The position numbers were made by a program, and so were the translations under genes. Below, one piece after another: positions 1 through 64,000 of a DNA stretch of 64,000 nt. Source of the DNA: a bacterium (GTDB lineage: Bacteria; Cyanobacteriota; Vampirovibrionia; Obscuribacterales; Obscuribacteraceae). Each line of letters opens with the position of its first letter. Positions within the stretch are counted from its first letter, which is position 1. The notes below the pieces were generated by a model. That model was given only the letters and a program-made list of their open reading frames with translations, had not been told where the DNA came from and searched no databases. The DNA lies in contig WGMS01000014.1 in the NCBI GenBank assembly GCA_016124935.1, positions 124,001 through 188,000 of the forward strand. The letters run 5' to 3'.

Positions 1-1
1 C

Positions 2-2065
2 AGGCAGACAGAAGTAGCTAAGAAGATCTCGGATGCTCTTGTTTCCGGTCGTTTGACCAGTCAGGAAGCAGCCGATTTCAACACCAAGCTCGCCGCTGTA
101 AAAAGTCAGGAGAACTCTTTCAGGGCTGACGGCTCGCTTTCCACCACCGAAACGCTTCAGCTCTCTCTGGCTCTGGACCAACTGGACTCCGCCATCGAAT
201 CCAGCTTGCGCACCCGGGTGATAGCTGACCCTGGCGTGGACGCCAAACAGGTAGAGATCGGCAAGAGAATCGACAGTCTACTTTCTGGAGGCAAAATCAC
301 CTCTACCCAGGCGGCCACTCTGAAACAAGAGCTCTCTAGAATCGCCACCAGAGAACAGGCTTTCAAGACCTCCGGTGGTGAGCTCACCGCCGAAGAGACC
401 CTGACTCTGGCGCTTGAGCTGGAGCGTCTCAATGCCCAGGTCGACCGCTATGACCCTGTGCAAGTCTCGACCCAGGTCAAAGGAATAGACACAAGACAGC
501 TCGAGGTAAAGAACATCATCGCCGAAGGGCAGAGAACCGGAAAGCTTTCGGTGGCCCAGGCCGGTGAGTTCGCCCACGAATACGATCGAATCGAAGCCCT
601 GGAAGCTATGTATCGAGTAGACGGCGGTCTCTCGGACAGCGAGATCCTTACCCTTGTAAGAGACCTCGACAACCTGCAAAAGAATGTCGAAGATTCCATT
701 TCGAAGGCAAGCGCCACCGCTCTCAGTCTTCAAGATAGAAGAGATCTGTTGCGTAAGAAAATCACCGATGCCAAGACTACCGGCTTGCTCAAGCCCGAGA
801 CCGTGGGCGATGAACTGCTCGCCGAACTGGCCAGGATCGAATCGAAAGAGACCTTCTACAAGCTCGACGGCAGCCTCAACGACACCGAGACCCTTATCAT
901 CGCCGGTGATATCGACAAGCTCAACGACAAGTTCGAAGCGACAAAGCAGAAGCTGCCTTCGGTCAGTGATCGAAAAACGGCTTTGGAAGCCAAGCTAAAT
1001 GGAGCGCTGGCATCGGGCCGTCTTGAAAGCAAAGCCGCCGATGATATTCGCAACGAGATAGCTCGCATCGGTTTTCTTGAATCTACTTTCAAAGGCAATG
1101 ACGGAAACATCGATCAAAACGAGACCGTTGCTCTAAATAGAGAATATGACGGTGTGGAGAGAAAACTGACCGCTTTATTGCCGGCTCTTCCTGATATCGA
1201 TAAAATTCAGCAAGACATCAACAAAAAGATAGAGGAGGGTGCTGCAAAAGGCAAGATCAGCTCCGCTAAAGCGATGGAGCTGAAAGGCGAGTATGAGCGC
1301 ATCGCCCGTATCGAGGATGCGTTCCGCAAGACAGACAGCGCTTTAGTCGAATGGGAAGTTCTCGCCCTCAATAAAGATCTGGAAAAGCTTGGCGGGCAGG
1401 TTGATAGTCTTGTCGATTCAGAAAAAAGCTCGAATGCCGGCCATGCTTCGGAAGTGGCCATCGATACCTCCCAGGTCGCTCCTGATACCAGAGGTCATTG
1501 GGCGGAGAAGTATATCGCCATTCTTCAGCAAAGAGGCACTATCGGTGGTTTCCCCGACGGTTCTTTCAAGCCGAACAATGGTATCACCAGAGCTCAGTTC
1601 GCGGCCATCGCCATGAAAGCGCTCGGACTGCCTGAAGCCGGACGTCCCGCCAAGTTCGGGGATTTATCCAGCAAGCACTGGGCCTATAAGGCGGTGAGCG
1701 CCGTCAGCGAAGCAGGTCTGGTCGGCGGTTATCCCGATGGAAGCTTCAGACCGGAAGACAAGATCACCCGCGCCCAGGCTTTCGTCATCCTCTCGAAAGC
1801 GCTGAACAAAACCGATGATGACGTTAAAGTATTGGATCGTTATAAAGACGGCAACAAAGTTGCCGCCTGGGCCATACCCAGTGTGGCCAAAGCGGCCAAC
1901 GCCGGCATCCTGGTCAACTATCCCGACGCGTATCAGATCCGTCCGGGAGATGAAGCAACGAGAGCGGAAGTGGCTGCCCTCACCTACCAGACCATGTCTA
2001 ATCTGGGCAAAGATCTGCCCCGTTTGACCATTGGTCTGGAGGCTACCACCAAAGGTACGAACTAG
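2..2065 (+). CDS. SLH-domain surface protein, 5' end cut by window edge
   Basis: The frame is open from the first bases of the window, so the true start lies upstream; the first usable codon inside is a TTG at 53. The N-terminal part is about six imperfect repeats of 75-80 residues. Each repeat has two helix-loop-helix units, the first around a G-x-L/I-x-x-x-A/Q loop and the second around D-G-x-L-x-x-x-E, which resembles the second half of an EF-hand loop without the first two aspartates. Three SLH domains follow at about residues 479-530, 535-585 and 597-655 (counted from position 53), each with the HWA..I and PDGxF..N/xxITRA signatures. SLH domains normally hold proteins to peptidoglycan-linked polymer, so the product should sit in the envelope. 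The repeats may bind divalent metal, but this is inference. The gene is isolated and ends just before a hairpin terminator. Confidence 0.85.
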   Translation, partial: RQTEVAKKISDALVSGRLTSQEAADFNTKLAAVKSQENSFRADGSLSTTETLQLSLALDQLDSAIESSLRTRVIADPGVDAKQVEIGKRIDSLLSGGKITSTQAATLKQELSRIATREQAFKTSGGELTAEETLTLALELERLNAQVDRYDPVQVSTQVKGIDTRQLEVKNIIAEGQRTGKLSVAQAGEFAHEYDRIEALEAMYRVDGGLSDSEILTLVRDLDNLQKNVEDSISKASATALSLQDRRDLLRKKITDAKTTGLLKPETVGDELLAELARIESKETFYKLDGSLNDTETLIIAGDIDKLNDKFEATKQKLPSVSDRKTALEAKLNGALASGRLESKAADDIRNEIARIGFLESTFKGNDGNIDQNETVALNREYDGVERKLTALLPALPDIDKIQQDINKKIEEGAAKGKISSAKAMELKGEYERIARIEDAFRKTDSALVEWEVLALNKDLEKLGGQVDSLVDSEKSSNAGHASEVAIDTSQVAPDTRGHWAEKYIAILQQRGTIGGFPDGSFKPNNGITRAQFAAIAMKALGLPEAGRPAKFGDLSSKHWAYKAVSAVSEAGLVGGYPDGSFRPEDKITRAQAFVILSKALNKTDDDVKVLDRYKDGNKVAAWAIPSVAKAANAGILVNYPDAYQIRPGDEATRAEVAALTYQTMSNLGKDLPRLTIGLEATTKGTN

Positions 2066-2093
2066 TATCTTTGAAAGAGAAAGAGCACTAATG

Positions 2094-2119
2094 AAAGAGC
2101 CCTGTTTCAGGGCTCTTTT
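2094..2119 (+). terminator. Rho-independent terminator after the SLH gene
   Basis: An 11-bp perfect stem (2094-2104 with 2108-2118) with a TTT loop is followed by a short T run. It lies 29 bases after the SLH stop codon. The downstream arm overlaps the last codons of the convergent ClC gene, whose stop is at 2107-2109, so the hairpin may work in both directions. Confidence 0.8.
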
Positions 2120-4683
2120 GATTCTTTGCATATCAGTACGACAGCGGCCTTGCCTTTGGAGATCATTTTCTTGAAAGAGCGATGGTGCATAGACTTGACC
2201 AGGCTCTTCCGGGACATGCCGATTACGACCACGTCGCAATCTTGAGAGGTGCTTATCTCATTCAAGAGCTTAGTGTTCGAATTGGCGATGATCTTGGACT
2301 TCTCCACATCGAGATCATAGTCCACTCGAACTTTCTGGGCGAGCAATTCTATTTCGTTGTCGATGTCTTCACAAATGCCGTCTTTAGATACATTGCACAG
2401 ATTGATCGTCTCTCGGACATCGTCCTTGGTGATCACCGGCAAGAGGTCCACTGCCAGCCCGGCATCCAGAAATCTCGCCGCCGGGACAAGATAATTCTCT
2501 TTGCGTTCCGGGGTGGTCAGTCGGCTGGCCAGAACAACTCCGCAACGCGTGTTCTGCAAGACAGAATGGAGAAGATCGTCTCCTTTCTGTTCTCTTTTGC
2601 TTCCGGTCCAACGCATTAAAAATAGATTGATCTTTCTCTCTCTAATGGTGTCGGATATGGCATCACCTATGTCATGCGCCACTCTGATATTGGTGTGCAC
2701 CGGAATCTTGTACTGATGGCCGATATCTTCAGCCAGAGAAGAGATTACCCGTCCGTTCTCGTCCGAGAAGGTCGCTTCGGCAGGATCCATCTCTTTTGGT
2801 ATCAGTATTACATTGAGGCACTCCAGCTCATATTGCTTGTGTTTAGCCAGCCTGGCGGCAAGCTGGAGCAAGCTATCCGCCTGGGTAGGATCGGCCACCG
2901 CCACCAGAAGCCTGCCGACGCCGGCTTCCGGTGATCTGGTTTGATAGACCGTATAGCTGCTCGAATCTGATTGGCGCTTCATGCTCATCGCTTTGGATTC
3001 AGCTCGGACAATGTCTTTTTCGGTGATCACGCCCACTACTTTTGAACGTTCCACCACAGGCAGAACTCTTATCTTGTTACCTTCGAGAGTCATCAGGACA
3101 TGAGCAAGAGTATGGTCGGGTCTTACCGTGACCGGCTTGGGAGTCATGATACGTTTTATTGAAACATCCTGACTCAGGTTTTTTCTTCTGGCGTTTTCTA
3201 AATCGGTTCTGGAGACGATGCCGATAATCTTCTCTTCGTTGTCCAACACAGGAAAACCCCAGTTGGGATGCTCTGCGAGCTTTTCTGAGAGTTCTTTCAA
3301 GCTGGTGGTGGAAGGAAATGTGCGCACCGCTTTAGTCATAACATCCTCTGCTTTGAGGCGATAGAGCATGCCATGGGAAGGTTCGTCCTCTTTGAGGATA
3401 ATGCCCTGGAGCCGCAGAATATGGTCGTACATGGAGCCCGGATCGAGTTGCTCGGCAACAAGATAGGCGAGCACGCAACTGATCATAAGAGGCAGAACTA
3501 CGTTGAAATCGGTGGTCATCTCGAAAATGATCACCACCGCAGTCATGGGGCTTCTGGCGATGGCACAAAAAACCGCTCCCATTCCGACAATAGAGAAGGA
3601 GGCTATATTAGCGTGGCCGGATAGATAATGCTGAGCCGCTGCCACCAGGTGACCGAGGCAGGCTCCCATGGTGAGACTGGGAGCGAAGATACCACCGGGA
3701 GTGCCCGCTCCGACGGCCAGTGTGGTGAGTCCGAATTGGGCAAGAAAAGAGATGATTGTAATGTGCAGGTCGGCCGAACCTCTGACTAGAAGCTCCCTTA
3801 AACCGGCGGAATTGGCGAAGAAGGGAGGAAGTTGCATCATCACCAGTCCGGTAAGCAGTCCGGCCGCAGCCGATGATATGGGAATGGGAATTCGGGCGAT
3901 ATCACCGCGGAATTTGAGCGCCAGAACTTGCACTTTGTTGAAGAGCGCGCCGAAGGCACCGGCCATGATGCCAAGCAGGACATAGAATGGAATGTCATAA
4001 TAGGCAAAAGTGGCCCGTGGAGCGAGATCATTGAAATCAATGTCAAGACTCTGTACGCCGACCAGTCGTGAAACGACGGCGGCGACGAAGCAGGCGACCA
4101 CCGTCGTGCCTACGGCCAGCCCGGACATCCGGTTGAGAAGCACTTCCAGAACAAACAGGGCTCCGGCAAGCGGAGCGTTGAACGCCGCCGCCAGTCCCGC
4201 TCCTGCTCCGGCGGCGATAAGCTGGGTTCGATTGGCCGGTGTCGTTCTTATCCAGGTGCTGAATCGAGAGGAGATGCCTGCTGCAACTTGAACGGTAGGT
4301 CCCTCGCGACCGAGGGCAAGACCGGAGCCCAGGGAGATGATGCAGGCGATTAACTTGTATATGGCAGTGCGCATTCCCAGGGGAATATCGGCTCCGGCAA
4401 GATTGGCTTTGGTCTGGGCGATACCGGATCCTCTTATCTCCGGCGCCAGATAGCGAACCATCAGACCGGCCACTAATCCACCCGCCATGCCTATTAGCGG
4501 TAGAACAAACGGTCCGAATTCAGCCACTTTCTGCACACGCCAGGTGCCGACCAGACCGACCCCTTCCTTTAAGAGAACGGCGCCGGTCGCCGCCACCAGC
4601 CCAATAATGCATGCTTCGAAGACACCGATGTTCACCGGGGCAAGACTGGGTTTCTTACTTCCGGATTCCTCGGTTTCAAGCAT
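2107..4683 (-). CDS. ClC-family chloride channel/transporter with CBS pair and two UspA-like domains
   Basis: The 858-residue product has a ClC membrane domain (about 15-435), a CBS pair (about 445-570) and two UspA-like domains (about 590-725 and 730-858). ClC landmarks are GSGIA (usually GSGIP) near 85-89, GREGPT with the gating glutamate at 127, and GTPGGIFAP. The residue matching the internal proton glutamate of E. coli ClC-ec1 (Glu203) is valine here (V181, in FVLEVLL), as in known ClC channels; the paralogue upstream keeps glutamate. The start ATG at 4681-4683 overlaps the upstream ClC stop by 8 bases, so the two are probably translated together. Attaching CBS and UspA domains suggests gating by a nucleotide or by stress, which is inference. 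ClC assignment is secure; whether it is a channel or an exchanger is open. Confidence 0.92.
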   Translation of the reverse strand: MLETEESGSKKPSLAPVNIGVFEACIIGLVAATGAVLLKEGVGLVGTWRVQKVAEFGPFVLPLIGMAGGLVAGLMVRYLAPEIRGSGIAQTKANLAGADIPLGMRTAIYKLIACIISLGSGLALGREGPTVQVAAGISSRFSTWIRTTPANRTQLIAAGAGAGLAAAFNAPLAGALFVLEVLLNRMSGLAVGTTVVACFVAAVVSRLVGVQSLDIDFNDLAPRATFAYYDIPFYVLLGIMAGAFGALFNKVQVLALKFRGDIARIPIPISSAAAGLLTGLVMMQLPPFFANSAGLRELLVRGSADLHITIISFLAQFGLTTLAVGAGTPGGIFAPSLTMGACLGHLVAAAQHYLSGHANIASFSIVGMGAVFCAIARSPMTAVVIIFEMTTDFNVVLPLMISCVLAYLVAEQLDPGSMYDHILRLQGIILKEDEPSHGMLYRLKAEDVMTKAVRTFPSTTSLKELSEKLAEHPNWGFPVLDNEEKIIGIVSRTDLENARRKNLSQDVSIKRIMTPKPVTVRPDHTLAHVLMTLEGNKIRVLPVVERSKVVGVITEKDIVRAESKAMSMKRQSDSSSYTVYQTRSPEAGVGRLLVAVADPTQADSLLQLAARLAKHKQYELECLNVILIPKEMDPAEATFSDENGRVISSLAEDIGHQYKIPVHTNIRVAHDIGDAISDTIRERKINLFLMRWTGSKREQKGDDLLHSVLQNTRCGVVLASRLTTPERKENYLVPAARFLDAGLAVDLLPVITKDDVRETINLCNVSKDGICEDIDNEIELLAQKVRVDYDLDVEKSKIIANSNTKLLNEISTSQDCDVVVIGMSRKSLVKSMHHRSFKKMISKGKAAVVLICKESKEP

Positions 4684-7291
4684 TCGTGTTTCTCTTATAA
4701 ACCTGCTCGTATCTCGCGGCTGTGATGATTAGCGTGTAGCCTTCTATCTTTTCGAGGGAGCGCTTGAAGGCTCCTTTGTACATGGATTTTAAAAGAGACT
4801 TGCGGGGCATTCCCATGATCATAAGGTCGCAGTGTTCGCTCTCTTTCATTGCGCTCAGAAGCTTGGTCGGTGAGTTGGCGTCGACGGCCATCCGGTGTAT
4901 ATCGAAATCCGACTTCTGTTTGAGCTTTGTATAGGTAGTGTCGAATGCGGTGCTTTCGTCTTTGACCCGCGCCTTTTCGTGGACATCGAGCAAATGAACG
5001 CTGACCCCCTCGCTGCCCGAGCAGGCAACAAACACCCGGAACAGTTTGAGCGGCAACTCGTGTTCCAGATAACTGCCCACCGGAACCACCACATCTTGCA
5101 CCCCGGTTATGGCCTGACTGGCAGCTTGATTGACTAGAATCACCGGACAGTTAGTGTTTTTGAGAATAGTCTGGACTATAGAGTCTGCATTCTGGGATCT
5201 CTTTGCACCACCTCTAGCAGAATAGCGCATCAGAAATAGATCGGCGTCGCGCTCGGTTATCGACTCGGCCATGGCCGCGCCGACATCATGAGCGACTCGA
5301 ATACTGGTATGCACCGGAATTTCATGCTTTGCGCCCAGGGCTTCGGCCTTGGCGGCTATCTTTCTGCCGATACTGTCCGACACCTTAGATTCGGCGGGAT
5401 CTTTGTCTCTGGGGACTGTTATGATATGCACACATTCGAGCTCGAATTTCTTTGATTTAGCAATATCGGCAGCGATACCGAGCAGGTTCTCTGCGGTCTC
5501 GGGGTCGCCCACCGCCACCACCATTCTGCCCTGACCGGCTTCGGCCGACCGGGTCTGATAGACCACATAAGAGGAGCTCGAGGCTGTGGTTCTCAGTCCA
5601 ATAATCCTGGATTCGGCGCTGACAATATCTGAACGGGTGATGATGCCCACTAGCTTGCCCCTTTCCACCACTGGTATGCGGCTTACCCCGAATTTCTCTA
5701 TTAGATGAAGCACTCCGGACAGATACTCGTCCGGTCTTACTGTAATAGGCTTTGGTGTCATCACCTTTTCTGCGGAGGTGTCGTCAGGCAGTTTCTTTCG
5801 ATTCGACTCGATGATATCCGGCTTGGTAATGATGCCCACCGGCCGCATCTCTTCATCAACCACCGGAAAGCCCTGATGTCTGGAATTCTCGAAAAGTTCT
5901 CTCACCTCTTTGAGGGTCGCGGTCTGTTTTATGGACTCTATATTTTTCTGCATGAATTTGCGCGCCGGCAATCTGGTGATCAGGCTGTCTTCCCCTTCGC
6001 TCTCTTTGAGGTCGATGCCGCTCCAGTGCAGGAGCTGGTCATATAGAGAGCCCGGGTCAAGTCTTTCTGCCACTAGATAAGCGATGATGCAGCTGATCAT
6101 GAGAGGCAGGACCACATTGAAGTCCTGGGTCATTTCGAAAATGATCACCACCGCGGTGATAGGCACTCTGGCAACGGCACAGAAGACAGCGCCCATGCCA
6201 ACTACGGCGAAGGTGCCGCAGTCTCCACCGGATTGGAAGAAATAATTCTGAGTGATGGCCAGGAAATGACCGAGACAAGCACCCATGGTCAGGCTGGGGG
6301 CGAAGAGCCCGCCGGGAGCGCCGGAGCCATAGCTGATTACGGTGAGGACGAACTGGGCGAGCAGGGCCTGGCTGACTATGCCTACATTGAGTTCTCCTTC
6401 CACGAGCGTCTGTCGAAGAAGGGCATAGTTCTGCATAAACGGACAGATCATGAGAATCAGACCGGTGACGAGGCCGGCAAAGCCACAAGTTATATAAAAA
6501 GGCTTCCTCACTACATCCCTGGTAAAAGTCAGAGATTGGATAATGCATTTGTTAAATAGAGAGCCGATGATACCGGCAGCGATGCCAAGGAGAATAACGA
6601 AAGGGATGTCATAGGCAGTGAAAGTGGCTTTGGGCGCAAGCTCGGAAAAGTTGACGTCGAGGCTGTGCACACCGACCAGCCTGGATGTGACCGACGCCAC
6701 GAAGCAAGCCACTACGGTGGTGCCCACTGCCAGTCCTGACATCTTCTGGAGAAGCTCTTCGAGGACAAAAAGCACTCCGGCGAGGGGGGCGTTGAAAGCG
6801 GCAGCCAGACCGGCTCCTGCCCCGGCTGCGATAAGCTGGATGCGGTGGGTGGGAGAGGTCCTAATCCAGAGGCTCACCTTGGAAGAGAGAGCGGCGGCCA
6901 CATGCACTGTCGGTCCTTCCCTTCCCAGAGCCATACCGGAGCCCAGGGAGGCGATACAGCCCACCAGTTTGACCAGGGCCAGCCTGATTCCAAGAGGCAT
7001 CTGGATGCCGTAGAGAGTAGCTTTGGTCTGGGGAATGCCGCTGCCGCTCGCCTCAGGCACGACAAACTGTAGAAGCAGACCTGCAACCACTCCGCCGGTC
7101 AGGCCGATGACCGGCAGGAGCCAGGTGTGATCGTGGGAGAGCGATACTCTAATCGAGCCCACCAGGCCGACACCGTGTTTGAGAATGACAGCGCCTAATG
7201 CCGCCACCAGACCGATCAGGCATGCTTCGAGAATGCCGATATTCACTGGCTGGTGGTGATGTTGAGAATCTTTCTTAGCGCCTTTGACCAT
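4676..7291 (-). CDS. ClC-family H+/Cl- antiporter-like protein with CBS pair and two UspA-like domains
   Basis: The 871-residue product has the same order as its downstream paralogue: ClC membrane domain (about 15-435), CBS pair (about 440-570), two UspA-like domains (about 585-720 and 735-865). It keeps the canonical GSGIP (83-87), GREGPT with gating Glu125, and FVLEELL with Glu179 at the proton-glutamate position, so proton-coupled exchange is plausible. GAPGGLFAP is also present. The gene starts at ATG 7289-7291 and its last 8 bases overlap the start of the second ClC gene. Two overlapping paralogues that differ at the coupling residue may form a heterodimer, since ClC proteins are dimers; that is inference. 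Confidence 0.92.
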   Translation of the reverse strand: MVKGAKKDSQHHHQPVNIGILEACLIGLVAALGAVILKHGVGLVGSIRVSLSHDHTWLLPVIGLTGGVVAGLLLQFVVPEASGSGIPQTKATLYGIQMPLGIRLALVKLVGCIASLGSGMALGREGPTVHVAAALSSKVSLWIRTSPTHRIQLIAAGAGAGLAAAFNAPLAGVLFVLEELLQKMSGLAVGTTVVACFVASVTSRLVGVHSLDVNFSELAPKATFTAYDIPFVILLGIAAGIIGSLFNKCIIQSLTFTRDVVRKPFYITCGFAGLVTGLILMICPFMQNYALLRQTLVEGELNVGIVSQALLAQFVLTVISYGSGAPGGLFAPSLTMGACLGHFLAITQNYFFQSGGDCGTFAVVGMGAVFCAVARVPITAVVIIFEMTQDFNVVLPLMISCIIAYLVAERLDPGSLYDQLLHWSGIDLKESEGEDSLITRLPARKFMQKNIESIKQTATLKEVRELFENSRHQGFPVVDEEMRPVGIITKPDIIESNRKKLPDDTSAEKVMTPKPITVRPDEYLSGVLHLIEKFGVSRIPVVERGKLVGIITRSDIVSAESRIIGLRTTASSSSYVVYQTRSAEAGQGRMVVAVGDPETAENLLGIAADIAKSKKFELECVHIITVPRDKDPAESKVSDSIGRKIAAKAEALGAKHEIPVHTSIRVAHDVGAAMAESITERDADLFLMRYSARGGAKRSQNADSIVQTILKNTNCPVILVNQAASQAITGVQDVVVPVGSYLEHELPLKLFRVFVACSGSEGVSVHLLDVHEKARVKDESTAFDTTYTKLKQKSDFDIHRMAVDANSPTKLLSAMKESEHCDLMIMGMPRKSLLKSMYKGAFKRSLEKIEGYTLIITAARYEQVYKRNTNA

Positions 7292-7346
7292 AAGTGACTA
7301 TAGATTCTACAGTAATTACAACCAGCAAATATAATCTGGACTTTTC

Positions 7347-7874
7347 TCAGAAAACATCTGGCAGAGGCAGAGTCAGTTGTTTCGGTGCTTTGACCGCATT
7401 TTGAGATGGTGCGATAGGCTTGAAAGAAGCCTTTTTCACGTTTTGAAAAAGCAGGCGTCCTTTATGCGGACCGCACTTCTTGCAGTAGAGACCTGTGATT
7501 CGGACCGGCTTGCGATGGCGGCTGAACAGGGTCATGCAGCCGGGACAGCGAGCCTGCCATGCGCCCTGGGGAAGAATGGCGGTCTCGTCACAGGCTTTCG
7601 GCAAGCAGCCGACTCTCAGGCACATCTTCTTCCATACGTCATTGTGGCCATGTTCGACCCCAACTAGAGCATGGGCAATCTCATGCAAAATAGTGTCTTT
7701 GACATGGGCTTCGGCGTTGCGAAAGACGTAGTAGGAAGAGAGCTCTATAGATTTCTTCGCGCCTTTGCAGACCCCGAGCTGTCTTTTGCTATTATTGAAA
7801 GTGAATGACCAGTCACTCAGACCGTAGAGGTTCATCAAGTCTCTGGCCAGTATGCTGGCTTGATCTAGGTCCAT
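7347..7874 (-). CDS. SprT-like zinc metalloprotease-fold protein
   Basis: The 175-residue protein carries HEIAH at residues 64-68, the HExxH zinc site, followed by a third candidate ligand in EHGHNDVWKKM (about 74-84), the usual SprT layout. The C-terminal half has a zinc-ribbon-like set of cysteines (CPGC near 114-117 and CKKC near 135-138). Bacterial SprT proteins have poorly defined roles; the eukaryotic relative Spartan degrades DNA-protein crosslinks. The start is ATG 7872-7874. It lies downstream of nothing in particular: 55 bases separate it from the ClC start, and it reads in the same direction. Family assignment is firm, function is not. Confidence 0.85.
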   Translation of the reverse strand: MDLDQASILARDLMNLYGLSDWSFTFNNSKRQLGVCKGAKKSIELSSYYVFRNAEAHVKDTILHEIAHALVGVEHGHNDVWKKMCLRVGCLPKACDETAILPQGAWQARCPGCMTLFSRHRKPVRITGLYCKKCGPHKGRLLFQNVKKASFKPIAPSQNAVKAPKQLTLPLPDVF

Positions 7875-8074
7875 TCTCGATCTTCAAGGTTTCGGGGCTG
7901 CCAGACCGTCATTATAGTTCAAATCATATATGGTGTCACGGGCGTATTGTGTCGTTTATATAAGCTGGATATCTAGTTAATCTATTCAGAAAAATTAAGT
8001 ACACCTGTTGAGAACCAGGCTTTATCCTTATACAGAGTATCGTTTTCGCATTTTCGGCAATTGACTATTCGACC

Positions 8075-8737
8075 GTGACCACCGCCAGTCTTTCACGTCT
8101 TATATTGAGGAATCACACCACCGGTGCGAAAGATTTTCGTCGGGACTACTTTGATCATTTGAAAAGCTGCTCCCGGCAGTTCGTCGATGGACTCGAGACC
8201 GGTGAACCGGCTGCTTCACAGACTGCAGACCAGGCTTACGAGAGCACACCGGTTCAAGTGCTCAATCGCATCTTCCGCCTGCTCGAGCCTTATGCCATCG
8301 AACTGAATCGTGTCACAGCGGGAAGCGGTTTCACCATAACGACGTCGGCGCCTGCGTTCAGTCATGAACGCTTCGAAGGGCAATGGCCTTACAACTCCTC
8401 GAAGATGGTGCAAATTTATCGCTGTCGATTTGCCTCTATGGTTCTCAGCGCCAGTATCAGAGTAAAAGACGACTCGATCAGCTTTTATCTTCTGCCCGCT
8501 GAACACGCCATCCGCCAGAGCGAAGCGGAGGAAGAGTTTGGTCCTCTGATGATTTTCTCCAGCTACGGAGATTCTGGATACTCTCGCTTCGGCGATTCAG
8601 GAAAGGCTCTCTGGTGGGTCGAAGGCAAGCCTCTCACCGATGAGCGGTTCGAGAGATATTGTTTGTTGTTCTTTGATCATTTCGTAAAACGCAGTCAAAG
8701 GCTGGCTCTTGAGCGAATGAGAGCCGAGCGGTATTAG
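8075..8737 (+). CDS. Hypothetical protein, 220 aa
   Basis: I do not recognise this protein. It is soluble, with no signal peptide or membrane segment, and has mixed alpha/beta-looking sequence. The start is a GTG at 8075; an in-frame TTG at 8105 is an alternative, and neither has a clear ribosome-binding site. Tryptophan and tyrosine residues cluster in the second half (FSSYGDSGYSRFGDSG, ALWWVEGK). It stands alone between the divergent SprT-like gene and the thioredoxin-like gene. A C-terminal basic stretch follows the FFDHFVKRSQR segment. Confidence 0.65.
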   Translation: MTTASLSRLILRNHTTGAKDFRRDYFDHLKSCSRQFVDGLETGEPAASQTADQAYESTPVQVLNRIFRLLEPYAIELNRVTAGSGFTITTSAPAFSHERFEGQWPYNSSKMVQIYRCRFASMVLSASIRVKDDSISFYLLPAEHAIRQSEAEEEFGPLMIFSSYGDSGYSRFGDSGKALWWVEGKPLTDERFERYCLLFFDHFVKRSQRLALERMRAERY

Positions 8738-8921
8738 AAGGTTGAGAAACAGGAAAAAATATGAGAGGACAGAGAGAGCTAGCTAACTGCTCATATATGA
8801 AGTTAATCTTGAGATGGAAGATGACATTAATTTCAAGATGGAAAGGCGGCTTTCTCTACATTTAGCCTAGTAGATTCCGGGTAGATATAGATAGTACCTT
8901 GGCTAATTAGTGAATTTGATT

Positions 8922-9320
8922 ATGAGAGTATTGATCTGCCTTCTTCTTGCTTTGACCTTTATGGCGCCGGCTTTTGCCAAGTCTGTCGAGGTCGATACCG
9001 ATAAAGTCCTGGTTGTGATGGTTTATTCTAATAGTTGCAAGAAATTCTGCGACGAAGTCAGACCGATGCTTGCCAAAATAGAAGATAAATACGGCGATAA
9101 AGTCGCCGTTCATATGCTCGGTATCAGCGGAGACGACCTCGCCAGGTCTAAAGAGATGGAGAAGAAGCTGGGCATCTCCGGATTTTTACCGGGCATGATC
9201 GATCACGTTCCTGCGGTGGGAATCTTTTCGCCTAAGCGGAAACTGGTGAAAGAGATAATCAGCTCCAAGAAGTTCGACCAGTACACCAGGTATATTGACG
9301 TCGCCCTGAAGGCTAAATGA
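8922..9320 (+). CDS. Exported thioredoxin-fold protein with CxxxC motif
   Basis: The protein starts with a clean signal peptide (MRVLICLLLALTFMAPAFA, cleavage after AFA) when read from ATG 8922; a GTG at 8910 would add four residues. The mature part has the thioredoxin pattern: a strand KVLVVMVYS, then NSCKKFCDEV, then GVP-like HVPAVGIF. The cysteines are spaced C-x3-C, not the usual C-x2-C, so it may not be a standard disulfide oxidoreductase; metal binding or a modified redox site is possible. Its TGA stop overlaps the ATG of the downstream membrane kinase (ATGA), which implies coupled translation and perhaps a shared sensory job in the periplasm. Confidence 0.75.
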   Translation: MRVLICLLLALTFMAPAFAKSVEVDTDKVLVVMVYSNSCKKFCDEVRPMLAKIEDKYGDKVAVHMLGISGDDLARSKEMEKKLGISGFLPGMIDHVPAVGIFSPKRKLVKEIISSKKFDQYTRYIDVALKAK

Positions 9321-11272
9321 CCACATCCATGAATCTGAGCCCGGTTCTGATGCGTCGGCTTATTTTAATCAGCCGGTTCGCCGGGGCTTGCGTGGCAGTT
9401 TTGGCTCTGCTTGTCGTAATCGGCTGGGCAACAGGCAATTATTCTCTGACCAGACTTATCCCGGATTTCGGCGGCAGTCTTCCTTTTGCCGGGCAACTGC
9501 ATTCGGCTGCTTCGCTCAATTTATTCTTCCTCGGGGCAGGGCTGCTCTCTTTCGGCTTCTTCGAGGGCAAAATCAATAAAAGGGCTGCGATGATTTTAGC
9601 CTGTCCGGTGATTTTATCGAGTCTGCTTGCTTTGTACGAAGCTTTTTCCGGGACTGTATTGGACAGCCTGCGTCTCTGGGCACCGACTCCCGCAGCGCCC
9701 GGGGTGACCTATCCCACTCCGATGATACCGGAGGTGGCTTTTACCTTGCTCTGTCTGGCCTTCGCCCTTGTCCTGATCGGACGAGATTCTGAAAAGGCTG
9801 TCAGTCCCTCCCAGATAGCAGCGCTTCTATCTATCCCTGTGCCGATTCTCATTCTCTTTGGGGCTGCCACCAGATCTCCCAAGCTCTGTGCCCTGGGCGG
9901 CTGTTTTGAGATGTCTCTTGCTTTTGCTCTGCTCACTCTAGTGCTTGCGGTGGGAATACTCTTCTCGCGACCGGATCAGGGCATGGCGCGGCTTCTCTCC
10001 AGCACCTCCGGTGGTGGCAGGCTCTGTCGGCGGGCTCTGGCGGTGCTGGCATTTCTGCCGGGTTTGCTAATTTTGAGGACCATGGCGGTCAATTACAAAG
10101 TTGGTGAGGAAGTTCTTGTAGAGGAGCCGCTCAGTTGGGCTCTTTTCGGATTGATATTAGTGGCGATTGTCGCTTATATGGTGGTCTCGGGGGCGCGTAG
10201 CCTGGAGGTGCTCGAGACGCAGAAAGAGGAGATTGTCGATAGGTTGCTCGAGACTGAGCAAGCCCTTTCGAACAGCTATAAAGTGAGCGTAGATAACTCC
10301 CAGGCGATTACCGGAATAAGATACAAGCGTATCTGTTTGATTTGCAGCCAGGACTTCGATGAAAGCCTTACGATATGTCCTCTGGATGGAGGCGATCTGG
10401 AGAGAGTTCTGGACGAATCGCTCGAAGGCCTCCTATTTGCGGATAAGTACCAGATCGATTCTCTGCTCGGCACAGGTGGTATGAGCAGCGTCTATAAAGC
10501 ACATCATGCGGATCTTAAGAAGGACTTCGCCATCAAAGTTTTGAAAAACGCCTCTAGTACGGAGTCTTTGAAGCGATTCAAGCGGGAAGCCCAGGCTACC
10601 AGTAGTCTAGATCACAAGAATATTGTCGGTGTCTCCGATTTTGGTATCGCTCCGGATGGGCGGTCTTATATTGTGATGGAGTATGTAGAGGGTGAAAGTC
10701 TCTCGGAGCTCATTCACCGAATGGGGGCGCTCACTCCTAAAGTCTCCAGTTATCTTATCACTCAGATTTGTGATGGATTGATTCATGCCCACGAAGCAGG
10801 CATCGTGCACAGGGATCTGAAACCCGCCAATATTATGCTGGTCAAGAATAAACAAGATGGTATCACCGCCAAGATAGTCGACTTCGGTCTTGCCAAAATA
10901 CTGGATGACGGCATGGACAAATCGCAGCAGCTGACCCAGACCGGGGAATGTTTCGGCAGCCCACTTTATATGAGCCCCGAACAGTGTCTTGGTACCAAAG
11001 TGGATCATAGAGCCGATATCTACGCGCTCGGTTGTATCGCCTACGAGTGCCTGACCGGCGCGCCGCCGATTGTAGGACGCAATATCCTGGACACTTTCAA
11101 CCGCCATCTCAACGATCCTCCCCCGCCTTTCCCACAGGAGTTGAATGTTCCCAGGGAATGGGCGGCGATTATTTTTTCCGCCCTGGCCAAGAAGGCGGAG
11201 CATCGTCCTGCCAGTGTCAGAGAGTTCAAAGAGGCTTTTAAGAAGCCCTTGACCCAGAGGTCGACTACATAG
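9317..11272 (+). CDS. Membrane Ser/Thr protein kinase with polytopic N-terminus
   Basis: Of 651 residues, about 1-300 form seven or eight hydrophobic segments. A Cys-rich ribbon follows (CLICSQDFDESLTICPLDG, near 340), of the kind found ahead of kinase domains in these bacteria. The C-terminal Hanks-type kinase domain (about 375-640) is complete: glycine loop GTGGMSSVYKA, catalytic lysine in FAIKVLK, HRDLKPAN, metal-binding VDFGLA, and MSPEQC. No extracellular sensor domain follows the kinase, so the polytopic region is the likely sensor. It is coupled by a 4-base overlap to the exported thioredoxin-like gene. The last 8 bases overlap the end of the convergent beta-barrel gene. Confidence 0.9.
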   Translation: MTTSMNLSPVLMRRLILISRFAGACVAVLALLVVIGWATGNYSLTRLIPDFGGSLPFAGQLHSAASLNLFFLGAGLLSFGFFEGKINKRAAMILACPVILSSLLALYEAFSGTVLDSLRLWAPTPAAPGVTYPTPMIPEVAFTLLCLAFALVLIGRDSEKAVSPSQIAALLSIPVPILILFGAATRSPKLCALGGCFEMSLAFALLTLVLAVGILFSRPDQGMARLLSSTSGGGRLCRRALAVLAFLPGLLILRTMAVNYKVGEEVLVEEPLSWALFGLILVAIVAYMVVSGARSLEVLETQKEEIVDRLLETEQALSNSYKVSVDNSQAITGIRYKRICLICSQDFDESLTICPLDGGDLERVLDESLEGLLFADKYQIDSLLGTGGMSSVYKAHHADLKKDFAIKVLKNASSTESLKRFKREAQATSSLDHKNIVGVSDFGIAPDGRSYIVMEYVEGESLSELIHRMGALTPKVSSYLITQICDGLIHAHEAGIVHRDLKPANIMLVKNKQDGITAKIVDFGLAKILDDGMDKSQQLTQTGECFGSPLYMSPEQCLGTKVDHRADIYALGCIAYECLTGAPPIVGRNILDTFNRHLNDPPPPFPQELNVPREWAAIIFSALAKKAEHRPASVREFKEAFKKPLTQRSTT

Positions 11273-12323
11273 TTCGCACGTAACGCAAAGAGATACTGGC
11301 CGGCGCCACCAGACCAAGCTGCCGGCGCGGATTGAATGCACCGGGGACGATACTGCCGTCGGGCAGCCGCTGGGGCGGTCCGGGAAGGGCGGTGGCTCCC
11401 GGGTTGATATGCTGACCGATGGTTATCGGCACTTCCAGAATGAGCATATGACGTTTATATTGATAGGAGAAGCCCGGCGCCACCGCCAGTGCCCATCCCG
11501 GTTGTCTGAAGCCGCGATTAGATCCGATCAGGTCTCTGCTTCTCAGTCCGTCCCAGTGCAGGGTTCCTCTAAGGCGCAAGCCACGAAGCATGGGCTTGTC
11601 CCAGGTCTTGGGAATGCGCGATGAGAAACCCGCTCTCAGGGTCCAGGTATCTGCCACCGAGTTCTGCAAACGGGAGAGAAAAATGGGATTGAGCGGTACG
11701 CCTAAGCTCTCAATAATCGAGGGGGTGCCGTTGGTTACTCTGGGGTTGGCGAGATAAATCGCCGAGGAGAAAAGAGTGGTGCCTCTAAGCAAGTTCGGAC
11801 TGCGCAGTACTTTATAAGCGTCATAGCCGAATAGAATGCCGACACCGCCGTCGCCGGGCAATGCCGCCGGAGGATAGGCGGATCTTCTACGGGGGTCGAG
11901 ACCCTGTTCATTGGGGATGACCCGTCGAGCTTCCCAGCTGCCGGTGGGCAGTTTGATACCCATGCCCAGGGAGACATTCTCGAAGGGATGTTCGGAGGGG
12001 TCGAGCACGAAAGACTGGCCGTAGAGACTGAGATCTCCGACACCGTTTATGCCAAAGCCCCGACGGGTGCCCTGGTCTATGCCCAGGGGCGGCAGTATGG
12101 TCGAAAAATTGTTGAAGACTATCGGCAGGGTGCCGGTCAGTCTCACCCGGTTGTTGACTTTATAGAGCGCGGTGACATCCAGGGTGCTGAGCCGGATTTT
12201 AGGACCCCATAGCTCGGTGAAGCTCCGGTTATAGCGCGAATTGAAATAGGAGCGATCCGCAGAAGCGTAGCGCCAGCCGGCAGAGAGTTGAAATTTTCCT
12301 CCAGTCGAGCCTAACCCGGGCAC
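11265..12323 (-). CDS. Outer-membrane beta-barrel-like protein, body of an interrupted gene
   Basis: The readable part is 352 residues from a GTG at 12323. The sequence alternates polar and hydrophobic residues with many Gly, Tyr, Arg and Asn, and contains repeated strand-turn patterns, as in transporter-like outer-membrane barrels; it ends in SISLRYVRTM, a plausible last strand. No family is recognised. As annotated it has no signal peptide. In the same frame, 21 bases upstream, a TGA follows a perfect signal peptide (see the adjacent entry), so the original gene was probably 11265-12431. The end overlaps the kinase gene by 8 bases, tail to tail. Confidence 0.6.
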   Translation of the reverse strand: MPGLGSTGGKFQLSAGWRYASADRSYFNSRYNRSFTELWGPKIRLSTLDVTALYKVNNRVRLTGTLPIVFNNFSTILPPLGIDQGTRRGFGINGVGDLSLYGQSFVLDPSEHPFENVSLGMGIKLPTGSWEARRVIPNEQGLDPRRRSAYPPAALPGDGGVGILFGYDAYKVLRSPNLLRGTTLFSSAIYLANPRVTNGTPSIIESLGVPLNPIFLSRLQNSVADTWTLRAGFSSRIPKTWDKPMLRGLRLRGTLHWDGLRSRDLIGSNRGFRQPGWALAVAPGFSYQYKRHMLILEVPITIGQHINPGATALPGPPQRLPDGSIVPGAFNPRRQLGLVAPASISLRYVRTM

Positions 12324-12341
12324 GATTCCTCTAGCGGCCGC

Positions 12342-12431
12342 TCATCCCTGGGCAAGGGCGAACGGCGCTTTCAAGAAGAAGAAGACACCGGTGAGGACGA
12401 TAGTAAGGCAGATTTTGTAAGTGAGTTTCAC
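12342..12431 (-). pseudogene. Signal-peptide fragment of the beta-barrel gene, cut off by in-frame TGA
   Basis: From GTG 12431 the frame encodes 29 residues: a basic start (MKLTYK), a hydrophobic core (ICLTIVLTGVFFFL) and an ALA-QG cleavage site, then TGA at 12342-12344. The same frame continues without another stop through seven codons into the barrel body. A signal peptide directly joined in frame to a barrel is what the intact gene should look like. A point mutation or a sequencing/assembly error is the simplest reading. TGA is a normal stop elsewhere in the window, for instance at 2107 and 9318. Confidence 0.6.
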
Positions 12432-12465
12432 CGCTATAGTATAGCTTAAAATAATGCGGTTCAAA

Positions 12466-13923
12466 CTAGATAATAAACCAGAACGTGCTGCCTTCGCCTT
12501 CTTTCGAGGTGACGCCAATCTCTCCGCCATGCTGCTCCACGATTGTTTTTGATATGGGCAAACCCAGTCCGGTACCGCCTTTTTCGACCTGATCTGTTGT
12601 GTCTACCTGTTTAAATCGTTCGAAGACATCGCCCAGTTTCTCTTCGGGAATACCGCGCCCTTTGTCCGTGACCGAGATCCGAACCCGATCTTGATCGAGG
12701 GCTTCGGTCTTGATCACTATCGATGACTGGGGCGGAGAAAACTTGATGGCGTTGGAGAGAAAGTTGATAAGGACCTGAACCAGTCTATCTTTATCTGCCA
12801 CCATTTTTAAATTTGGGTCGATCATCTCTAGTTTGATCTCATTCCTTTCGGCGAGCTGCTTCACCGAGGCAATCGATGCGTAGATTATCTCCTGGGTGCT
12901 GGTCTCTTTTATGTCCAGATCAAAGGCGGCACCCTGCATATTTTCGATGCTCAGTAAATCGTCGATAAGCCTTATTACCCGGTCTGTGTCATGAGCGGCC
13001 ATTGTGAGCCTGGATTGAGCTTTATCTGTCAGCTCGGCGATTATGCCGTGGGAGAGATTATGAAGCGAGTACTGTACCTTGGAGAGCGGCAATGAGAGCT
13101 CGTAGCGAACCAGCTCGACCAGTTGTTTGCGCTGACGGTCCACTCTAGCCAGATCACTGGCGGTGGCATGAAAGACGCGATCGAGCTGGCTGATTTCGTC
13201 ATCGCCGCCGACCGGTTCCGCCAGGGCCTCTCTTCTAAGCAATCTCCTTGTGTTGTTCAGAACAACCTTCAAGCGCATGGTGGTGCTGGCGGTGAGATAA
13301 ACAGCCAGGCCCACCGTAAGGACAATATTGAGAATGACACCATATATGATAATCCGCTTGATTTTAGAATCGAAATAACGCTGCCGTTTGCCGACAATCG
13401 CCTGTCTTTCCTTCTCCATATCCAGCAGGTCGTCTACGTTTCTCAGGGCAAGGGTGAAGAAGTCATAGACCTTGTCTATACGAACATCAGAGTCGACGTA
13501 GTTTTTTACGTCTATCTCCTGTTCGAACTCTTCTGTAAACATATCGGAGAGTCTATTGAGAGTCTTCGAACAGCTCTCTTTTATAGTAGCGGCATTTTTA
13601 GCTCTTTCAGAGTCTCCTTTGCATAACTCTATCAGCTCTCTGCCGGCGAGTTCCGCTTTGCGTTTTTCGTCCATGAACTTCATCTGTAAAAAGGGCAGAC
13701 GGTTGGAGTTGTAGAAAACGGCTATTAGTTCGCAATCAATTAGTTTAGTCACCACCGAGGTGGCCGCCGAGACGACCTTTTTAGATTCGATTACTTTGTA
13801 GACTTCTTGCTCTGATTGATAGAGAGTGACGGCAAGGATAATGTGAAAGACCAGCTGGAAGACCGTGGGCAGGAATATAACCACAAGACCTTTAAGCAGC
13901 AATTTAGACCTTGGATTACTCAT
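12466..13923 (-). CDS. Histidine-kinase-like membrane protein with Tyr in place of the phospho-acceptor His
   Basis: The start is set at ATG 13923, giving 485 residues, because it gives a normal membrane N-terminus and overlaps the upstream kinase stop by 8 bases. It has two membrane segments (about 10-35 and 190-212) around a 150-residue helical sensor, a HAMP-like part (about 213-260), a dimerisation helix pair and an ATPase domain. The H-box reads LVRYELSLPL at 271-280, so Tyr274 sits where the histidine should be. The ATPase is intact: N-box NFLSNAIKF (387-395), G1 DKGRGIP (420-426), G2 GGTGLGL (449-455). It should bind ATP but cannot autophosphorylate in the usual way. DivL of Caulobacter is a known kinase-like protein with Tyr at this place. 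It pairs with the overlapping upstream gene, which has the reverse defect. Confidence 0.88.
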   Translation of the reverse strand: MSNPRSKLLLKGLVVIFLPTVFQLVFHIILAVTLYQSEQEVYKVIESKKVVSAATSVVTKLIDCELIAVFYNSNRLPFLQMKFMDEKRKAELAGRELIELCKGDSERAKNAATIKESCSKTLNRLSDMFTEEFEQEIDVKNYVDSDVRIDKVYDFFTLALRNVDDLLDMEKERQAIVGKRQRYFDSKIKRIIIYGVILNIVLTVGLAVYLTASTTMRLKVVLNNTRRLLRREALAEPVGGDDEISQLDRVFHATASDLARVDRQRKQLVELVRYELSLPLSKVQYSLHNLSHGIIAELTDKAQSRLTMAAHDTDRVIRLIDDLLSIENMQGAAFDLDIKETSTQEIIYASIASVKQLAERNEIKLEMIDPNLKMVADKDRLVQVLINFLSNAIKFSPPQSSIVIKTEALDQDRVRISVTDKGRGIPEEKLGDVFERFKQVDTTDQVEKGGTGLGLPISKTIVEQHGGEIGVTSKEGEGSTFWFII

Positions 13924-15385
13924 TGGCTTTCCTCCGGTAAGGAAGCCAGATGGTAAATGCGGTGCTGGTACTCTCTGAAGAGAGATCGAGCTTGCCGCCA
14001 TGGGCGGTGACAATCGCTTTTGCCAGGGCGCCGCTCAATACATCGAGATGCGGGCAATTCAAACTGGTCAGTTGCTGCGAGGTCTTGCTGAAGTATTGCA
14101 GGCGCTCCTGCTCGTCTATGGGTGGTCCCTGATCCTCGATGATGATGTTGATACCGTCCTTACCGGAATTAACCAGGACCAGAGTCTCTCTTCCCGCGGA
14201 CATTCTCGCCTGGGAAGCGAGAAGCAGGATAGTGAAAGCTTTCTCCAAAAGCATACTATCACCGACGGTGGTGAGTTCGACAGAAATTTCTTCGGAATTG
14301 GCTTCCATATTCAGAGTCGGACAAACCGAACTCCATTCATTTAGCACCCTTTCATAGCTTTGCCGAATTAAATCGGGCAGATTGACATTCTCTTCTTTAA
14401 TCACCTGGGCACCGCTCTCCAGCCTCTCGACCAGGAGCAAATCATTGACCAGATGAATCAGGCGGGTGAGCTGGGTCTGGGTCTCGTCGACCGAGCGATG
14501 CAAGGTCTGAGGATAGTCGCCCATAGCGCCTGCCTTGAGCAGGGTAAGGGTACCTTGTATGGATGTAAGCGGCGTCCTCATCTCGTGGCTGACCACGCCG
14601 ATAAGCTGCTCTTTGAAGCTCTCGAACTCCATTATCTCACTGGCTGTTTGATGCAGGGCCTGATCTAATTCGGCAATCTCATCATCGCCCCTCATGGGCG
14701 GATTCAGCTCCATTCTGGCGCCCAGTTTGAAGGTATTGGTCAGAACGTTGTCCAGTCTTTGCGAAATATACCTGGCGAAGTAACGCGCTAGAAAAAATGT
14801 TATCGTGATATTGACTACGGCTCCAAAGAAAAGCAGAAGCTGAATCCTCAAGATAGAGTCTCGAAAGAGCTGGGGCTCGACAGTCTGAATCTGTCTCTCT
14901 CTTTCGATAATGGTTTTGCTCGAGCCCTCGGAGTGGATCAGTAGAAGATTGCCGACATTACCGCTGGTGGCGAAGAATGCCCCGAGGCGGTTTTTAGGAT
15001 CGGAGTTCACCACATTCTCCTGGTTTTTGATCCAGTCCCTGGCCGAAGCAGCTAGCCGGGCAGCTTCCGATCGTTCCATATCGTCATCCCTGGTCAGTCT
15101 CATCAACCTGGCGCTGCTCGAACGAATCTCTTCGTGGGATTCTTCTAAGCGCGCAAGAAGATCCGGCCTTCTCGAGACGTTATAGATTATGGCGGTGGTG
15201 GTCGATGCGGCAATCTCTTTGAGTATGGTCTCGACGGCGATGATGATATCGTGGGAGCGCATCTCGCGATTGATATGGGTGGCGGTCTGGTCTATCTGAC
15301 TGACCAGAACGGCGACGAATAACGCTTCGAAAAGAAGCGGTACCGAGACTATCATCAAGCCCTTATGAAGTATCGAGAGCTTCAT
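13916..15385 (-). CDS. Histidine-kinase-like membrane protein with H-box but degenerate ATPase domain
   Basis: The 489-residue protein has the same plan as its downstream neighbour: membrane segments at about 8-30 and 180-203, a helical sensor between them, a HAMP-like region (204-252), then a dimerisation domain with a canonical H-box, VVSHEMRTPL, with His267. The ATPase domain is poor: no asparagine at the N-box position (FTILLLASQARM, 384-395), G1 is DQGPPI instead of DxGxG, and the G2 glycine-rich loop is replaced by LDVLSGALAK. It probably cannot bind ATP well and may be phosphorylated in trans. The start ATG is at 15383-15385. No response regulator or other acceptor is encoded nearby. 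Confidence 0.88.
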   Translation of the reverse strand: MKLSILHKGLMIVSVPLLFEALFVAVLVSQIDQTATHINREMRSHDIIIAVETILKEIAASTTTAIIYNVSRRPDLLARLEESHEEIRSSSARLMRLTRDDDMERSEAARLAASARDWIKNQENVVNSDPKNRLGAFFATSGNVGNLLLIHSEGSSKTIIERERQIQTVEPQLFRDSILRIQLLLFFGAVVNITITFFLARYFARYISQRLDNVLTNTFKLGARMELNPPMRGDDEIAELDQALHQTASEIMEFESFKEQLIGVVSHEMRTPLTSIQGTLTLLKAGAMGDYPQTLHRSVDETQTQLTRLIHLVNDLLLVERLESGAQVIKEENVNLPDLIRQSYERVLNEWSSVCPTLNMEANSEEISVELTTVGDSMLLEKAFTILLLASQARMSAGRETLVLVNSGKDGINIIIEDQGPPIDEQERLQYFSKTSQQLTSLNCPHLDVLSGALAKAIVTAHGGKLDLSSESTSTAFTIWLPYRRKANE

Positions 15386-15461
15386 GGAAACCGTATAAAT
15401 CTAGAGGAGTGCTTTAATAAGATTCCCCGTATGCGCTATGGCAAGCTTTATTATCCGACAC

Positions 15462-17915
15462 CTAGCGGGCGCCTGCCTCGATGAAGCGAATCACCAGATC
15501 GGCCAGTTCTTGCTCGGCTTTGTCTACCAGGGCTTGATTGCCCCCTGTCTTGGCTTGCGCTAGAAGCTTCCTTGCCTCTCCTATTACCGCAATTCCTCGA
15601 CCGAATTCCTCACCGGTTCTGGCTACTTCCTTGAGACCGATGCTGCCATCCGGTTTCTCGTAGGTTCTCACCATGACATTGGCGGGTAGTCCCTCTACCT
15701 TCATCTCGGAGACCAGAGACTCCAGCTCTTCGGGGCTGTCTGTCAGGTTTATCTGGGCAAAGATAGCGTTTTTGTCGATCGCTTTTTGAACCGGCTCCGT
15801 ATTCCAGGCGGCACGCTCAGCCATCTGGCAGGGAGCGCACCAGTCTGCTCTGAAATCCATAATCAGTGGACGACCGGATTCGTGGGCTGCCTCTATGGCT
15901 TCGTTGAGTTTAGCCAGGCTGTCTACCTTCTCGAATCTGGTTTTTTCAGGCGTCTTCTCGACTTTGTGATCCGAGGGGCTCTCCGGCTCTTTTTGCACTT
16001 CCGGATAGGCTGCTTTCTCCATCATTTCAGAGACGCCTTTATAGGGCAGCAACTCTCTCAGTCTGTCGGCTGGAACTCCTCTGGCTTTAGCCATCTCTAC
16101 CACCGGTCCGGCAATCTCTGCTGTTTCCATTAACTCGGGATGACGGCGGGCACCTTCGGCTATCGCTTGCATTCCCTTTTCGACCGAGGCCGCATCCGGA
16201 CCCTGGGCCATCTCGAAGAGCCCCTTGTTTATGCGCAGATAGCCATCGGCTGCACCGAGTCGTCCAAGACCCTCGATATTGTTTTTGATTCCGTTTAAAG
16301 TATCCGGCGCAGCATCGGGTTTGGCTTGTTCTTCGGCCAGGCTCTTTTGAAACAATGCAGTCACTCTAGTGAGATCTCCCTGGTCGACAGCGTCTGCCGC
16401 TGCTATGGCAGAATCGTAGACTGCCAGCCGGGCTTCGTAGGTGTTGGCTGCCTGGATTTTGGCTAGAGCTTCCTTTATACTTCCCTGGGACTCTTTCAAG
16501 CTCTCGATGGCGGCGAGGTCCTCATCAGAATCCTTTAATTCTACATTCTCAGGTTCTTTCTCAGGTTCTTTCTCAGGTTCTTTCTCCGGCTCTTTCTCAG
16601 GTTCTCTTTCTTGAGTATCCTCGGAAGTTTTCTCAGCTGTTTCGGCTTTCTCCTTCTCTAGCTCCTGTTGTCTTTCTTTCAAATTGAGGTCCGGGAAGGC
16701 TTTGTCCAGTTCGTCGCCGGCATAAATCGTCTTTGCCATGCGGTCTATGTAAGATGGCTGTTTAGCCAGTTCTGGATGTCTTTCGAAGGCGTCTTTGATG
16801 TCTTTGACACCATCTTCAAGGTCACCTTCGTTTAGATGAAAGAGACCTCTTTCGAATCTGGTGATACCATCGGCGATGTCCATGTGGTCGATGGTGGCAC
16901 GATAGTTGGTCAGATTGTCGACCTTGCTCTTGTCGGCTCCGTCTCCCTTCTTCTTCTCTTCTTCCAGCTCTCGATCGAGAAACTGCTTGACCAGGGCGGT
17001 CTCTTTCGGGTCGACCTGGTCGGCTGTCTCTACTGCTTTGTCAAACAATTGTTTACGCTGATCTTTGGTAAGACCGACATGCTCGCCTTCGCCTATCTTG
17101 AATTGAAGCATACGCTCCACCGCTTCGCGATAGTCGCTGTCGGCACCGACATTTTCATTTCTTCCAGCGACAATTGAGCCGAAGATGTCTTCGCGCTGTC
17201 GATTGATATGCTCCAGCGCGGTCAGCTCCGGGCTCCTGGGCTTGTCGTCTTGTTCCGGCTTGTCTTTGACCTCGGGTCTCTCTTCCGGAGTGTCGCCTTC
17301 GTTTTGCTTCGTCTCCGGCTCGACTGCATCGGGCACCTTGAACTTGCCTTTGTTCTGGTCCATACGACGCTGGGCATACTGAAGCTGGTCTTTGATAACC
17401 GAAGAGATCTCTCCTCTAGCACCCCAGGTATTCGCCACCAGTTTGCCCAGGTGCGGCTTGCCGTCCTGATCCGGCGTCAGGGCGAATATGCCCGTGTAAG
17501 CCATATCAGGATCGTTGCCCACGTTCTTCTCGGCATACTGACCGAGTTCGGTGGATTTATCGACTCTGTTTTTATCCACGAAAATGTAGACGGCGTCGTT
17601 GCCACCATCCCGCGAACCCTTTGTCGGTCCATCTATGAGGCTTTTCGTGTGTGATGTCTTTTCCGAACCGAAGACCACCACCACCGGTTTGCCGGTACGG
17701 GCTGCTTCGTTGAATCCTTCTTGCCAGTTTTTGTCCGTGTACTTGAATTGACCCTCGACGTCCTTGTTATAGGCGCCCGAGTCTTTCCAGTCGTTGGCAG
17801 CCTTACCGTGATCCACTATCTGAACATTGTCGGATATCCGTGGCGTCGAATCATTGATCCGGCGAACAGCAGGTATGTCTTGCCTGGGGTCAGGATTATA
17901 TAGATTTGGATTCAC
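15462..17915 (-). CDS. Large protein with two thioredoxin folds and Glu/Pro-rich linker
   Basis: The 817-residue product starts at GTG 17915; an in-frame TAG lies just upstream, which limits the choice. Residues about 60-190 look like a thioredoxin-like domain without cysteines (KPVVVVFGSEKTSH). A long acidic helical middle, perhaps TPR-like, holds a five-unit EKEP repeat (about residues 437-454). The C-terminal domain (about 665-800) is a clear thioredoxin with FRADWCAPCQ and a cis-proline region GLPANVMV. There is no signal peptide, so it appears cytoplasmic. A redox role tied to a protein-binding scaffold is plausible; the partner is unknown. Confidence 0.75.
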   Translation of the reverse strand: MNPNLYNPDPRQDIPAVRRINDSTPRISDNVQIVDHGKAANDWKDSGAYNKDVEGQFKYTDKNWQEGFNEAARTGKPVVVVFGSEKTSHTKSLIDGPTKGSRDGGNDAVYIFVDKNRVDKSTELGQYAEKNVGNDPDMAYTGIFALTPDQDGKPHLGKLVANTWGARGEISSVIKDQLQYAQRRMDQNKGKFKVPDAVEPETKQNEGDTPEERPEVKDKPEQDDKPRSPELTALEHINRQREDIFGSIVAGRNENVGADSDYREAVERMLQFKIGEGEHVGLTKDQRKQLFDKAVETADQVDPKETALVKQFLDRELEEEKKKGDGADKSKVDNLTNYRATIDHMDIADGITRFERGLFHLNEGDLEDGVKDIKDAFERHPELAKQPSYIDRMAKTIYAGDELDKAFPDLNLKERQQELEKEKAETAEKTSEDTQEREPEKEPEKEPEKEPEKEPENVELKDSDEDLAAIESLKESQGSIKEALAKIQAANTYEARLAVYDSAIAAADAVDQGDLTRVTALFQKSLAEEQAKPDAAPDTLNGIKNNIEGLGRLGAADGYLRINKGLFEMAQGPDAASVEKGMQAIAEGARRHPELMETAEIAGPVVEMAKARGVPADRLRELLPYKGVSEMMEKAAYPEVQKEPESPSDHKVEKTPEKTRFEKVDSLAKLNEAIEAAHESGRPLIMDFRADWCAPCQMAERAAWNTEPVQKAIDKNAIFAQINLTDSPEELESLVSEMKVEGLPANVMVRTYEKPDGSIGLKEVARTGEEFGRGIAVIGEARKLLAQAKTGGNQALVDKAEQELADLVIRFIEAGAR
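16551..16610 (-). repeat. 12-bp tandem repeat, five units, coding
   Basis: Five 12-bp units based on aggttctttctc (plus-strand reading) lie inside the double-thioredoxin gene and encode the EKEP repeats. Units one to three are identical and the last two carry substitutions. The unit length keeps the frame, so copy-number change would only lengthen or shorten the linker. Confidence 0.9.
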
Positions 17916-18002
17916 CGCCGGTGAATCTATTGGTGTCCTCGGGTCTACCCTGTCCGGATAGTACCTGGGTGTGGGACACGGCTGAAATGGACGTCAACCC
18001 AT

Positions 18003-18079
18003 ACCTCTAATACCTGTCGTGTCGTCGGAGAACAAGGGGGTAAGAAGGCTCAATGCCTTACTGCGACAATATTAGAGGT
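18003..18079 (-). promoter_or_regulatory. Nested inverted repeats in the leader upstream of the double-thioredoxin gene
   Basis: Perfect 10-bp arms at 18003-18012 and 18070-18079 enclose a smaller imperfect hairpin around 18040-18063. The element lies between the ribokinase stop and the GTG at 17915. It could be a structured leader of the thioredoxin gene or a remnant of a ribokinase terminator; there is no T run. Confidence 0.3.
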
Positions 18080-18116
18080 CATATGTGACTCTTTGGTACC
18101 CTCGTTCAATACAAGT

Positions 18117-19076
18117 CTACGTGTTTTTCCCACTGCCTGCCCGCACCAGGCTCAATATCTCGACTCTTGTGGGCAAAGACGGCACCGCACCGGGCTTGGT
18201 TGTAGCCAGGGCTCCGGCGGCACAGGCTTCGCGGACGGCGTCTTTTAATGCAAGACCTTCGGTAAGCCCCCTGGCAAGACATCCGGCAAAGGCGTCCCCG
18301 GCGGCGGTGGTGTCCACCGAGTCGACTTTATAGGCGGCGACTACAAGCTCCTCATCATCGGGACCGATGCCTGCCACGCCCTTTTCGCCCAGGGTTATTA
18401 GAACAACCGCCCCCGGCTTCATTCGTTTTTTGAGTTCCCGGGCTGCTTTTAAGGCTGCATCCACACCATCTATATTTCTTTGCAGCAGCAGACCCGCCTC
18501 GCTCTCGTTGGGAATAAGATAGTCGAGATGCCGATAGAGTGCGGTGGGAAGCTCACCGTTGTCCGGGGCCGGAGCCGGATTGAGCAATATTTTGAGCCCT
18601 GATTCGGAGGCCAGCTCCGCTGCGTGAACTACGGTATCCATCGGTATTTCGAGCTGGAGCACCAGGAGCTTCGCCTTCTCAAGAAGAGACTTGGCCCGGT
18701 CTATATCGGCTGTTGCCAGTCGGTCATTGGCCCGGGGGACGATGATGATACTGTTGTCTCCATCAGGATCTACATATATGTTGGCCAGACCGGAGCCTGC
18801 TTCTGGGTCGGTGGACAGGGCCGAGATATCGACTCCGTTTCTCTCAAGGGTCTCTAGAATAAGCTCTCCATAAGAGTCTTTGCCGACCTTGCCGACCATG
18901 GCCGTGGCTGCACCGGCTCGGGCAGCGGCCAGAGCCTGATTGTTGCCTTTGCCGCCGACAAAGGTCTCGAAAGAGAAGCCTTTGACCGTCTCGCCTTTTA
19001 ATGGGCGGCGCGGGACCTGAAAAACCATGTCGAGGCTGAGACTGCCCACCACTACCACTTTTGCCTCTGCGCTCAT
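18117..19076 (-). CDS. rbsK: Ribokinase (PfkB family)
   Basis: Ribokinase phosphorylates D-ribose with ATP to ribose 5-phosphate in the cytoplasm. The start is ATG 19076, preceded by AGGAGA at good spacing; a longer reading frame upstream is less likely. The 319-residue product has the N-terminal substrate signature GGKGNNQA (near 41-48) and the C-terminal PfkB signature DTTAAGDAFAG with the catalytic aspartate, which matches E. coli RbsK closely. No ribose transporter or RbsR-type regulator is seen here; the divergent neighbour is an oxidoreductase. The length is typical of the family (about 300-310). Confidence 0.9.
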   Translation of the reverse strand: MSAEAKVVVVGSLSLDMVFQVPRRPLKGETVKGFSFETFVGGKGNNQALAAARAGAATAMVGKVGKDSYGELILETLERNGVDISALSTDPEAGSGLANIYVDPDGDNSIIIVPRANDRLATADIDRAKSLLEKAKLLVLQLEIPMDTVVHAAELASESGLKILLNPAPAPDNGELPTALYRHLDYLIPNESEAGLLLQRNIDGVDAALKAARELKKRMKPGAVVLITLGEKGVAGIGPDDEELVVAAYKVDSVDTTAAGDAFAGCLARGLTEGLALKDAVREACAAGALATTKPGAVPSLPTRVEILSLVRAGSGKNT

Positions 19077-19176
19077 GATCTTTCTCCTACCTTCCTTTTG
19101 CACGGCTTTTAAGAAAGACGATTATATTGCTTTTGTGGTATTTATATTCTCATTCAGAAGAAACAGAATATACCGC

Positions 19177-20175
19177 ATGGCAAGAATTGTTAGATTTCAC
19201 GAGACCGGCTCCTCCGACGTTCTGAAGCTGGAAGATGCGCCCTCATCCAGCCCCGGGGAGGGCGAGGTGCTTATCCATGTCCTTGCCATGGGCTTGAATC
19301 GAGCCGAGGTCTTATATCGTCAGGGGCTCTATCTAGAGAGAACCAGGCTTCCTTCTAGAATCGGTTATGAAGCCTCTGGTCTGGTGAAGGCGGTCGGCGA
19401 GGGAGTGACTGATTTTAAAGAAGGCGATTATGTCAGTACGATTCCGGCATTTTCTATGCGCCAGTACGGGGTCTGTGGCGAAGAAGCCCTGGTGCCGGCC
19501 AGAGCCCTTGCTAAAATGCCCGAGTCTGTAAAGCCCGAAGAGGCTGCTTCGGTATGGATGCAATATCTCACAGCCTATGGCGCTCTTATAGACATTGGTC
19601 AGCTCACCGCCTCTCAGTCTGTTTTGATAACGGCGGCAAGTAGCAGTGTCGGCATCGCCGCCATTCAGATGGTGCGAGATCTGGGCGCCATGCCCATCGC
19701 CACCACGAGAACCGCGGCGAAGAAGGCTGCCTTGTTAGAAGCCGGAGCAGCTCATGTGATAGTCACCGACGAAGAGAACCTTGTGGAGCGGGTCAGAGCC
19801 TATACCGAGGGTAAAGGCGCTGATATCATATTCGATGCCATCGCCGGATCGATAGTGAACGAACTGGCGGAAGCGGCAGCCTATGAAGGCACCATCTTCT
19901 TATACGGCGCGCTAAGTCTGGAGAAAACACCGTTCCCCTTCAGAACTGCCTTGTCCAAGGGACTATCGATTGTAGGCTACACGATGATGCAGATTGCCAA
20001 AGACGAGGATCGTCTTGAATGGGGTAAAGCCCACATATTATCTGGTCTTGAAAGAGGCGCTTTCTTGCCTATTGTAGACAGGGTCTTTCCCCTGGCTCAA
20101 TTAGGTGCAGCCTACGATTATATGGAGACGAATCAGCAACTGGGCAAAATCGTGGTCTCGACCGAGCTTGCCTGA
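19177..20175 (+). CDS. Zinc-independent MDR quinone-oxidoreductase-like protein
   Basis: The start is taken at ATG 19177, where the family-typical MARIVRFHETGSSDVLK begins; the frame extends upstream but that part overlaps the ribokinase gene. The 332-residue product matches the zinc-free medium-chain reductases related to quinone oxidoreductase (Qor): LNRAEVLYRQG, GYEASGLVKAVG, and a Rossmann fold with ITAASSSVGIAAIQM. No zinc-ligand cysteines are present. It likely reduces quinones or other electrophiles with NADPH. It is divergent from rbsK, the two starts being 100 bp apart, so the promoters share this space. It ends 7 bases before the convergent VOC gene. Confidence 0.88.
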   Translation: MARIVRFHETGSSDVLKLEDAPSSSPGEGEVLIHVLAMGLNRAEVLYRQGLYLERTRLPSRIGYEASGLVKAVGEGVTDFKEGDYVSTIPAFSMRQYGVCGEEALVPARALAKMPESVKPEEAASVWMQYLTAYGALIDIGQLTASQSVLITAASSSVGIAAIQMVRDLGAMPIATTRTAAKKAALLEAGAAHVIVTDEENLVERVRAYTEGKGADIIFDAIAGSIVNELAEAAAYEGTIFLYGALSLEKTPFPFRTALSKGLSIVGYTMMQIAKDEDRLEWGKAHILSGLERGAFLPIVDRVFPLAQLGAAYDYMETNQQLGKIVVSTELA

Positions 20176-20182
20176 TTCAATA

Positions 20183-21214
20183 CTAGTACTCGGTCGGATC
20201 TACATAGCTGCGGTCTGTGCTATCGGGATCGACTTGAAAAATGGCGAAGGAATTACCGCCAGGATCTAAAAAGCTATAGGCTTCGCCGTTGGGCGTGCCG
20301 AAAGGACCGGCCTGTTCTTTGAAGCCTCTTTCTTTCAACTCTCTAATTGTCAAACTCAGATCATCGACTTCGAAAACCGGCTGGCAACTGGGGGCCTTTC
20401 TATGATTTGATATCAACAAAAGAGGACCGGAGCTTACTTTGAACGCTGTCACCCTGGCGCCGAAACGATCGAAATCCCAGACTTTCTCCGCGTGTAAAAC
20501 ATCCAGATAGTATTCGACTGTGGCTTCGTAGTCGTCGGTGCCCAGATAAAGATAGGCAAGATTTTTGAAAGGCGGTTTCTTCGTCTCTGGTAAGCCTTCG
20601 GTCTCTTGGGGCAGTTCACCGGCTTCATTGAGGACCGCACCGCCGGTAATATCGGCAGACGCCGCTTCCGTTGCTGCCGGGGTCGATGCTCCGATTATCT
20701 TGCCTGTAGAAGGAGAGGAGAAAAAATTAGAAGAACTAGAAGAATTAGAAGAACTGATTCCTGTCTGGGGTACAGATGTCTGGGAGGGTAGACCGATTAT
20801 TTTGTTGCGGGGCGGGTCCGTCACAGGCTGAGGGTGCGGAGGCTGGCTCTCTTGCGGTGGAGCCGGAGTCGGAGTCGGAGCCTGCACGGGAGCAGAAACA
20901 GGAGTCGATGCGGGGGCGGCGGCCTGACCATGCAACCGCGCTTTTCTTCTCTCTTCCATGCTTATCTCGAGCATGATAGCGCAGGTCTTCTGTTTGAATT
21001 CAAAGGCTTCGTTTTCGCTACTGGCTGTCTCCAGGGCTTTAGCCAGGGTCTGTAACTCCTGGGCTATCTCTTTCTGGTTCTGGTGGCAGAGGGAGGCGAT
21101 GGTCTCGACAATTTCGCGACAGATCTTGTGCCCTTTTTCAGGCACGCTCTCTTTTATCGCCTCGAGCGCTTTTTCTATAAGTGCGCTTCTCTGTTTTTCG
21201 TCAACAATCGCCAT
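20183..21214 (-). CDS. VOC (glyoxalase/bleomycin-resistance fold) protein with helical N-terminus
   Basis: The 343-residue protein has a helical N-terminal part (about 1-100), a Pro- and Ser-rich linker (about 100-200) and a VOC domain (about 220-335) with the pattern NLAYLYLGTDDYEATVEYYLD and a typical ending GNSFAIFQVDPDS. VOC proteins include glyoxalases, dioxygenases and drug-binding proteins. The linker has low-complexity serine runs. The start is ATG 21212-21214 and the gene ends 22 bases before the FadJ-like start region on the other side of the same strand, so the two could be co-transcribed. Confidence 0.75.
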   Translation of the reverse strand: MAIVDEKQRSALIEKALEAIKESVPEKGHKICREIVETIASLCHQNQKEIAQELQTLAKALETASSENEAFEFKQKTCAIMLEISMEERRKARLHGQAAAPASTPVSAPVQAPTPTPAPPQESQPPHPQPVTDPPRNKIIGLPSQTSVPQTGISSSNSSSSSNFFSSPSTGKIIGASTPAATEAASADITGGAVLNEAGELPQETEGLPETKKPPFKNLAYLYLGTDDYEATVEYYLDVLHAEKVWDFDRFGARVTAFKVSSGPLLLISNHRKAPSCQPVFEVDDLSLTIRELKERGFKEQAGPFGTPNGEAYSFLDPGGNSFAIFQVDPDSTDRSYVDPTEY

Positions 21215-21235
21215 AATCTGGGTTTCTGTTTTTAT

Positions 21236-23392
21236 TCAGCTCAGACTGTAGAATTTCCTGCCAATATTATGCATTTCACGAAGTAAATTGCTAATCTCTC
21301 TTCTCTGATTCTTATCCGAATAGATACGTTCCAGTCCTTCTATGACATGATCTATGCCCATTTTGTCGGCTGATCGCAACAATCCACCCCGGAAAGGCGG
21401 ATAACCGGCCCCGATAATCAATGCCAGGTCAATGTCTCGGGGCTTCTTCACAACTTTGTCTTCCAGAATTCTAGAAGCTTCATCGATCATGGGCAGAAAG
21501 AGAGCCGCTTGAATCTTGGTAATCTCTTCCGGCGAAGGCTCTTCGTCAGAGCTGACAGCACCCATGCTCTCTTGCACATAGGCATTGACCCCGATTTTTT
21601 TACCGTTGCTCTCCCAGACATAGATGCCTTTATTGTTGGATTTGCCGTCGAAGCCGGCATCTATAGGAAAGTAAATTTCCCTGGGCAATTTGATACGCTC
21701 ACCAAAAGCGTCAGATACAGATTCGCTCACCGCCTGGGAGAGCCCCCAGCCCAGATCGTCCAGCAGTTCGAGCGGTCCAAGAGGCATGCCATAATGTCTT
21801 GCCGCTGTATCTATCCACTGCACCGGTGTTCCGGCAACAAGGATGTGAAGAGCCTCGGTAAGATAGCAGGTGAGAAGCCGATTCACGATAAAACCCGGGC
21901 TATCGGCCACAGAAACCGGTACTTTGCCAAGTTTGCTGACAAAGGCAAGACCTCGGTTCAAGGCTGTCTTATCGGCTTTTTCAGGAACAATAGCCTCTAC
22001 CAGGGGCATCAGGTTAATCGGACTGAAAAAATGAAGCCCGATTAATCGTGCGGGATCGCCGGCGAAACTAGCCAGCCTCTCCACCGGGATAGACGAGGTA
22101 TTGCTTGCTAAAATTGTCTTTTCGCCTAGATGAGGCCAGATCTCTTCTATCAATCTCTGTTTCGCTTCCAGATTCTCGTATATAGATTCTATGACCAGAT
22201 CCGCCTCTGCCAGCTGTTTCAGGTCGCTAACAGAAATGAGCTTTCCTTCAGCCAGATCCGGATATCTTTTGTTCAGGCGCTCCAGCTCTTGCACTGATTT
22301 TTCGTCAGAAGAGGCTCTGATCATTACTTTCAGACCGTTCTCCAGGCAGAGTTCGGCGATGCCGCGACCCATGAAGCCACTGCCGATAATGGCAACAGTT
22401 TCGGGGGTGCCGAATTTTGTCGCCGCTCTTAAAGCCATCTGGCTTGCCATCTCTTTGTGGAAATAGAAGTTGATCATATTGCGGGCAGTGTCGGAGACCG
22501 CCACTTTGCTGAAGGCTTCTATCTCGGCAGCCAGTCCTGCTTCAAGCCCTTCATTGAAGCCTGTTTCCATCACTTCTATGGCAAGTGCCGGCGCCGGGTA
22601 ATTGTCGCTGGCGCGCATTCTGACTGCGCGCTTCGAAGATTTGAGCACCATGGCCCGCTTCTTGGCTCCGCCTTCGGCTTCTTCTACCTTCGCCTCTTCT
22701 AGGGCTCGGTATTTTTTGCTGTCGAAGTCCTTTTCATATAAAGCGAGCACTGCCTTTTCTGCTTCGGCCAAGAGATCTTCTCGGGGAACGATCCGGTCTA
22801 TTAAACCTACTTCGAGCGCCTCTGCCGGTTTCAGAGTCGAGCCCGACAGAATCATATCCACTGCTTTGCGATAGCCCACCCGCCGGGGTAATCTTTGAGT
22901 GCCGCCCAGACCCGGGATTAGACCTATAGTCACCTCGGGCAATCCAAAAATGGTTGATGCTGTTTCTGCTGCCAGGATCTTATCCAGGCAGAGCACCAGC
23001 TCCAGCCCCCCGCCCAGGCAGGCGCCGTCCACCGCAGCCACCACCGGCAAGGGAGTGTCGATTACACTGTTCAAAAACTTGTGCCCACGGCTGGATAAAG
23101 AACCGGCTGCTGCCTGGTCTTCAAATTTGACTATCTCTTTGATGTCGGCGCCGGTGATGAAAATGTCGTCTTTAGGACTGTGCAGGACAATGCCTTTGAG
23201 ATCCTTCTCTTGGTTTATTTTTTTGAAGGACTCGGTGAAACAGTCGAGCACATGAGAAGACAGGGTGTTAGATAACCCTTTGACGTCGATGGCAAGATAG
23301 GCAACCCCGGAAGGCTTTCTTGTCAGGGTAATTGCATCACCCCAGGTCCCCAGAACTTTGTCTTCAGAAGCGATAGCGGGATTCAAAGCCAA
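21236..23392 (-). CDS. FadJ/FadB-type fused enoyl-CoA hydratase and 3-hydroxyacyl-CoA dehydrogenase
   Basis: The enzyme runs two steps of fatty-acid beta-oxidation. A TTG start at 23392 is supported by AAGGAG seven bases upstream; the product has 718 residues. The N-terminal crotonase domain (about 15-200) has GADIKEI, LGGGLELVLCLDK and FGLPEVTIGLIPGLGGTQR, with both catalytic glutamates. The dehydrogenase domain (from about 317) has the NAD loop GSGFMGRGIAE, SNTSSIPV and the catalytic His region GLHFFSPINLM. The length is near FadJ (714). No thiolase (FadA/FadI) or acyl-CoA dehydrogenase is next to it, so it stands alone here. The neighbouring VOC gene follows it on the same strand. Confidence 0.92.
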   Translation of the reverse strand: MALNPAIASEDKVLGTWGDAITLTRKPSGVAYLAIDVKGLSNTLSSHVLDCFTESFKKINQEKDLKGIVLHSPKDDIFITGADIKEIVKFEDQAAAGSLSSRGHKFLNSVIDTPLPVVAAVDGACLGGGLELVLCLDKILAAETASTIFGLPEVTIGLIPGLGGTQRLPRRVGYRKAVDMILSGSTLKPAEALEVGLIDRIVPREDLLAEAEKAVLALYEKDFDSKKYRALEEAKVEEAEGGAKKRAMVLKSSKRAVRMRASDNYPAPALAIEVMETGFNEGLEAGLAAEIEAFSKVAVSDTARNMINFYFHKEMASQMALRAATKFGTPETVAIIGSGFMGRGIAELCLENGLKVMIRASSDEKSVQELERLNKRYPDLAEGKLISVSDLKQLAEADLVIESIYENLEAKQRLIEEIWPHLGEKTILASNTSSIPVERLASFAGDPARLIGLHFFSPINLMPLVEAIVPEKADKTALNRGLAFVSKLGKVPVSVADSPGFIVNRLLTCYLTEALHILVAGTPVQWIDTAARHYGMPLGPLELLDDLGWGLSQAVSESVSDAFGERIKLPREIYFPIDAGFDGKSNNKGIYVWESNGKKIGVNAYVQESMGAVSSDEEPSPEEITKIQAALFLPMIDEASRILEDKVVKKPRDIDLALIIGAGYPPFRGGLLRSADKMGIDHVIEGLERIYSDKNQRREISNLLREMHNIGRKFYSLS

Positions 23393-23523
23393 GATGTCTC
23401 CTTCTTTGCGCTCTACAGAAAACGAGATAGAAGCGTCAGCTCATGATTCTAACTTCTCTGGCGGATTTAGAGATATTTGCAACTGCCAGTCTTAATCTTA
23501 TTGATTCATGGTTGTAAAGAAAG

Positions 23524-24522
23524 TCACTCAGCCTCGCTGGAGCCGCAATAGCTCGACATCGAATAGCCTAATAACACCGAATCGGATATCATCTCCCGGG
23601 GCAGAAGATAGGCGTTACCCTGTATCGCTTCTTCGGTTTCGGCTAATTTAAAGAGCTGTTCGAAGCTTGTGTCGAAGATTTGCTCCAGAATAGAGAAAGA
23701 GCCGCTGCGCTTGCCCCGGCACAAAAAGCCCAGACCCCTGGAGGATTTTTCGTCCGAGGTCAGGGTGAAACAGGCAGTCTCGCCGTCCTCTTCCAATTCG
23801 TTGAGGGTCTCGTTTATGAATCCCACCGCCTCTTTTTCGGCAGATTCCTCTTCGTGCACCGGGCAGCCGATGAAAAGAGAAGCCATGGAAAGCACAATCT
23901 CTTCGGGCAGCTCATAGACCAGAATCTGGGCGTCATCGTTCTTGATATCGTTGAACATGCGCTTCAGCGCCTTGTCAAAAAGATGTGCTTCAGGAAGGTT
24001 CTTGCTGCCGTAGATGCAGCCCACGGCGCGGCCTTTATAAAGCAACACGGCAGAGCGCGACAGCGCTTTTTCGGAGGTCGATTTGATACAGCCTGTCAAA
24101 CCGGCGGTTTCTATATCGGCGATAAGCTGGGGCACATCGCAGTCTCTTGCGTTCAAAGAATAGGCGAGGGTGCCGGTTATGCTCGGCATGATCAAATCCA
24201 CCGCCCGTCTCAGCTTGACATTGCTAGGATAAGAATCCGCCCATATGGTAAACGGGGTCTCGTCTTCGTTCTTGAGCCCGAATTGCACTCTTTCTGTCGT
24301 CCCGACCACATAGGCAAAAGTAACCAGGGCGCGATTGTTGTGCATGCAGACAAAAGTCGTAGGCACCGAGGAGCCGAGGGCAAGCTGGTCTCGACTGGGC
24401 ACGAAGGCATCGATATCATAAGAGAGTATCACTCCCCGGTAACCACCGGGCTCTTTCTCTAGCAGTTTGCACATGATTGCCTGGCCGGGGCGCAGGGGCT
24501 TATTCGTTTGGCTTTCAGTCAT
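23524..24522 (-). CDS. Hypothetical protein, 332 aa
   Basis: I do not recognise this protein. The N-terminal 75 residues, with PGQAIMCKLLEKEPGGYRG and FVPSRDQL, faintly recall an S1-like nucleic-acid-binding fold; the rest is mixed alpha/beta with acidic patches. There is no signal peptide or membrane segment. ATG 24520-24522 is used as the start; a TTG six bases upstream is possible. It is divergent from the lipoprotein gene at 24609, and the promoters of both must lie in the roughly 90 bases between them. Confidence 0.65.
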   Translation of the reverse strand: MTESQTNKPLRPGQAIMCKLLEKEPGGYRGVILSYDIDAFVPSRDQLALGSSVPTTFVCMHNNRALVTFAYVVGTTERVQFGLKNEDETPFTIWADSYPSNVKLRRAVDLIMPSITGTLAYSLNARDCDVPQLIADIETAGLTGCIKSTSEKALSRSAVLLYKGRAVGCIYGSKNLPEAHLFDKALKRMFNDIKNDDAQILVYELPEEIVLSMASLFIGCPVHEEESAEKEAVGFINETLNELEEDGETACFTLTSDEKSSRGLGFLCRGKRSGSFSILEQIFDTSFEQLFKLAETEEAIQGNAYLLPREMISDSVLLGYSMSSYCGSSEAE

Positions 24523-24608
24523 TCCCAATACTCAGTGGTGCAGGAAGTCGATTTTAGCACTTAACTATATATTTGAATAACAGGTCCTGGCCACGTAGAA
24601 TGTGCCCT

Positions 24609-25325
24609 ATGCCGGACCTGTTCAAGAACTTTCAAATAGTCATCATCCTTTCTGCGGCGCTTTCAGTAGGTGCCTGTACAGGCAAGTCGCAAGATACTGT
24701 CGGCTCCGGTTCAGGCGCTGAGAGCCAGGCTGTCTCGACGGGCAAGTCCGGTGCCACAGCCGAAGAGAGAGCTCTCTATATAAAAGAGATCGCCGCCATG
24801 GCAGAGCAGCTGGACCGGACTTATGAAGACGGCTGGATCTGTGGACGTAACACCCGGGTGCATAAATCTGGCTATCGAGACGTAAGCCCCCAGGTAAAAG
24901 CCCAGTTTGCCGTCGCCTATCAGGAGATGCTCAATAAAACAGATCAGAATCTCGCCATGGAGGCAAGCTCTTATGTCCCCTATAGCAAGCGTTTTAAATT
25001 CGCCCTCGACTGGTGGAAAAATTCTGACGCCCGGGAAGCTTTTATAAAAGAGCCTACCAAGAAAAAGCTGGTCTGGCTGCAAGAGTCTATGCTTGATGGC
25101 AGCGAACTATTCTGGCGGGTGTTCGAGAAATTGAACCCGGGTAAGGTCAATTCGGTGGCGGTCATGGCTCACGATCAGGAGCAGGACATGGTCTATAACT
25201 ATACTGAAAGAGAAGGTCATCCAGGCTCTTTCAGCCAGCAATGGGTAATCTGGTCCGATACCCTGGCGGCGCTTGGCGATAACAAGGGCTCGAACCCGAA
25301 AGACAAGTCTGAAAAGAGCCAATAA
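24609..25325 (+). CDS. Putative lipoprotein of unknown function
   Basis: From ATG 24609 the product starts with a basic, hydrophobic leader (FKNFQIVIILSAALSVGAC) with a lipobox-like VGAC, so it is likely a lipoprotein. An ATG at 24600 would add three residues. The mature part begins with a Ser/Gly-rich linker, then a compact domain with conserved-looking tryptophans (DGWICGRNT, WWKNSDAREAF, WRVFEKLNPG). I do not recognise the family. The next gene, a degenerate GGDEF protein, follows 84 bases downstream on the same strand. Confidence 0.65.
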   Translation: MPDLFKNFQIVIILSAALSVGACTGKSQDTVGSGSGAESQAVSTGKSGATAEERALYIKEIAAMAEQLDRTYEDGWICGRNTRVHKSGYRDVSPQVKAQFAVAYQEMLNKTDQNLAMEASSYVPYSKRFKFALDWWKNSDAREAFIKEPTKKKLVWLQESMLDGSELFWRVFEKLNPGKVNSVAVMAHDQEQDMVYNYTEREGHPGSFSQQWVIWSDTLAALGDNKGSNPKDKSEKSQ

Positions 25326-25409
25326 ATAAACTTGAATTCTCAATGGGCAATCTGGGTAAATCTTACAAGTGAGCTACCAGAAAACTCAGGATGCAGGATT
25401 TTTAGATAA

Positions 25410-26093
25410 GTGACCGGTCCCGGAGACGAAAAATATTCTAGAGAGGCGCTCTTTCATAAGCGCCTGGCTGATCTCAGGGCAGAAAACGAGCAGTTTCCCT
25501 GGAGCATCTCCGAAGCGCCCGAGTTCGAAATTCCCAAAGAGCAATCCAAGCTCTTTGCCGACCGATCTATAGAAGACCCGAATCTATCCGATGACGAAAT
25601 CGAGCGCCGAGCTTTATTAGATCTGACCTCCTACAATTTCTGGACTTTCTATAAACGCCTCAACTACGAAAGTCGTCGTGCCTCTCGTTATGGCAGGGAC
25701 CTTTCACTATTGCTTGTCTGTATCGACGGACTCAGCCAGGTGACAGGACGTTATGGACTGGCTGCCGAAAATGCTGTGGTGCTCGCCGCCGGTCGGGTCT
25801 TGCTCGGCTGTGTGCGCGATGTCGATATCGCCGGACGTTGTCGAGACGATACCTTTGGTGTCATTCTGCCGGAGACCGGACAGACCGGTGCAGAAGTGGC
25901 CGCCGAGCGCATCCGGACTAAAATGGAAGACAGCGAGATAGTGATAGACGGCAAGTCCTTTTCGTTCACTGTCAGCGTGGCCGGTATCGGCCACACCGAC
26001 AAGAATCGCCCAGTCGATCAACTGGTGGCAGACGCGATAAATATTCTAAAAGAGTGCATCGCCGATGGTGGCAACATGGTGATCATCGAGTAG
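25410..26093 (+). CDS. Degenerate GGDEF-domain protein
   Basis: The C-terminal half (about 75-227) has the fold pattern of diguanylate cyclases: an N-terminal FYKRLNYESRRASRYG helix, strand LSLLLVCIDG, a helix ending in DVDIAGR, and late strands. At the active site, where GGDEF is normal, the residues read RDDTF (145-149), so the usual GTP-handling motif is lost and cyclic-di-GMP synthesis is unlikely. The RxxD inhibitory site is also not seen. The start is a GTG at 25410. A role in binding protein or nucleotide partners is possible, which is inference. Confidence 0.75.
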   Translation: MTGPGDEKYSREALFHKRLADLRAENEQFPWSISEAPEFEIPKEQSKLFADRSIEDPNLSDDEIERRALLDLTSYNFWTFYKRLNYESRRASRYGRDLSLLLVCIDGLSQVTGRYGLAAENAVVLAAGRVLLGCVRDVDIAGRCRDDTFGVILPETGQTGAEVAAERIRTKMEDSEIVIDGKSFSFTVSVAGIGHTDKNRPVDQLVADAINILKECIADGGNMVIIE

Positions 26094-26108
26094 GAGCCGG
26101 TTGAAATA

Positions 26109-27842
26109 CTAGAGGCTGTTCAACTGCTCCTGGGCTTTGGCTTTTCTGGGATCTTTCTCGGGCAGAAGCTCGATGAATTTTTGCAGCTCTGTTTTCTCCA
26201 TGCTCTTGTCACCGTTCTTGCCGTAGGTCTTGCTCAGCAGATAGTGAGCGTTGGCGTTATCCGGCTCTATGGTGACAGCTTTTTCATAGGCGCTCTGGGC
26301 CCCTTTGAGATTGCCTTCGATCATCATTGTCGAGCCCAGATTTATATGTGCGGCGGCCGATTTTGGATCGAGTTCCACCGCTTTGTTGGCATGGACAAGA
26401 GCGTTGCTCACGTCGCCTGAGCGAGCCAGAGCGTAGCTCAGCTGATTGTGCAGTCCGGAGGATTTGGGATACAGCTTGACCGCTTGACTCAATAGATTGA
26501 CGGCGGTATCAGGATCGTTCTTGCTGATCATTTGTCTTGCCAGGGCGGTGAGCACCACCTGATCTTTGGGGTTGAGTTCATAAGCTTCTTTGAGCTGGTT
26601 GATGCTCTCTTCTTGTTTGCCCATGCGAGATAGAATCTGGGCATAGTTCGTCCGGAAGAGGGCTTCGCCGGGGTTCTCTTTTATAGCCCGTTGCAGCATC
26701 TCGGCAGCCTGGGGCAAGTTGCCTTTGAGGGCGAGGATAGCACCATAGTCGTTCAGGGCTTTGGAATATTTAGGGTCGGTGTCGATCGCTTTCTTATATT
26801 GAACCAGGGCTTCATCCAGCTTTCCTTCTGATACCAGACTGTTGGCTTTGAAGAAATAAGACTCGGCGGCCAGGAACTCGGTGACGTTGGCGGGCAGTTC
26901 ATCGATCTGTTCGAGAGCAGGAACTCCAATACTCAAGTCTTTGCCTTTCCAGTCCGATTTGAGCATCGGAGTCTGCTTGGCTGTATAGCGACCAGCATAG
27001 GCTGTGGTATCAGTTTCGGTTTGCTGCTTGGCTTTTTCAAAAGCCTCTTCAAGCGAGATCATGCCGTCTTTCAATTTGAGTGACGCGATCAGATTCTTCG
27101 AAAAGATATTGCCCCAGCTCATTTGATTGGGCTTACTAGAAGAGATGAGGATGCAGCCCGAGCCAGATACCATCTGCTCCGGGTCGAAGTTCATCTTCTT
27201 GTCCAGGGCTTTGGCACCTTCGTCTAGATTAGCCGCGCCACTATAAGCGGCTTGAATAATCAGAACAACACGCTTGGCTTTGACATTCTTTCTGAGGGTA
27301 GTCATCAGGTCTTTCATCGAAAGACATGTGCCATAGACATTGTCGAGGGCGCAGTCATAGGCGCAGAGATAGGCACCGCCATCGGTGGTAGGAAAAGAGC
27401 TGGTGGAGATGAAGACCACAACCAGGTCGTCGGGACCGGCAAGGGAGCCGAGCCAGGAGCTGCCAAGGGTGTTGAGGACGTTGTCCCGGGTCGCTTTCAG
27501 GTTTGTGATCAGTCGAGTCTGTTTCGGTGAGAAGCGGCCGCCCTGCTCGCTGGTCAGAAATTGATAGAACTCCTCGGCAGCCTGGGAGTTTTTCAGGTCG
27601 TCGCTTTGAAGTCGTCTTTCTTTGAATTTGGACATGCCTACGACCACGGCCCATTTGCGCTTGATCGGGCTTTCTGCGGCGGTTTTATTGGGGTCGAGAT
27701 CTTCGACTTTGGTGAAGGTTGCTCCGGGCACTGGACTTTTGTTTATGTCAGGCGTGTTCGCCATGGCTGCTTTCGCGCCGATGCCGGCAAAATGAACAAG
27801 GGCGAGAGACAAAACCAGGATTTGAGTGGTGAACTTTCTCAT
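26109..27842 (-). CDS. Secreted caspase-fold (C14-like) TPR protein lacking the catalytic dyad
   Basis: A 28-residue signal peptide precedes a caspase-like p20 domain (about 60-310) and a run of six or more TPR repeats (about 320-570). In the p20 domain the His position of the FSGHG motif reads ISTSSF (Ser148) and the Cys position of DACHSG reads QAAYSG (Ala199), so both catalytic residues are absent. It is therefore a pseudo-caspase; inactive orthocaspase relatives are known in cyanobacteria. The start ATG 27842 has AAAGGA eight bases upstream. It lies 21 bases downstream of the alpha/beta-hydrolase gene, whose tail resembles a domain often fused to caspase-fold enzymes, so the two are probably one operon and a protein pair. 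Confidence 0.85.
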   Translation of the reverse strand: MRKFTTQILVLSLALVHFAGIGAKAAMANTPDINKSPVPGATFTKVEDLDPNKTAAESPIKRKWAVVVGMSKFKERRLQSDDLKNSQAAEEFYQFLTSEQGGRFSPKQTRLITNLKATRDNVLNTLGSSWLGSLAGPDDLVVVFISTSSFPTTDGGAYLCAYDCALDNVYGTCLSMKDLMTTLRKNVKAKRVVLIIQAAYSGAANLDEGAKALDKKMNFDPEQMVSGSGCILISSSKPNQMSWGNIFSKNLIASLKLKDGMISLEEAFEKAKQQTETDTTAYAGRYTAKQTPMLKSDWKGKDLSIGVPALEQIDELPANVTEFLAAESYFFKANSLVSEGKLDEALVQYKKAIDTDPKYSKALNDYGAILALKGNLPQAAEMLQRAIKENPGEALFRTNYAQILSRMGKQEESINQLKEAYELNPKDQVVLTALARQMISKNDPDTAVNLLSQAVKLYPKSSGLHNQLSYALARSGDVSNALVHANKAVELDPKSAAAHINLGSTMMIEGNLKGAQSAYEKAVTIEPDNANAHYLLSKTYGKNGDKSMEKTELQKFIELLPEKDPRKAKAQEQLNSL

Positions 27843-27863
27843 GGGTTTATCCTTTTGTTGGCT

Positions 27864-29537
27864 TTACTTGTGCTGGAGGGCCACGTCTACAGCGAGGGTG
27901 CCGTCAATGTTGTCGAAGACCAGTTTGACCTGGCTGGCGCTGGAGGAAGCTTTGGTCGCCTCTTCAATCTCGTCGGGCATTATAACCGGATTGGGATCAT
28001 CCCAGCTCAGTTGCAGCCCGGTTCCGACCAGGTCTTTGGCGCCCGATGTGTCGGGCGACACGTAGGCGACTTTGCGTTTTTCCATCTCTTGCATTTTGGC
28101 TATGTCTACTTTGTTGCGAGAGAACAGAATGCGCACCTTCTCAAGTCCCGGGTTGTCGTCGAAGGCAAGCCAATCTTGATAAGGAAGGGGGAAGTCCTGA
28201 CCTTTGCGCAAATAGTTGTTGTTGCCGGTGGCAGCCGAGGGGAAGAGCACGGCAGAATTACCGGTGGTGCCCTGTTTCAATACGATATAGGCATAACCGT
28301 CCGAGTCTGGCACCAGGTGAAATCTTATCGCGTCGCCGGATTTGAAAGTCATTTTGTTGTTGCAACGAAAGACCTTGCCGTCGCGCTTCAATTCTATCCA
28401 GTAACTCAAAGAGGATCTCTTCTTGGCTTTGATATCTTCGAAGCTGGCTTTCTTGGTGACTACCGGAGTCGGTTTGTCTTTGGGTTTGATTTTGGCCGGT
28501 TCGGTTTTTTGCTGGGCGATTTTATTGGGCAGGATATCGGCAACAGTACCGTCGAGCCAGCTTTCGATGAAGGAGAGATCTTGAGTAGAGAACTGCCCCT
28601 TTTCGAAGATGAGGTGCTCGGCGGTGGTGCTGAGCACGAATTGTTTATGGGGGGAAGAGATGCGGTTGAAGAGCTTCATGGTGCCTGCCGGGCGGACCAG
28701 TTTGTCTTTGCTTCCCTGAATAAATAGAACCGGCATTTTATCCACATGGGTTGCCACCTTCAATGTCTTGTTCATGAAATTATTGAAGGCGATAAGCTCA
28801 TTGGGTGTCACTTCTGTACGGCACAGAGGGTCTCCGAGCCAGGCTTTGCGCAACTTCTCGTCTTTGGTGGCGGCGCTGACCACAGAATGACCGACATCCA
28901 TCGGGGTGTTGGCGCCCCGGAAAAGAAATTGTTTAACCACGTCGATTGAGCTATCGGCTTTGTCGAAACGATCGCCTGCGGGAACCGAGGTGATAAGACC
29001 ATCTATCAGGGTGGGATATTGAGCCGCTGCGGCCAGGGCTATGCCGCCTCCCATGGATTCTCCGATTACAACCACCGGGATATCTTTATTGGTCTTGTGA
29101 ATTTCATTGAGAGCAAGACCGATATCATATAAGGTGCCATCGAAATCGATGCGGTTCACGCCTTTTTGTACCCAGTGACCGAAGCCCCGGACATCTATTG
29201 CATAGACCGAGATGCCGACCTTCGCCATCTCTCTGGCGAACTGTTCGTAGGTGCCCTTGTGAAGACCGAAGCCGTGGATGGCGAGCATGGCTGCTTTGGG
29301 TTTGCGAGCCTGCCAGATCAAGCAGGGGATTTTGCCGCGGTTGTAAGGACGGTGCTCGGAGAGGGCTTTAGATCCTTCTTCACCTTCGTCCTCGGATAAC
29401 ATGACCTGATACGCGCGCACCGGTTGGTTACGATCCTCGCCTTTGGCCGCGAGACTGCCCTGTGGAACGGCTCCGACCAGGATAGTCAGGGCAAGCGCGA
29501 TCAGTGCCTGCTTCCTTGCCAATTTGCCAATGCTCAT
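27864..29537 (-). CDS. Secreted alpha/beta hydrolase with DUF4384-like C-terminal domain
   Basis: The start is set at ATG 29537 because GAGG lies nine bases upstream; ATG 29546 would put it too close. A signal peptide (ending VPQGSLA) precedes a monoglyceride-lipase-like hydrolase domain with HGFG, the nucleophile motif GESMGG (Ser near 161), the acid in GSKDKLV and the His in AEHLIF, so the triad is present. The C-terminal 190 residues resemble DUF4384, a domain known from proteins with caspase-fold (C14) domains. The paired downstream gene encodes a caspase-like pseudoenzyme. The likely substrate is a lipid or ester in the envelope, not determined. Confidence 0.85.
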   Translation of the reverse strand: MSIGKLARKQALIALALTILVGAVPQGSLAAKGEDRNQPVRAYQVMLSEDEGEEGSKALSEHRPYNRGKIPCLIWQARKPKAAMLAIHGFGLHKGTYEQFAREMAKVGISVYAIDVRGFGHWVQKGVNRIDFDGTLYDIGLALNEIHKTNKDIPVVVIGESMGGGIALAAAAQYPTLIDGLITSVPAGDRFDKADSSIDVVKQFLFRGANTPMDVGHSVVSAATKDEKLRKAWLGDPLCRTEVTPNELIAFNNFMNKTLKVATHVDKMPVLFIQGSKDKLVRPAGTMKLFNRISSPHKQFVLSTTAEHLIFEKGQFSTQDLSFIESWLDGTVADILPNKIAQQKTEPAKIKPKDKPTPVVTKKASFEDIKAKKRSSLSYWIELKRDGKVFRCNNKMTFKSGDAIRFHLVPDSDGYAYIVLKQGTTGNSAVLFPSAATGNNNYLRKGQDFPLPYQDWLAFDDNPGLEKVRILFSRNKVDIAKMQEMEKRKVAYVSPDTSGAKDLVGTGLQLSWDDPNPVIMPDEIEEATKASSSASQVKLVFDNIDGTLAVDVALQHK

Positions 29538-29605
29538 TCGGTACATCCTCGCTGAATTATAGCTTCGGTCTCTCTACTTGCCGATGCCTCTGATTTAGGA
29601 GGCGA

Positions 29606-31678
29606 TCATTCGACAATCTCGGTCTCTTCGACATTGTCATCATCGTCACTGCCCGAATCCGATTTTTTACTGCCTTTCTTGGCTTCGGTCGTTTTAGATT
29701 TTGCTTCTTTCTTGGCTTCGGCTCCGGTTTCGGTTTCGGATTCGTTGCCATCTTCAGATTCGGTGTCTTCCGAGGCAGCTTCCTCCTTGCCATTATCGCT
29801 TTTTTCTTCGCTCTTGCCTGTTTCAGCAGAATCAACAGAATCTGCCGAATCTGTCGACGATCCGGCTGCTTCTTTAGACTGGGAGACATCTTGATCGATC
29901 AAGACAATTAGACCACGCAGATCGTTCATGGTCTCTTTCAGCTCTTCTTCCGAAGCCATGTCGATAACCTGCTGGCGCAGTTTGTTGATGATATCCCGGG
30001 CTTTGTCCTTGTTAGCCTGGCTTACATGCTCATCGTTCTCTTTCAGTTTGCGCTCCAGGGCGTAGATCAAGCTGTCCGACTCGTTTTTCAGCTCCGCCTG
30101 GGCTTTTCTCTCTTTGTCTTCGGTGGCGTTTGATTCGGCCTCTTTCACCATCCTATCTATATCGTCTTTTTCCAGGTTGGTGCTGGCTGTTATCGTAATC
30201 TTCTGCTCTTTGCCACTGTTCAGGTCTTTGGCCGAGACGTTGAGGATGCCGTTGGCGTCGATATCGAAAGAGACTTCTATCCGAGGCACACCCCTGGGGG
30301 CTGGTGCTATGCCGTCCAGGCGGAAGTTGCCCAGCAGCTTGTTGTCTTTGGCCATGGCCCGCTCGCCCTGGAAGACATAGATGTCTACTGCGTTCTGGTT
30401 GTCTTCTGCGGTGGAGCACATCTGGGTCTTGTGGGTGGGGATGGTGGTGTTGCGCTCGACTAACTTGGCGAACACTCCGCCCATGGTCTCGATGCCAAGC
30501 GATAGCGGAGTGACATCAAGAAGCACCAGGTCGGTGACGTCGCCTGCCAGCACCCCTGCCTGTAGGGCGGCACCGGCTGCCACGACTTCGTCGGGGTTGA
30601 CGCTCTGATTTGGCTCTTTGCCTCCGGTCAGCTCTTTGACCAGATTCTTGATGGCGGGGATTCTGGTGGAGCCGCCCACCAGTACAATTTCGTCCAGCTC
30701 TTCGTATTTGAGCCCTGCGTCTTCCAGGGCTTGCTTAACCGGGGTGCGGCATCTTTCCACAAGAGTCGAGGTCAGATCTTCGAATTTTGCCCGGGAGAGC
30801 TTCATGTCAAGGTGCTTGGGGCCGCTCTCGTTGGCTGTGATGAAAGGCAGGTTGATGCTGGTTTCAGTTACGGAGGATAGCTCGATTTTGGCTTTCTCTG
30901 CGGCTTCAGTCAGTCTTTGCAGCGCCTGGGGATCTTTGCGCAGGTCTATCTCTTCCTGGTTTTCGAACTCTTTGGCGATCCAGTTGACTAGGGCGCGGTC
31001 GAAGTCATCGCCGCCCAGGTGGGTGTCACCGGAGGTGGCTCGGACTTCTATGAGACCTTCGCTCACTTCAAGGATCGAGACGTCGAAGGTACCGCCGCCA
31101 AGGTCGAAGACAAGAATCGTTTCGTCTATGTCTTTTTTATCGATGCCGTAGGCAAGGGCTGCGGCGGTGGGCTCGTTGATGATGCGCTGTACTTCGAGCC
31201 CGGCTATGGTACCGGCGTTTTTTGTAGATTGTCTCTGGGAATCGTTGAAATAAGCCGGGACAGTGATGACGGCAGAGTCCACTTCCTGGCCAAGATAGGT
31301 CTCCGCATCCTCTTTGAGTTTGCGCAACACCATGGCCGAGATCTCCTCGGGAGTATAGTCCTTGTCCTTGATGGTGATGCGGCAGCCTCCGTCCGGGGCT
31401 TCTTTGACTCTGTAGGAGACGCTTTTGAGCTCTTCGGAGACTTCGTCGTAACGGCGCCCGATGAAGCGCTTTATAGAATAGACGGTGTTCTGGGGATTGA
31501 CCACAGCCTGCCTTCTAGCCAGAAGACCGACCAGACGCTCATCGGTTTTATTGAACGCCACTACCGAAGGTGTCGTCCGACCTCCTTCGGAGTTCGGAAT
31601 CACAGTCGGCCGACCGCCTTCCATGACCGCCACAACCGAGTTCGTTGTTCCAAGGTCTATTCCTACAGTTTTCCCCAT
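29606..31678 (-). CDS. dnaK: Molecular chaperone DnaK (Hsp70)
   Basis: The 690-residue protein is a full Hsp70: N-terminal ATPase (1-385, starting [14 protein letters not shown], with [13 protein letters not shown] and [10 protein letters not shown]), substrate-binding beta domain and helical lid, then a long, low-complexity acidic and Lys-rich tail (about 610-690). Hsp70 folds proteins with DnaJ and GrpE, neither of which is encoded nearby. The start ATG 31678 is preceded by GGAG at seven bases. No CIRCE operator is visible upstream, so heat control is not obvious from sequence. Confidence 0.97.
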
Positions 31679-31908
31679 TTGAAATCTCCGCGCTGATAAT
31701 GAGTCCGCAAGGATGAAATTTTATCAAAAGATCGGGTAATAACCCGGAGGAAGTCAGTTTTCGTTATCAATAGGAGCTGAAAGACCCGAGTTTATTTATA
31801 GGGCTTACTTCATATGGGTTCATATGAAATCGGGCATATAACAATTAGTGCTTATACTCATGGAATTTCCCGGCACTTTCTCATTGTCTCGATTTACAGG
31901 AGTGGATG

Positions 31909-32307
31909 ATGAATTCCCAACCCGGCTCCAACCAGCAGTCTCCGGATGAACCCGTAAACAGGGACGAACTTCTCGACATGATCCATGCCAAGAGAGGATT
32001 GCCGCCAGGGGCGGAAGCTCCCTCGCGACCGGCGAGGATAACCCATCACGAGATCAAGGCGCTGAAAACCACCACGACCCTGAAAGCCAACACTCCGGTG
32101 GCTGGATTGGCCAAGATTATCGGTGGAATAATCGGTTCAATTACCGGGATTTTCGGTATGCTCATCCCTGCAAAAAGGACCGACAAAGCCACCCGTTGCA
32201 ATCTCAACGGTCATGTCTACCCGCGCAACTGGCAGGGCGACTATCCTGTTTGCACCCATTGCGGCAAACAGATAACCAACCCGGATGAGTTTCGCTCGAA
32301 GAGCTGA
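31909..32307 (+). CDS. Small protein with membrane-like segment and Zn-ribbon-like C-terminus
   Basis: The start is taken at the second of two adjacent ATGs (31909), six bases after AGGAG. The 132-residue product has a polar N-terminus, a hydrophobic Gly/Ile-rich segment (VAGLAKIIGGIIGSITGIFG, about 65-85) that could be a membrane helix, and a C-terminal Cys/His cluster (RCNLNGH... VCTHCGKQI) that may bind zinc. I do not recognise it. It reads away from dnaK and is followed 83 bases later by the nuclease-helicase gene. Confidence 0.7.
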   Translation: MNSQPGSNQQSPDEPVNRDELLDMIHAKRGLPPGAEAPSRPARITHHEIKALKTTTTLKANTPVAGLAKIIGGIIGSITGIFGMLIPAKRTDKATRCNLNGHVYPRNWQGDYPVCTHCGKQITNPDEFRSKS

Positions 32308-32390
32308 GGGCTCCTTCCTTTTCTGGCATTTAATTTAGCCGGACCCATCTTGACCGGAATTCCACAAGATAGTACCATGCATTTGTATGG

Positions 32391-34823
32391 TTGCCTGTCG
32401 ACGAGTTGTGGATGCAGACTATTTCTTTAGGGGTAAGGGAGTTTGCCCTGCCGACGCCCCGGGTGGGCAGTATCGATTCCCAGTCCGGTTATGGAGCGTT
32501 GCCCCAGAGTGGTCAGGATGTCCATAACGCTTTTCTAAATAAAAGAAAGCGTCAGATTCCCGGATACGAGATAGAAGTAAAGCTCTCCAGAAGATTCAGC
32601 CTCGGAGATTATGAAATAAAGGTCTCCGGCCGGGTTGACGGTCTGGTTAAAGATAATCCGGAAAGACCGGTGATAGAAGAGATCAAGACCGATCTCGATA
32701 TTCATCGGCTCGCCAATCTATTGCGCTCGGGAAAGAGTCATCCTTACATTTTGCAGCTGATCTCCTATGGCTATTTTTATCAAGAAGAACATGGTCAGGA
32801 GTGCGACTTGCGAATGATTCTGGTGTCGATGAAAGATGCATCGAGCACCACCATCAACCTGAAGCTGGATAGGAAAGAGTATGAAATCTGGCTCGACAGG
32901 CGTCTCAAAGAGCTGGTCGAAGAGTACGAGACTATTAGTATTCGCAGAGAGCGGCGGCGCAATCTTGCCGACGAATTGAAGTTCCCTTACCACAGCATGA
33001 GACCTGGTCAAGAAGATCTGGGCAAGGCTGTCACTTCTGCCCTGGATGGAGGCAGGTCCTGTCTCATTCAAGCGCCGACCGGTCTGGGCAAGACCGCCGG
33101 AGTGTTGTATCCGGCTCTCAAAGCCAGTCTTGCCGAAGGAGATCAGGTGGTCTATGTCACCGCCAAGAACAGTCAACATGAAGCGGTGGTGGAAGCGACC
33201 AGGCTGCTCAATGACTGTGGGGTGTCGCGACCGCTCAAGACCCTGGTGCTCACCGCCAAATCTAAAGTCTGTCTGAAAGACGAGGTCTATTGCCATTCTG
33301 ACTATTGCGAGTATGCCCGGGACTACTATGAAAAGGTCGACGCAGGAAAGCTGCAAGACAAGGCTTCCGGTGCCGACGTCATGGACGCAGATCATTTTGT
33401 CGCTATTGGAAAGAAGCATCGGGTCTGCCCCTTCGAGTTGTCCTTAGACTGTGTCAGTCGGGCTGATATCGTCGTCGGTGACTATAATTATGTTTTCTCT
33501 CCCCGCAATGTGATGGGTAGATTTCTGCCAGGTCCTTTTAAGGAGAAGGGTCATCAACCGATACTTCTGGTGGATGAAGCTCACAATCTGCCCGATCGGG
33601 CCAAAGGTTATTATGGTGGCGAGATCTCCGAAGAACGCCTGCTCGATATAAAAGCGCGAATCGCCAAAAAGCTTCCCAATTATTCTATAGAGGGGCAGGC
33701 TCTGGTGGAAGAGGTGCTAAAGATAATGAGGGGCTTTGCCAATAGTGGTGGCAGATATAGTGTCCGGCAGATTAGAATAAGCGCCGGTCTATTTGAGCCG
33801 GTGCGTAATAAAATAGGCGAATATGTCCAGAACTATCTGCGTTCTTCAATGCTGCTGCTCGAGCGAGACCCGGTTCTGGAGCTCAATAATCTGGTCTCTG
33901 ATTTTGTCGATGCCCTCGATTATGATGGCGAAGAGTTCGTGGTACTGGCTAAACCGGAAGGCGGAGGCACTCTTAAGGTAGTATGCCTGGATGCTGCCCA
34001 GCGACTGACCGAGACCTATAAGAAAGCGCGCAGTATAATTGCCTTTTCGGCGACTCTGAAGCCCTTCGAGTACTTTGCCAATGTGCTCGGTTTCGATGCG
34101 GCCAAGCTTGATCTGCACGAGTTCGATTCGCCCTTCCCTGCCGATAACAGAAAGCTTTTGATAGTGCCCCAGATCTCGACCAAATACGCCGACCGACCGA
34201 AGAACTATGGCAAAATTTCTGAGGTGATCAAAAGAGTGACAAAGATGAAAGAGGGCAATTATCTGGTGCTCTTTCCCTCTTTTGCGTTTTTAGAAGAGGT
34301 TTTGAGAGTCACCAGACTTGATCACGCCGCCATACTAGTTCAGGAGAGGGTGACCCCCCGGGATAAAGTAAGGGAGACCCTGGATAAGTTGAAGGATTCT
34401 GAGAAAAGCCATGTGCTTTTCGCCGTCCAGGGAGGAATATTTGCCGAAGGCATAGATTATCCGGGAGATATGCTTATTGGAGCGATTGTGGTCGGTCCCG
34501 GACTGCCAAAATTCGACCTTGAAACCGAATTGCTCCAGAGTTATTTTGACAAGAAGTATTCAGAAGGTTATAAATACACCTTTGTCTATCCGGCCATGGC
34601 AAAGGTTACCCAGAGTGCCGGCAGGGTAATTCGCTCTGAAAAAGACCGGGGGCTTATCCTGCTTTTGGGCAGACGGTTTTTGACCCCGCCCTTTATGGAG
34701 GCGATGCCTGATTACTGGCTTGCCCCGGGCAAAGAGAAGCTGGTATCGCAGGCGATACTGGCAGATGTGGATAAGTTCTGGAGAGCCTCTTCTATTATGG
34801 TCGAGCCTGTTGGAAAGAAATAG
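32391..34823 (+). CDS. PD-(D/E)XK nuclease fused to XPD/Rad3-type helicase
   Basis: The 810-residue protein has an N-terminal PD-(D/E)XK nuclease fold (about 50-190) with Asp83 and E97-I-K99, then a superfamily-2 XPD/DinG-like helicase. Helicase landmarks are Walker A QAPTGLGKT (227-235), DEAH (395-398) and motif VI QSAGRVIRSEKDRG. Between motifs Ia and II are five cysteines (294, 301, 306, 346, 354), four of which probably hold the 4Fe-4S cluster of this helicase family. A TTG at 32391 is the first usable start; ATG 32412 is an alternative. Its stop at 34823 is immediately followed by the ATG of the GIY-YIG gene, so the two are a coupled pair, probably in DNA repair. Confidence 0.88.
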   Translation: MPVDELWMQTISLGVREFALPTPRVGSIDSQSGYGALPQSGQDVHNAFLNKRKRQIPGYEIEVKLSRRFSLGDYEIKVSGRVDGLVKDNPERPVIEEIKTDLDIHRLANLLRSGKSHPYILQLISYGYFYQEEHGQECDLRMILVSMKDASSTTINLKLDRKEYEIWLDRRLKELVEEYETISIRRERRRNLADELKFPYHSMRPGQEDLGKAVTSALDGGRSCLIQAPTGLGKTAGVLYPALKASLAEGDQVVYVTAKNSQHEAVVEATRLLNDCGVSRPLKTLVLTAKSKVCLKDEVYCHSDYCEYARDYYEKVDAGKLQDKASGADVMDADHFVAIGKKHRVCPFELSLDCVSRADIVVGDYNYVFSPRNVMGRFLPGPFKEKGHQPILLVDEAHNLPDRAKGYYGGEISEERLLDIKARIAKKLPNYSIEGQALVEEVLKIMRGFANSGGRYSVRQIRISAGLFEPVRNKIGEYVQNYLRSSMLLLERDPVLELNNLVSDFVDALDYDGEEFVVLAKPEGGGTLKVVCLDAAQRLTETYKKARSIIAFSATLKPFEYFANVLGFDAAKLDLHEFDSPFPADNRKLLIVPQISTKYADRPKNYGKISEVIKRVTKMKEGNYLVLFPSFAFLEEVLRVTRLDHAAILVQERVTPRDKVRETLDKLKDSEKSHVLFAVQGGIFAEGIDYPGDMLIGAIVVGPGLPKFDLETELLQSYFDKKYSEGYKYTFVYPAMAKVTQSAGRVIRSEKDRGLILLLGRRFLTPPFMEAMPDYWLAPGKEKLVSQAILADVDKFWRASSIMVEPVGKK

Positions 34824-36488
34824 ATGATCCAGAAAGTTCTAGCTCTTGCCGAAGTCCCTGTCCTGATTCTAGATTGTCAGACCACCGGCGCCAGTCCTGC
34901 CACCGGCAACCTTTTAGAAATAGCCTGGTCTGTATATGGTGCGTCGAAAGAGAAGAGTAACGGCGTTATTTCTTATCTTGTAAAGCAACCTGATGACGAA
35001 GCGATTCCACCTAGAATAACCGCCATCACCGGTATCACCGACGAAGACATGGAAGCTGCCGTCGACCCAAGAAAAATTCTCAAAGAGTTGCGTACGGTTA
35101 TAAATAAGCTTGAGCAACCTCCCCTGTGCGTTATTCACTATGCCCGTTTCGAGCTGCCTTTCTTGCTCGATTTTTTTAAACGTCATGGCAGACGCACGAC
35201 ACTGCCGGTGGAGACTATCTGCACTTTTGAAATAGCAAGAAGAATCTATCCCAATCTCCCTTCTCGAGGGATAAGAGCGCTGGGCGGATATCTTGGGCTG
35301 GAGATGGACGAGTTGAAACGAGCCCGGAGCCATGTCGCTTCGACAAAAGAGATCTGGAGTCATCTGATAAAGGTTCTAGACGAACAGGGTGTTAGGAATG
35401 GCGACGAGCTCAGGTCTTTTCTCTCTAACAAAGCAGAAAGAAGAAAAGGCCCGATAAAATACCCGCTCGATTCTAAAAAGCGTCTGGAATTGCCCGATTG
35501 TCCCGGAGTCTACAGAATGCTCAATTGCAAGGGCAGAGTTCTCTATGTAGGCAAAGCCACCTCTTTGAAAAGTCGCGTCAACAGTCACTTTAGAGGAAGA
35601 AAGAGAAAGACGAGCAAGTCTTTCGAGCTGCTTTCTCAGGTGACAGATATCGTCGTCACCGAATGTGCAAGCCCGATGGAAGCGGCTCTGATAGAGACTG
35701 ATCAGATCAAGCACTATAACCCCGCCTACAACACCAGTCTTAAAGCCGGTTTCAGAAAGCTTGTTTATTACAGTGTCGATTTCAAGAGAGCTTCGGATAA
35801 GCCTTCCAAAAAATTCTGTATAGGTCCCTTCTCATCTTCTTCTATCGTGGAGGATGTGGTGGCGCTAAGTAAGAGCCTCAGCGAAGAGAGCTCTTTTGAA
35901 GGCATGCTCTACGGAATCGATGATGGAGAGCTTATCGATGAGGGGGTCGAACTCTTTCGAGAGTGTTATGGTGAGGAGCTGGCGGAGGATTTCTCGGTAG
36001 ATAATCTGTTAATGCTGGGGATGAAACTGTATCGGAAGACACGCAATATGGTGAGGGCTCAACGACTGGCGGTTCTAGAAGATCAGGCCGACGAAGAAAG
36101 GGACGAAGAAGAGTTTGATGATACGGCAGAGTCTGAAGAACTTCTGCCAGAGGATCTAACCGCCGAAGATGTTCTTGCCAGGCTGGAGTCCGCTCTTATA
36201 TCCATGGCGCGTTCCTGGTTATTGTCAAAAGAGTTGACCAGGCTGCTCAATGTCGAAGTGGCTTATGAATACAGTGGGAAGATCTTGAGGACGGTCTTCA
36301 AAGATGGGCAGATGAACATGGATGGAGACGGCAAAGCGGCAGGCAAGAACAGGTCTCATCCCTGGAAAGGTCTTGCCGTGTCCGATTTCGACCGGTTGAG
36401 GGTGCTTGTCACCGAGATTAGAAGAATGCGATCCCAGGGAAGCGACGTAAATCTGACCCCGGAGAATTATTTGCTCAGCCGCATGTGA
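34824..36488 (+). CDS. DnaQ-like domain plus GIY-YIG nuclease (UvrC N-terminal type)
   Basis: The 554-residue protein begins with a DEDD-type exonuclease fold (about 10-185). Its catalytic residues are eroded: the first motif reads LDCQTTG (Asp17, Gln19 for Glu), the second has HYARFE (Glu110 for Asp), and after His170 the last acid is Lys175. It may therefore bind rather than cut DNA. The GIY-YIG domain (about 222-305) looks intact: GVY (228-230), YVG (241-243), Arg251, Glu291 and YN (302-303). The C-terminal 240 residues are acidic and unassigned; they do not look like the UvrC RNase-H fold. It follows the helicase stop with no gap. Fused exonuclease/GIY-YIG proteins occur in other bacteria, but this pairing is less usual. 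Confidence 0.85.
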   Translation: MIQKVLALAEVPVLILDCQTTGASPATGNLLEIAWSVYGASKEKSNGVISYLVKQPDDEAIPPRITAITGITDEDMEAAVDPRKILKELRTVINKLEQPPLCVIHYARFELPFLLDFFKRHGRRTTLPVETICTFEIARRIYPNLPSRGIRALGGYLGLEMDELKRARSHVASTKEIWSHLIKVLDEQGVRNGDELRSFLSNKAERRKGPIKYPLDSKKRLELPDCPGVYRMLNCKGRVLYVGKATSLKSRVNSHFRGRKRKTSKSFELLSQVTDIVVTECASPMEAALIETDQIKHYNPAYNTSLKAGFRKLVYYSVDFKRASDKPSKKFCIGPFSSSSIVEDVVALSKSLSEESSFEGMLYGIDDGELIDEGVELFRECYGEELAEDFSVDNLLMLGMKLYRKTRNMVRAQRLAVLEDQADEERDEEEFDDTAESEELLPEDLTAEDVLARLESALISMARSWLLSKELTRLLNVEVAYEYSGKILRTVFKDGQMNMDGDGKAAGKNRSHPWKGLAVSDFDRLRVLVTEIRRMRSQGSDVNLTPENYLLSRM

Positions 36489-36882
36489 GCGTCAATCGGG
36501 ACAGGATGATAGAGTCGGTAGATGGCGAAACAGTCGGTCAGGGATAGTGATTTTTTGCAGTCGAGGCTATGGATTGTAGTCAGAGCCTTCATTATGAAGT
36601 ATAAGGAGGATTGAGGGAATCATAAAAGCAGTGAAGCCGCCGGAAATTCCGTTTCTCATCGTGGTTCAGAATCGTACTAAATTTGTAGTATTAGCAACAG
36701 TTTAGTAGATGGGATATGCATTGGGCAGGAGATTTACCCTGAATCTATATATGAAGCCGATATAAAATCAAATGGAAAAGTTTATCAATTCTTAGAACCG
36801 GCTTCCTTCCGGTCAAAATCCAGGATAATACACCGGTAACTTACTAGATCTATTATTCATCATTACTGTTATTGGAGTTCTC
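36489..36882. other. 394-bp intergenic region before the APC permease
   Basis: No gene of any size is supported here. An inverted repeat with 5-bp arms (ACCGG at 36797-36801, CCGGT at 36809-36813) lies about 70 bases before the permease start and could be an operator. AT-rich stretches (around 36750-36775) may hold a promoter. Only a six-codon reading frame follows an SD-like sequence. Confidence 0.4.
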
Positions 36883-39102
36883 TTGCCTCAAGACAAGCAA
36901 GCACCACTAAAGATTGAGTCGGTATTGAGCCGAGATCTCGGCTTGAGCGCCGCTCTAGCTATCGGTGTCGGCACAATGATCGCCGCCGGTATCTTTACCC
37001 TCTCCGGTCTTGCGATTCGCAATGTCGGCTCGGCAGCCATCCTCGCTTTTCTTCTTGCTGCCTTTGTCGCTTTGATCACCGCTCTTACTTATTGCGAGTT
37101 CGTCTCTATCTATCCGGAGTCTGGAGAAGGCTATCTTTATACCCGCAGCACTTTCAAGGCGCCGGTGGCATATTTAGTCGGCTGGGCGCTTTTTCTGGGC
37201 TATACCTCTTCCTGTGCTTTTTATCTCTCCAGTTTATCGAGCTATTTCAACGAGTTCGTTTTGAAACTGCCTATTGAAGCGGCGGCCGGTGTGGTCGCGC
37301 TCATACTGCTTACGCTGCTCAATATTAAAGGGACCAAGGAGAGTGGACGGTTCCAGATTGTGGTCACTCTGGCCAAGGTCATTCTTCTGCTCTGGTTTAT
37401 CACAGGTGGTTTGTCCAGTGTGGACTTTGAGGCTATTGCGAACAAATTCTCCACCGATATCGTCACCATCGCTCAAACATCGGCCATGGTATTCATAACC
37501 TTTTTCGGCTTCTCTGCCATCGCCGCTTCCGCCGGTGAGATCAAAGATCCTATCGTCACCATTCCCCGGGCGATTTTTATTTCTGTTGCCCTGGTGACCT
37601 TTCTCTATACCCTGGTGATTCTGGTTGTGGTGGCGGCAGGACTCACCGTATATGATGAAGCGGCCATGGGCAACGCCGCCAAGCAATTTCTCGGGCCCAT
37701 CGGCGGTTATGTGATCATCGGCGGAGCGCTTTTTTCGATGGTTTCGGCAGCTAATGCCTCTATTATGGCCGGATCCAGAGTGATGCTCTCCATGGCTCAG
37801 CTCGGTCAGTTCCCGGTGGAGTTTGCCGCAGTCAATAAAAAGACTCGCACTCCTATCGTTTCGCTTCTTCTGGTCGGGCTTGCCATACTGCTGTTCTCTA
37901 TAAGTTTCAAACTTGAGGACATGGCTCACTTTGCCGACGCCGTGGTGCTATTTGTGCTCGTTATTGTAAATGGCGCTTTGATTGTCCATCGTCGCAAATA
38001 TCCCGAGATAGAACGCCCCTTCAAAGTTCCTCTGGTACCGCTATTGCCTGCCCTGGGCATAATCTCGAACGCTTATCTGCTCTTTCAGATTTCTCACCAT
38101 CCCTTTCCGTTGCTGATGGCGGTGGCATCGCTAATTTTAGGTTTCGTCGGTTTCTTCGCCTGGAAAGGCATTCAGCCCCACGAAGAACTCCTGCCCGGTG
38201 CCCGATCCCGGGTGGCTCTGGAGCGATCGGTTTCTGATGCCAAGCATGACTTCAGTGTGCTTGTCCCCCTGGCCAATCCCGAGAACGTGCCGCTTCTGAT
38301 GGAGCTTGCCTGTGCCATCGCCCGGGATAGAAAGGGTAAAGTCGTCACTCTGAGGGTGGCGGTGGTCCCGGAACAGCTTCCTTTGAGCCATGAAGAGACT
38401 TATATAGCCCGGGAGAGAAAGATTCTAGAGCAGGCCCATGCCGCCGCCCTCGAATATGAAGTGCCGGTCACTTCTATGGTCCGGGTCGGACACAATGCCG
38501 CCCGGGCGATTCTCGAAACAGCCCGGGAGAGGAGCTGTGACCTGATTGTTCTGGGATGGCGCGGCTACTCTTCGACCAAGCAGAAGATCCTCGGAGAGAC
38601 CGTGGATGACGTGGTAACCCATGCCAGAGCCGATGTGATGCTGGTTAAACCCAACGGTATCGGCTCGTTGAACAACTTCTTGCTGCCTACGGTAGGCGGC
38701 GAACATGCTGAATGTGCCGCCGATTACATCTCTTCGCTCGTAAAAGCTAGGGGCGGGGAGCTTACTATGTGCAGTGTGGTGCCGCCGGAATCGCCAGCGC
38801 CGGATAACCGCCTTGCTCTTGAAAAACTGGACGGCGAGGTGAAGCGCATCAAAGATGCCCGAGGCGTGGGAGCCGATACCAAGCTTATTCATAACCGCTC
38901 GATAAGCGCAGGTGTTATTCAAGAAGCCAAGGAATACGATGCCGTGGTAGTAGGTGCCTCGAGACGCAGTATCTATCCCCAGATCATCTTTGGAAATATT
39001 CCTGAAACCATCGCCAAAAGAACCAGCAAGCCGGTGATTCTCTTCAAGCATCATCACCCGGTCAAATCGCTGATAGGTAGAGTGGTGGGCGAAGACAGCT
39101 AG
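36883..39102 (+). CDS. APC-superfamily amino-acid permease with two UspA-like domains
   Basis: The start is TTG 36883, six bases after GGAG. Residues 15-435 form about 12 membrane segments of an APC-type permease, with the family motif GVGTMIAAGIFTLSG in the first helix. Residues about 455-590 and 600-730 are two UspA-like domains; the first has the strand LIVLGWRG and the following G-x-T-x-D-x-V-like segment that often binds ATP. The substrate is probably an amino acid, not determined. The same transporter-plus-UspA plan appears in the two ClC genes of this window. Confidence 0.88.
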   Translation: MPQDKQAPLKIESVLSRDLGLSAALAIGVGTMIAAGIFTLSGLAIRNVGSAAILAFLLAAFVALITALTYCEFVSIYPESGEGYLYTRSTFKAPVAYLVGWALFLGYTSSCAFYLSSLSSYFNEFVLKLPIEAAAGVVALILLTLLNIKGTKESGRFQIVVTLAKVILLLWFITGGLSSVDFEAIANKFSTDIVTIAQTSAMVFITFFGFSAIAASAGEIKDPIVTIPRAIFISVALVTFLYTLVILVVVAAGLTVYDEAAMGNAAKQFLGPIGGYVIIGGALFSMVSAANASIMAGSRVMLSMAQLGQFPVEFAAVNKKTRTPIVSLLLVGLAILLFSISFKLEDMAHFADAVVLFVLVIVNGALIVHRRKYPEIERPFKVPLVPLLPALGIISNAYLLFQISHHPFPLLMAVASLILGFVGFFAWKGIQPHEELLPGARSRVALERSVSDAKHDFSVLVPLANPENVPLLMELACAIARDRKGKVVTLRVAVVPEQLPLSHEETYIARERKILEQAHAAALEYEVPVTSMVRVGHNAARAILETARERSCDLIVLGWRGYSSTKQKILGETVDDVVTHARADVMLVKPNGIGSLNNFLLPTVGGEHAECAADYISSLVKARGGELTMCSVVPPESPAPDNRLALEKLDGEVKRIKDARGVGADTKLIHNRSISAGVIQEAKEYDAVVVGASRRSIYPQIIFGNIPETIAKRTSKPVILFKHHHPVKSLIGRVVGEDS

Positions 39103-39179
39103 AATACGACGGTTTTTGTGGACTTTGCGTAATATCCGCCTTGAACTGGCGAGAGTATGTCTATATACTGGCTTCCATC

Positions 39180-39374
39180 ATGGAAGAATTAAGAGACTAT
39201 CTCAATGATTTGAAGCGGGACAGATTCCTCTATCTCGTTCTGGCGCTTGCCGCCCTTGCTATATTTTTCAGTCTGCAAAGCGGTTTTGTCCAGACCGTCA
39301 ATTCTGTCGCCGGTGACTTCCATGACAAGCTCGGCACCATGTCCATCGCTGCCGGCGGCTCAAGCCAGATGTAA
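39180..39374 (+). CDS. Small single-pass membrane protein
   Basis: From ATG 39180 the product has 64 residues: a charged N-terminus (EELRDYLNDLKRDR), one membrane helix (FLYLVLALAALAIFFSLQSG) and a polar tail. A TTG at 39141 would add 13 residues; no ribosome-binding site favours either. I do not recognise it. It ends three bases before the convergent helical-repeat gene, and nothing else shows what it does. Confidence 0.5.
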   Translation: MEELRDYLNDLKRDRFLYLVLALAALAIFFSLQSGFVQTVNSVAGDFHDKLGTMSIAAGGSSQM

Positions 39375-39377
39375 CCT

Positions 39378-40409
39378 TCAACTTTCCGGTCCCATGTTGA
39401 ATCTGAGTAAATAGCTCAGGTTTGCCTTTATTCTTGCGGTTTCTAGGCGGGATGTTTTGTTCGGATAGAGCTGTTCTAATAAGCTTAGTATACTTCCTGC
39501 TTCCCGGGCGGCAGCGGGTTTTTCTCCGTTCAATCCGATGTTTGCCAGGTTCTCGATCGCTTTATTGACCAGGCTGTCCACCGGGCAGGGGGGCTGCATG
39601 TGCGCTAGAGAAAAGCAACCGGCCAGTCTCAATTTTTCTGAGGGGCTGGTTAAAATGGGGAGGATCTCGGCAACGAGGGGGTCGCTTTCATCTTTGATAG
39701 AGCAGGATTTGAGCGCGTTGAATATGTTCTGGACACGCTCATTTTCGGTTAAATCAGTGTCATTGAAGCCCTCTTTTAAGCGCAGGCTTCGGTCTAGATT
39801 GTTGCTAAGCAGATCCGGGGGAGTGTTCTGCCACAGGTGACCGACCATGTCTTCGAGGGCGACAAGGGCGCCTGTCGCTTCGGACTGGATTCTTGTATTC
39901 TGGGAGTTGAGGCTGAGGGCAGCCAGTACTGGCATGGCTGGTCTGTAACCCAGGACCTTGATCAAGGTCAGTAACTCGACAGAGAAAGTGGTGTCGCTGG
40001 TGGTGCTAGATAGGGACCGCTCCAGGGCTTCCAGAGCCAGTTTGCCCGCCTTCTCGAAGTCTACCGGGTCCTTTTTGTCTTTGTGCAGAGGCAATTCGAT
40101 AAGGGTGGAAAGAGCGGTACGGTGATTGTGCCTGTCAAATTCGGGTACCGTCAATAGATAGGTCGCGACAAGCCGGTAGATATCGGCTGCCGGGAGCATG
40201 CCTGCCCGAAGCAATGGTAAGAGAGAATCGAGGGCGAGCCTTCTCTTAGCCTCGTTCTCCACTATATATAGCATCAGCTCTTCGCCCAGGCTTTCTCTAT
40301 CGTAGAGTGAGCCACTCTCCAGTCCCGGCACCAGATTGTTTTGAAGCCAGGTAAGAGTAGTTTGCGATTCTGAATTCGAATCCGTATCTGATGTATTCGA
40401 CTCGTCCAT
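39378..40409 (-). CDS. Helical-repeat (HEAT-like) hypothetical protein
   Basis: The 343-residue protein begins with a Ser/Asp-rich disordered stretch and then is helical throughout, with repeated short helix pairs, for instance MPVLAALSLNSQNTRIQSEA and LAGCFSLAHMQ. This pattern suggests a HEAT-type scaffold. No signal peptide or catalytic motif is seen. The start ATG is at 40407-40409. Function is unknown. Confidence 0.65.
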   Translation of the reverse strand: MDESNTSDTDSNSESQTTLTWLQNNLVPGLESGSLYDRESLGEELMLYIVENEAKRRLALDSLLPLLRAGMLPAADIYRLVATYLLTVPEFDRHNHRTALSTLIELPLHKDKKDPVDFEKAGKLALEALERSLSSTTSDTTFSVELLTLIKVLGYRPAMPVLAALSLNSQNTRIQSEATGALVALEDMVGHLWQNTPPDLLSNNLDRSLRLKEGFNDTDLTENERVQNIFNALKSCSIKDESDPLVAEILPILTSPSEKLRLAGCFSLAHMQPPCPVDSLVNKAIENLANIGLNGEKPAAAREAGSILSLLEQLYPNKTSRLETARIKANLSYLLRFNMGPES

Positions 40410-40713
40410 GGTCCGAATGGTATCACACTGTTTAAATCTGATTTTGGTCTTAGCGGTAATGGCCCGGTTGGTGGTGGCAGAGTCTTTATTTTTCCTCTTG
40501 ATTATTAGATGGCTCTGAGATTGGTCTGAGGCGAGAAAAATGACTCAAGAGTTACAGGCTGCCGCTTTTGCTTTCCTCAAAAGAGAAATGAAAAGATGTC
40601 AAGTAGAGATTTAATTATTAAAATGAGCCTGATATGCATAAAATTGAGGGCGTCGAATCCATCTTCACTGAGATGTTCTAGCGGATCAGTGATATCAAAT
40701 ATTGGTGTCCGGA
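40410..40713. other. 304-bp intergenic region
   Basis: This space separates the divergent helical-repeat and octopine-dehydrogenase-type genes. It contains a possible 24-codon reading frame (40540-40614) that begins with ATG eight bases after GAGG and would encode an amphipathic peptide, but nothing else supports it. AT-rich tracts around 40600-40640 may include the promoter of the rightward gene. No clear operator is visible. Confidence 0.3.
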
Positions 40714-41895
40714 ATGAGATTAGATTTCGTAGAGTCTGCCGACTCTACCTATGCTAACGCAGCCATATCCCTGTCCGCTTCCGTTTCAGCATCGGCCAAT
40801 GTTGTCACCAGCATCAGATCGGAAATTCGCAATGTCGCCATTGTGGGCTTCGGAAACAGCGCTCATGCGCTTGGCTCTTATCTCTCTTTGAAAGGGCATA
40901 GAATCAGTTATCTCACCCGCAAAGAAGAGGAAGCGGATAGAGAGATAACCGCTTTTGGTGCTTTCGAGGCGCGCTTCTCGCCGGAAAAAATATCAAACGA
41001 TTGGAATCAGGTGGTTAATTCTTCCGACACCATATTCATAGCCACCGTCGCCACAGCCTATCGAGATATCGCAGCAAGACTGGCTCCCGCCCTTCGAAAA
41101 GAGCAAGCAGTGGTGCTATTCTCCAGTAAGCTCGGAGGGGTGCTCGAGTTTAAAGAAGCGCTCAAAGAGTTCAACGGCCCTGATTGTGATGTCATAGAAA
41201 CCGACGCCCTCTTCGCCTGCCGTCTGCAGCCCGGCGACCGGGTCTGGGTGCGTGGCGTCAAGAAGTGGAATCTTTACACCGGTTGCTGTCCCGAATCCAC
41301 CCGTCAGACCGGCGCCAGGCTAATCGAATTCTTCCCAGGTCTTGTGCCGGCGGATAACTTCATCCATCGCGGATTGACCGATTTCGGGGCTCTTACCCAT
41401 TCTTTGAACATGATCGTGAACATGAACGCCATAGATAGAGGCGAAGAGTATTCTTTCTATTACGAGGGTTTCACCAGAAATACAATCAAACTGCTAGAGC
41501 AGATGGAAGCCGAGTTCAACGCCGTCGCGAGCCGTTATGCCACCAGTTTGATCCCGGCTAAAGAGCTGCTCAATCGCTATTATGGCTCCAGCACTCGCTC
41601 TCTTTATGACGCCCTCACCACGGTGCCCAATTACAAATATTCCAAGGCTCCCACCACCCTGCAACATCGCTATCTAATCGAGGATGTCGGCTGTACCCTT
41701 ATTCCTCTGCGGCAGCTGGCTGAGCTAGCCGGGGTAAAGACACCGCTTATAAACTCGGTCATCTGTATGGCAGGCATCCTCACCGATACCGATTTTGAAA
41801 AAGAAGGCAGGACCCTCGATAAACTGGGTCTGGGGGACAAAAGCTACGAAGAGGTCTGGCTTATAGTTAATAAAGGCTACGCCAGAGCACTGTAA
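40714..41895 (+). CDS. Octopine/nopaline dehydrogenase-family oxidoreductase
   Basis: The N-terminal Rossmann domain has VGFGNSAHALGSYLSLKGH (near 48-66), and the C-terminal helical domain has the family signature region around TDFGALTHSLNMIVNMNAI, with a conserved histidine, and a later YYEG. Family members reductively condense an amino acid with a keto acid or act on related metal-chelating opines. Start codons near 40702-40714 (TTG, GTG, ATG) compete; ATG 40714 is used. The first 40 residues are Ser/Ala-rich and not part of the fold. No partner gene such as a nicotianamine-synthase-like enzyme or an exporter is adjacent, so the substrate is unknown. It ends three bases before a convergent membrane-protein gene. 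Confidence 0.8.
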   Translation: MRLDFVESADSTYANAAISLSASVSASANVVTSIRSEIRNVAIVGFGNSAHALGSYLSLKGHRISYLTRKEEEADREITAFGAFEARFSPEKISNDWNQVVNSSDTIFIATVATAYRDIAARLAPALRKEQAVVLFSSKLGGVLEFKEALKEFNGPDCDVIETDALFACRLQPGDRVWVRGVKKWNLYTGCCPESTRQTGARLIEFFPGLVPADNFIHRGLTDFGALTHSLNMIVNMNAIDRGEEYSFYYEGFTRNTIKLLEQMEAEFNAVASRYATSLIPAKELLNRYYGSSTRSLYDALTTVPNYKYSKAPTTLQHRYLIEDVGCTLIPLRQLAELAGVKTPLINSVICMAGILTDTDFEKEGRTLDKLGLGDKSYEEVWLIVNKGYARAL

Positions 41896-41898
41896 GTA

Positions 41899-42438
41899 TC
41901 AACCGCCGCTCTCGCCTATGGCTCTATTAATCAGCATGAAAAAGAGCACCACCCAGATTGGAATCGGCACCAGGGAAGCTCTTCTGCCGGTTATTTTATA
42001 CTGAATATAATCCGCCACCACCAGTAACAGGCAGGCTCCAGAGATCAAAGTCAGGCCTATAGAGCCAGGTATCAGCCAGACCACTCGGTTTTTGTAGAAG
42101 ATCCAGCCAAGCAGAAAGACCATCACAGCGCTTACTCCAAGAATTGAGACTGGTTTCAAGCGCTCATGGCTTTTTTCTCTTTCGGTCAGCTCGGTCTTGC
42201 CCTCTTTCGGTCGAAGCGGACGCATCAGCCTCACCAGAAGAAGAGCATAGAGAAGTAGAAGGATAGACATCCCGACGGTATAGGTGCTTCTCTCGTCCCA
42301 GTTTAAAACGTCTTCGGCCATATATAGATAGCCGTTGTAGAGCAGGAATATAAAAAAGGCAAGCAGACCGAAAAGTCCGAGGACCATTATTAGTGTGAGG
42401 TTCGAATTGTTTTTGTCGGGTTCGGGTTCTGATGACAT
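41899..42438 (-). CDS. Five-helix membrane protein, hypothetical
   Basis: The 179-residue protein has about five membrane helices joined by short charged loops (for example RLMRPLRPKEGKTELTERE). There is no signal peptide or known motif. The start ATG is at 42436-42438. It follows the phosphoesterase gene on the same strand with 43 bases between, so both may be one transcript. Confidence 0.7.
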   Translation of the reverse strand: MSSEPEPDKNNSNLTLIMVLGLFGLLAFFIFLLYNGYLYMAEDVLNWDERSTYTVGMSILLLLYALLLVRLMRPLRPKEGKTELTEREKSHERLKPVSILGVSAVMVFLLGWIFYKNRVVWLIPGSIGLTLISGACLLLVVADYIQYKITGRRASLVPIPIWVVLFFMLINRAIGESGG

Positions 42439-42481
42439 TCTTCTTATTGTACGTTATAGACCGAGAGGCAGCATCTCTACT

Positions 42482-43129
42482 CTAGATCTCTATCACCGTA
42501 GGAGCATTGGTCGGTCGGTATCTGCCATCGCAGATAGAGACATTGTAGTATCTGGTTTTAGCTAGCACGAACTCTCCGTGAGCTTCATGAATATGACCGA
42601 AAACATGGACCGCCGGTGGTGACTTCATTCTTTGTGTGAGAGTGAGCTTCAGCTCTTCGCAGCCGACATTGCCGCTGGGACAGAGGTCGAGGATATTGGC
42701 AGGCGGACCGTGGGTGATGAGCAGATCGATACCTTCGGGTATTTTATCCCAGGCGCCTTTGATATCTTCGCCACGCTCTTTCATGAAACTCCAGTTCATA
42801 AACTGGGGCGTCCAGGGACTGCCCCAGATTCTGACACCGTCAATCGCGAGCAGTTCATCTTGCAGATAGAAACAGGCGCTCATTAACTCTTTTGCCCTGG
42901 AGACGCCGTGCTTTTCTAAGAACCGGTCATGATTGCCGGCGATCACAACCGGTTTATGCTTGAATTTGTGGCTCTCTTCCATCAGATAATGATTGATTTC
43001 AAAGAGCTCTTCGCGGCTGCCATGGCTGGTCAGGTCGCCGGCGACCACCAGAAGATCCCCTTCAGGCAACTCCGGAGTACGGTTGTGAATATCGCTAATC
43101 GCTACTACTTTCAACTGAGACCTGGTCAC
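42482..43129 (-). CDS. Calcineurin-like metallophosphoesterase
   Basis: All five metal-binding blocks of the family are present in order: SDIHN (about 12-16), GDLTSHG (about 31-37), GNHDR (about 64-68), ITHGPP (about 138-143) and GHIHEAHG (about 178-185). The 215-residue size is that of a single-domain enzyme, so it probably cleaves small phosphodiesters or phosphomonoesters. The start is GTG 43127-43129. It has no signal peptide, hence cytoplasmic. It precedes the five-helix membrane protein gene on the same strand. Confidence 0.88.
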   Translation of the reverse strand: MTRSQLKVVAISDIHNRTPELPEGDLLVVAGDLTSHGSREELFEINHYLMEESHKFKHKPVVIAGNHDRFLEKHGVSRAKELMSACFYLQDELLAIDGVRIWGSPWTPQFMNWSFMKERGEDIKGAWDKIPEGIDLLITHGPPANILDLCPSGNVGCEELKLTLTQRMKSPPAVHVFGHIHEAHGEFVLAKTRYYNVSICDGRYRPTNAPTVIEI

Positions 43130-43177
43130 TTTCGCGTGGTTTTCGGTGGTTATTGTACCTCTTATTTCCCTCTCTGA

Positions 43178-46100
43178 TTATCGGGTGCTCTTTGCCGGGG
43201 TTGTCAGATCCAGGTAGAACCGGGCATCTTTTTTGAGACCGGCGACAGCGCTGTCTTTTTCTATACTTTGCAAGACCGCAAGAGCCGAGGAAAGGTCGAT
43301 GCCGGCATAGGAGCCCAGTTCGATCATACTGCCGGCTGCTGCCAGTCGGACTCTCTCATTGCTGGAGTTCATGGCCAGGCGCAGCATGTTGAATCGGGGG
43401 TCCTGGGCGTCCCGGGTGTGCTGTTTCTTGACCGCCGCAAAAATGGCGTCTATAACCACCTGGGCATCGTTGCCATCTTCTAAGGCTTTCTCGATATTGA
43501 GAGCGCGCTGGGCGGCCGTGGTAGTTGTGTCCTGGGCGGTGTCACGCCATACTTGAATGACCGAATCTCGCATTTTGTGCAGGGCATCTTCTGCTTCTCT
43601 ACCCAGGTCGGTGCCTTGCTTCTCTTTGACCAGGGCTTCGAGAACCGGATAAGCTTTATGATGGCCATTGGCTACAATGGTTTTGACCAGGCTGCTTTCG
43701 ATGGTGGCGTCGGCGCTATAAGGAGCGCGCTGGGTAATTTGAAGATCAAGGGCACTGGCGGCGGTGAGAGCCGCTTCTTCTCGGGTTATCGCCCGTCTAC
43801 CGTTTTTGTCCGGTGTGGCCAGTTGATCGAGGGCATCTGCCAGATAGCGTCTTGCTTGATGATCCATGTTGCGGCTTTTGGTTAGACCCTCTTGAACCGC
43901 CCAGACTATAAGATCTCGGTTCTCTACTCCGGGTTTCGCCAGGTCGCGAATCGCCTGGGCGGATTTCCTCTGGGCCCAGTCGGACTCATCAGAGGCAAAA
44001 GGCTGACCGCCGTTTTGCAGAATGTCTATCAAGGCGAGCTTGGCTTTCATGCCATCGACATTGCGCAGAGCGGCCCGGTCTATCAAGCGCTCGAACTGGG
44101 CGTCACGGCTGTCGGTTACTTCCTGCCTTCTTGTGTTGCGGGCTTTGGCTTCTTCATTGTCTATGGTGCTGCGCGCGCTGAAGAACCAATCTAAGGAGCC
44201 GAGGAAGCCTGCATATACGGCTTCGGCTGCTTTATCCCCTTCGGAGTCGCGATAGCTGTTGAAGGTCTTTCCATCGAGAAGTGGAAAGTTCTCTTCGCGC
44301 CATTTTCTGATGTAGTATTTGGTGGCATCATCCTTCTGATCGCCGGGAAGGTTCCTTTTAAATCTTTCTACATCCTCTTTGAGCGCTGTCCAGCCCTCGA
44401 AAGGATCTCTCATGAGGGCGGCGGCGGTGTGTTCGAAGACTTTCTTATACTCTTCGCTGCTGGGATCCAGTCTGTCCTGGGTAAATTTGACGTCGAGCAG
44501 GCGACTCGATACCGTGGGGTCGGATTCGGTGCCCACAAGATTTACCACCAGGGATCTCAGTTTGGGATCTCTCAAGGTCTCGAGAGCTTTAATCGCTTCG
44601 TAGCGCACAGAAGCGTCCCAGTCTTTCTGGGTTTTTCTTTCTGTGTCGCCGGCAAGCGTGTCTCTCAGTACGGTAATGGCGTTTCTGGATCCCATTTCAG
44701 TAAGGCTTTGAATAGCAGCAATTCTGAGTTTCGGAGAGAAGTTTGCGAATTTATCCGAGTTTTGATCTAGTAAGCTGATCAAAGACTGTTCTACCATACT
44801 CTTCTGTAGTTGGTCGCCACCTTGTATCACAGGCTTGAGTACTTTGATGAATTCAGCACTATCGCCTTCGGATTTCAGGTCGAGGCTGTAGTCTTCTACC
44901 CCTTTCAGAGTATTGGCTAGAATAGCCATAGATGCTTCGCGTACAGAGTTGGCTTTTCTCTTGTCTTCTCTCGATTCCGATTCGGACAGTTTCTGCATGC
45001 CTTCGGCACCAAGTTTTTCTGTCACCTGGCGGCTCAAATCGACATTCTCTGGATTTATCAACGTTGCAAGATTGCGGTAGGCCGATAGACGCAGTTCGGC
45101 ATCGTCTCCGGCAAGATCAAGAACGGCGGAGGCGGCGTTTAATCTGCGCTCGCTGTTTTTAGTTTCGTCGGCCATGTCTGCTTTGAGCAGATTGAGCGCT
45201 TTTGTCGAGAACGTGTTCTCTCCGGAGCCATCTTCCGCTTTGCTTTCGCCCAACAGTCGCGAGAACTGTTTGATCATCTCCTGTCTGGTGGCAGAGTCGC
45301 TTTCGCCATTAGCGTAAAGCATCAGGGCGGCGGCCGCTCTATGATCTTTGTTTTGCGCCGTTAGAGAGATGTTTTGCAGATAGCTCTCTACCGCAGAGGC
45401 GCTGAGACCGACTTTGAGGCTGTCTTCTTTGAATTGATCTCTGGCATCGAGCGAGACCGCTTCTTGAATTTTGAGCGCGTCTACGGTAACACCCAGGCGA
45501 AGAATGGCTTCGCTTTTTTCGATGTCGGTGGCTTTGTCGGAAGAGAATACATCTTCCAGCACACCTGCCACCTCTCGACCGCTAGCCACGCCAAGTTGGA
45601 GAGCCAGATCGCTGGATGCCACCAGTTTTGATTCTTCTTTGGGAGAGACCAGCTCTCTTCTCAGATAGGCGGCTATGTCGCTGGATTTCAGCTCTTGTTT
45701 TTCGGTGCGGGCAGGGGAGGTGTGTTCTACTTCGGTACTGCCGTATTCGTGATAAACGGTATCTGAATATCTGTATTCGGCTATAGTTACCTCTCGGCTA
45801 ACCAGGGTCTCAGGCAACGCACCATCAGCGTTGCGGGAGAGTTGCAGAAGCGCAAGGGCGGCTGCAGTCTGGGTGGCTCTGCTTTTCGTATCGGCATATT
45901 TCAAAAATCCGCTGCTTTTGTCTTGCAGATGGCTCATGTCCGAGTTACGGTCGGTGACCTGGCTTCCGTCAGGCATGAACTGGCTGACAAGCTCTTGTTT
46001 GTATCTGTCAATCTCCTCGGGGGTGGCATCACCAGCCAGAAGGGTCCTGGTTTTGTCAAGAATCTCTTTTACCTGGGGATCGCTATTCTCTCCTTGAAGA

Positions 46101-48199
46101 AGTTGTTCATAACGATCTAGCTCTGCCATGCTTGCTTTTTTCGGGTCTATCTCTGCTGCCATCTCCGGAGCAGGAGCCTGATCTCCCTGACCGTCCTTGC
46201 CCTGACGAAGTGCTGCCCTTGTGGGGTCATTGCGACCGATTTCAGAAAGACTGTCCACCTGGTGATAGATGTCCTGGCCGATTACAACCGCAAAGGGCAA
46301 TTCGGTCATTCTGGCACCGAATTCAGCCGGGGCGTAGATTCTGTTTGCCCATTTGGAGCCTTTGATCTGGGCTTCGACGATAGCCGAGGCCGAAGCGCTC
46401 GAAGCGGCTTCGGTTCCGGTACGCATATTCTTGAGCATACGCCAGCTGCCGGCACCAAGTCCAAGGGCGGCATCACCGACAAAATAGAGACCCCGGGCGG
46501 TCTGGATGTGTTGACCGAGTTCGGTGTTTTGAAAGTAGGCATTGTTGACGATACCGCTGGCGCCGACGGTGGCACGAAGACCGCCTTTGAAGGCTTGTTT
46601 GGCTGCCTGGCTGAGCACCAGTTGACCGGCGCGGGCCGCTTTGACCGCTGCACCTACCTGGATGGTGCCGGTTACTAACATGGCACCATCTAAAGTGGCT
46701 ATCAGGGCTTTTTCTCCATAGTGGAAAACTTGTTGTCTGGTTCTCCAGGCGGCCAGATCCCTGGCTTGCATTATCTCGACTTTGCCGCCGTTGCGCACCG
46801 GTACCCATTCTTCCGGGTCATATTCCCGCGGGGCTACGTTTATCTCGTTGCCGATTTTGTCGGCCCCGATATTTAGATAGTTGTACCAGTTCGAATATCT
46901 GTACTGAACATCGTTAGTGATGACGATCTTCTTCTTGCCGTCGGCGCCGGTTTTTTCTTCTACGTTGAATTCCAGATCGATGAGGTTATAGTATTTTTCA
47001 GAGCCGTTGACGTTCTCTTTGTCGACGAACTCGCTGATGTCGCCTTTTTGATCCAGTCTGACCCGTCCTTCCGGAGTGTCGATTTCGCCCCAGAAAAGCA
47101 GACGATCCGGATTCTCTTCCAGTTTAATCAGCTCTTTCAGAGCCTGGTCGACTTCCTGTCCATGGTCGGCCATCCACTTGCGCAGGTTCTCCATCTTCGC
47201 TTTGTTCTCGGGATGATCGAGTCTGAGGTCCCTGGGAAGATCGAGTTTGACCTCAGTTATTCTGCCTTTTTCGTCGCGAACTATCTCGGCGCCGGGCGGT
47301 TTTTCGAAGCCGAAACGTTTACCGGCTCTGTCCAGGCTGTCCATAGCCTCTACATAGTTGCGGACTCTGGTGGCAAGATCCACTGCTTCTATCGCAGCTG
47401 CTCGCCATTCTTCCGGTTTGGAGCCTCTTTTATCGAGCCAGGCCGCCTGTTGATCTTTGTCCGGTATCAGTCTGGTGATCTCTTTTTCGAGCAGTCTGTC
47501 CTGCTGTTCCTGCCTGGCTGTCAGGGCTCTGACATCGACCTCTTTGAGCCAGCGCATGGTGTCGTCTATTCTCTCGATTTCGAGGTTGGACGGAACATTG
47601 GCCGAATCCAACTTCAAATCTGGTTTGATTCTGCCGGTCTCCACAAGTTGTTTGTAGTAATCGACCGAGACGACTCTGTTGTTTTGGTCGCCAGGCAATT
47701 GCAGCGGTGTTCCGGAAGGCAGTGGTAGCTGCAGTCTGGTCAGCTCTGTGATCGCACCTGGAACCGCTTGCTTCTCCATCCAGGTAACCATGTTCTTGTA
47801 GGCCTCTTTTGTGGCCGGTCCGAAGCGTCCTTCGCGTTCTTCTTGCTGTATCTTTTCGACGCCTTCTTCGACTTGCCTGGCGAACTCTTCATCAGAGAGA
47901 TTCTCCGGTCGAGGTTGGGAGATAGAGTAGATGTTTACTAACTGCTTCTGAAGGAAAGAGACCCGTCTTTGCTCTTCTTCTGTTAGAGGTTTCTCGGCGG
48001 TATCGTCTACTATCTCCAGCGCCGGGACCACAGCATTCTCTTTGGTTTCAGTTACGCTATCGGTTTGACCGGCTGTCTGGACTTCAGACTTTCTGAGATC
48101 TTCAGATTCGGACTGTAATGTGTCGACAGCTTCTTTCTTCTGATCGGGCTGACTGTCGCCGACTTTTGCTTCGACGGGAAGCTCTCTGGTCTCTGCCAT
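43178..48199 (-). CDS. Giant HEAT-repeat-rich protein, 1673 aa
   Basis: The start is set at ATG 48199 because GGAG lies eight bases upstream; a longer frame to 48271 lacks support. The first 100 residues are acidic and disordered. A middle part (about 480-620) has Gly/Ala-rich weakly hydrophobic stretches (ALIATLDGAMLVTGTIQVGA, GLYFVGDAALGLGAG), possibly membrane-associated. From about residue 750 on, the protein is a long array of helix pairs with HEAT-like character, e.g. RIAAIQSLTEMGSRNAITVL and YEAIKALETLRDPKLRSLV. No enzyme motif is seen. Together with the two genes downstream of 53.2 kb it forms a co-directional cluster and shares their C-rich leader motif. Confidence 0.7.
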   Translation of the reverse strand: MAETRELPVEAKVGDSQPDQKKEAVDTLQSESEDLRKSEVQTAGQTDSVTETKENAVVPALEIVDDTAEKPLTEEEQRRVSFLQKQLVNIYSISQPRPENLSDEEFARQVEEGVEKIQQEEREGRFGPATKEAYKNMVTWMEKQAVPGAITELTRLQLPLPSGTPLQLPGDQNNRVVSVDYYKQLVETGRIKPDLKLDSANVPSNLEIERIDDTMRWLKEVDVRALTARQEQQDRLLEKEITRLIPDKDQQAAWLDKRGSKPEEWRAAAIEAVDLATRVRNYVEAMDSLDRAGKRFGFEKPPGAEIVRDEKGRITEVKLDLPRDLRLDHPENKAKMENLRKWMADHGQEVDQALKELIKLEENPDRLLFWGEIDTPEGRVRLDQKGDISEFVDKENVNGSEKYYNLIDLEFNVEEKTGADGKKKIVITNDVQYRYSNWYNYLNIGADKIGNEINVAPREYDPEEWVPVRNGGKVEIMQARDLAAWRTRQQVFHYGEKALIATLDGAMLVTGTIQVGAAVKAARAGQLVLSQAAKQAFKGGLRATVGASGIVNNAYFQNTELGQHIQTARGLYFVGDAALGLGAGSWRMLKNMRTGTEAASSASASAIVEAQIKGSKWANRIYAPAEFGARMTELPFAVVIGQDIYHQVDSLSEIGRNDPTRAALRQGKDGQGDQAPAPEMAAEIDPKKASMAELDRYEQLLQGENSDPQVKEILDKTRTLLAGDATPEEIDRYKQELVSQFMPDGSQVTDRNSDMSHLQDKSSGFLKYADTKSRATQTAAALALLQLSRNADGALPETLVSREVTIAEYRYSDTVYHEYGSTEVEHTSPARTEKQELKSSDIAAYLRRELVSPKEESKLVASSDLALQLGVASGREVAGVLEDVFSSDKATDIEKSEAILRLGVTVDALKIQEAVSLDARDQFKEDSLKVGLSASAVESYLQNISLTAQNKDHRAAAALMLYANGESDSATRQEMIKQFSRLLGESKAEDGSGENTFSTKALNLLKADMADETKNSERRLNAASAVLDLAGDDAELRLSAYRNLATLINPENVDLSRQVTEKLGAEGMQKLSESESREDKRKANSVREASMAILANTLKGVEDYSLDLKSEGDSAEFIKVLKPVIQGGDQLQKSMVEQSLISLLDQNSDKFANFSPKLRIAAIQSLTEMGSRNAITVLRDTLAGDTERKTQKDWDASVRYEAIKALETLRDPKLRSLVVNLVGTESDPTVSSRLLDVKFTQDRLDPSSEEYKKVFEHTAAALMRDPFEGWTALKEDVERFKRNLPGDQKDDATKYYIRKWREENFPLLDGKTFNSYRDSEGDKAAEAVYAGFLGSLDWFFSARSTIDNEEAKARNTRRQEVTDSRDAQFERLIDRAALRNVDGMKAKLALIDILQNGGQPFASDESDWAQRKSAQAIRDLAKPGVENRDLIVWAVQEGLTKSRNMDHQARRYLADALDQLATPDKNGRRAITREEAALTAASALDLQITQRAPYSADATIESSLVKTIVANGHHKAYPVLEALVKEKQGTDLGREAEDALHKMRDSVIQVWRDTAQDTTTTAAQRALNIEKALEDGNDAQVVIDAIFAAVKKQHTRDAQDPRFNMLRLAMNSSNERVRLAAAGSMIELGSYAGIDLSSALAVLQSIEKDSAVAGLKKDARFYLDLTTPAKSTR

Positions 48200-48222
48200 A
48201 GAAAAACTCCGGAGATAAAAAC

Positions 48223-48236
48223 GGGGGATGGGGGTA
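48223..48236 (-). promoter_or_regulatory. C-rich leader element of the giant HEAT gene
   Basis: On the transcribed strand this reads TACCCCCATCCCCC and lies 23 bases before the ATG at 48199. Similar elements precede the next two genes upstream. Here a separate GGAG lies between the element and the start codon. Confidence 0.5.
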
Positions 48237-48310
48237 TTTATATCTATCGTCATCCGCCCGTTTTTGGACACTTTCCGGACTTTATGGCAGGAATTTCTTT
48301 TGTCTCAGTG

Positions 48311-51300
48311 TTAACGGGGGCTCACCGTCGCTCTCTTCTCGTCTTCGTAGCGAGAATCCCCGGCGAGAGCTTCTTGGTGGTTTGCGTAATAGGCCAGGGC
48401 TGCACTTACGACGATACCCAGAGCCACGCCGCGACTTAGAGAACCTCGTATAGAGCCTTCGCTCCGTCCGGCTGCTTCCCCTTCTTTAATGTGCCTTGCT
48501 ATGTAGTCGTGCGCTTTGTCACGAACTTCAGAACTGCCTGTGCTTTCGAGAATTCTAATCACGGTTTCTAAGTTGCGCGCCCTTGACCTTTCGGCTTCGG
48601 TCTCGCTCTTTTTCAGCCGAGCAATCTCCTGGCGAAGCTCTTCCATCTGGGATTCGCTCACTTTCTCTCCGCGGCTCTCCACTTTGCCGTCGATATTGGC
48701 GCCTTGGGCTATCTCTTTGTTGAACACACCGGCTCCGTTCGAGGAAGCCTCTAAGGATGGCTTGATCTCCACCGGAGTCTCGATCAGACGGGTTCGTCTC
48801 TGGCGAGGGGCGGTCTCGGCCGGCGCTTCCGGAGCTGCTTCGGCCGTTCTTTTCAGTTCTGTGTTTTCTTGTTTCAGGGCTTCTGTTTCGGCTAGCGCGA
48901 CGGCTTGTTGTTTCTCGGCGGTAGCAAGTTTAGCTTGCATCTCGCCAAGCAGCCGACTCATTTCGGCTTTTGCCCTTTCCGCTTCGGAGCGGGCTCTAGC
49001 TAGTTCGGCATCTTTCTTGGCCAGCTCCGCTTGCGTGGCTTCGACCTGGCTGGAGAGCTTCGAGATCTCTCGTGCGGAACTTTCCGCCTGGACGCCCTGC
49101 TCTTTTACCGTCGTTCTGAGATTCTCTATCAGGGCGTTGGCCTGGGCTGCTTCTCTGGCTGCGGTCTGGGCTTCGTTGGCGCGTGCTTCTTTCAGATTGG
49201 CCAGTTCGCCTTCAAGAGCGGTGATTTTTGCATCGGAACTTATCTGGCGTTCGGCGGCTTCAGTTGCGGCGGTCTCTTTCGCCGCTTCTAGCGTGGCGAT
49301 TCTGGTTCTAAGAGTCTCTGCCTCTTTGCCCGACTGTTCTTTTGTTGAAGCAAGCTCCTGTTTTAGGGTCTCTATCTCGGTATTGCTTCTGGTGGCAGCG
49401 TCGGCGGCGGCATTTTTCTCTGCTTCTTGAGCCTCTTTTATCTGAGTTATCTCGGTCTCGAGAGTGCCGATGCGTCTTGTGCTCTCGGCAAGGGCTTCTC
49501 TTGCTTCAGCCAGTTCGGCAACTTTTGTATCTAGTTGAGAAAGTGAAGTGCGGGTTGCATCTTTTGCTTCGACCAGCTCTTTTTTGAGAGTCTCTATTTC
49601 TGTATTGGTTCTGGTGGCAGTCTCGCGAGCCTCGACCTTCTCTTGTTCTCTGGCGGCTTTCAGGTCTTGAACTTGGGTCTCCAGGCTGGTAATGCGCTCC
49701 CCGGCTTCTTTAGACTCGGTCTCTTTAGAGGCTTTCAGTTCGGTCAGTTGTTGTTCTAGAGAGGCGGTTCTCTCGCCGCTGAGTTTAAGAGACTCGGCGG
49801 CGGCTTTGGCTTCGGCTTCTCTATCAACAGTGAGCTTTTCTATTTTAGTTTCAAGGGCTTCAATAGTTCTGGTGGCAGTCTCTTTAGACTGAGCAAGCTC
49901 CTGTTTAAGGGCTTCGGTCTCTTTAGAGTCTGCCTGCTTATCTGCTTCTAGCGTGGCGATTCTGGTTCTAAGAGTCTCTGCCTCTTTGCCCGACTGTTCT
50001 TTTGTTGAAGCCAGCTCCTGTTTGAGGGTCTCTATCTCGGTATTGCTTCTGGTGGCAGCGTCGGCGGCGGCATTTTTCTCTGCTTCTTGAGCCTCTTTTA
50101 TCTGAGTTATCTCGGTTTCGAGAGTGCCGATGCGTCTTGTGCTCTCGGCAAGGGCTTCTCTTGCTTCAGCCAGTTCGGCAACTTTTGTATCTAGCTGGGA
50201 AAGAGAAGTGCGGGTTGCATCTTTTGCTTCGACCAGCTCTTTTTTGAGAGTCTCTATTTCTGTATTCGTTCTGGTGGCAGTATCGCGAGCCTCGACCTTC
50301 TCTTGTTCTCTGGCGGCTTTCAGGTCTTGAACTTGGGTCTCCAGGCTGGTGATGCGCTCCCCGGCTTCTTTAGACTCGGTCTCTTTAGAGGCTTTCAGTT
50401 CGGTCAGTTGCTGTTCAAGCGAAGCGGTTCTCTCGCCACTGGCTTTAAGCGACTCGGCAGCCACTTTGGCTTCAGCCTCTCTATCTGAGGTGAGCTTTTC
50501 TATCTTGGCTTCGAGGGTTTCAATAGTTCTGGTGGCAGTCTCTTTAGACTGGGCAAGCTCCTGTTTAAGGGCTTCGGTCTCTTTAGAGTCTGCCTGCCTA
50601 TCCGCTTCTAGCGTGGCGATTCTGGTTCTGAGGGTTTCTGCTTCTTTGGTTGAGTGTTCTTTTGTTTGAGCCAGCTCTTGTTTGAGGGTCTCTATCTCGG
50701 TATTGCTTCTGGTGGAGGCATCGGCGGCTTCTTTCGACTGGGTTTCATTGTCCGTCTTCAGTTTTGCCACTTCTGATTCAAGAGTTTCTATTCTTAGCGA
50801 ATTTTTCTTGTTCTCGCTTTCTCTTGTATGTTCCAAGTCAGTCAACTGACTTTTGAGACCTTCTATCTGGAGTTTTGCCTGGCGAGCGGCTTCGGCTGCT
50901 TCTTTCGATTCTCCCTGGCGGGCCTGCTCCAGCTTGACCATCTGATCTGTTAAAGATTCTATGGTCTGACCGGATAGTTTGACCGATTCCGCTGAATCTC
51001 TAGCCATTCTTTCTTTGGCCAGTTCTAGCTCCCGAACTTCTTGTTTGAGAGTCTCTATCTCTTTTGCGCTCTTCTCTTTATCGAGACCAGTGGTGCTTTC
51101 TAAGGTCCTCAGACCTTCTTTGAGAGACTTAACTTCTTGATTGGCTTCGGCTACCCTTCTATTCGCCTCACGGATTTCATTTTCCCGAGCTGTCTCTAGA
51201 TTTTTGATCTCGGTTTCTAGGGCTTCGATTTTCGTTCTAGATTGCAGATCCGCTTCGGAGGCTTTCTGCGCCTCTGATTGACGGGTTTGTTCCAATTGTG

Positions 51301-51964
51301 CGACGGTGCTTTTCAGTTTCTCTATCTGCTCGGAGGCTTCTCTTTGCTCGGAAGAGGACTTCTGTCCGGTAAGCTCTGTTTCTACTTTTTTAGGAGTTGT
51401 TTCAGAGTTCGGGTCGGACTTTTGATCAGGTTTTTGTTCGAGGAAATATTTGCCGCCCTCTTTTATCAGTTTGTAGCCGCCATAAGCAAGTGCTGCTATA
51501 GCCACCATCTCCGCCGGTGATCTTTCCGTTCCGTCACCATTGGCTTCCAGCTTTGTTGGTGCAGTATTCTCGGGGGCAGTGGATGCCGAATCGGCGGTTT
51601 CTGCCGGAATGCTTCTGCCTTCTACTTCTAGCTTGACCGGTGCTTGATCGGCAGGCTTGTCCGCTTTTGTGATATCGGCAATATCAGGGGTTTCTCGATC
51701 GGTGGAGGTCTTTGGACCTGGTGGACTCATCAGCTCGTTTATATCTAGGGGAGCGAGTTGAGTCATCTCCATCACTCGCTTCGGAATACGGACCCCGGTG
51801 TCTCCGGGTCCGGACCATGTATCGGCGGCAACTTGTTGCCAGGCCTGTGCTCTCGTGCTCGACTGGTCGGCGCCTGGATTGAAGTCCAAAGTGGAATCCG
51901 CTTTGCCGTTATTAGAGTCTGTTACCCCGGTGCGGGGTTCGTAAGTACCGTTGTTCGCTGCCAT
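48311..51964 (-). CDS. Giant coiled-coil protein with two membrane-like ends, 1217 aa
   Basis: After a disordered N-terminus of about 150 residues comes a hydrophobic segment (MVAIAALAYGGYKLI, about 152-166), then a coiled coil of roughly 860 residues rich in Glu, Thr, Ala and Lys, and a C-terminal unit of about 110 residues that ends in a membrane helix (GVALGIVVSAALAYYA). The two ends match those of the 395-residue paralogue encoded just upstream, so the long coiled coil looks like an insertion or expansion between them. The coil contains two near-identical 220-residue repeats from a 660-bp DNA duplication. If straight, it would span over 100 nm. A tether or scaffold between membranes is plausible; no function is known. 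The start is ATG 51962-51964, without a ribosome-binding site. Confidence 0.75.
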   Translation of the reverse strand: MAANNGTYEPRTGVTDSNNGKADSTLDFNPGADQSSTRAQAWQQVAADTWSGPGDTGVRIPKRVMEMTQLAPLDINELMSPPGPKTSTDRETPDIADITKADKPADQAPVKLEVEGRSIPAETADSASTAPENTAPTKLEANGDGTERSPAEMVAIAALAYGGYKLIKEGGKYFLEQKPDQKSDPNSETTPKKVETELTGQKSSSEQREASEQIEKLKSTVAQLEQTRQSEAQKASEADLQSRTKIEALETEIKNLETARENEIREANRRVAEANQEVKSLKEGLRTLESTTGLDKEKSAKEIETLKQEVRELELAKERMARDSAESVKLSGQTIESLTDQMVKLEQARQGESKEAAEAARQAKLQIEGLKSQLTDLEHTRESENKKNSLRIETLESEVAKLKTDNETQSKEAADASTRSNTEIETLKQELAQTKEHSTKEAETLRTRIATLEADRQADSKETEALKQELAQSKETATRTIETLEAKIEKLTSDREAEAKVAAESLKASGERTASLEQQLTELKASKETESKEAGERITSLETQVQDLKAAREQEKVEARDTATRTNTEIETLKKELVEAKDATRTSLSQLDTKVAELAEAREALAESTRRIGTLETEITQIKEAQEAEKNAAADAATRSNTEIETLKQELASTKEQSGKEAETLRTRIATLEADKQADSKETEALKQELAQSKETATRTIEALETKIEKLTVDREAEAKAAAESLKLSGERTASLEQQLTELKASKETESKEAGERITSLETQVQDLKAAREQEKVEARETATRTNTEIETLKKELVEAKDATRTSLSQLDTKVAELAEAREALAESTRRIGTLETEITQIKEAQEAEKNAAADAATRSNTEIETLKQELASTKEQSGKEAETLRTRIATLEAAKETAATEAAERQISSDAKITALEGELANLKEARANEAQTAAREAAQANALIENLRTTVKEQGVQAESSAREISKLSSQVEATQAELAKKDAELARARSEAERAKAEMSRLLGEMQAKLATAEKQQAVALAETEALKQENTELKRTAEAAPEAPAETAPRQRRTRLIETPVEIKPSLEASSNGAGVFNKEIAQGANIDGKVESRGEKVSESQMEELRQEIARLKKSETEAERSRARNLETVIRILESTGSSEVRDKAHDYIARHIKEGEAAGRSEGSIRGSLSRGVALGIVVSAALAYYANHQEALAGDSRYEDEKRATVSPR
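49284..50735 (-). repeat. 660-bp tandem repeat inside the coiled-coil gene
   Basis: Copy A is 49284-49943, copy B is 49944-50603, and a partial third copy starts at 50604 and fades near 50735. A and B are almost identical at the DNA level, with only scattered substitutions, so the duplication is recent or kept uniform by recombination. The unit is 220 codons and keeps the frame. Confidence 0.92.
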
Positions 51965-51973
51965 AACAATAGA

Positions 51974-51994
51974 GGGGGAGGGGGTAGAGAAACA
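51974..51994 (-). promoter_or_regulatory. C-rich leader element of the coiled-coil gene
   Basis: On the transcribed strand it begins TGTTTCTCTACCCCC and continues with a second run of C. It ends nine bases before the ATG at 51964, where a ribosome-binding site would normally be, and no such site is present. Confidence 0.55.
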
Positions 51995-52049
51995 ATTGTT
52001 TTAGATTTACTGTTTCGGTATCTATGCAGCAAGATGTTTTTTTCGACAA

Positions 52050-53237
52050 CTATTTACCGGATACTCCGGCGCGATTCTCTTCTTCAAGGTTCGGTTGATG
52101 ATCGAGAGTGGACATATAGTAGGCAAGAGCTGCGCTTATAATGATGCCTATGCCGACAGCACGGCCAAGTTTGCCACCACCGCTTCTTTCGGCTTCTGCT
52201 TTTCTATTTCCTTCGGCGATTCTGCTGCGAATGTATTTGTGGGCGGCTTCCTGCACTCGTGGACTGTCACTGTTCTCCAGGATTTTGACGACACGTTCAA
52301 GATTCTGGGCTCTTTTGTTCTCTGCTTCTACTTTGCTCTCTTTAAGCCTGCGAATCTCTTCTTTTATAGTATCGACTTCGGATCGGGTCAGGCTTTCGGC
52401 GGCTCTGTCGCTTCCTAGAATCGCTGCGGAGCCGGAGGCCAATTTTCGTTCGAACACACCGGAAGTGTTCTTTTCTGCTTCCACTCTCTCTTCGAAGCGG
52501 GTCGGTGACTCGCCGTCTACTATTCTGGGTTTTCGACCGCGTCTTTCTACCTCGGTCTCATCACCGCTTTTGGTCACTGTCTCTGCGTTTTTATCAACGG
52601 GTTTTTCAGTCTTTTCTGACTTCTCTGATTTTTCTGATGTTGAGCCTTCTACAGCAGGAGCTTCTTTTGCCTGTCTCTGCAGAACGAACTTACGACCTTG
52701 CTTAATGACCTGGTAGCCGCCATAAAGGACAAGGGCAGAAATCAGAGGATTCTCTTTAATCTTGTGCCAGAGGTCCGGTTCGAATTCTATTCGATCATCA
52801 ATTTCTGGAATGTCGAGCTTGTCCAGAGAGCCGAGCTTATCGAGGGCCGGCAATGGTGCCGATTCTATTGCTTTGACTATCTCTTCGGGCCTTTTGGTAG
52901 TGCCGTCTTCCGGTTTGATAAAGGCTTTCAAGAGAGATTGGCGGAGGGCGTCTTCCTGGGCTTTGGCTGCCGCTTCTTGATCTTCCGGCTGGGGAAGAGG
53001 CTTATCATCGTCGCCGGCCTGGGCTAATACTATATGTTCACTGTTGCCACCATAATCAATCGGTTCTATGTTGAGCATGCCGTCTTCGCCAACTGTTTCT
53101 GAGAGAGGCATTGCCGGTTTAGAAGGAGGCTCAAATTCATACGCTTCCAAGATAAGAGCGCCTGGGTCTATTCTGGGTGGTAAGGCATCACTTTCTGTGC
53201 TGACCCTATCAGGTCTGAAGACTGTGGGATTTTCCAT
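52050..53237 (-). CDS. Tail-anchored-like coiled-coil protein, 395 aa, paralogue of the giant protein
   Basis: This protein is the short form of its downstream neighbour. It has a disordered acidic N-terminus, a hydrophobic segment (ISALVLYGGYQVIKQGRKF, about 165-184), a charged linker of about 70 residues, and a C-terminal unit (about 275-380) with helices (IKEEIRRLKESKVEAEN, NLERVVKILEN) and a final membrane helix (AVGIGIIISAALAYYM). The helices and membrane helix match those of the 1217-residue protein. The start is ATG 53235-53237; the C-rich element lies 14 bases upstream. Function unknown. Confidence 0.75.
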   Translation of the reverse strand: MENPTVFRPDRVSTESDALPPRIDPGALILEAYEFEPPSKPAMPLSETVGEDGMLNIEPIDYGGNSEHIVLAQAGDDDKPLPQPEDQEAAAKAQEDALRQSLLKAFIKPEDGTTKRPEEIVKAIESAPLPALDKLGSLDKLDIPEIDDRIEFEPDLWHKIKENPLISALVLYGGYQVIKQGRKFVLQRQAKEAPAVEGSTSEKSEKSEKTEKPVDKNAETVTKSGDETEVERRGRKPRIVDGESPTRFEERVEAEKNTSGVFERKLASGSAAILGSDRAAESLTRSEVDTIKEEIRRLKESKVEAENKRAQNLERVVKILENSDSPRVQEAAHKYIRSRIAEGNRKAEAERSGGGKLGRAVGIGIIISAALAYYMSTLDHQPNLEEENRAGVSGK

Positions 53238-53251
53238 CGTTCAAGATTTAA

Positions 53252-53270
53252 GGGGTGGGGTAAAGAAACA
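53252..53270 (-). promoter_or_regulatory. C-rich leader element of the 395-aa gene
   Basis: On the transcribed strand this reads TGTTTCTTTACCCCACCCC. It matches the element upstream of the coiled-coil gene almost base for base and sits 14 bases before the ATG at 53237. No purine-rich ribosome-binding site is seen. Confidence 0.55.
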
Positions 53271-53665
53271 TGGGAACTCTAATCTGGATCGAATCGGTTG
53301 GGATAATTCGAACGTTGCCGTTCCACATTTACATCTATGCGGATTGTTTTGTTTTTCGACTGCGAACAGAAAAAATTCGAGACAGTCACAAATTTGCCAC
53401 AAATAATTGGAAAAGTAGAGATAAAGAGACTGTAGGAAGACCGTTCTTTATTGAGGATCCCCGGGTGGCTGACTGGTCCAATGTCGAAAAAGAGATAGCC
53501 TGCGATTTCGCTCTATTCAGCGATGAAAGAATAGATGTGGACTATCGACTGTGGCTCAAGCAGAAAAACGAGATCGTGGCGCTTCGCTATCTGGTCGCCA
53601 TGCAGATGCTGGGAATCTTTGTACTTGCTGTGGCAGTCGCCTATTTGATGATAGGCTGGTATTGA
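53270..53665 (+). CDS. Small C-terminally anchored membrane protein
   Basis: The frame is open from ATG 53270 (131 residues), but this start lies in the promoter area of the leftward gene. A GTG at 53465, eight bases after GAGG, would give a 67-residue product and looks more natural. Both versions end in one membrane helix (LVAMQMLGIFVLAVAVAYLM) with almost no tail, after an acidic segment. I do not recognise it. Its stop is followed, one base later, by the end of the convergent kinase gene. Confidence 0.5.
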   Translation: MGTLIWIESVGIIRTLPFHIYIYADCFVFRLRTEKIRDSHKFATNNWKSRDKETVGRPFFIEDPRVADWSNVEKEIACDFALFSDERIDVDYRLWLKQKNEIVALRYLVAMQMLGIFVLAVAVAYLMIGWY

Positions 53666-53666
53666 A

Positions 53667-54524
53667 TCAATCTATAGTCGCATTTTGAAGAGCCGAGCGC
53701 ATCTCTTCGATTTTCTGATAGCGACCTTCCGGCTCTTTCATGAGAGCTATCATCATTATCTTCTTGAGATCTTCCGGGACCATAATATGCCGGGGGATTC
53801 TGTCGAGGGGAATCGAAGTTCGATGGATTTGATTTTCCATAGTTTCACGGGCGGTGGTACCGGCCACCGGTGCGATGCCGGTTAGAGCGCGGAACATGAC
53901 ACAGCCGAGAGAATAGATGTCGGAGCGGGGATCGATAGACTTGCCCAGACATTGCTCTGGGCTCATGTAGGCTGGGGTTCCCACCACATAACCTTCGAGA
54001 GTAACCTTCTCTTCGGCTGCCTTTGTAGAATCTATATGCCGGGCAAGACCGAAATCGACGAGCTTTACGTTCTGGTTTTCTCTGCCTTTGTTCTGGACTA
54101 TGATGTTGCTGGGCTTTAAATCTCTGTGAACAAGACCGCGACCATGAGCATGGGCGAGGGCGTCAGTGACTTGCAGAAAGATGTCGACACAGTCTCGGGC
54201 TTCCAGGGGACCGTTTCTTCGGATCATCCTTCGAAGGGTCACACCTTTGATAAGCTCCATGACGATATAGCAGCTACCATCTTCGGTATCGCCAAATTCG
54301 TAGACTTTTACGATGTTAGGATGCTCCAGCTCGCTTGCCGCTTTTGCCTCTCTTTTAAAGCGCTGAATAGCTCTATCTTGATTGGCATAAGTCGAAGTGA
54401 GGAACTTGATGGCGAATTCCAGATCCGAATCGATAGATGTTGCTTGAAACACCTCACCAAGATGACCCTGGCCGATTTTCTCTTTGATGACGTATTTGTT
54501 TGCTAGGGTCTCTGCTCGGGTCAC
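53667..54524 (-). CDS. Soluble Ser/Thr protein kinase
   Basis: The 285-residue protein is almost nothing but a Hanks-type kinase domain: glycine loop GQGHLGEVF, lysine in FAIKFL, HRDLKPSN, VDFGLAR, and MSPEQC. It starts at GTG 54524. It has no sensor, membrane segment or ribbon, unlike the membrane kinase at 9317-11272, so it may be activated by a partner. All catalytic residues are present. The neighbouring small membrane protein gene converges on it. Confidence 0.93.
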   Translation of the reverse strand: MTRAETLANKYVIKEKIGQGHLGEVFQATSIDSDLEFAIKFLTSTYANQDRAIQRFKREAKAASELEHPNIVKVYEFGDTEDGSCYIVMELIKGVTLRRMIRRNGPLEARDCVDIFLQVTDALAHAHGRGLVHRDLKPSNIIVQNKGRENQNVKLVDFGLARHIDSTKAAEEKVTLEGYVVGTPAYMSPEQCLGKSIDPRSDIYSLGCVMFRALTGIAPVAGTTARETMENQIHRTSIPLDRIPRHIMVPEDLKKIMMIALMKEPEGRYQKIEEMRSALQNATID

Positions 54525-54580
54525 TGCAGGAATTCCGAAAGGTCGCTGGTCTATATTTTTTACCCGCTTGGCTCGATTTT

Positions 54581-54611
54581 AAAAAGGAAGAGCCTCTTTT
54601 CAGAGGCTCTT
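54581..54611 (-). terminator. Rho-independent terminator of the NPPG-repeat gene
   Basis: A perfect 10-bp stem (54588-54597 with 54602-54611) with a four-base loop. On the minus strand it is followed by CC and then a run of T. It lies 15 bases after the stop of the NPPG gene. Confidence 0.85.
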
Positions 54612-54625
54612 GTTGAAGGCATATT

Positions 54626-54982
54626 TTAAAAGTAGGCTTTGCCTGGACCGGGCGGGTTGTAGACCCAACCTTGTCCGATCCCGCCCTTTCTACCAGGCGG
54701 GTTATAACGCCAGAAAGGACCATGACCGACCCCGCCTTTGGGACCAGGCGGATTTATACGACCCTTGTTGGCGGTTGTGTAACGTATTTTGCCTGGACCG
54801 GGCGGGTTATAGATCCAGCCTTTGCCGGCGCCGCCCTTTTTACCAGGCGGATTGTAACGCCAGTATTTGCCGTGACCTGGACCGCCACTGGGACCGGGAG
54901 GGTTAATACCCCAGGACCAGGCGGCAGGTGCTGTCAGTGTGCTGGCAAGACTTGCTACCAGGAGCATGCTCAACCATTTCAT
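54626..54982 (-). CDS. Small secreted NPPG-repeat protein
   Basis: The start is set at ATG 54982, eight bases after a strong GGAGG; longer readings are unlikely. The 118-residue product has a signal peptide (MKWLSMLLVASLASTLTAPA) and then a mature part made of Asn-Pro-Pro-Gly units. It is built from two copies of a 43-residue block that differ in a few positions, joined by TTANKGR; each block reads INPPGP..., WRYNPPG.KGG, W.YNPPGPGK. It contains no cysteine. Gly and Pro make it likely flexible or collagen-like. It is well expressed by signals (strong ribosome-binding site, terminator). I do not recognise the family. Confidence 0.8.
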   Translation of the reverse strand: MKWLSMLLVASLASTLTAPAAWSWGINPPGPSGGPGHGKYWRYNPPGKKGGAGKGWIYNPPGPGKIRYTTANKGRINPPGPKGGVGHGPFWRYNPPGRKGGIGQGWVYNPPGPGKAYF

Positions 54983-55134
54983 ATCTATTACCTCCATATA
55001 ATTTGTTTCTCGTCTTTTCTTGAAATAGCTATCTAAAAACCGGCTTATTACCTCTTTCAAACGACAAATCCATGTCAAGAGTTCAATCTCCTGGATAAAA
55101 TTTTCAATTTAAGATCTAAAGGATTTGAGAAGCG

Positions 55135-55854
55135 ATGGAAAATCAGTCTTTTGAATTGAGAGCTAAACAGGCTAAGAAATTAGTTCGCCGTGAATTGAGG
55201 GCAGTTTCCGATTCGAAAAAGGCTGTCGAGATGGCTCAATACATGAAGAGTGCGATGCCGTTTTATGGTGTCCAGAAACCTGACAGGATTCCCATATTCA
55301 GACAATTGAGCAGGGACTACGCACCGACCTGCCAGAGTGAATATATAAAGATCGTGGAGACTCTCTGGGAAGGAGACCACCGAGAAGAGAGATATCTGGC
55401 CATAGACTATGCTCAGAAATTTGTACGCTTCGCCGATTGTGCCAGTCTACCCCTTTTCGAACATATGATTAGAACTGGCGCCTGGTGGGATTTTATCGAT
55501 CCTATCGCCTCGGCACTGGTTGGCTCCGTTTTGCAATCTGAACGCCAGTCGGTGGCAGCGGTTCTCAATAAGTGGATAGAAGACGAAGACCTGTGGATCC
55601 GGCGCACTGCCATCCTCAGTCAACTCAAGCATAAAAAAGCCACAGACCGCACCATGCTTTTTGAATTCTGTCTGAAAACAATGCACGAGAGAGAGTTCTT
55701 CATCCGCAAGGCAATCGGCTGGGCGCTTCGAGAGTACAGCTATAGCGAGCCGGAAGCGGTGAAAGAGTTTCTTCTCGCTAATAAAAGCGAGCTTTCACCC
55801 TTGAGTTTTCGTGAGGGGGCCAAGCACCTTCTCAAGAGCGGTTTATTTAAGTAA
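55135..55854 (+). CDS. AlkD-like DNA alkylation repair protein
   Basis: The 239-residue all-helical protein belongs to the HEAT-like AlkC/AlkD DNA glycosylase family (PF08713), which removes alkylated bases. The active-site pattern WWDFID (117-122) provides the expected tryptophan and aspartate, and LWIRRTAI (153-160) provides the arginine that contacts DNA. The length matches AlkD (about 235). The start ATG is at 55135. It is divergent from the NPPG gene and stands alone. Confidence 0.85.
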   Translation: MENQSFELRAKQAKKLVRRELRAVSDSKKAVEMAQYMKSAMPFYGVQKPDRIPIFRQLSRDYAPTCQSEYIKIVETLWEGDHREERYLAIDYAQKFVRFADCASLPLFEHMIRTGAWWDFIDPIASALVGSVLQSERQSVAAVLNKWIEDEDLWIRRTAILSQLKHKKATDRTMLFEFCLKTMHEREFFIRKAIGWALREYSYSEPEAVKEFLLANKSELSPLSFREGAKHLLKSGLFK

Positions 55855-56003
55855 AGTTTTGAGTTCGACTCCACTTGGCAGCGTTGGGACCAAGGACGAT
55901 GGCAGCCAACTTGTGTATTATTTAAAACACCCAGGAAGTTTTATAAGCTTTATCTTCTTGAGGGAAGAATTAGAGAAGTAAGGTCACTACGCAGGAGACG
56001 AGT

Positions 56004-56648
56004 ATGAATTTGTTCAAGACCATATGCTTGTGTATGACGTTTCTGCTTGGACTGTCGGTAGCCCCCGCCTATAGCCAGGTGGCCGGTGCCAACCAGTCGA
56101 TTTTCTCGGATGAGCAACGTCTGCTTCAAATTAATCAGCAGCAGATGGGTGCCTTCGAGCAGGAGCGTTCCCAGGCGGAGCAAGAACTTCAGCAGATGGA
56201 AGCCAAGAATCAGCCCTACAGGCTGAAAGTGGTCAAAGAAATAACCGAGCTGAAAGGTAAAAAAGACGCCGGATCCCAGGCTAAACTCAAAGAGTTGCAA
56301 GACTGGGTGGCCCGGGATGACGCTTATAAGGCTAGGCAAGAGAGTCTTATCACCCGTCTGACCCAGAGCATTCAAAATTTGCAGCGGAGTCAGATGCAGA
56401 CCACTGGTAACCTCTCTAACGACATCACCGCCATGAGACAGAACGTCCAGGATCAAAAAGATGCCGCCAAGTTCGATCGGATGATGCGCATGAATTACTT
56501 CAATGAGCTTCAGAGCGAAATGGGTGCAGCTTCCTGGGGTCGGCCTCCGACGGATGGTACTTTCAACAGTGTGGGTGGCTACGGCTTCATGGGCGGTTAT
56601 GGAATGAGCGCCTTTGGTCGTCAGGCTGGTGGCTACGGTCGCTGGTAG
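56004..56648 (+). CDS. Secreted coiled-coil protein with Gly/Tyr-rich tail
   Basis: ATG 56004 follows an AGGAGA site. A signal peptide (MNLFKTICLCMTFLLGLSVA, cleavage near PAYS) is followed by a long Gln/Glu-rich coiled coil (about 35-150) and a C-terminal Gly/Tyr/Met-rich tail (SVGGYGFMGGYGMSAFG). I do not recognise it; it looks like a periplasmic or surface structural protein. A terminator follows at 56681-56709. Confidence 0.75.
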   Translation: MNLFKTICLCMTFLLGLSVAPAYSQVAGANQSIFSDEQRLLQINQQQMGAFEQERSQAEQELQQMEAKNQPYRLKVVKEITELKGKKDAGSQAKLKELQDWVARDDAYKARQESLITRLTQSIQNLQRSQMQTTGNLSNDITAMRQNVQDQKDAAKFDRMMRMNYFNELQSEMGAASWGRPPTDGTFNSVGGYGFMGGYGMSAFGRQAGGYGRW

Positions 56649-56666
56649 AGCCTCGAAATCAAAAAT

Positions 56667-58502
56667 TCAATCGATTTTTCCAGCCCTGGTTATCGCCAGG
56701 GCTGTTTTTATTAAATTGGCGGTGCCGCCCTCATAAATGAGAAAGCGTTCTTCCCAGTGCGGATGAAACTTAGACTTATAGCGTCTCAACCCTTTGTAAG
56801 AAAAGAAGCGATTCATGTGTTCATAAATAAGATGCACCGCCCGCTCTTCTTTGCTGGCGTCTTTCTTCTCTCCCACTCCCGATAGGGCTGCCAGTCCGAG
56901 ACTGAAGCTTTTGAAGCCGCGCTCTTGCAAATCGGTGAGCAGAAGGGCGAAGAGATAGTCCATCGCACCATTGGGAACTTCAGTTCGGTGTCGCATCATG
57001 TCGATGGTCACCTGGCCTTCGGCATAGGAACGCACCTGATTGACGAAGGCGATGGCGCCGTCCTTGTCTGATTCGAGCACATAGAGGGTCTCTTGTTTAA
57101 GCGCTTCTCGATCGAACCAGCCCAGCGAAAATCCCCGTTCTCTTCTGCCGGGCAAAGAGAGCCACTCTTGCGATATCTGCTCTACCGAATCGAGAAGGCT
57201 CTCCTCATGTGGTGGCACATAGCGATTCAATTTATAACCCTGTTTAGCCAGTTTTTTGACCACCGCTTTGAAATTTTTGCCTTTGACGGTTTTTTCGGTG
57301 AAGTCATCGAGATCCACCACCGCGTCCTCCCCGACCTTCAGCACTTGCAGTCCCAGCTCTTTATAGAGTTCGAGATAATCGGGCTTCACCTGCAAAAAAG
57401 CCAGTTTCCAATCATTGCCATGGCAATAGTCGCGAAACTCTTTGATCAGGGGCTTGATTTCTGCTTCGGCTCCCACCGGGTCACCCAGGCAGATTGCCAC
57501 GTTCATCACCGAAGAGTAGGCAACAAAGGCTTTGTTAGAAGGGCTGAAATAGTAGGATTTATCTTCTAGCAGTTTGTAAGGATCGAGGGCATCCTTGCCG
57601 TATTTTTCCAGCAGCGTCCCGGCTGTCTCTTTTTCTTTTGGTCTTACCGAAAGGACATAGTTGATCGGGCGAAAGAGAGAGACTGCGGTGAAGGTAAAGG
57701 CCATGGTCTCGAAAATGTTTATCGACTTAAGGAACCAGCGTCCGAAGCCGCTTTGAGGCAGGATATCGTCGTTGCCCAGAAACAGCAGTTGGCGGAGGGC
57801 TCTTTGAAAAGACTCGACCAGTTCGAAGTTTATGCCGAAGTCTCTTATTTCAAGCAGCCAGAAGCCCAGGGTGCCATAGAGAGCCAGTCCGGCAAACGAA
57901 ATGACAAGAACGAAGATGCCGTTTGCCAGATCGCCTCGATCACTTTTGACGGTAAATCGTTTTCTGAGCCCATAGAGCAGTATCACCGTCAATACCGGAG
58001 CGATTCCGGTAATAAGAGGCATCGCCTCATTGAGTTCACGGTCTTTGATCCAGACCACATACTCGCTGCCGCATCTGATCAGGTGGATGAAACTGTAGGC
58101 GAGGCTGCTGAAAAAAGCCAGTTGCCAGGCTATTTTTTTGCGCTTCAGTAAATTGAACGAGAGTAGTATCAGAAATAGACCGAAGACCACCGAGATCATC
58201 TTGGCCCAGTGATAATAGTCGAGGATGTTCAGCATCCTGAACAGACCGGGATGGTTGCTCAAACGAGTAGCCAGGGGCTGAATCATCGCAGTGAGGCCGG
58301 AGAGAGTGATAAAAAACGACAGAAGATAGACCGGTAAATCCCGCAGCCTGCTCCTGCTTTGCTCTTCTTCTTCCTCCCCTTCCAGAACCGATTTGTCAAG
58401 AATGTTCTCTTGCCGATCATCTTCGAAGTAGAGCTTGCAGGTCTCTTCGTAAGACTCTGCAATTTCTTGAAATTCTGAGTCATCCGGGGAAATTCGATCC
58501 AT
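56667..58502 (-). CDS. MprF-type phosphatidylglycerol lysyltransferase-like protein
   Basis: Residues about 50-290 hold six or seven membrane helices, and the C-terminal 310 residues form the DUF2156-type aminoacyl-transferase domain (features: PLIKEFRDYCHGNDWKLAF, TIDMMRH and FNRFFSYKGLRRYKSKF-like end). Enzymes of this kind transfer lysine or another amino acid from tRNA to phosphatidylglycerol and lower the negative charge of the membrane. The membrane part is shorter than in full MprF, so it may lack the flippase. The start ATG 58502 is only nine bases from the divergent start at 58512. The 3' end overlaps a terminator hairpin for the opposite strand. Confidence 0.85.
   Translation of the reverse strand: MDRISPDDSEFQEIAESYEETCKLYFEDDRQENILDKSVLEGEEEEEQSRSRLRDLPVYLLSFFITLSGLTAMIQPLATRLSNHPGLFRMLNILDYYHWAKMISVVFGLFLILLSFNLLKRKKIAWQLAFFSSLAYSFIHLIRCGSEYVVWIKDRELNEAMPLITGIAPVLTVILLYGLRKRFTVKSDRGDLANGIFVLVISFAGLALYGTLGFWLLEIRDFGINFELVESFQRALRQLLFLGNDDILPQSGFGRWFLKSINIFETMAFTFTAVSLFRPINYVLSVRPKEKETAGTLLEKYGKDALDPYKLLEDKSYYFSPSNKAFVAYSSVMNVAICLGDPVGAEAEIKPLIKEFRDYCHGNDWKLAFLQVKPDYLELYKELGLQVLKVGEDAVVDLDDFTEKTVKGKNFKAVVKKLAKQGYKLNRYVPPHEESLLDSVEQISQEWLSLPGRRERGFSLGWFDREALKQETLYVLESDKDGAIAFVNQVRSYAEGQVTIDMMRHRTEVPNGAMDYLFALLLTDLQERGFKSFSLGLAALSGVGEKKDASKEERAVHLIYEHMNRFFSYKGLRRYKSKFHPHWEERFLIYEGGTANLIKTALAITRAGKID
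56681..56709 (+). terminator. Rho-independent terminator of the secreted coiled-coil gene
   Basis: A 9-bp perfect stem (56681-56689 with 56696-56704), loop TTATCG, followed by TTTTTA. It lies inside the last codons of the convergent MprF-like gene. Confidence 0.85.
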
Positions 58503-58511
58503 AATGGACTA

Positions 58512-59291
58512 ATGATACTAGGTAGAAAGAAAACTTTGTTCCGGTTTCGCGCCATTTTCATCGCCTGTTTCCTGATGGTCTTTGCGTATCCCGCCTTTGC
58601 CGGAGACGAGAAGGACCCCAATCCATTCAACCTGCCGGACAGGGTCATGGCGCTGCCGCCGGAGTTGCGCGCCGGGCAGATCTTTCAGGGGTTTCCCGGT
58701 CTTCGTCCCCAGGTCAACTGGTATCCTATCGCCCCGGGTCTTGTGGGCAACTGGCGCTCGAAAAGTATGAGAGTGCTTCGCCAGGATGATTTCGAGACCG
58801 GGTCCTACTACACCATGGAAGCTGTGGAGGCGGATGTCCTCGAGGTACATCTCGGGGATTTGCTGGATTCTGCCAGTTCGGTCTGGCACGCACTTATCAG
58901 CCCGGAGATTCATGATTATCAGAAAGGAGATCTGGTGGACAGCAGAGACACCATCATGATCAAGATGCTCGGACAGTCACCCGAGCATCTGATGGTGCAG
59001 AGCAGGATCTTTCATGTGATCTACAATCCCCAGAACAACCAGATCGTCACTTCATATACCGAAGAGAGTGTCAGGCAGTACGATGTCGCCGGCAATGGTC
59101 GTATGATCGGTCACGAATATATTCGCCTTTACGACGCCGATGGCTATGTGAAGATGTCCGCCCAGACCCTGCGGGTTTACAGTAAAATCGGTAAATTCAT
59201 TCAGGTCAATGAAAGAGCCGGTCTGCATTTGCCGAGCTCGCTCGCCTCGCATTTACAGTCTATCGGACGACACGAACTGATCAATTGGTAA
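58512..59291 (+). CDS. Secreted hypothetical protein, 259 aa
   Basis: A signal peptide ends near YPAFAG, so the product is exported. The mature domain is rich in beta strands and contains several segments that suggest a lipoprotein-carrier-like or outer-membrane-lipid-related fold (TMEAVEADVLEVHLGDLLD, VYSKIGKFIQVNERAG), but no family is recognised. The start ATG at 58512 is nine bases from the divergent MprF start, so promoters overlap with the coding sequence. Confidence 0.65.
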   Translation: MILGRKKTLFRFRAIFIACFLMVFAYPAFAGDEKDPNPFNLPDRVMALPPELRAGQIFQGFPGLRPQVNWYPIAPGLVGNWRSKSMRVLRQDDFETGSYYTMEAVEADVLEVHLGDLLDSASSVWHALISPEIHDYQKGDLVDSRDTIMIKMLGQSPEHLMVQSRIFHVIYNPQNNQIVTSYTEESVRQYDVAGNGRMIGHEYIRLYDADGYVKMSAQTLRVYSKIGKFIQVNERAGLHLPSSLASHLQSIGRHELINW

Positions 59292-59326
59292 GCTAACTAA
59301 ATACGATACCAGGATATGGCTTGGTC

Positions 59327-59686
59327 TCAGCTCTTGTAATGACCGTATCTTTCTATCAAGGCTTTGACAGCTTCTTCTGTCGACTTGCCCCGGGTGACTT
59401 TTTCTATCTCTTTCTTGTCGCCTATAGTCGCCAGAGCTTTTTCCGCCCTCAATCTGATACTTTCCCGGGGATGCTCCTGGGAGACAAAATAGAGGGGCGG
59501 AATGCTCAGCGGACGTTTCTCTCGCTCCAACTGCTCTATATTGCTTTTTACCGCTTCGTAGTCGGTGCTCTTCAAGCCATCGACCAACATTTTGAAGGTA
59601 AAGTGATCGAGCTTGCCCATGATCGACTTGGCGGTGGTGTCCACAAAGCCGACCAGGTCCTGAAATTTGTCGATGAACTCGCTCAT
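59327..59686 (-). CDS. Small helical hypothetical protein
   Basis: From ATG 59686 the product has 119 residues, all helical, with HEAT-like helix pairs (IPPLYFVSQEHPRESIRLRAEKALATIG). TTG 59695 would add three residues. No signal peptide or motif of known enzyme. It lies convergent with the secreted gene before it and divergent from the protease gene after it. Confidence 0.6.
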   Translation of the reverse strand: MSEFIDKFQDLVGFVDTTAKSIMGKLDHFTFKMLVDGLKSTDYEAVKSNIEQLEREKRPLSIPPLYFVSQEHPRESIRLRAEKALATIGDKKEIEKVTRGKSTEEAVKALIERYGHYKS

Positions 59687-59868
59687 GGAAATCAAACCCT
59701 GTTTATAGACTGAGGTGATTTGGATTATGATAATCTCTTCTTCTGATCCGAATCTTTATTAAATCTCAGGTATGACATCCAGTCAACTTTGAGCACCACT
59801 ATGGAGTTTGCGCAGACATAGCTCTTCTACGGAAATCAACTATTCTCTCCAGCCTCGCTTCTCTTCAG

Positions 59869-62490
59869 GTGCTTTTCAACGCTTGCGGGGCCGAGGCTTT
59901 TCCTGCCGAATCTTATGCTCGCAATCTTATCGATCCGCTTACTATCGAGGTGGTGCCCGATCGAGATAGATATGACTTCTTGGATCAATTTCTGGTTCAG
60001 TCGCTGCTTTCTCACAGAGCTTCCGTCGAGGAGATAGAGCGGCTGATTAGGGATGGCAGAGGGAGGCTCTCCAGCTTCTATCAATATGACCCGCTTCTGA
60101 TTCATCTGGGCTATTTGAAAGCCAGGGCGGAGACTAAGGTCGGTAAACAGAAAGCGGCCAGGAAGTCATTGAAGAGAACCTTGCTTGCGGAATTAGATAG
60201 AGATCGTTTTTTCGAGGCGATTGCAAGAGGCTCGATACATAAGAGCGAGTTTGTTTCTGGGAAGTTGGAGTCTCAAAAAGACTTCGAGAAGCGCTATGCA
60301 AAAGAACGCAAGATGGTCGGCTCTGACCTTTCGAAGGCTGTTCTGGCACGAATGATTCGGCTCTATTATTCCGGGCGCCCGACCGAAGCCGGTTTGTTGA
60401 GAGAAATAGCGTCGGCTTCCGGCGCGATTGAGAATGCCCATATGGACTCGATCACATTCTGGGCGCTTCTCTGCGGCACCGATATAGTCGGCTATCAGCC
60501 TCAAAGCCGCCTATACAAAGAGCTTTTCGAGATGATAGAGAGTTTTCGCCACCGTCATTATAGGCAGGCTCTAGCGCTGGCGGATGGTATCAAATTGGAG
60601 GGTGAGGATGATTCTGAATCTGAATCTTTATTAGAGCCGTTTCTCAAGCTCTTTCGCCTGCGGATGAAAGTATTAATGGCGGTCGAGCCGGATAACAGAA
60701 CCGTTCTTGATCTAGAGGCGCTTTCAGATCAATCCAGATCAAAAATAAAAGCCTGTGCCGATAGTTATGTCTATCGCGCCATATTCAACCAGTCTATTTC
60801 GCTGCTCTGCCGAATCGCGGAAAGAGAGGAGATAAAGCTCTTTGACGAAATCTCGGATAGAAATGAGAAAGACAACGACAAGGACAAAGAGAAGGCGCCC
60901 TATTATTTGGAAGCTGCCCCTGGCGATAGGCAGCGGGTCCGAGAACTTGCTCGTTTGCTCTATTTCATCGGCTATAAGTACAAACTGATGCGAAGACAGG
61001 ACAGAGCCCAACTATATCTGACTCGCTGTCTGCTTCTATACAAGCTTTATATGCCGGCGGAGATGCAGACAGACACCATGGTCGATGCCTGTCTCTATGA
61101 TCTTGCCGAGTCCTATCTTTGGGCTAAAAACTATGACATAGCCTCGGTGCTATTTGAAGAGTGCGCCAAGCTCAGGGTCGCACTGGGGCGATCTCCTGTG
61201 ACCATCGTGATGACTATCACCTCTTTTGGTCGGGCACTGATGGCAGATGGCAGACCGGAGTCGGCAACGCCTCATCTAAACCGGGCCCTGGCCTGTGCCA
61301 TTTATGGTGCCTGCCAAGCCGTCCCTGTCGAGAAGCGAGACAAACTGGCGGATGCACTGGGGATAAAGGACGACAACGTCGGGGAATTTGTGGAGAGTTT
61401 CTGTGCTAAGCCCTTGAGCCTAAGACTTGCTCTCATGGAACTCTGTCTGGCCGATTCGAATGTGGGCGAAAGCGAGCGTGCCACCATCGAGAGTGCTGCT
61501 CAGACTTACACAGATTCGCTGGTCGGATCCAAATTTTACGATCAAGCGATAGATTCTGCCGAAACTCTTTTGAAGTCTAAATCCCATGGTGTTTCGCCTG
61601 ATATCTCTTCTAATTTATGGCAGCTCGCCTTTGCCAATAGTGGGGCATCTCGTATGGAGCGAAGCCGCGATCTCTATGATCGCCTTTTTCGAGAATACAA
61701 GAAGGAAGGCATAAGATCGAAGGCTCACTGGTACTTCAGCCGCGGACTTGCCCATGATGCTCTTGGTGAATTCTCTAAGGGGGCATCCGATTTCAAACAT
61801 GGGAAAAGAACCTTTGCCCGTTATCTAAAAGAAATGGACCGCGATCTGGCCGATGATTTTCGAATTGATATCGACAAGTACGAAGACCGCGATTATATCT
61901 ATTGGATTGTCGAGGATCTGGCCAATGAGTTGGCTGTCAGACGAAAAGATCCCCCCAGCCGATGCAGCTATACCAAGGCCTATGAGCATGGACGCTGGCC
62001 GACTGATAGATTTCCTCTGAAGGTTTTTATAGATCGGTCTAAAGAGAGTGGATTTGGCGGCAAACTCTTTGATGTTGTCTATGCCGGAATAAGGCAGTGG
62101 CTAGAGATTGAGAATTCGCCGGTGCAGCTTGTTCTGGTGGAAGATCGAAAGAGTGCCGATATCTATGTCGAAAGGGTCGACAACTATGATTTCATCCCGC
62201 CGGGCTCGGCGGGCAAAGCCGAGGCTGATTACATCTATACCGAAGAGAAGGAGCCGTCTTTTCTGAATAGAGTGCATCTGAGGATCTTCTGCGACACTTA
62301 TAACGGTGCCAGGCTCTCCGACCATGCCCTGCGACACATAAAAACACTGGCAGCCCATGAGTTCGGTCATGGACTTGGTTTGAATCATTCTCCTTCGGGG
62401 CGCGACATCATGTACTGGAAGGCTGATACCACAGAGTTGTCGGAGCGTGATCGCAATACGCTTCGGGAGCTTTATCGAAGTCAAGATTGA
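59869..62490 (+). CDS. TPR-rich protein with C-terminal metzincin protease domain
   Basis: The 873-residue product has a long TPR-like helical region (about 20-690) and a C-terminal zinc protease domain (about 700-873) with HEFGHGLGLNH (830-840, HExxHxxGxxH) and a Met-turn DIMY (846-849): a metzincin, perhaps matrixin-like. The frame is open upstream of the GTG at 59869 back to a stop at 59773-59775, and the upstream in-frame segment looks like a signal peptide (a basic LLRKST, then ILSSLASLQVLFNACGAEA). The start is thus uncertain; an ATA at 59818 would begin it. The TPR region may hold substrates or partners. The protease is probably exported. Confidence 0.75.
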   Translation: MLFNACGAEAFPAESYARNLIDPLTIEVVPDRDRYDFLDQFLVQSLLSHRASVEEIERLIRDGRGRLSSFYQYDPLLIHLGYLKARAETKVGKQKAARKSLKRTLLAELDRDRFFEAIARGSIHKSEFVSGKLESQKDFEKRYAKERKMVGSDLSKAVLARMIRLYYSGRPTEAGLLREIASASGAIENAHMDSITFWALLCGTDIVGYQPQSRLYKELFEMIESFRHRHYRQALALADGIKLEGEDDSESESLLEPFLKLFRLRMKVLMAVEPDNRTVLDLEALSDQSRSKIKACADSYVYRAIFNQSISLLCRIAEREEIKLFDEISDRNEKDNDKDKEKAPYYLEAAPGDRQRVRELARLLYFIGYKYKLMRRQDRAQLYLTRCLLLYKLYMPAEMQTDTMVDACLYDLAESYLWAKNYDIASVLFEECAKLRVALGRSPVTIVMTITSFGRALMADGRPESATPHLNRALACAIYGACQAVPVEKRDKLADALGIKDDNVGEFVESFCAKPLSLRLALMELCLADSNVGESERATIESAAQTYTDSLVGSKFYDQAIDSAETLLKSKSHGVSPDISSNLWQLAFANSGASRMERSRDLYDRLFREYKKEGIRSKAHWYFSRGLAHDALGEFSKGASDFKHGKRTFARYLKEMDRDLADDFRIDIDKYEDRDYIYWIVEDLANELAVRRKDPPSRCSYTKAYEHGRWPTDRFPLKVFIDRSKESGFGGKLFDVVYAGIRQWLEIENSPVQLVLVEDRKSADIYVERVDNYDFIPPGSAGKAEADYIYTEEKEPSFLNRVHLRIFCDTYNGARLSDHALRHIKTLAAHEFGHGLGLNHSPSGRDIMYWKADTTELSERDRNTLRELYRSQD

Positions 62491-62578
62491 GATTCTCCGA
62501 CCATTTCCGGGTTGTCAGTGGTTTAGGGCTCGGTTGGTAAGTGTAGAAAGAAAACAGGCGGAAGCCCGGAAATTTATC

Positions 62579-62595
62579 GAGCCGTTTAACGGCTC
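62579..62595 (+). other. Hairpin between the protease and the last complete gene
   Basis: A six-base-pair hairpin (GAGCCG with CGGCTC, loop TTTAA) lies 88 bases after the protease stop and 56 before the next ATG. It has no T run right after it, so it could be a weak terminator or a leader structure. Confidence 0.3.
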
Positions 62596-62651
62596 CGTAT
62601 TCCTGTGTCTTTTGAATTTTTACTATTACTAAGCCGGATCGGAGATGTCTA

Positions 62652-63824
62652 ATGAATAGAAAGCTGAAAACCCTATTGGCACTAACTCTTGTCCAGTCGA
62701 TGGCGGCTCTTTCTGTTCCAATAAGCGCCTATGCCGGTACCATTGACGGTGCAGACTCTCCTGATTTCGCCCTGCCCTTGAACGACAAGATCCAGCTCTC
62801 CACCGATGGTGGTTCCCTCGTCACGGAAAAGGCGGCTCTTTCAACAAGCGAAAACGGCAAATTCAACGGCAACCTCAACACCAGTCCGATCCTATCCATA
62901 GAGGAAGCCCTGGGCGAAGATTTGGAGGTAGTGGTTCTCACCGAAGACGATGCGGATGCGAACGTGATTGTTATCGACAACGATCTGGAAACGGAAGTCG
63001 CCGTCGAAGAAGAATACAAATGGGAGCAGATTGCGGACTCGCCCGACAAGACCAAGATAGCAGCCGGGGCTAGATTTCCTGTTTGCGTGATTAGCTCTAT
63101 CAGCAGCAAAACCGCTAAAAAAGGAGATCCTGTAGAAGCCAGGTTGATGACCGATATCAAGATCGGCGGGCGTTTAATCGCCAGGCAAGGAGACATGGTC
63201 ATCGGAAGAATCGATACTGTCAGTAAAGCCAGACGCATTCTCCATGCCGAACTATCTCGTAAAAGATGGATGAGGGCGAACGGTTCTCTTGGTGTCCAAT
63301 TCGACGAAATAGTCACCGCCGAAGGCAAGCACCTGCCGCTTGTGGCGAAGCCTGCGTGGGTTAGAAGAGTAGTCTCCAACAAGAACGAAGGCAGGGTGCT
63401 CGGTGTCAACCACAACGGTGAGCTTGCCAGTCCATTATCGACCCAACTGAAACACCAGGCGGTTCACCTCGCTATTCGTGGAGCGGCTTCGGTGGGTGGA
63501 GTCTTCTCTATGGGAGCGGTGCCTGCTGCCTACGGTATCATCGGCGCTATCAACCCATCATTCGCTTTTCTTCAGCCGGTGGGCAAGAATGTACCGCATC
63601 GTCGCATGAAGGGCTTCGCCATGGGCGTAGTCTCCGGCTTGCCGGGCGGATTTCTGATTGCCGATAGCATCATAAAAGGTAAAGAAGCGGTGATTAAACC
63701 GGGCGATACTTTTTTGGCAGAATTTAAAGATGAGTTCACCGGTCGTGCCGCTACCTCCGCCGAACTGCTTCCGGGAGCATCGGGCAAGGTTCAAGGCGAA
63801 GTCATGCCTGAGAAACAAAACTAA
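62652..63824 (+). CDS. Secreted hypothetical protein, 390 aa
   Basis: ATG 62652 follows GGAG at seven bases. A signal peptide (KTLLALTLVQSMAALSVPI, cleavage near AYA-GT) leads into an acidic disordered stretch, then a beta-rich domain (about 130-240) with GARFPVCVISSISSKTAKKG, GGRLIARQGDMVIGRIDTV and EGKHLPL. This recalls the barrel domain of VirB10/TrbI-type secretion proteins only faintly. A hydrophobic region with Gly (about 270-345) follows. No neighbour suggests a secretion system, so I call it only as a secreted protein. Confidence 0.7.
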   Translation: MNRKLKTLLALTLVQSMAALSVPISAYAGTIDGADSPDFALPLNDKIQLSTDGGSLVTEKAALSTSENGKFNGNLNTSPILSIEEALGEDLEVVVLTEDDADANVIVIDNDLETEVAVEEEYKWEQIADSPDKTKIAAGARFPVCVISSISSKTAKKGDPVEARLMTDIKIGGRLIARQGDMVIGRIDTVSKARRILHAELSRKRWMRANGSLGVQFDEIVTAEGKHLPLVAKPAWVRRVVSNKNEGRVLGVNHNGELASPLSTQLKHQAVHLAIRGAASVGGVFSMGAVPAAYGIIGAINPSFAFLQPVGKNVPHRRMKGFAMGVVSGLPGGFLIADSIIKGKEAVIKPGDTFLAEFKDEFTGRAATSAELLPGASGKVQGEVMPEKQN

Positions 63825-64000
63825 ATCCAGGCTGATGATAGGGTTCTTATGTAAATTCGTCACCGAGAAAGTCCCATCCGGGGCGATGATTGTAAAGTGT
63901 TAATTTAGAAGAGTGGGTCAGGGTTATAGAATTGGGTCCTATTTGCAGGAATACGGACTCGGTCTTGAAACCATGAACACCACCAGATCTTCTCAGAATC
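63825..64000. other. End of window: no complete gene
   Basis: The last 176 bases carry no complete gene. An ATG at 63973 opens a frame (MNTTRSSQN) that runs off the window and may be the start of another gene. No terminator is clear. Confidence 0.3.

Follow-up and report, generated by a model that had tools for sequence, protein, structure and literature searches.

Sensor histidine kinases are homodimers in the textbook view, and the usual way to tell cis from trans phosphorylation is to mix two engineered mutants, one altered in the His and the other in the ATP site. In Bacillus subtilis, Spo0B carries a DHp domain with its histidine together with a degenerate ATP domain. RetS and GacS of Pseudomonas aeruginosa form a hetero-oligomer of two sensor kinases, in which RetS is said to control the otherwise complete kinase GacS and not to complement a missing half. 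DivL of Caulobacter (PDB 4q20), also of the HisKA type, has a Tyr where the acceptor His would be. The CheA3/CheA4 kinase of Rhodobacter sphaeroides has its ATP domain and its acceptor histidine on separate proteins; both are needed, and the histidine protein also has phosphatase activity (PMC3591291). A split of EnvZ in vitro has been reported as well (PMC3591291), and in Corynebacterium glutamicum native ChrS and HrrS heterodimerise (PMC9491836).

Here we describe a pair of HisKA-type genes, U (upstream) and D (downstream), from the 4.4-Mb draft genome (G000) of a member of the Candidatus Obscuribacterales clade (Melainabacteria-type Cyanobacteria). The stretch of DNA that was analysed, referred to as the window, is 64,000 nucleotides long. 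Judged from sequence, U and D very probably make up one sensor built of two specialised partners.

The overlapping kinase genes U and D

The features of the two genes are as follows.

13916..15385, minus strand: gene U, 489 residues, putative histidine-donor subunit (open reading frame, Pfam, five orthologues)
14411..14614, minus strand: DHp (HisKA) domain of U, residues 258-325 (Pfam HisKA, 63.3 bits)
14585..14587, minus strand: His267 codon of U, predicted phospho-acceptor (reading of the frame, alignment of five orthologues)
14195..14233, minus strand: degenerate N-box of U, residues 385-397, without the Mg-binding Asn (family HMM, alignment)
14114..14140, minus strand: degenerate G1 box of U, DQGPPI, with D418 and G420 kept and the second Gly gone
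14021..14068, minus strand: site of the missing G2 box or ATP lid of U (family HMM, alignment)
12466..13923, minus strand: gene D, 485 residues, putative ATP-donor subunit (open reading frame, Pfam, five orthologues)
12937..13131, minus strand: DHp-like domain of D, residues 265-329 (Pfam HisKA, 11.6 bits, sub-threshold)
13102..13104, minus strand: Tyr274 codon, acceptor position of D (Asp, Glu, Asp and Asp in the four other orthologues)
12739..12768, minus strand: intact N-box of D, INFLSNAIKF (family HMM, orthologues)
12646..12666, minus strand: intact G1 box of D, DKGRGIP (family HMM, orthologues)
12559..12579, minus strand: intact G2 box of D, GGTGLGL (family HMM, orthologues)

The domains of U are ordered as a transmembrane segment, a helical CHASE3-like sensor (26.3 bits in Pfam, slightly below the cut-off), a second transmembrane segment, a HAMP-like region, HisKA and a degenerate CA domain. 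D has the same plan, with the acceptor His gone and the CA domain intact. U and D can be aligned end to end (residues 4-480, 24% identity) and are therefore paralogues sharing one domain plan. The stop of U and the ATG of D overlap by 8 nt (13916-13923); the overlap in the orthologous locus of genome G006 is also 8 nt, with the starts as read.

The kinase loci collected for this work were used to make an HMM of the family, with which the motifs were read. In U the H-box is VVSHEMRTPL, the N-box position reads ILLLASQAR, and no G2 loop follows the G1 sequence; the HATPase_c match of this protein is marginal (27.9 bits against a cut-off of 26.4). Since D418 and G420 remain, some residual nucleotide contact by U is possible. 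The H-box of D reads LVRYELSLPL, its N-, G1 and G2 boxes are all present, and its HATPase_c match is strong (107.9 bits). HisKA is sub-threshold for D in Pfam, yet the family HMM aligns both its DHp and CA domains, so that homology to HisKA and HATPase_c is detectable in each protein. Neither polypeptide thus has an acceptor His and an ATP site of its own, and jointly they have one set. The first-pass annotation had described a normal H-box and an eroded ATP domain in the upstream gene, an intact ATP domain and a Tyr in place of the acceptor His in the downstream gene, and an 8-base overlap between two genes of common domain plan; all of these readings were borne out.

Orthologues were sought in 50 genomes of the family (E <= 1e-60 for U, E <= 1e-100 for D). 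Both genes are found in the same five genomes, drawn from three genera, and always next to each other; neither occurs without the other. The other carriers are mostly metagenome-assembled genomes of Candidatus Obscuribacter or Obscuribacterales, and one is labelled Proteobacteria, apparently in error. His267, Glu268 and Thr271 are invariant in all five U orthologues, and U thereby carries the HE/DxxN/T phosphatase motif that PMC3591291 describes for the histidine protein. None of the five D orthologues has the His, while their N, G1 and G2 boxes are invariant. The first-pass annotation had counted an intact His in D or an intact ATP site in U among the findings that would weaken a split kinase, and neither turned up in any orthologue, so that the acceptor His and the ATP-binding site sit on different proteins in all five pairs. 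On conservation of the lost N-box of U, a check that it had proposed, the ATP site is broken in 5/5, but the U protein of G006 retains the N-box Asn, without G1 or G2. The Tyr, the other residue that it had proposed to check, is not conserved: the acceptor position of D is Tyr, Asp, Glu, Asp and Asp across the five, and Tyr274 was rejected as a functional residue. Identity between orthologues is 79-81% in the DHp domain of U, 37-49% in its CA domain and 65-73% in the CA domain of D; selection has therefore retained the His-bearing half in U and the ATP-site half in D.

The conserved neighbourhood comprises a ribokinase-like (rbsK-like) gene and an 817-residue thioredoxin-domain protein upstream; downstream it has a Ser/Thr kinase together with a small thioredoxin-like gene. 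The 817-residue protein (window 15462-17915, minus strand), which has charged repeats besides its thioredoxin-like domain, lies directly upstream of the kinase pair, keeps this position in all orthologous loci and is possibly tied to the sensed signal. On the other side lie a membrane Ser/Thr kinase (9317-11272, plus strand), syntenic in three orthologous loci, and a 352-residue protein without a Pfam match (11265-12323, minus strand), syntenic in one.

Complementary kinases in other loci and genomes

Sensor kinases are abundant in these genomes, with 45 HATPase_c matches in G000 and about 120 in G022. From the regions around the HATPase_c matches of G000, 37 kinase domains were read. Three lack the His and have an intact ATP site, three others have the His and a dead ATP site, and these six are arranged as exactly three tandem pairs, of which one is that of the window, one lies on contig C32 (L001) and one on C29 (L065). 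Arg replaces the acceptor His in both of the latter, and the gene order is reversed on C29. The 37 domains include four tandem pairs of kinases on the same strand; if the labels are placed at random, three such complementary pairs arise in 32 of 46.5 million placements (about 7e-7). Apart from these, a kinase-like protein of about 780-819 residues, present in two families (L070:5439-7895 on C21 of G000; L159:2194-4524 in G036), is a doubly dead pseudokinase, in which the acceptor His is replaced by Asp or Asn and the ATP site is also lost.

The window pair is not unique and belongs to a recurrent type. Complementary loci number 22 in 13 genomes of nine genera, half of them (11) tandem pairs and the other 11 single polypeptides. 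The latter, of 865-1233 residues (L078, L088, L091 twice, L092, L094, L095, L123, L124, L126 and L148), combine in one chain a His-less, ATP-competent kinase with a His-bearing kinase whose ATP domain is dead or absent. Over the 22 loci the acceptor position is occupied by Tyr, Asp, Glu, Asn, Ser, Arg, Gly, Gln, Leu, Phe or Ala; because Tyr is not conserved, selection has been for loss of the His and not for a DivL-like Tyr. The N-box Asn survives in the dead ATP domain of L091(4384), L092, L127 and the G006 orthologue; the domain itself is missing or unrecognisable in L095, L124, L126 and L128. In L128:9656-12150 (G022:C5), the most reduced version found, the His half is just 341 residues long (sensor and DHp, with a stop before any CA domain) and overlaps or abuts the ATP half. 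For the fused orthologue pair L091/L092 (78% identical), dN/dS is about 0.04 overall, which indicates purifying selection, although the value is rough because synonymous change is near saturation. Nonsynonymous change in this pair is lowest in the DHp domain of the U part (0.077), 0.111 in the CA domain of the D part, and highest in the dead CA domain of the U part (0.232).

Intact double kinases also occur, as diverged neighbours (L087, L141, L142) and as fusions (L089, L090, L093, L149). Near-identical intact tandem kinases at L096:4911-8048 (G026:C212) appear to be a fresh duplication, and could represent a first stage on the path to complementary pairs. In the trees, which were repeated without the motif columns, complementary L095 groups with intact L089/L090/L093 (SH-aLRT 100 for the first half, 98 for the second) and complementary L127 with intact L141/L142 (support of 99 and 84 for its two halves); in the tree without motif columns, L148 and L078 fall close to L149, an intact fusion. 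A single origin of all pairs is not supported, L095 and L127 being nested among intact relatives. Intact fused or tandem relatives were likely the starting state, and the two halves were lost independently in several lines. Most D-type domains fall into a single group (SH-aLRT 96 without motif columns), to which the still His-bearing L149 also belongs, so that the 8-9 changes given by parsimony are an approximate count of losses. Such a pattern is expected if a tandem duplicate heterodimerises first and each partner then loses one half of the active site.

The rule that every ATP-dead kinase has a complementary neighbour is false. In the three censused genomes it holds for 10/13 His-bearing, ATP-dead kinases (3/3 in G000, 5/6 in G022, 2/4 in G005); the census of His-less kinases in G022 was partial and took in only those with weak or missing HisKA matches. 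The ATP-competent member of L125 retains a His in an atypical H-box (AHHLQTSL). At L150:2036-4434 (G005:C9) a 351-residue sensor-DHp protein without His or CA domain is in tandem with a 458-residue His-bearing, ATP-dead kinase, so that neither partner has a working ATP site, and L151 is a lone His-bearing, ATP-dead kinase adjoining a TPR protein. His-less kinases without a dead partner are found at L135, L137 and L086:3990. ATP-dead kinases can therefore have other roles too. No complementary pair was found in G036, the one genome of a neighbouring family. Elsewhere in G022 (C1:70166-72172), three or four short HATPase-only genes, perhaps anti-sigma-type regulators, lie by a canonical kinase.

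Proposed mechanism and alternative explanations

We propose that a single sensor histidine kinase, an obligate heteromer, is made up of U and D as its specialised subunits; both span the membrane, and they would associate by way of the helices of their sensor, HAMP and DHp regions. The CA domain of D would bind ATP and phosphorylate His267 of U in trans, as the complementary retention of motifs suggests; from U the phosphoryl group would go on to a response regulator that is not linked to the pair, and the HExxT motif may let U dephosphorylate this regulator as well. The pair would have originated when a homodimeric kinase was duplicated in tandem and the two copies then lost complementary halves of the active site, a path apparently taken repeatedly in Candidatus Obscuribacterales, often with subsequent gene fusion and in the extreme with deletion of the dead ATP domain. 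To this explanation as a whole, which rests on sequence comparison, we give a probability of about 0.8. The idea of one kinase split over two proteins, put forward in the first-pass annotation, gains support from the co-occurrence of the genes, the complementary orthologues and the other pairs of the same pattern, and the natural fusions would be indirect support for a heterodimer.

No receiver domain or response regulator was found in the window, as the first-pass annotation had noted for the vicinity of the pair, which is therefore an orphan with its regulator encoded elsewhere. An OmpR-type regulator (receiver and Trans_reg_C; L065:3596-4315) directly follows the C29 pair (L065:6098-7897 and 4341-6146), and receiver genes adjoin L091(14083) (L091b), L094, L124 and L126, the regulator beside the single-chain L126 being divergent; the type is therefore linked to ordinary two-component output.

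The main problem for the trans model is geometry. The nearest solved relatives of U and D, namely HK853, VicK and WalK, phosphorylate in cis (PMC11371814, PMC3582566). In printed alignments the DHp hairpin of U equals that of HK853 in net length and that of D is one residue longer than that of WalK, so both are close in length to the hairpins of cis kinases. In a strictly cis heterodimer D would be unable to reach the His of U. A passage in PMC5956149, citing Ashenberg 2013, has loop handedness and not length alone decide between cis and trans; cis-handed loops would defeat the simple trans model.

It is also conceivable, though in our judgement unlikely, that D is a pseudokinase of the DivL or RetS kind, which binds ATP without phosphate transfer and controls U or another kinase allosterically, with U acting as a phosphatase or a phosphotransfer protein charged by another kinase or, as in Spo0B, backwards from the regulator. 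The AlphaFold models are mediocre, monomeric and based on five-sequence alignments (pLDDT 66.8 for U, 71.8 for D); in Foldseek searches the highest target-normalised TM-scores of the moderate-confidence U model are with RetS (0.78-0.79), known for control by hetero-oligomers, and DivL is among the matches of both proteins, while the D model is placed with ZraS, WalK and HK853. L150 and L151, which have no active ATP domain, likewise indicate that phosphatase or phosphotransfer-only members exist. Against this, every catalytic box of D is kept in the five orthologues and in other D-type proteins, beyond what nucleotide sensing needs, whereas DivL, according to a passage in PMC9491836 citing Reisinger 2007, functions on CckA without its ATPase domain. 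A pseudokinase D would also leave unexplained why a His-less protein adjoins, or is fused with, an ATP-dead, His-bearing one.

That fusion, seen at 11 loci, bears equally on the proposal that U and D act apart with other partners and are adjacent by tandem duplication only. The expanded kinase family of these genomes offers many possible partners, but the two genes co-occur strictly and complementary losses are concentrated in neighbours, and we consider such separate action very improbable. Decaying duplicates or assembly artefacts have in their favour that the source genomes are metagenome-assembled and that the CA domain of U evolves fast relative to its DHp domain. However, the frames are open in five independent assemblies at 43-50% identity, synteny is kept, dN/dS is low in the fused relative and the losses are complementary and not random; this explanation was rejected and has next to no probability.

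Comparison with known split kinases and pseudokinases

The open-access literature describes split CheA kinases and pseudokinases, and no description of complementary HisKA-type pairs or of their single-chain versions was found in it. Within one bacterial order, a natural equivalent of the engineered mixes of His and ATP-site mutants has apparently become permanent on many occasions, and has been fused into single chains as well; trans phosphorylation and loop handedness could be tested on this natural material. It would also be a well-populated example of subfunctionalisation, from homomer to obligate heteromer, in which intermediate stages can still be seen. The type is a candidate for sensing that takes two inputs and responds like a switch; bistability is a predicted possibility for split bifunctional kinases (PMC3591291). 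We lean towards the view that obligate heteromeric kinases, as two proteins or as single chains, evolved repeatedly in Candidatus Obscuribacterales by complementary degeneration of tandem kinases, and that a pure ATP-donating half and a pure His-bearing half for phosphotransfer, phosphatase activity and regulator binding fixed one-way trans phosphorylation, which may give switch-like two-input signalling.

DivL, RetS and evolved ChrS are partial analogues (PMC9491836). DivL is like D in its acceptor-site Tyr, but D differs in that its Tyr is not conserved, its ATP site is strictly kept and it has a dedicated adjacent partner; the first of these differences makes DivL a weak precedent. Evolved ChrS with HrrS resembles U and D as a truncated kinase with an intact paralogue, but it is laboratory-evolved, a heterodimer of the truncated form was undetected and HrrS is complete (PMC9491836). 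RetS and GacS resemble the proposed complex of U and D in being a hetero-oligomer of two sensor kinases. Spo0B, unlike U, is a soluble phosphotransferase charged by Spo0F and has no ATP-competent, His-less partner.

CheA3/CheA4 would be the functional precedent for the division of labour that is read here from the sequences of U and D. It is a soluble kinase of the CheA type with P1 on a separate domain and with whole domains missing; the P1 Hpt and P5/CheW-like domains of that family are absent in U and D, in which Pfam detects only HisKA/HATPase_c and the CHASE3-like sensor. U and D are instead HisKA-type transmembrane sensors, homologous over their full length and degenerate at points and loops, and they belong to a type that recurs and is often fused.
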